DNA of 12,904 nt from Solirubrobacteraceae bacterium (GTDB lineage: Bacteria; Actinomycetota; Thermoleophilia; Solirubrobacterales; Solirubrobacteraceae). The notes beneath the pieces were generated by a model that worked only from the letters and a program-made list of their open reading frames with translations, did not search any database and had not been told where the DNA came from. The stretch's first letter is position 1, and every line of letters starts with the position of its first letter. Of this stretch, positions 1 through 12,904 are shown in pieces. The position numbers were made by a program, and so were the translations under genes. Location: positions 1 to 12,904 of the forward strand of contig JAICUS010000114.1 in NCBI GenBank assembly GCA_025935735.1, given 5' to 3'.

Positions 1-624
1 CGCTGGGCGCAGTACGAGGAGGCGCTGGCGGACGACCGGGCCTTCCAGCGCCGCTGGATGATCCCGATCGAGGCGGGCTCGAAGCGCAAGCCGCTCAGCA
101 TCGACGAGGACTGGGGCGTGCGCCCGGCGCCGCTGGAGACGCTGTCTTCGCTGCCGGCGGTCGCGCCTGACGGCGTCGTCTCCTACGGCTCGCAGACGCA
201 TCCCGCCGACGGCTGCGCGGGGCTGATCGTCACGTCGCCCGACCGGGCCGAGGGACCGGCCGCGCGCGTGCTGGCCACCGGCTTCGCCCGGGTCAAGCCG
301 GGGGAGATGCCCAAGGCGCCGGTCCCGGCGGCGGCCGCCGCGCTGGACGACGCCGGGCTCTCGCTCGACCGGATCGACCTCATCAAGACCCACAACCCGT
401 TCGCGGTCAACGACCTCTGGTTCGCCCGCGAGACCGGCGCCGACCTGGAGGCGATGAACCCGTTCGGGTGCAGCCTCATCTACGGGCACCCGCAGGGCCC
501 GACCGGCGCCCGCGGGCTGATCGAGCTGATGTGGGCGCTGCACGACCGCGGCGGCGGCCGCGGCCTGTTCACCGGCTGCGCGGCCGGCGACACCGGCGCC
601 GCCGTCGTGATCGAACTCGCCTAG
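1..624 (+). CDS. Thiolase family protein (acetyl-CoA acyltransferase-like), C-terminal part
   Basis: The reading frame is open from base 1 to the TAG at 622-624, giving 207 codons without a start, so roughly the C-terminal half of a protein of about 400 residues is present. Thiolases cleave or form 3-ketoacyl-CoA in the cytoplasm. Visible motifs, in window codons, are THNPFAVND (about 130-138, the counterpart of NEAFA), NPFGC...GHPQGPTG (about 153-169, with the active-site His of GHP at codon 163) and FTGCAAGD (about 190-197, with the second catalytic Cys at codon 193). The nucleophilic N-terminal Cys lies off the window. The SYGSQTHPADG and HNPFAVND variants place it in a divergent bacterial thiolase subfamily rather than classic AtoB/FadA. 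It could supply the thiolytic step for the CoA pathway encoded at 4654-11292, but it is separated from that operon by four genes, so this is inference. Its stop shares a CTAG with the convergent gene. Confidence 0.9.
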   Translation, partial: RWAQYEEALADDRAFQRRWMIPIEAGSKRKPLSIDEDWGVRPAPLETLSSLPAVAPDGVVSYGSQTHPADGCAGLIVTSPDRAEGPAARVLATGFARVKPGEMPKAPVPAAAAALDDAGLSLDRIDLIKTHNPFAVNDLWFARETGADLEAMNPFGCSLIYGHPQGPTGARGLIELMWALHDRGGGRGLFTGCAAGDTGAAVVIELA

Positions 625-2183
625 CCCTGGGAGGCGAGCAGCGCCTGCTGGAGCGCGGCGAACAGCCGGCGGGCGGCGGCCTGCTCCTCGCGCGACGCGC
701 CGGCCAGGGTGAGCGCGCGCTGGCAGGCCAGCGCGAAGCGCTCCAGGAACCCGTGGCGCTCCAGCAGGCTCGCCCCCTGGAGATAGGCCCGGCGCATCAG
801 CACGTCGGTGGCGGTCAGCGCGGCGGCGTAGCGGCCGGTGGCGCAGCCCTGCCGGAGCTCGTCGATCCAGTCCGCCGTGACCCCGCGCGCGGCCGGCGAG
901 GCGAACCACCCCGGATGGCCGCTGCGGTACAGCGCCGCCGCCGCGGCCAGCTCGAGCTCGGCGGCGTCGGCGGCCAGCCGGGCCGCCAGCGCGGGCAGCG
1001 GGTGGGCCGGCGGGCCGAGCGGCCGGACGCCCGGCCGGGCGCCGAGCTCGATCGCGAGCCGCCGCACCGCCTCCAGGTGGAAGCGGCGGTGCCCGCCGGG
1101 GGTGCGCACGGCGGCGATCCGGCCCTCGTCGGACCAGCGGCGCAGCCGGCTCTGGGACACCCCGAGCGTGCTCGCCGCCTGCTGCAGGGTGAGCAGCTCC
1201 GGCTCGCGCGCCCCGGGCTGCGCGGCCGGCTCGTCGGCGTGGCGCTCCATGATCTCGCTCACCTCGGCGGGCGCCGCCAGCAGCGCGTCGGCCAGCCCGG
1301 GGTCGATCTGGCGCCCGCGCTCCTCGCGCACCACCGCCAGCGCCTCGGCGAACGGCAGCGCCCGCCGGTAGACGCGGTCGGTGCTGACCGCGTCGAACGC
1401 GTCGGCCAGCGCGGCGATCCGCCCGGACAGCGGGATGTCCTCGCCGGCCAGCCCGCGCGGGTAGCCGTGGCCGTCGTAGCGCTCGTGGTGCGTCCACGCG
1501 ATCTCGGACGCCAGGTCGAGGAACTCGACGCCGGAGCCGGCCAGCAGCCGGCCGCCGAGCTCGGCGTGGCGCTCCATCTCGCGCCGCTCGGCCGGCGTCA
1601 GCGGGCCCGGCTTGAGCAGGATCGCGTCCGGCACCGCGACCTTGCCGACGTCGTGCAGGCGCGAGGCGACCCGCATGAGCTCGGCGTCGAGCCCGGCGTG
1701 GCCGGCGAGCAGCCCGCAGTAGCAGCTCATGCGCTCGACGTGCGCGCTGGTCTCCATGTCGCGGTGCTCGACGGCCCGGGCCAGCCGGCGCACGGTCTCC
1801 CCGCCGGCCGCGCCCGGCCCGGCCGCCCGCCGCTCGATCGCCTCGGTCACCGCCACGGCCAGCATCGGGCCGGTCAGCGTCTCGGCCGGGAGACAGCGGT
1901 GCGCGCCGGCCCGGACCGCCTCGCGCACCTCGTCCTGGCCCGAGGCCAGCGCGACCAGCGCGGCCGACGGGGCGGTGCGGCGCAGCTCTCGCAGGCCCGC
2001 GGCGCCGCCCGCCTCGACGAGGTCCACCACCAGGCAGTCGAACGCCTCCTCGGCCAGCCGCGCCGCGATCTCGGCGGCCGAGCCGGCCCGGACGACGGAC
2101 AGGGCGGGGGCGTCCCCGAGCGCCTCGGCCGGGCTGCTCAGCAGCACGCGGATCGACCGTCGCGGTGAGGCCGGAGCGCTCAC
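621..2183 (-). CDS. Receiver-like / HD-GYP phosphodiesterase / MerR-type HTH fusion protein
   Basis: A 520-residue protein with a GTG start at 2183-2181. Residues about 10-115 resemble a response-regulator receiver: D54 is in the phospho-acceptor position (LVVD), but the usual N-terminal acidic pair is replaced by SS and the conserved Lys is missing, so it is probably degenerate. Residues about 130-315 form an HD-GYP domain with a complete metal site: H148, HD at 177-178, K181, H206, HH at 232-233, the GYP motif RYDGHGYP (235-242), and D261/D264. The family hydrolyses cyclic di-GMP. Residues about 330-377 are a MerR/excisionase-like winged helix (LTLQQAASTLGV, RRW, TPGGHRRF). The last 140 residues are Ala/Leu-rich and helical with no recognised family. 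The order suggests a second-messenger phosphodiesterase joined to DNA binding. No good Shine-Dalgarno is seen, and the start is the weakest part of the call. It is divergent from the GntR gene. Confidence 0.9.
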   Translation of the reverse strand: MSAPASPRRSIRVLLSSPAEALGDAPALSVVRAGSAAEIAARLAEEAFDCLVVDLVEAGGAAGLRELRRTAPSAALVALASGQDEVREAVRAGAHRCLPAETLTGPMLAVAVTEAIERRAAGPGAAGGETVRRLARAVEHRDMETSAHVERMSCYCGLLAGHAGLDAELMRVASRLHDVGKVAVPDAILLKPGPLTPAERREMERHAELGGRLLAGSGVEFLDLASEIAWTHHERYDGHGYPRGLAGEDIPLSGRIAALADAFDAVSTDRVYRRALPFAEALAVVREERGRQIDPGLADALLAAPAEVSEIMERHADEPAAQPGAREPELLTLQQAASTLGVSQSRLRRWSDEGRIAAVRTPGGHRRFHLEAVRRLAIELGARPGVRPLGPPAHPLPALAARLAADAAELELAAAAALYRSGHPGWFASPAARGVTADWIDELRQGCATGRYAAALTATDVLMRRAYLQGASLLERHGFLERFALACQRALTLAGASREEQAAARRLFAALQQALLASQG

Positions 2184-2252
2184 GGGGCGAGCATCCCACT
2201 TCGCCGGAAGCCCTGCCGCCGCTGAAAATCATTTGCCCTTTGGCGGCGCCCT

Positions 2253-2258
2253 TAGAAT
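2253..2258 (+). promoter_or_regulatory. -10 box of a leaderless promoter for the GntR gene
   Basis: TAGAAT at 2253-2258 is followed by exactly six bases and then the ATG at 2265, so transcription would start on or next to the start codon. This is the actinobacterial leaderless layout (TANNNT-N6-ATG). A -35 is not clear: TTGCCC at 2233-2238 matches four of six but with a short 14-bp spacer. The repeat GCCCTT (2235-2240 and 2248-2253) lies over the promoter and could be a regulator site. Confidence 0.6.
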
Positions 2259-2264
2259 GTGCGC

Positions 2265-2990
2265 ATGGCGCACGCCCAAGAGCTCCCCGGCGAACGCTTC
2301 CCCCGGGCGCGCACGGACGCCAGCGAGCAGATCGCGCTGGAGATCCGCCGCTACCTGGAGCGGCGCGACCTGCAGCCGGGCGACCGGATCGGCACCGAGC
2401 AGGAGCTCGCGGCGGAGTTCGGCGTCAGCCGGCCGACGCTGCGCGAGGGCCTGCGGCTGCTGGCCAGCTCGCACCTCATCCGGGTCGGCCGCGGGCGCTC
2501 GGGCGGCATCTTCGTCGCCCGCACGCCCAACGAGGGCATGAGCCGCAACGTCAGCGAGTCGATCGCCACGATGCTGGCCGCCGAGAGCGTGTCGCTGGCG
2601 GAGCTGATCGACGCACGGCTGTTCCTCGAGGTGCCGCTGGCCGGCCTCGCCGCCCGCCACGCCGGGCCGGACACGGCGGACCGGCTGCAAGAGGCGATCG
2701 ATGCCGCCACGGGCCACCAGCCGGGTACCGAGCCGTTCAACGCGGCCGACGGCAGCTTCCACCGCATCCTGGCCGAGGCGGCCGGCAACCCGCTGCTGCG
2801 CGCGTTCACCGACTGGATCCTCGAGGTGCTGCAGCCGAACCTCATCGTGCACATCTCCGGCCGCGTCGACGGCGAGGCGATCCTGCGCCAGCACCAGGAC
2901 ATCCAGCGCGCCGTGCGGCGCCGCCAGGCGGCGGCGGCCGAGCGCGCGATGGCCGCGCACATCGAGTACCTCAAGCAATTGCTCGACTGA
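2265..2990 (+). CDS. GntR family (FadR/FCD subfamily) transcriptional regulator
   Basis: A 241-residue cytoplasmic DNA-binding protein. Residues about 20-86 are a GntR winged helix (LQPGDRIGTEQELAAEFGVS, then RPTLREGLRLL, then the wing GRGRSGGIFV). Residues about 108-238 are an FCD ligand domain, with D162, H166 (SFHRILAEAAGN), H210 (RQHQDI) and H232 (MAAHIEYL) as candidate metal ligands. The family usually represses catabolic genes and releases DNA on binding an organic acid or acyl-type ligand. I chose the ATG at 2265 over the in-frame GTG at 2259 because it sits six bases after a TAGAAT -10 box. The gene is divergent from the HD-GYP gene (81 bp between starts), and its last 20 bp overlap the 3' end of the dehydrogenase gene on the other strand. 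Its target and effector cannot be read from the sequence. It could regulate itself, the HD-GYP gene, or distant genes. Confidence 0.92.
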   Translation: MAHAQELPGERFPRARTDASEQIALEIRRYLERRDLQPGDRIGTEQELAAEFGVSRPTLREGLRLLASSHLIRVGRGRSGGIFVARTPNEGMSRNVSESIATMLAAESVSLAELIDARLFLEVPLAGLAARHAGPDTADRLQEAIDAATGHQPGTEPFNAADGSFHRILAEAAGNPLLRAFTDWILEVLQPNLIVHISGRVDGEAILRQHQDIQRAVRRRQAAAAERAMAAHIEYLKQLLD

Positions 2991-3858
2991 CCGCGTCCGC
3001 GGCTTCGCGCAGACCGGTCAGCTCGTCGGGCGCCAGCTCCCACTCGTGGATCCGCTCGGCGCCGCCGGGGCCGAGCGCCACCGGCACCGTCACCGCCGCG
3101 CCGGCGATGCCGTACTCGCCGTCCAGCACGACCGAGGCCGGCCAGGGGTCGGCGCCGGCCGACAGCCCCGCGACCATCCGGGCGAGGCCGGCGCCCGAGG
3201 TCCAGGTGGAGGAGCGGCGCGAGTCCAGCGCGACGTGGCGGCGGTACCAGGTGCGGACGAACGCGTCTGCCGCCGCGCGCTCGGCGGCGTCCAGCGTCAC
3301 CGGCTCGCCGCGCACCGTCACGCGGCTGAACACCGGCACGGCCGCGTCGCCGTGCTCGCCCAGCACGTAGGCGCCCACGTCGGCCGGCGCCACGCCGCGC
3401 GCGGCCGCCACCGCGGTCCGCAGGCGCAGGCTGTCGTTGAGCGTGTAGCCGAGCACCCGCCGGCGGTCCAGGCCGTGGCGGCCCACCAGCCACGTGCACA
3501 GCGCGTCGACGGGGTTGGTGACCACGACGACCAGCGCGTCGCCCAGGCGCTCGGCGATGCCGGAGACGATCGCCGCGTTGTCGCGCAGGTAGACCGAGCG
3601 CGACGTGTTCTCGGTCAGCGGCGCGGCGGCGCAGATCACCACCACGTCCGCGTTGGCCACGTCCTCCGGCTCTCCCGCCCGCACGCGGCCGCCGCCGGCC
3701 AATACCGGCACCTGCTCGAGGTCCATGACGTGCGAGAGCACCTTCTGCGGGCGGCGGTCGACCACGACGACGTCGTAGGGCTCGGGGCGCAACAGGAGGT
3801 TGAACGCGAGCGAGGAGCCGACGCCGCCCGCGCCGCCGGCGATGGCGATCGTCTTCAT
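2971..3858 (-). CDS. Lactate/malate dehydrogenase family protein (L-2-hydroxyacid dehydrogenase) of uncertain substrate
   Basis: A 295-residue NAD-dependent oxidoreductase of the LDH/MDH superfamily. The Rossmann motif GGAGGVGSS is at 8-16, D34 ends strand 2 (VVVVD, indicating NAD over NADP), TNPVD is at 114-118, the substrate-binding segment NDSLRLR is at 141-147 (D142 pairs with the catalytic His, R145 binds the carboxylate), and GEHGD at 167-171 holds the catalytic H169. In the mobile loop (about 77-94) R87 aligns with LDH Arg109. The specificity position 102 appears to be L81, not Gln (lactate) or Arg (malate), so the natural 2-oxo acid is probably neither pyruvate nor oxaloacetate; this rests on a hand alignment. 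The ATG overlaps the stop of the upstream PaaX gene by four bases, so the two are co-transcribed and translationally coupled. Its link to the divergent aromatic operon is inference. A housekeeping malate dehydrogenase is the alternative. Confidence 0.9.
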   Translation of the reverse strand: MKTIAIAGGAGGVGSSLAFNLLLRPEPYDVVVVDRRPQKVLSHVMDLEQVPVLAGGGRVRAGEPEDVANADVVVICAAAPLTENTSRSVYLRDNAAIVSGIAERLGDALVVVVTNPVDALCTWLVGRHGLDRRRVLGYTLNDSLRLRTAVAAARGVAPADVGAYVLGEHGDAAVPVFSRVTVRGEPVTLDAAERAAADAFVRTWYRRHVALDSRRSSTWTSGAGLARMVAGLSAGADPWPASVVLDGEYGIAGAAVTVPVALGPGGAERIHEWELAPDELTGLREAADAVSRAIA

Positions 3859-4607
3859 CTCGCGCCGCATACTTCCAGGGCGTGCGCGAGCGCGGGCTCG
3901 CGCAGCCGCTCCTCGAGCGCGCCGAACACCGCCCAGGCGTGCTCGCCCGGCCAGTCGGCGGGCAGGGCGTCGGGCGGCAGGCCGGGGTCGTGGAACGGGA
4001 TCCGCCGCCACGCGTCGAGCTGGCGGACGTAGTCGGCGAACGCCGGCTCGCGGGCCAGCGCCGGCTCCCACTCGGCCACGTAGCGGGCGTACTCGGCGGC
4101 GATGCGCGCGAGGTCCCACCAGCGCGCCGGGTCGCCGTCCGGCGCCTCGCCGGTGAACAGCGTGACGTTGCCGTCGAGCCCCAGCTCGTCCACCAGCGCG
4201 CGCACCTCGCCCTCGAGCTGCGCGGGCGCGATCCACACGGCGGGCGCGACCGTGCCCAGGCCGAGGCCGGCGAGCCCGGCGCGCAGCCGGTGGCGCAGCG
4301 CCCGCTGGGCCTCGGGGATGGAGAAGACCACGAGCAGCCAGCCGGGGGCGCGGCGGCGGGCGAAGATGCGGGCGTCGCCGGCGCGCAGGATCGCCGCGCC
4401 GTGCTCGGTCAGCCGGTAGCCGGCGGCGCCGCCGCGGCGCTCGGAGGCGATCACCCCGCGGCGCTTGAGCCGCGAGACGCTCGAGCGCACCGACTGCGCG
4501 TCCAGCCCCAGCTCGGCCATCAGCGCGATCAGGTCGGCCACGGCGATCCAGCCGCCGAGCCGGCGCAGGAACGCGCCGAAGAACGTCATCAGCAGCGAGC
4601 GAGGCAC
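3855..4607 (-). CDS. PaaX family transcriptional regulator
   Basis: A 250-residue protein with the three-part PaaX architecture: an N-terminal winged helix (about 8-80; SVRSSVSRLKRRGVI at the recognition helix, then GYRLTEHG), a Cas2-like middle region starting WLLVVFSIPEAQRALRHRLR (90-109), and the C-terminal PaaX domain with WWDLARIAAEYARY and IPFHDPGLPPDALPADWPG. Family members are repressors of aromatic-acid operons that respond to an aryl-CoA; E. coli PaaX senses phenylacetyl-CoA. The GTG start at 4607 is supported by a TAGAAT exactly six bases upstream, which implies a leaderless mRNA; an ATG two bases earlier is out of frame. It is divergent from the aryl-CoA catabolic operon with 46 bp between starts, so it most likely controls that operon. 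The effector is plausibly the CoA ester made by the ligase at 9410-10909 (inference). The gene overlaps the downstream dehydrogenase by four bases. Confidence 0.92.
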   Translation of the reverse strand: MPRSLLMTFFGAFLRRLGGWIAVADLIALMAELGLDAQSVRSSVSRLKRRGVIASERRGGAAGYRLTEHGAAILRAGDARIFARRRAPGWLLVVFSIPEAQRALRHRLRAGLAGLGLGTVAPAVWIAPAQLEGEVRALVDELGLDGNVTLFTGEAPDGDPARWWDLARIAAEYARYVAEWEPALAREPAFADYVRQLDAWRRIPFHDPGLPPDALPADWPGEHAWAVFGALEERLREPALAHALEVCGAR

Positions 4608-4613
4608 ATAGCG

Positions 4614-4619
4614 ATTCTA
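4614..4619 (-). promoter_or_regulatory. -10 box of a leaderless promoter for the PaaX-family gene
   Basis: Read on the - strand, TAGAAT (4619 down to 4614) is followed by six bases and then the GTG at 4607. It is the same hexamer and spacing as for the GntR gene. No convincing -35 was found (TATCGC at 17 bp is poor). Confidence 0.6.
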
Positions 4620-4646
4620 TGACGGCAGTCACGAGGGCGATATAGT
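4619..4646 (+). promoter_or_regulatory. Leaderless promoter of the aryl-CoA catabolic operon
   Basis: TATAGT at 4641-4646 is a near-perfect -10 box, seven bases before the ATG at 4654. ATGACG at 4619-4624 matches four of six -35 positions with a 16-bp spacer. There is no room for a Shine-Dalgarno in a 5' leader, so the mRNA should be leaderless. The -35 overlaps the -10 of the divergent PaaX-gene promoter. Confidence 0.6.
4620..4631. promoter_or_regulatory. Candidate operator: TGAC-N4-GTCA inverted repeat
   Basis: A perfect short inverted repeat, TGACggcaGTCA, lies between the two divergent -10 boxes. A second one, GCGA-TATAG-TCGC (4637-4649), covers the operon's -10 box. Either could be bound by the PaaX-family regulator. 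Arms of four bases occur by chance easily in such DNA, so only the position supports the call. Confidence 0.35.
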
Positions 4647-4653
4647 CGCGGTC

Positions 4654-6864
4654 ATGCGGATCGCGATCGCGGGCGGCGGCCCGGGCGGCCTCTACCTCTC
4701 GATCCTGTTGAAGCGCCTGGATCCGTCCCACGAGGTCGTCGTCCACGAGCGCAACGCGCCCGACGACACGTTCGGCTTCGGCGTCGTGTTCTCCGACGAG
4801 ACCCTGGGCGCGTTCGAGGCGGCCGACCCGGAGAGCTACGCCGAGATCACCCGCCGCTTCGCCCGCTGGACGGAGATCGACGTCCACTACCGCGGCGAGG
4901 TGGTGACCAGCGGCGGCCACGGCTTCTCGGCCATGGGGCGCATGGAGCTGCTCAACCTGCTGCAGCGCCGCGCGGCCGACCTCGGCGTCGAGCTGCACTT
5001 CCGCAGCGAGGTCGACGAGCTCGAGGGCGACGTGGCGGTGGCCGCCGACGGCGTCAACTCGACGTTGCGCCGCCGCCACGCCGAGAGCTTCCGGCCGTCG
5101 CTGGACGTGCGCCGGGCCAAGTACGTCTGGTTCGGCACCGACCTCGTCTTCGACGCGTTCAAGTTCTTCATCAAGGACACGCCGGACGGCGTGCTGCAGG
5201 TCCACGGCTACCCGTACAGCGACACCCGCTCCACCTTCATCGTCGAGACGACGGAGGAGACGTGGCGGCGCGCCGGGCTGGACGCGCGCGACCCGCTGGA
5301 GGCGTGCGGCGAGCTGTTCGCCGACGTGCTGGACGGCCACCGGCTGATCGCCAACAAGTCGCAGTGGATCAACTTCACCACGGTCCGCAACGCGTCGTGG
5401 CGCCACGGCAACGTCGTGCTGCTGGGCGACGCGGCGCACACCGCGCACTTCTCGATCGGCTCGGGCACCAAGCTGGCCATGGAGGACGCGATCTCGCTCG
5501 CCTGGCACCTGGGGGAGGACGACGTGCCGGCGGCGCTCGAGGCCTACGAGGCCGAGCGGCGGCCGATCGTCGAGTCCACCCAGCGCGCCGCGCAGGGCTC
5601 GCTGGAGTGGTTCGAGGGGCTGCCGCGCTACACGCACCAGGAGCCGGTGCGGTTCGCGTTCAACCTGCTCACGCGGTCTCGCCGCATCACCTACGGCGAG
5701 CTGCAGATGCGCGACCCGGCGTTCGTCGCCCGGCTGGCACAGCGCCCGCCGATGTTCACGCCGTTCCGCCTGCGCGGGCTGGAGCTGCCCAACCGGGTCG
5801 TCGTCTCGCCGATGGACATGTACTCCTCGGTGGACGGCACCCCCGGCGACTTCCACCTCGTGCACCTCGGCTCGCGGGCCGTCGGCGGCGCCGGCCTGGT
5901 GATGACCGAGATGATCTGCACGTCGCCCGAGGCGCGGATCACGCCCGGCTGCGGCGGGCTGTGGTGCGAGGAGCACACCGCCGCCTGGAAGCGGATCGTC
6001 GACTTCGTGCACGCGCACTCGGGCGCGGCGATCGGCGCGCAGATCGGCCACGCCGGGCGCAAGGGCTCCACCTGCCTGCTGTGGGAGGGCGACCACCGGC
6101 CGCTGGAGGAGGGCAACTGGCCGCTCGTCGCGCCGTCGCCGCTGCCGTACTTCCCGGGGGTCAGCCAGGTGCCGCGCGAGATGACCCGGGCCGACATGGA
6201 CGCCGTGCGCGACGAGTTCGTGGCCGCCACCCGCCGCGCCGACGCCGCGGGGTTCGACCTGCTCGAGGTCCACATGGCCCACGGGTACCTGCTGTCGAGC
6301 TTCCTCTCGCCGCTGACCAACGTGCGCGACGACGAGTACGGGTCCGACCGCGCGCGGTTCCCGCTCGAGGTGTTCGCCGCGTGCCGCGAGGCGTGGCCGG
6401 CGGAGAAGCCGATGTCGGTGCGGATCAGCGCCACCGACTGGGTGGACGGCGGCTTCACCGGCGACGACGCGGTGGCGCTCGCCCGCCGGCTGAAGGAGGC
6501 CGGCTGCGACATCGCCGACGTCTCCACCGGCCAGGTGTCGCCCGACCAGGCGCCGGCCTACGGGCGCTCCTACCAGACCCCGTACGCCGACCGGATCCGC
6601 CACGAGGTCGGCCTGCCGGTGATCGCCGTCGGCGCGATCTCCAGCTACGACGACGTCAACACGATCATCCTGGCCGGCCGGGCCGACCTGTGCGCGCTCG
6701 CCCGCCCGCACCTGTGGGACCCGCACTGGACGCTGCACGCCGCGGCCGACCAGGGCGTCGACGTGCCGTGGCCGGTGCAGTACCAGTCCGGCGCGAGGCC
6801 GCCGAACACCGGCAAGGACGTCCGCCGGTCGCCGCTGCGGCGCTTCGACGCGGTGCCGGCATGA
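4654..6864 (+). CDS. Bifunctional aryl-CoA monooxygenase/reductase (2-aminobenzoyl-CoA monooxygenase/reductase or salicylyl-CoA 5-hydroxylase type)
   Basis: A 736-residue fusion of two flavoproteins. Residues 1 to about 360 are a FAD aromatic hydroxylase of the salicylate hydroxylase type: GGGPGG at 7-12 binds the FAD ADP part, the ADGVNSTLR motif is at 131-139, and [16 protein letters not shown] at 256-271 is the GD motif. Residues about 367-695 are an Old Yellow Enzyme/2,4-dienoyl-CoA reductase-type FMN barrel: [10 protein letters not shown] at 378-387, QIGHAGRKG at 463-471, [16 protein letters not shown] at 538-553 with H540 and H543, and a late phosphate-binding stretch around 659-684. 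In the Azoarcus evansii anthranilate pathway this fusion hydroxylates 2-aminobenzoyl-CoA at C5 and reduces the ring to 2-amino-5-oxocyclohex-1-ene-1-carbonyl-CoA. Relatives are annotated as salicylyl-CoA 5-hydroxylase, and sequence alone does not separate the two. It is the first gene of the operon and appears leaderless. Its TGA overlaps the next ATG by four bases. Confidence 0.9.
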
Positions 6865-7544
6865 CCCGGGTGGTGGTGGTCACGGGCGGCAACCGGGGGA
6901 TCGGCGCGGCGATCAGCGCGCGCTTCGCCGCGGCGGGCGACACGGTGCACGCACTGTCCAGCGCGGACTGCGACGTGACCGACGAGGACGCGGTCGGCGA
7001 CGTCCTCGGCGCGATCGGCCGGGTCGACGTGCTGGTCAACAACGCGGGGGTGTCCGACAGCGCGCCGGTGGAGCGCACCACGCTCGACCAGTGGCGCACG
7101 CAACTGGACGTCAACGCCACCGGCGCGTTCCTGTGCACCCGCGCGGTGCTCGGCGGGATGGCCGAGCGCGGCCACGGCCGGATCGTCACGGTGGCCTCGG
7201 TGGCCGGCCACCGCGGCTCGCGCTACACGGGCGCCTACACGGCCTCCAAGCACGCGGCGATCGGCTTCATGCGCGCCGTGGCCGCCGAGGTGGCGGGCAG
7301 CGACGTGACCGCCAACGCGGTCTGCCCGGCCTACGTGCGCTCGGACATGACCGACCGCACGATCGCCACCATCGAGGCGCGCACGGGCCGCGACGGCGAG
7401 GCCGCGCTGGCCGAGATGGCGCCGCTCGGGCGGCTGATCGAGCCCGAGGAGGTGGCGTTCGCCGTCGCCTTCCTGGCCGCGCCCGAGGCGGGAGCGATCA
7501 ACGGCCAGACGCTGATCCTGGACGGGGGAGGGGTGCAGCTGTGA
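6861..7544 (+). CDS. SDR family oxidoreductase (3-hydroxyacyl-CoA dehydrogenase / ketoreductase-like)
   Basis: A 227-residue classical short-chain dehydrogenase. The cofactor motif TGGNRGIG is at 8-15, NNAG at 60-63, the catalytic Asn at N85, and the Ser-Tyr-Lys triad at S113, Y126 (AYTASK) and K130. CPAYVRSDM (155-163) is the usual post-catalytic segment and DGGGVQL closes the protein. The start is the ATG at 6861, in a four-base ATGA overlap with the preceding stop. Between the ring-modifying enzyme and the crotonase it probably acts as the 3-hydroxyacyl-CoA dehydrogenase of the beta-oxidation-like steps, or reduces a ring ketone. The substrate is inferred from context. It ends in a four-base GTGA overlap with the next gene. 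Confidence 0.92.
7524..7533 (+). promoter_or_regulatory. Strong Shine-Dalgarno for the crotonase gene
   Basis: GGGGGAGGGG lies seven bases before the GTG at 7541, inside the end of the SDR gene. It supports the GTG start and independent ribosome entry in addition to coupling. Confidence 0.65.
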
Positions 7545-8323
7545 CGGAGTTCGGCTGGGAGGTGCGCGACGGCGTCGGCTTCCTCACGCTGGTCGGGGCG
7601 GAGCGCAAGAACCCGCTGACGTTCGCCTCCTACGCGGCGCTGCGCGACCACTTCCGCGCGCTGGCGCACGACGAGGACGTCCACGCGGTGGTCATCGCCG
7701 GCGAGCGGGGCAACTTCTGCTCGGGCGGCGACGTGCGCGACATCATCGGCCCGCTGACCGAGATGGACATGCCCGCGCTGCTGCGCTTCACCCGCATGAC
7801 CGGCGACCTCGTGAAGGCGATCCGCGGCTGCCGCCAGGTGGTGATCGCCGCCGTCGACGGCGTGTGCGTCGGCGCGGGCGCGATGATCGCCACCGCGGCG
7901 GACCTGCGCCTCGGCTCGCCGCGGGCGAAGGTTGCCTTCCTCTTCACCCGCGTCGGGCTGGCCGGCTGCGACATGGGCGCCTGCGCGATGCTGCCGCGGA
8001 TCGTCGGCCAGGGCCGGGCGGCCGAGCTGCTCTACACGGGCCGGTCGATGGCCGCGGCGGAGGCCGAGCGCATCGGCTTCTTCAACCGGCTGGCCGAGGA
8101 CGTCGAGGCCGAGGCGGCGGAGCTGGCGGCGTCGCTGGCGAGCGGGCCGACGTTCGCGCACTCGATGACCAAGACCATGCTCGAGCAGGAGTGGGACATG
8201 AGCGTGGCCGCGGCGATCGAGTCCGAGGCGCAGGCCCAGGCGATCTGCATGCAGACCCGGGACTTCGAGCGCGCCTACCGCGCGTTCCTGGCCAAGGAGC
8301 GGCCCGTGTTCGAGGGCGACTGA
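7541..8323 (+). CDS. Enoyl-CoA hydratase/isomerase (crotonase) family protein with atypical active site
   Basis: A 260-residue crotonase-fold protein. The first oxyanion-hole segment is NFCSGGDV (58-65), the second [13 protein letters not shown] (103-115), followed by [20 protein letters not shown] (135-154) and the helix ELLYTGRSM. The family handles acyl-CoA esters through an oxyanion hole: hydration, isomerisation, or hydrolysis and C-C bond cleavage. By hand alignment to rat mitochondrial enoyl-CoA hydratase, the two catalytic glutamates (E144, E164) correspond to M115 and F135. A plain hydratase role is therefore doubtful, whereas D144 in GCDMG is a possible acid/base. In this operon it may add water to, isomerise, or open the alicyclic ring. 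The GTG start sits in a four-base overlap with the SDR stop and behind a strong Shine-Dalgarno. The next gene starts one base after its stop. Confidence 0.88.
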
Positions 8324-8324
8324 C

Positions 8325-9410
8325 GTGCCCGACCTGCGCTGGCCGTTCTTCTCGGACGAGCACCGGGCGTTCGCCGCGGAGCTCGACGCGTGGGAGCTCC
8401 CGCCGGAGGAGGAGCTCGACGCGTATTGCCGCGCGCTCGTGGCCTCGCTGGGCGAGGCCGGCCTCCTGCGCCACTGCGTCGGCGAGCTCGACGTGCGCAC
8501 GCTGTGCATCGCCCGCGAGACGCTCGCCCACCGCGACGCGCTGGCCGACTTCGCGTTCGCCATGCAGGGCCTGGGGTCGGGCGCGATCTCGCTGTTCGGC
8601 ACCGACGAGCAGAAGGAGCGCTACCTGCCGGGCGTGGCCGCGGGTGAGAAGATCGCCGCGTTCGCGCTCTCCGAGCCGGAGGCCGGCTCGGACGTCGCGG
8701 CGATGGCCATGACCGCCACCGAGGACGGGCTGTTGTCGGGCGAGAAGACCTGGATCTCCAACGGCGGGATCGCCGACTTCTACACGGTCTTCGCCCGTGC
8801 GCCGCAGGGCATCAGCGCCTACGTCGTCGACGCGGACGCGCCGGGCCTGACCGTGGCCGAGCGCATCGACGTGATCGCCCCGCACCCGCTGGCCCGCCTG
8901 CGCTTCGACGAGGTGCCGGCGGAGCCGCTGGGCGCCCCGGGGCGCGGGATGCCGGTCGCGCTCGCCACGCTGGACGTCTTCCGCTCCACCGTCGGCGCCG
9001 CCGCGCTGGGGATGGCCCGGCGGGCGCTCGACGAGGCGCTCGGCCGGGTGCGGTCGCGCACGCTGTTCGGCGCGCCGATGGCGCGGCTGCCGCTCGTGCA
9101 GGCCAAGCTGGCCGACATGGCGCTCGACGTCGACGCCTCCGCGCTGCTCGTCTACCGGGCCGCCTGGACGCGGGACGTGCTCGGCGGCCGCGTGACCCGC
9201 GAGGCGGCGATGGCGAAACTGCACGCCACCGAGGCCGCCCAACGGGTGATCGACGCGGCGGTCCAGCTGTTCGGCGGGCTCGGGGTGACGGTGGGGGAGA
9301 CGGTCGAGCGCCTGTACCGGGAGATCCGGGCGCTGCGGATCTACGAGGGGGCGTCCGAGGTGCAGCAGCTGATCATCGCCCGCGCGACGCTCGAGGAGGA
9401 GCAGGCCTGA
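8325..9410 (+). CDS. Acyl-CoA dehydrogenase
   Basis: A 361-residue FAD acyl-CoA dehydrogenase, slightly shorter than the usual 380 because the N-terminal helical domain is trimmed. Visible landmarks are [11 protein letters not shown] (113-123, FAD/substrate loop), WISNGG (143-148), the dimer-FAD contact RTLFGAP (245-251), QLFGGLG (314-320) and the C-terminal IYEGASEVQ (339-347), where E341 fits the short-chain-type catalytic base. The enzyme removes the alpha,beta hydrogens from a CoA thioester and passes electrons to ETF; no ETF gene is in the window. In the pathway it would oxidise the reduced ring or its open-chain product. The GTG start at 8325 lies one base after the crotonase stop with only a weak Shine-Dalgarno, so coupling is likely. 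Its TGA overlaps the ligase ATG by one base. Confidence 0.92.
9393..9401 (+). promoter_or_regulatory. Strong Shine-Dalgarno for the aryl-CoA ligase gene
   Basis: GAGGAGGAG ends eight bases before the ATG at 9410, within the Glu-rich C-terminal codons of the acyl-CoA dehydrogenase. It fixes the ligase start. Confidence 0.7.
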
Positions 9411-10909
9411 TGGACACGTTCGCCCGCGACCACCTGCCGCCGCCGTCGGCCTGGCCGGACCTGAGCGCGCTGCCGTACCCAGAGCGGCTGAACGCCGGCG
9501 TCGAGCTGCTGCGCCACGACGGCGTGGCCGTCCGCGGCGAGGCCGGCGACTGGTCGTATGACGAGCTGCGCGCCCGGGCCGACGGCTACGCGGCGGCGCT
9601 GGGCATCGAGCCGGGCACGCGGGTGCTGCTGCACGCCGCCAACTCGCCCGCGGCGATCGCCGCCTGGCTGGGCATCCTGCGGGCCGGCGGGATCGTCGTG
9701 GCCACGATGCCGCTGCTGCGCGCCGGCGAGCTGGCCAAGGTGATCGACAAGGCTCGGGTCACGCACGCGCTGGTCGACGGGCCGCTGCTGGCCGAGGTGG
9801 CCAAGGCCCGGCCGCTGGAGATGCGGGCGCTCGAAGACGTCGGGGTGGGTGGGGACGGTCTCTTCGAGCCGGTGGACACCGCGGGCGACGACGTGGCGAT
9901 CATCGCCTTCACGTCGGGGACGACCGGTGTGCCGAAGGGCTGCGTGCACTTCCACCGCGACCTGCTGGCGACCTGCGACACGTTCGCGCGGGAGATCCTC
10001 GACCCGCAGCCCGACGAGGTGTTCAGCGGCACGCCGCCGCTGGCCTTCACCTACGGCCTGGGCGGCCTGGTCCTCTTCCCGCTGCGCTTCGGCGCCTCCA
10101 CGGCGCCCGTCGCCAAGCCGGGGCCGGAGGCGGTCCTGCGGGCCGTGCGCGAGCGCGGGATCACGACGCTGTTCACGGCGCCGACCGCCTACCGCGGCCT
10201 GCTGCGGACCGCTCAGGCCGAGGACCTCGCGTCGCTGCGCAAGTGCGTCTCGGCCGGCGAGCCGCTGCCCGCCGGCGTGGCCGAGGCGTGGACGGAGAAG
10301 ACCGGCATCCGCATCGTCGACGGCATCGGCTCGACGGAGATGCTGCACATCTTCATCGCCGCCCGGCCCGAGGCCGCCAAGCCCGGCTCCTGCGGCACGC
10401 CGGTGCCGGGCTACGAGGCGCGGATCGTCGGCCCGGACATGGCGACGCTGCCGCCCGGCGAGGTCGGGCGGCTGGCCGTGCGCGGGCCGACCGGCTGCCG
10501 CTACCTGGACGACGAGCGCCAGTCGGTCTACGTGGTCGACGGCTGGAACCTCACCGGCGACGCCTTCTCAACGGACCCCGACGGCTACTTCTGGTTCCAG
10601 GCGCGCACCGACGACATGATCATCTCCTCCGGCTACAACATCTCCGGCTTCGAGGTGGAGGCGACGCTGCTCGAGCACCCTGCGGTGGCCGAGTGCGCCG
10701 TGGTGGCCGCGCCCGACGAGGAGCGCGGCCACATCGTCAAGGCGTTCGTGGTGTGCGTGGGCGAGGTCGGCGCGCGCGAGCTGCAGGACCACGTGAAGGC
10801 CCGGATCGCGCCCTACAAGTACCCGCGGGCGGTGGAGTTCGTGGACGCGCTGCCGCGCACGCCCACCGGCAAGGTCCAGCGCAACGTGCTGCGGGCGCGG
10901 TCGGAGTGA
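9410..10909 (+). CDS. Aryl-CoA ligase (2-aminobenzoate-CoA ligase / benzoate-CoA ligase type)
   Basis: A 499-residue ANL-superfamily acyl-CoA synthetase. The core motifs are the P-loop FTSGTTGVPKG (167-177), GIGSTEM (305-311), LTGD (381-384), RTDDMIISSGYNISGFEVE (399-417) and the C-terminal PRTPTGKVQR (482-491) with the adenylation lysine K488. The segment SGTPPLAFTYGLGGLVLFPL (206-225) is characteristic of the aromatic-acid ligases, especially proteins annotated as 2-aminobenzoate-CoA ligase. The reaction is acid + ATP + CoA giving aryl-CoA + AMP + PPi in the cytoplasm. It is the fifth gene of the operon and would make the substrate for the fused monooxygenase/reductase at 4654-6864. Anthranilate is the best guess given the Rid protein and beta-oxidation genes. 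Salicylate or benzoate cannot be excluded from the sequence. The start is well supported by a strong Shine-Dalgarno; the stop overlaps the next GTG by four bases. Confidence 0.92.
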   Translation: MDTFARDHLPPPSAWPDLSALPYPERLNAGVELLRHDGVAVRGEAGDWSYDELRARADGYAAALGIEPGTRVLLHAANSPAAIAAWLGILRAGGIVVATMPLLRAGELAKVIDKARVTHALVDGPLLAEVAKARPLEMRALEDVGVGGDGLFEPVDTAGDDVAIIAFTSGTTGVPKGCVHFHRDLLATCDTFAREILDPQPDEVFSGTPPLAFTYGLGGLVLFPLRFGASTAPVAKPGPEAVLRAVRERGITTLFTAPTAYRGLLRTAQAEDLASLRKCVSAGEPLPAGVAEAWTEKTGIRIVDGIGSTEMLHIFIAARPEAAKPGSCGTPVPGYEARIVGPDMATLPPGEVGRLAVRGPTGCRYLDDERQSVYVVDGWNLTGDAFSTDPDGYFWFQARTDDMIISSGYNISGFEVEATLLEHPAVAECAVVAAPDEERGHIVKAFVVCVGEVGARELQDHVKARIAPYKYPRAVEFVDALPRTPTGKVQRNVLRARSE

Positions 10910-11292
10910 GGGTCCTGCAGCCCGAGGGGTGGCCGCGCCCGCGCGGGTTCGCCCACGGCGTCGTCGCCGAGGGGCGGATGGTGTTCGTGGCCGGGATGAT
11001 CGGCTGGGACGCGGCGGGCAAGTTCGCCGGCGACGACCTGCCCGCGCAGGTGCGCCAGGCGCTGGCCAACGTGCTCGCCGTGCTGGCCGAGGCCGGCGGC
11101 GGGCCGGAGCACGTCGCGCGGCTCACCTGGTACGTGACCGACCGCGACGAGTACAACGCGGCGCAGAAGGAGATCGGCGCCGCGTATCGCGAGGTCATGG
11201 GCCGCCACTTCCCGGCGATGGCCGTCGTCGAGGTCAGCGGGCTGGTTGAGGCGCGGGCGAAGGTCGAGATCGAGGCGACCGCGGTGCTGTGA
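10906..11292 (+). CDS. Rid (YjgF/YER057c/UK114) family protein lacking the RidA arginine
   Basis: A 128-residue small Rid-fold protein, expected to form a trimer with active sites between subunits. Landmarks are VFVAGMIGWD (26-35), the central helix QVRQALANVLAVLAEAG (48-64), LTWYVTDRDEY (73-83), HFPAMAVVEVSGL (101-113) and the terminal VEIEATAVL (120-128). RidA hydrolyses reactive enamines/imines and needs an Arg (E. coli R105) in the motif PARS. Here that position is M105 (PAMA, codon 11218-11220), as in the Rid4-7 subfamilies that lack this Arg, so canonical 2-aminoacrylate deaminase activity is unlikely. The homologue in the A. evansii anthranilate cluster was called a translation inhibitor. 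In this pathway the ring intermediate is itself an enamine, so a role in deamination or in chaperoning that CoA ester is attractive but unproven. GTG start in a GTGA overlap with the ligase. The 3' end overlaps the convergent membrane-protein gene by 59 bp. Confidence 0.9.
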   Translation: MRVLQPEGWPRPRGFAHGVVAEGRMVFVAGMIGWDAAGKFAGDDLPAQVRQALANVLAVLAEAGGGPEHVARLTWYVTDRDEYNAAQKEIGAAYREVMGRHFPAMAVVEVSGLVEARAKVEIEATAVL

Positions 11293-11851
11293 GCAGCGGC
11301 AGCAGCCTGTGCAGCAGCGGGCCGATCGACACCGCGTAGACGACCGTCCCGAGCCCGACCGTCCCGCCGAGCAGCCAGCCCGTGACCAGCACGATGACCT
11401 CGATGCTCGTGCGGATGAGCCGCACCGAGCGCCCGGTGCGCCGCACCAGCCCGGTCATCAGCCCGTCGCGCGGCCCCGGCCCGAAGCCGGCGCCGATGTA
11501 CGCCGCGCCGGCCACGCCGTTGAGGAACACGCCCGAGGCCAGCATGAGCAGCTGCACCGGCAGCGGCCCGGCGCTCGGGACGAGGCCCAGCGCCGCGTCG
11601 ACGGAGAGGCCGATCACGAACACGTTGCTCACCGTCCCCAGGCCGGGGAGCTGCCTGAGCGGGATCCAGCCCAGCAGGACCGCGCCGCCGGTGATCATCG
11701 TCACCGTCCCGAACGAGAGCGACGTGTGGTTGGTCACGCCCTGGTGGAAGACGTCCCAGGGATCGAGCCCGAGCCCGGCCCGGATCTGCAGCGCCATGCT
11801 CGTCCCGTAGAGGACCAGGCCGGCGTAGAGCTGGATGAGGCGACGCGCCAT
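11234..11851 (-). CDS. YczE/YitT-like integral membrane protein
   Basis: A 205-residue, strongly hydrophobic protein with about five predicted membrane segments (roughly 4-22, 47-64, 70-90, 97-121, 148-176). The N-terminal signature LYGTSMALQIRAGLGLDPWD (14-33) followed by VFHQGV, together with FGPGPRDGLMTGL (123-135), is typical of the YczE family, whose function is unsettled. In Bacillus, YczE has been linked to surfactin production. I chose the ATG at 11851 because it starts the conserved MARRLIQLYAGL segment. An in-frame ATG at 11890 would add 13 polar residues and push the start into the divergent promoter. A group of MocR regulators is known to be genetically linked to such membrane proteins, which fits the divergent neighbour at 11915. 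The Arg/Pro-rich tail (190-205) is read from the strand opposite the Rid gene's 3' end. Confidence 0.88.
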   Translation of the reverse strand: MARRLIQLYAGLVLYGTSMALQIRAGLGLDPWDVFHQGVTNHTSLSFGTVTMITGGAVLLGWIPLRQLPGLGTVSNVFVIGLSVDAALGLVPSAGPLPVQLLMLASGVFLNGVAGAAYIGAGFGPGPRDGLMTGLVRRTGRSVRLIRTSIEVIVLVTGWLLGGTVGLGTVVYAVSIGPLLHRLLPLLTAPRSPRSRPSPAPQPAR

Positions 11852-11879
11852 TGGCGAGGCATCCTGGCAAGGATTGGCC

Positions 11880-11908
11880 TTGAAATCCATAGCCACTTGC
11901 GAGATAGT
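11880..11908 (+). promoter_or_regulatory. Leaderless promoter of the MocR-type regulator gene
   Basis: TTGAAA at 11880-11885 (five of six to the -35 consensus), a 17-bp spacer, GATAGT at 11903-11908 as -10, then six bases to the ATG at 11915. This is the best-formed promoter in the window. The spacing puts the transcript start at the ATG. Confidence 0.7.
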
Positions 11909-11911
11909 GGC
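11892..11911. promoter_or_regulatory. Candidate MocR-regulator operator: GCCACT-N8-AGTGGC inverted repeat
   Basis: Two perfect six-base arms, 11892-11897 and 11906-11911, flank eight bases and overlap the spacer and -10 box of the regulator's own promoter in the 63-bp gap between divergent genes. Position and symmetry fit autoregulation together with control of the YczE-like gene. Binding is inferred. Confidence 0.5.
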
Positions 11912-11914
11912 CTT

Positions 11915-12904
11915 ATGGCCGTCGCGGTCTCCGGCCCGTACCTCGCCCGGCTCCTCGGCGGCTGGCGGGCGTCCGGCCCGGCCTACGTCTCGCTCGCCCG
12001 GGCCCTGCGGCTGCTCGTGCTCGACGGGCGGCTGCCGCTGCGCACCCGGCTCCCGGGCGAGCGCGAGCTGGCCGAGGCGCTCGGCGTCAGCCGGACCACC
12101 GCGAGCGCAGCCTACGCGGAGCTGCGCGCCGAGGGCTACCTGGCGAGCCGGCGCGGGAGCGGCAGCTGGACGCGCCTGCCCGCCGACCGGCCCGCCGCCG
12201 CCGTGCCGGCGCCGCCCGGCCCGGAGCTCATCGACCTCGTCACCGCCGCGAGCGCCGCGCCGGAGGGCGCCCTGCACGCCGCGCTGGCCGCGGCCACGGC
12301 CGAGCTGCCCCGCCACCTGCCCGCGAGCGGCTACTACGAGGCGGGCCTGCCGACGCTGCGGTCGGCGATCGCCGAGCGCTACGAGCGCCGCGGCGTCCCC
12401 ACGGCGCCCGAGCAGGTCTTCGTCACCTCCGGCGCGCTGCACGGCTTCACCCTGCTGCTGCGCGCGCTGGCCGCGCCCGGCGCCCGGGTGCTCACCGACC
12501 ACCCGAGCTACCCCGCCGCTCTCGACGCCATCCGGGCGGCCGGCGCGCGCCCCGCGCCCGTCCCGCTCGGCCCGGCCGGCTGGGACATGGAGCTGCTCGA
12601 AGCCACGCTGCGCCAGGCCGCGCCCCGGCTGGCCTACCTCATCGCCGACAACCACAACCCGACCGGCCTGTCGCTGCCCGCGGCCGACCGCGAGCGCCTC
12701 GTCGCGCTCGCCCGCGCGACCCGCACGCCGCTGGTGGTCGACGAGGCGATGACCGAGCTCGACCTCGACGGCGACCCGCCGCCGCCGGTCGCCGCGCACG
12801 ACCCCGCGGGCGAGACGGCGATCTCCCTGGGGTCGATGAGCAAGGGCTTCTGGGCCGGGCTGCGAATCGGCTGGATCCGCGCCGCGCCCGCGCTCGTCCA
12901 CCGC
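11915..12904 (+). CDS. MocR-type regulator: GntR winged helix fused to an aminotransferase-I domain, partial at right edge
   Basis: The frame is open from the ATG at 11915 to the last base (330 codons, no stop), so the C-terminal third of a protein of about 450-480 residues is missing. Residues about 24-86 are a GntR winged helix (LPLRTRLPGERELAEALGVS, 40-59, then RTTASAAYAELRAEGYL). After a linker, residues about 105-330 are a fold-type I PLP domain: SGYYEAGLPTLRSAIAERY (138-156), SGALHGF (172-178), DHPSYP (195-200), DNHNPTG (245-251), VVDEA (274-278) with D276 contacting the pyridine nitrogen, and SMSKGFWAGLRIGW (307-320) with K310 as the PLP lysine. MocR proteins use PLP or PLP-adducts as effectors. 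It is divergent from a YczE-like gene, matching the known YczR-type pairing. PdxR-type control of vitamin B6 genes is less likely because none are adjacent. The start is supported by the leaderless promoter. Confidence 0.92.
   Translation, partial: MAVAVSGPYLARLLGGWRASGPAYVSLARALRLLVLDGRLPLRTRLPGERELAEALGVSRTTASAAYAELRAEGYLASRRGSGSWTRLPADRPAAAVPAPPGPELIDLVTAASAAPEGALHAALAAATAELPRHLPASGYYEAGLPTLRSAIAERYERRGVPTAPEQVFVTSGALHGFTLLLRALAAPGARVLTDHPSYPAALDAIRAAGARPAPVPLGPAGWDMELLEATLRQAAPRLAYLIADNHNPTGLSLPAADRERLVALARATRTPLVVDEAMTELDLDGDPPPPVAAHDPAGETAISLGSMSKGFWAGLRIGWIRAAPALVHR

Follow-up and report, generated by a model that had tools for sequence, protein, structure and literature searches.

The aerobic 2-aminobenzoate-CoA pathway of Azoarcus evansii was reportedly described by Schuhle et al. 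in 2001. Its substrate, anthranilate (2-aminobenzoate), is a breakdown product of tryptophan. In A. evansii the pathway is said to involve a CoA ligase, a fused monooxygenase/OYE reductase, three beta-oxidation-type enzymes and a 'putative translation inhibitor', the old name for YjgF/Rid proteins, together with a MarR regulator and an ABC binding protein. To our knowledge, there is little biochemistry behind the steps that follow the monooxygenase/reductase. The pathway is cited in passages of PMC4539516, PMC8388817 and PMC3534580.

An actinobacterial system of this kind is found in Arthrobacter sp. Rue61a, where plasmid pAL1 (NC_009453, our locus L001) encodes a fusion, a proven anthranilate-CoA ligase, PaaX regulators and a Rid protein. 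According to passages of PMC3534580, this strain grows on anthranilate and not on salicylate, gentisate or 5-hydroxyanthranilate, and two ligases make anthraniloyl-CoA. In the same passages, anthranilate-grown cells hold anthraniloyl-CoA, and C7H7NO3-CoA and C7H8O4-CoA occur only on this substrate; the plasmid copy is dispensable, as a strain without it still grows on anthranilate by chromosomal paralogues.

The salicylyl-CoA/gentisate (Sdg) pathway of Streptomyces WA46 is said to begin with a CoA ligase followed by a 5-hydroxylase, the same order of functions as in the route we predict below, but to end in a gentisate dioxygenase and to have neither Rid nor beta-oxidation genes, both of which are present in our locus. 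It is cited in a passage of PMC13215587.

Gene content of the locus and its relatives

The window we analysed, meaning the whole stretch of 12,904 nt, comes from a Solirubrobacteraceae bacterium (GCA_025935735.1, contig JAICUS010000114.1, positions 1 to 12,904, forward strand), and domains were called in 10 window proteins by Pfam and NCBIfam scans. Six genes on the + strand, between 4654 and 11292, encode in order a fusion, an SDR, a crotonase, an acyl-CoA dehydrogenase, an aryl-CoA ligase and a Rid protein, with successive junctions of a 4-bp overlap, a 4-bp overlap, a 1-bp gap, a 1-bp overlap and a 4-bp overlap. The open reading frame coordinates thus bear out the one-strand operon of a preliminary description of this DNA, and the domain matches agree with the functions it had assigned to the six genes. 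The gene order and direction are identical in all seven Solirubrobacter-like loci examined (six distinct, as two are identical), a repetition that argues against chance; the window fusion groups with these loci inside a set of eight rows (FastTree local support 100).

For a wider comparison, 231 loci with a fusion match were reduced to 228 fusions (227 distinct, L191 and L192 being identical) by leaving out L195, L197 and L315, whose coverage was 85% or less. The loci were labelled, in a manner that depends on the flanks examined and the identity thresholds, as type A (beta-oxidation type, n=148), type B (n=26), type C (a gentisate-dioxygenase-like cupin and no Rid, n=7) or unclassified (n=47). 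Loci L086-L171, with flanks of about 1.5 kb, were excluded from context counts. Type C was enriched on purpose: six records retrieved for their resemblance to a type C fusion gave one type C locus (L309), and 11 chosen by the cupin gave two with a fusion (L315, L325).

In the sampled groups of actinobacteria and proteobacteria the fusion is common, and in the Streptomyces family 219 of 297 genomes carry it; the window is therefore a further example of a pathway type that is already known and widespread. The fusion also often stands alone, since in 28 of the 47 unclassified loci the flanks exceed 5 kb in both directions and yet contain none of the genes that mark types A to C.

As in the set attributed to A. 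evansii, the window brings together in one cluster the ligase, the fusion, three beta-oxidation-type enzymes and a Rid protein; it differs in comprising just these six genes. Compared with pAL1, its fusion is 59% and its ligase 51% identical, and it shares the PaaX regulator and Rid; the pAL1 copy is of type B, with a 160-aa cupin, an FAH-family hydrolase and a TesB-like thioesterase, whereas the window has the SDR, crotonase and acyl-CoA dehydrogenase.

The predicted route, the Rid protein and the carbon exit

The gene set, the intact reductase domain, the Rid gene and the relatives all point to a 2-aminobenzoyl-CoA pathway, and they support the earlier proposal of a pathway equivalent to that of A. 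evansii under different control. We consider it likely that this is an operon for the beta-oxidation branch of aerobic anthranilate catabolism via CoA thioesters, although its chemistry is inferred.

According to this model, the aryl-CoA ligase (9410 to 10909, + strand; AMP-binding), predicted to be a 2-aminobenzoate-CoA ligase, would convert anthranilate to 2-aminobenzoyl-CoA, as demonstrated for its Rue61a homologues. The fusion (4654 to 6864, + strand) is a single 736-aa protein with an FAD_binding_3 domain (residues 3-310) and an OYE-type Oxidored_FMN domain (367-697) in Pfam. The OYE residues His540, His543 and Tyr545 are intact, as they should be in an A. evansii-type reductase site, and many homologues among the best 120 of 7999 bear the JGI name anthraniloyl-CoA monooxygenase. 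As a predicted 2-aminobenzoyl-CoA monooxygenase/reductase, it would, like the A. evansii enzyme, hydroxylate C5 and reduce the ring, giving 2-amino-5-oxocyclohex-1-ene-1-carboxyl-CoA. The Rid protein might then hydrolyse the ring enamine, releasing ammonia and leaving 2,5-dioxocyclohexane-carboxyl-CoA. The C7H8O4-CoA of Rue61a (PMC3534580) fits the deaminated dione.

The SDR-family reductase (6861 to 7544, + strand; Pfam and NCBIfam), also present in the seven Solirubrobacter-like loci, is predicted to act at a ring-ketone or hydroxyacyl step, presumably reduction of the 5-ketone, and the crotonase (7541 to 8323, + strand) may shift or open the ring; the order of steps given here is provisional. 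The crotonase has an ECH domain and scores above the cut-off of NF006107 (PRK08258 family), yet it lacks the two catalytic glutamates of a canonical enoyl-CoA hydratase: the first is Phe in 139 of 139 sequences and the second persists in 96 of 139, the window's own crotonase among them, so that Asp144, invariant in 139/139, is the sole invariant site acid. Finally, the acyl-CoA dehydrogenase (8325 to 9410, + strand; Acyl-CoA_dh in Pfam/NCBIfam) and general beta-oxidation enzymes would take the C7-dicarboxyl-CoA to acetyl-CoA and glutaryl-CoA. Among type A loci, as counted from neighbours at the thresholds used, an SDR match was found in only 77 of 144 and a ligase match in 103 of 144.

The Rid protein (10906 to 11292, + strand; Ribonuc_L-PSP) is predicted to be a CoA-thioester enamine deaminase. 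It shares the family and a conserved Glu with RidA/YjgF/UK114 enamine deaminases, but has Met105 in place of their catalytic Arg105, and Arg is missing from this position in all 159 cluster Rids. This loss fits a CoA-thioester enamine as substrate, because the group bound by Arg105 is a carboxylate, which a CoA thioester lacks; yet the published rule would make the window protein inactive, as Rids without Arg105 have so far shown no deaminase activity in the passages of PMC4433059 and PMC8113886 that deal with them. One may thus suppose, with some doubt, that Rid is a general protective or regulatory partner and no pathway enzyme, deamination being spontaneous or due to the crotonase. The distribution of the gene argues against such a role: it lies nearby in 125/148 type A, 25/26 type B and 10/47 unclassified loci and in 0/7 type C, and six of the seven Rid-less type C clusters have a CN-hydrolase match, which in one case reaches only 35% identity. 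In 23 of the 148 type A loci no Rid was found in the flanks examined, several of which are not truncated. If Rid is indeed the deaminase, it would break the accepted Arg105 rule; this and the other protein-by-step roles predicted from the many-locus comparison supply concrete enzymes for the late steps, and the operon is small enough for reconstitution from six proteins.

Gene neighbourhoods hint at a carbon exit through glutaryl-CoA, since glutaryl-CoA dehydrogenase (8/148), a FadJ-like hydroxyacyl-CoA dehydrogenase (11/148) and a PcaF-like thiolase (10/148) adjoin a minority of type A loci and none of types B (0/26) or C (0/7). The glutaryl-CoA clue is also seen beside 4/47 unclassified loci and is absent from the window. 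That no glutaryl-CoA dehydrogenase gene was recognised in the window, together with a score of the core acyl-CoA dehydrogenase of 163 bits against an NCBIfam glutaryl-CoA dehydrogenase cut-off of 470, would suit a somewhat speculative alternative, that the C7 product is oxidised with its 5-oxygen retained, yielding acetyl-CoA and 2-oxoglutarate or 2-hydroxyglutarate-type products; the glutaryl-CoA dehydrogenase genes beside type A loci speak against it.

Substrate range and two possible fates of the fusion

Anthranilate specificity is less evident from the ligase itself, which scores 266 bits against its best solved relative, anthranilate-CoA ligase 4wv3, and nearly as well, 260 bits, against benzoate-CoA ligase 4eat. 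Aryl-CoA ligases of this group often take benzoate and 2-fluorobenzoate, according to a passage of PMC8388817. An operon acting on several 2-substituted benzoates is nevertheless unlikely, as an amine is suggested by the Rid gene and by the kynureninase genes that adjoin the cluster in a few relatives. Kynureninase, a source of anthranilate, is encoded in the flanks examined of 6/148 type A, 1/26 type B, 2/47 unclassified and 0/7 type C loci.

Activation of salicylate by the ligase and formation of gentisyl-CoA by the fusion, as the name of NF006101 (bifunctional salicylyl-CoA 5-hydroxylase/oxidoreductase; 1137 bits, cut-off 1078) would have it, is very improbable, because a gentisate route offers no place for Rid, crotonase or acyl-CoA dehydrogenase and two reference cupin dioxygenases had no match either in the window or in the 8.7-10 kb examined on each side of the locus in its seven close relatives. 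A gentisate dioxygenase just outside the window under the same control was one of the signs that the preliminary description had named as speaking against its reading, and the salicylate reading was rejected for the window when none was found within it or in those flanks. The same record name covers the anthranilate protein of Rue61a, a strain that, in passages of PMC3534580, does not grow on salicylate. The name is thus probably wrong for the window fusion and probably misleads pathway annotation, so that salicylate degradation may be over-reported.

Type C clusters were at one time taken for true salicylate pathways. This reading was dropped, because the CN-hydrolase and Asp/Glu-racemase-like genes, both present in 5/8 loci of this kind, suit maleamate and maleate as intermediates and hence a substrate with an amine. 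In all seven fusions beside the gentisate-dioxygenase-like gene the OYE substrate-binding residues are altered, whereas 220 of the 221 fusions from other contexts have them intact; the type C context needs four changes on the tree, and an independent-pair sign test gave 4/4 (p 0.125), significance being out of reach at four pairs. From these residues and neighbours, the altered fusions perhaps belong to a second, ring-cleaving branch. We tentatively suggest, as a real though less than even possibility, that anthranilate catabolism branches at the fusion family: if the OYE domain works, ring reduction would lead to deamination of a CoA-thioester enamine by the Met105 Rid and a glutaryl-CoA exit, and where the OYE site would have been degraded, repeatedly and independently, the product would remain aromatic and become 5-hydroxyanthranilate, to be cleaved by the gentisate-dioxygenase-like cupin and enter a maleamate route.

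Control of the operon

The PaaX-family regulator reported earlier beside the operon is confirmed as a divergent gene (3855 to 4607, − strand) that has the three Pfam domains of PaaX. Neither the MarR regulator nor the ABC binding protein of A. evansii was recognised among the 10 window proteins by Pfam or NCBIfam; both are accessory and do not define the chemistry. PaaX genes flank many actinobacterial versions, so PaaX control is not unusual, and MarR genes flank many proteobacterial ones. PaaX is known as a repressor with a CoA thioester as inducer, and by this precedent it probably represses the operon until such a thioester is present.

A malate/lactate-dehydrogenase-like gene (2971-3858, − strand) overlaps paaX by 4 bp and was for this reason weighed as a pathway enzyme. 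It was set aside as probably unrelated, because in L007 and L175 it adjoins a GntR gene with no PaaX match. A candidate operator, CATAG-CGATT-CTATG, lies at the PaaX start codon (4607 to 4621), and both of its arms also occur in L006.

The operon and its relatives

Re-reading of the open reading frames finds six genes on the plus strand at 4654-11292, joined by a 4-bp overlap, a 4-bp overlap, a 1-bp gap, a 1-bp overlap and a 4-bp overlap, as the preliminary description had claimed. Pfam and NCBIfam searches agree with the families that it had assigned: a full-length fusion of an FAD monooxygenase half and an Old Yellow Enzyme (OYE) reductase half, an SDR, a crotonase, an acyl-CoA dehydrogenase, an aryl-CoA ligase and a Rid protein. 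Its reading of a 2-aminobenzoyl-CoA-type pathway we judge correct, on gene set, relatives and context. The operon is real and well conserved and adds one more example to a known type of pathway; its interest lies in a residue of the Rid protein, a link between reductase domain and gene context, and a clue to glutaryl-CoA.

A FastTree tree built from 228 fusions places that of the window with those of seven Solirubrobacter-like loci in a set of eight (local support 100), within which the best identity to the window fusion is 81% (L175). All seven loci (L006, L007, L175, L184, L191, L192 and L193) carry the six genes in the same order and direction; they amount to six distinct loci because L191 and L192 are identical. 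Fusions of named Solirubrobacter are 78-79% identical to that of the window, and metagenome proteins up to 98% among the matches listed. The fusion is not rare. With query A1 (E ≤1e-200) it was found in 29 of 232 genomes from the order of a Solirubrobacter genome, 57 of 399 from the order of a Cupriavidus genome and 53 of 289 from the class of a Rhodospirillales genome, and with query A2 (E ≤1e-250) in 167 of 299 from the family of genome G444 and 219 of 297 from that of a Streptomyces genome, the larger groups being samples of genomes rather than complete sets.

The G+C content of the window is 75%. A PaaX gene (3855-4607, minus strand) diverges from the operon and shares 4 bp with a malate/lactate-dehydrogenase-like gene (2971-3858); among the seven Solirubrobacter-like loci only L006 has a PaaX match beside the operon (57%). 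An inverted repeat between paaX and the fusion, CATAG-CGATT-CTATG (4607-4621), both arms of which are retained in L006, is a candidate operator. The motif TATAGT lies 7 bases upstream of the fusion start codon, suggesting a leaderless transcript. The C-terminal half of a thiolase (58-624) stands at the window edge, followed by an HD-domain protein with a MerR-type helix-turn-helix (621-2183); homologues of one or both occur upstream of the operon in the seven loci, L006 having a thiolase fragment only. On the other side we read a YczE-like membrane protein (11234-11851, minus strand), the 3' end of whose gene shares 59 bp with the Rid gene, and the beginning of a MocR-like regulator (11915-12904, plus strand), with no sign of a pathway role for either.

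Gene contexts and the reductase domain

Labels for the neighbouring genes come from tblastn comparison with reference genes and cover the flanks examined. The 231 loci with a fusion match comprise 149 of type A, the window's own type (special crotonase and/or acyl-CoA dehydrogenase nearby), 26 of type B (a 160-aa cupin, as on plasmid pAL1 of Arthrobacter sp. Rue61a), 8 of type C (a ~375-aa gentisate-dioxygenase-like cupin) and 48 unclassified, with none of these markers in the flanks examined. Leaving out three incomplete fusions gives the 228 of the tree (148, 26, 7 and 47, respectively). The flank exceeds 5 kb on both sides in 28 of the 47 unclassified fusions, and many fusions therefore stand apart from the marker genes. 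Four fusion readings (L026, L076, L201 and L308) each contain one in-frame stop, through decay or sequencing error. Type B loci, L001 (pAL1), L002 and L003 among them, have an FAH hydrolase, a TesB-like thioesterase and Rid besides the 160-aa cupin, and a fusion whose OYE domain is intact; this set may represent a third downstream route beside types A and C.

The substrate-binding residues of the OYE YqjM are described as His164, His167 and Tyr169 (PMC4002455), a numbering that was matched to the window fusion by motif; alignment to other solved OYEs gives His540, His543 and Tyr545 as the counterparts. Together with His466 these are intact in 147/148 type A, 26/26 type B and 47/47 unclassified fusions, and in none of the seven of type C, where His540 is replaced by Gln in six and Tyr545 by Phe or His in five. 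The pattern was first noted in five type C fusions and recurred in the two added later (L309 and L325). In the window fusion the residues are intact, as its predicted pathway would require. The tree implies at least four changes for type C context and five for residue state; the two coincide in 4/4 independent pairs, a number too small for significance. Since a fungal OYE is reported to keep ~30% of its activity after single changes of this kind (PMC10787880), the type C domains are more safely called impaired than dead. The sole type A fusion with an altered residue, L196 (His540 to Asp), is the longest end branch of the tree.

Anthranilate as the predicted substrate

NCBI names the fusion salicylyl-CoA 5-hydroxylase (NF006101). 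Four lines point to anthranilate instead. In published work on Rue61a, extracts of E. coli served to prove two anthranilate-CoA ligases; the strain grows on anthranilate but not on salicylate, and its CoA esters are such as would be expected. The plasmid copy is dispensable on anthranilate there, the task being assigned to chromosomal paralogues (PMC3534580). A Rid gene is nearby in 125/148 type A, 25/26 type B, 10/47 unclassified and 0/7 type C loci, and a kynureninase lies in the flanks of 6, 1, 2 and 0 of these, respectively. Finally, within each of the three types some loci have nearby a cyclase-family gene, perhaps an isatin hydrolase, and 2-oxoacid oxidoreductase genes, which could yield anthraniloyl-CoA from isatinate. 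NCBI's name is therefore probably wrong for the window's group. Against the anthranilate reading counts the window ligase, which is nearly as close to benzoate-CoA ligases. Separately, a 2026 report assigns 'SdgC' to a salicylate route in 59 Massilia strains (98%), with induction by salicylate in one strain (PMC13215587).

Alignment of the window Rid to RidA shows Met105 in place of an Arg that is described as binding the substrate carboxylate and as required for activity (PMC4433059, PMC8113886). Met occupies this position in 147 of 159 Rids of labelled loci, and Ser, Ala, Thr, Ile or Leu in the other 12; none has Arg, and all 159 keep the conserved Glu (Glu121 in the window). With Arg105 absent, the published rule predicts that the cluster Rids are inactive. 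A CoA thioester, the predicted substrate, has no free carboxylate and would explain the loss of the arginine. None of the matches listed in a literature search mentions both Rid and anthraniloyl-CoA.

Later steps and type C clusters

The usual first Glu of the crotonase is Phe in 139/139 proteins, the second is retained in 96/139, the window among them, and Asp144 is present in 139/139; the DMG motif aligns with the Asp of 6slb, a PaaG-type isomerase. This pattern makes isomerase or ring-opening chemistry more likely than plain hydration. A glutaryl-CoA dehydrogenase adjoins 8/148 type A and 4/47 unclassified loci; that of Sinorhizobium matches solved enzymes at 687 bits, and the others were called by at least 50% identity to it. 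A FadJ-like hydroxyacyl-CoA dehydrogenase and a PcaF-like thiolase adjoin 11 and 10 of the 148 type A loci, and none of the three genes stands beside the 26 type B or seven type C loci. These type A neighbours favour splitting of a C7-dicarboxyl-CoA into acetyl-CoA and glutaryl-CoA, exits of the 2-oxoglutarate type being a possible alternative.

In type C, both a CN-hydrolase and an Asp/Glu-racemase-like gene are present in 5/8 loci; two others have only a weak CN-hydrolase match (35-36%), and L004, with insertion-sequence genes around its cluster, has neither. Caballeronia SBC1 shows the order oxidoreductase pair, thioesterase, fusion, cupin, FAH, CN-hydrolase, racemase. The cupin is nearest to gentisate and 5-aminosalicylate dioxygenases under both cut-offs. 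By our own reading the CN-hydrolase would be a maleamate amidase and the racemase-like protein a maleate isomerase, names that NCBIfam gives to neither. On this reading 5-hydroxyanthranilate would be cleaved and its amine released as maleamate; no match listed in a search on 5-hydroxyanthranilate, maleamate and maleamylpyruvate mentions maleamate. Such a pathway is possible for the clusters of L309, L216, L072, L079 and L085, where altered-OYE fusions lie near the gentisate-dioxygenase-like cupin, FAH hydrolase, CN-hydrolase and racemase. L319, L320, L322 and L323, with no fusion within the stretch examined, carry the same cupin, FAH, CN-hydrolase and racemase-like genes together with 2-oxoacid oxidoreductase genes, three of them also a thioesterase; these genes may act on 5-hydroxyindole-type substrates that join the route below the hydroxylase.
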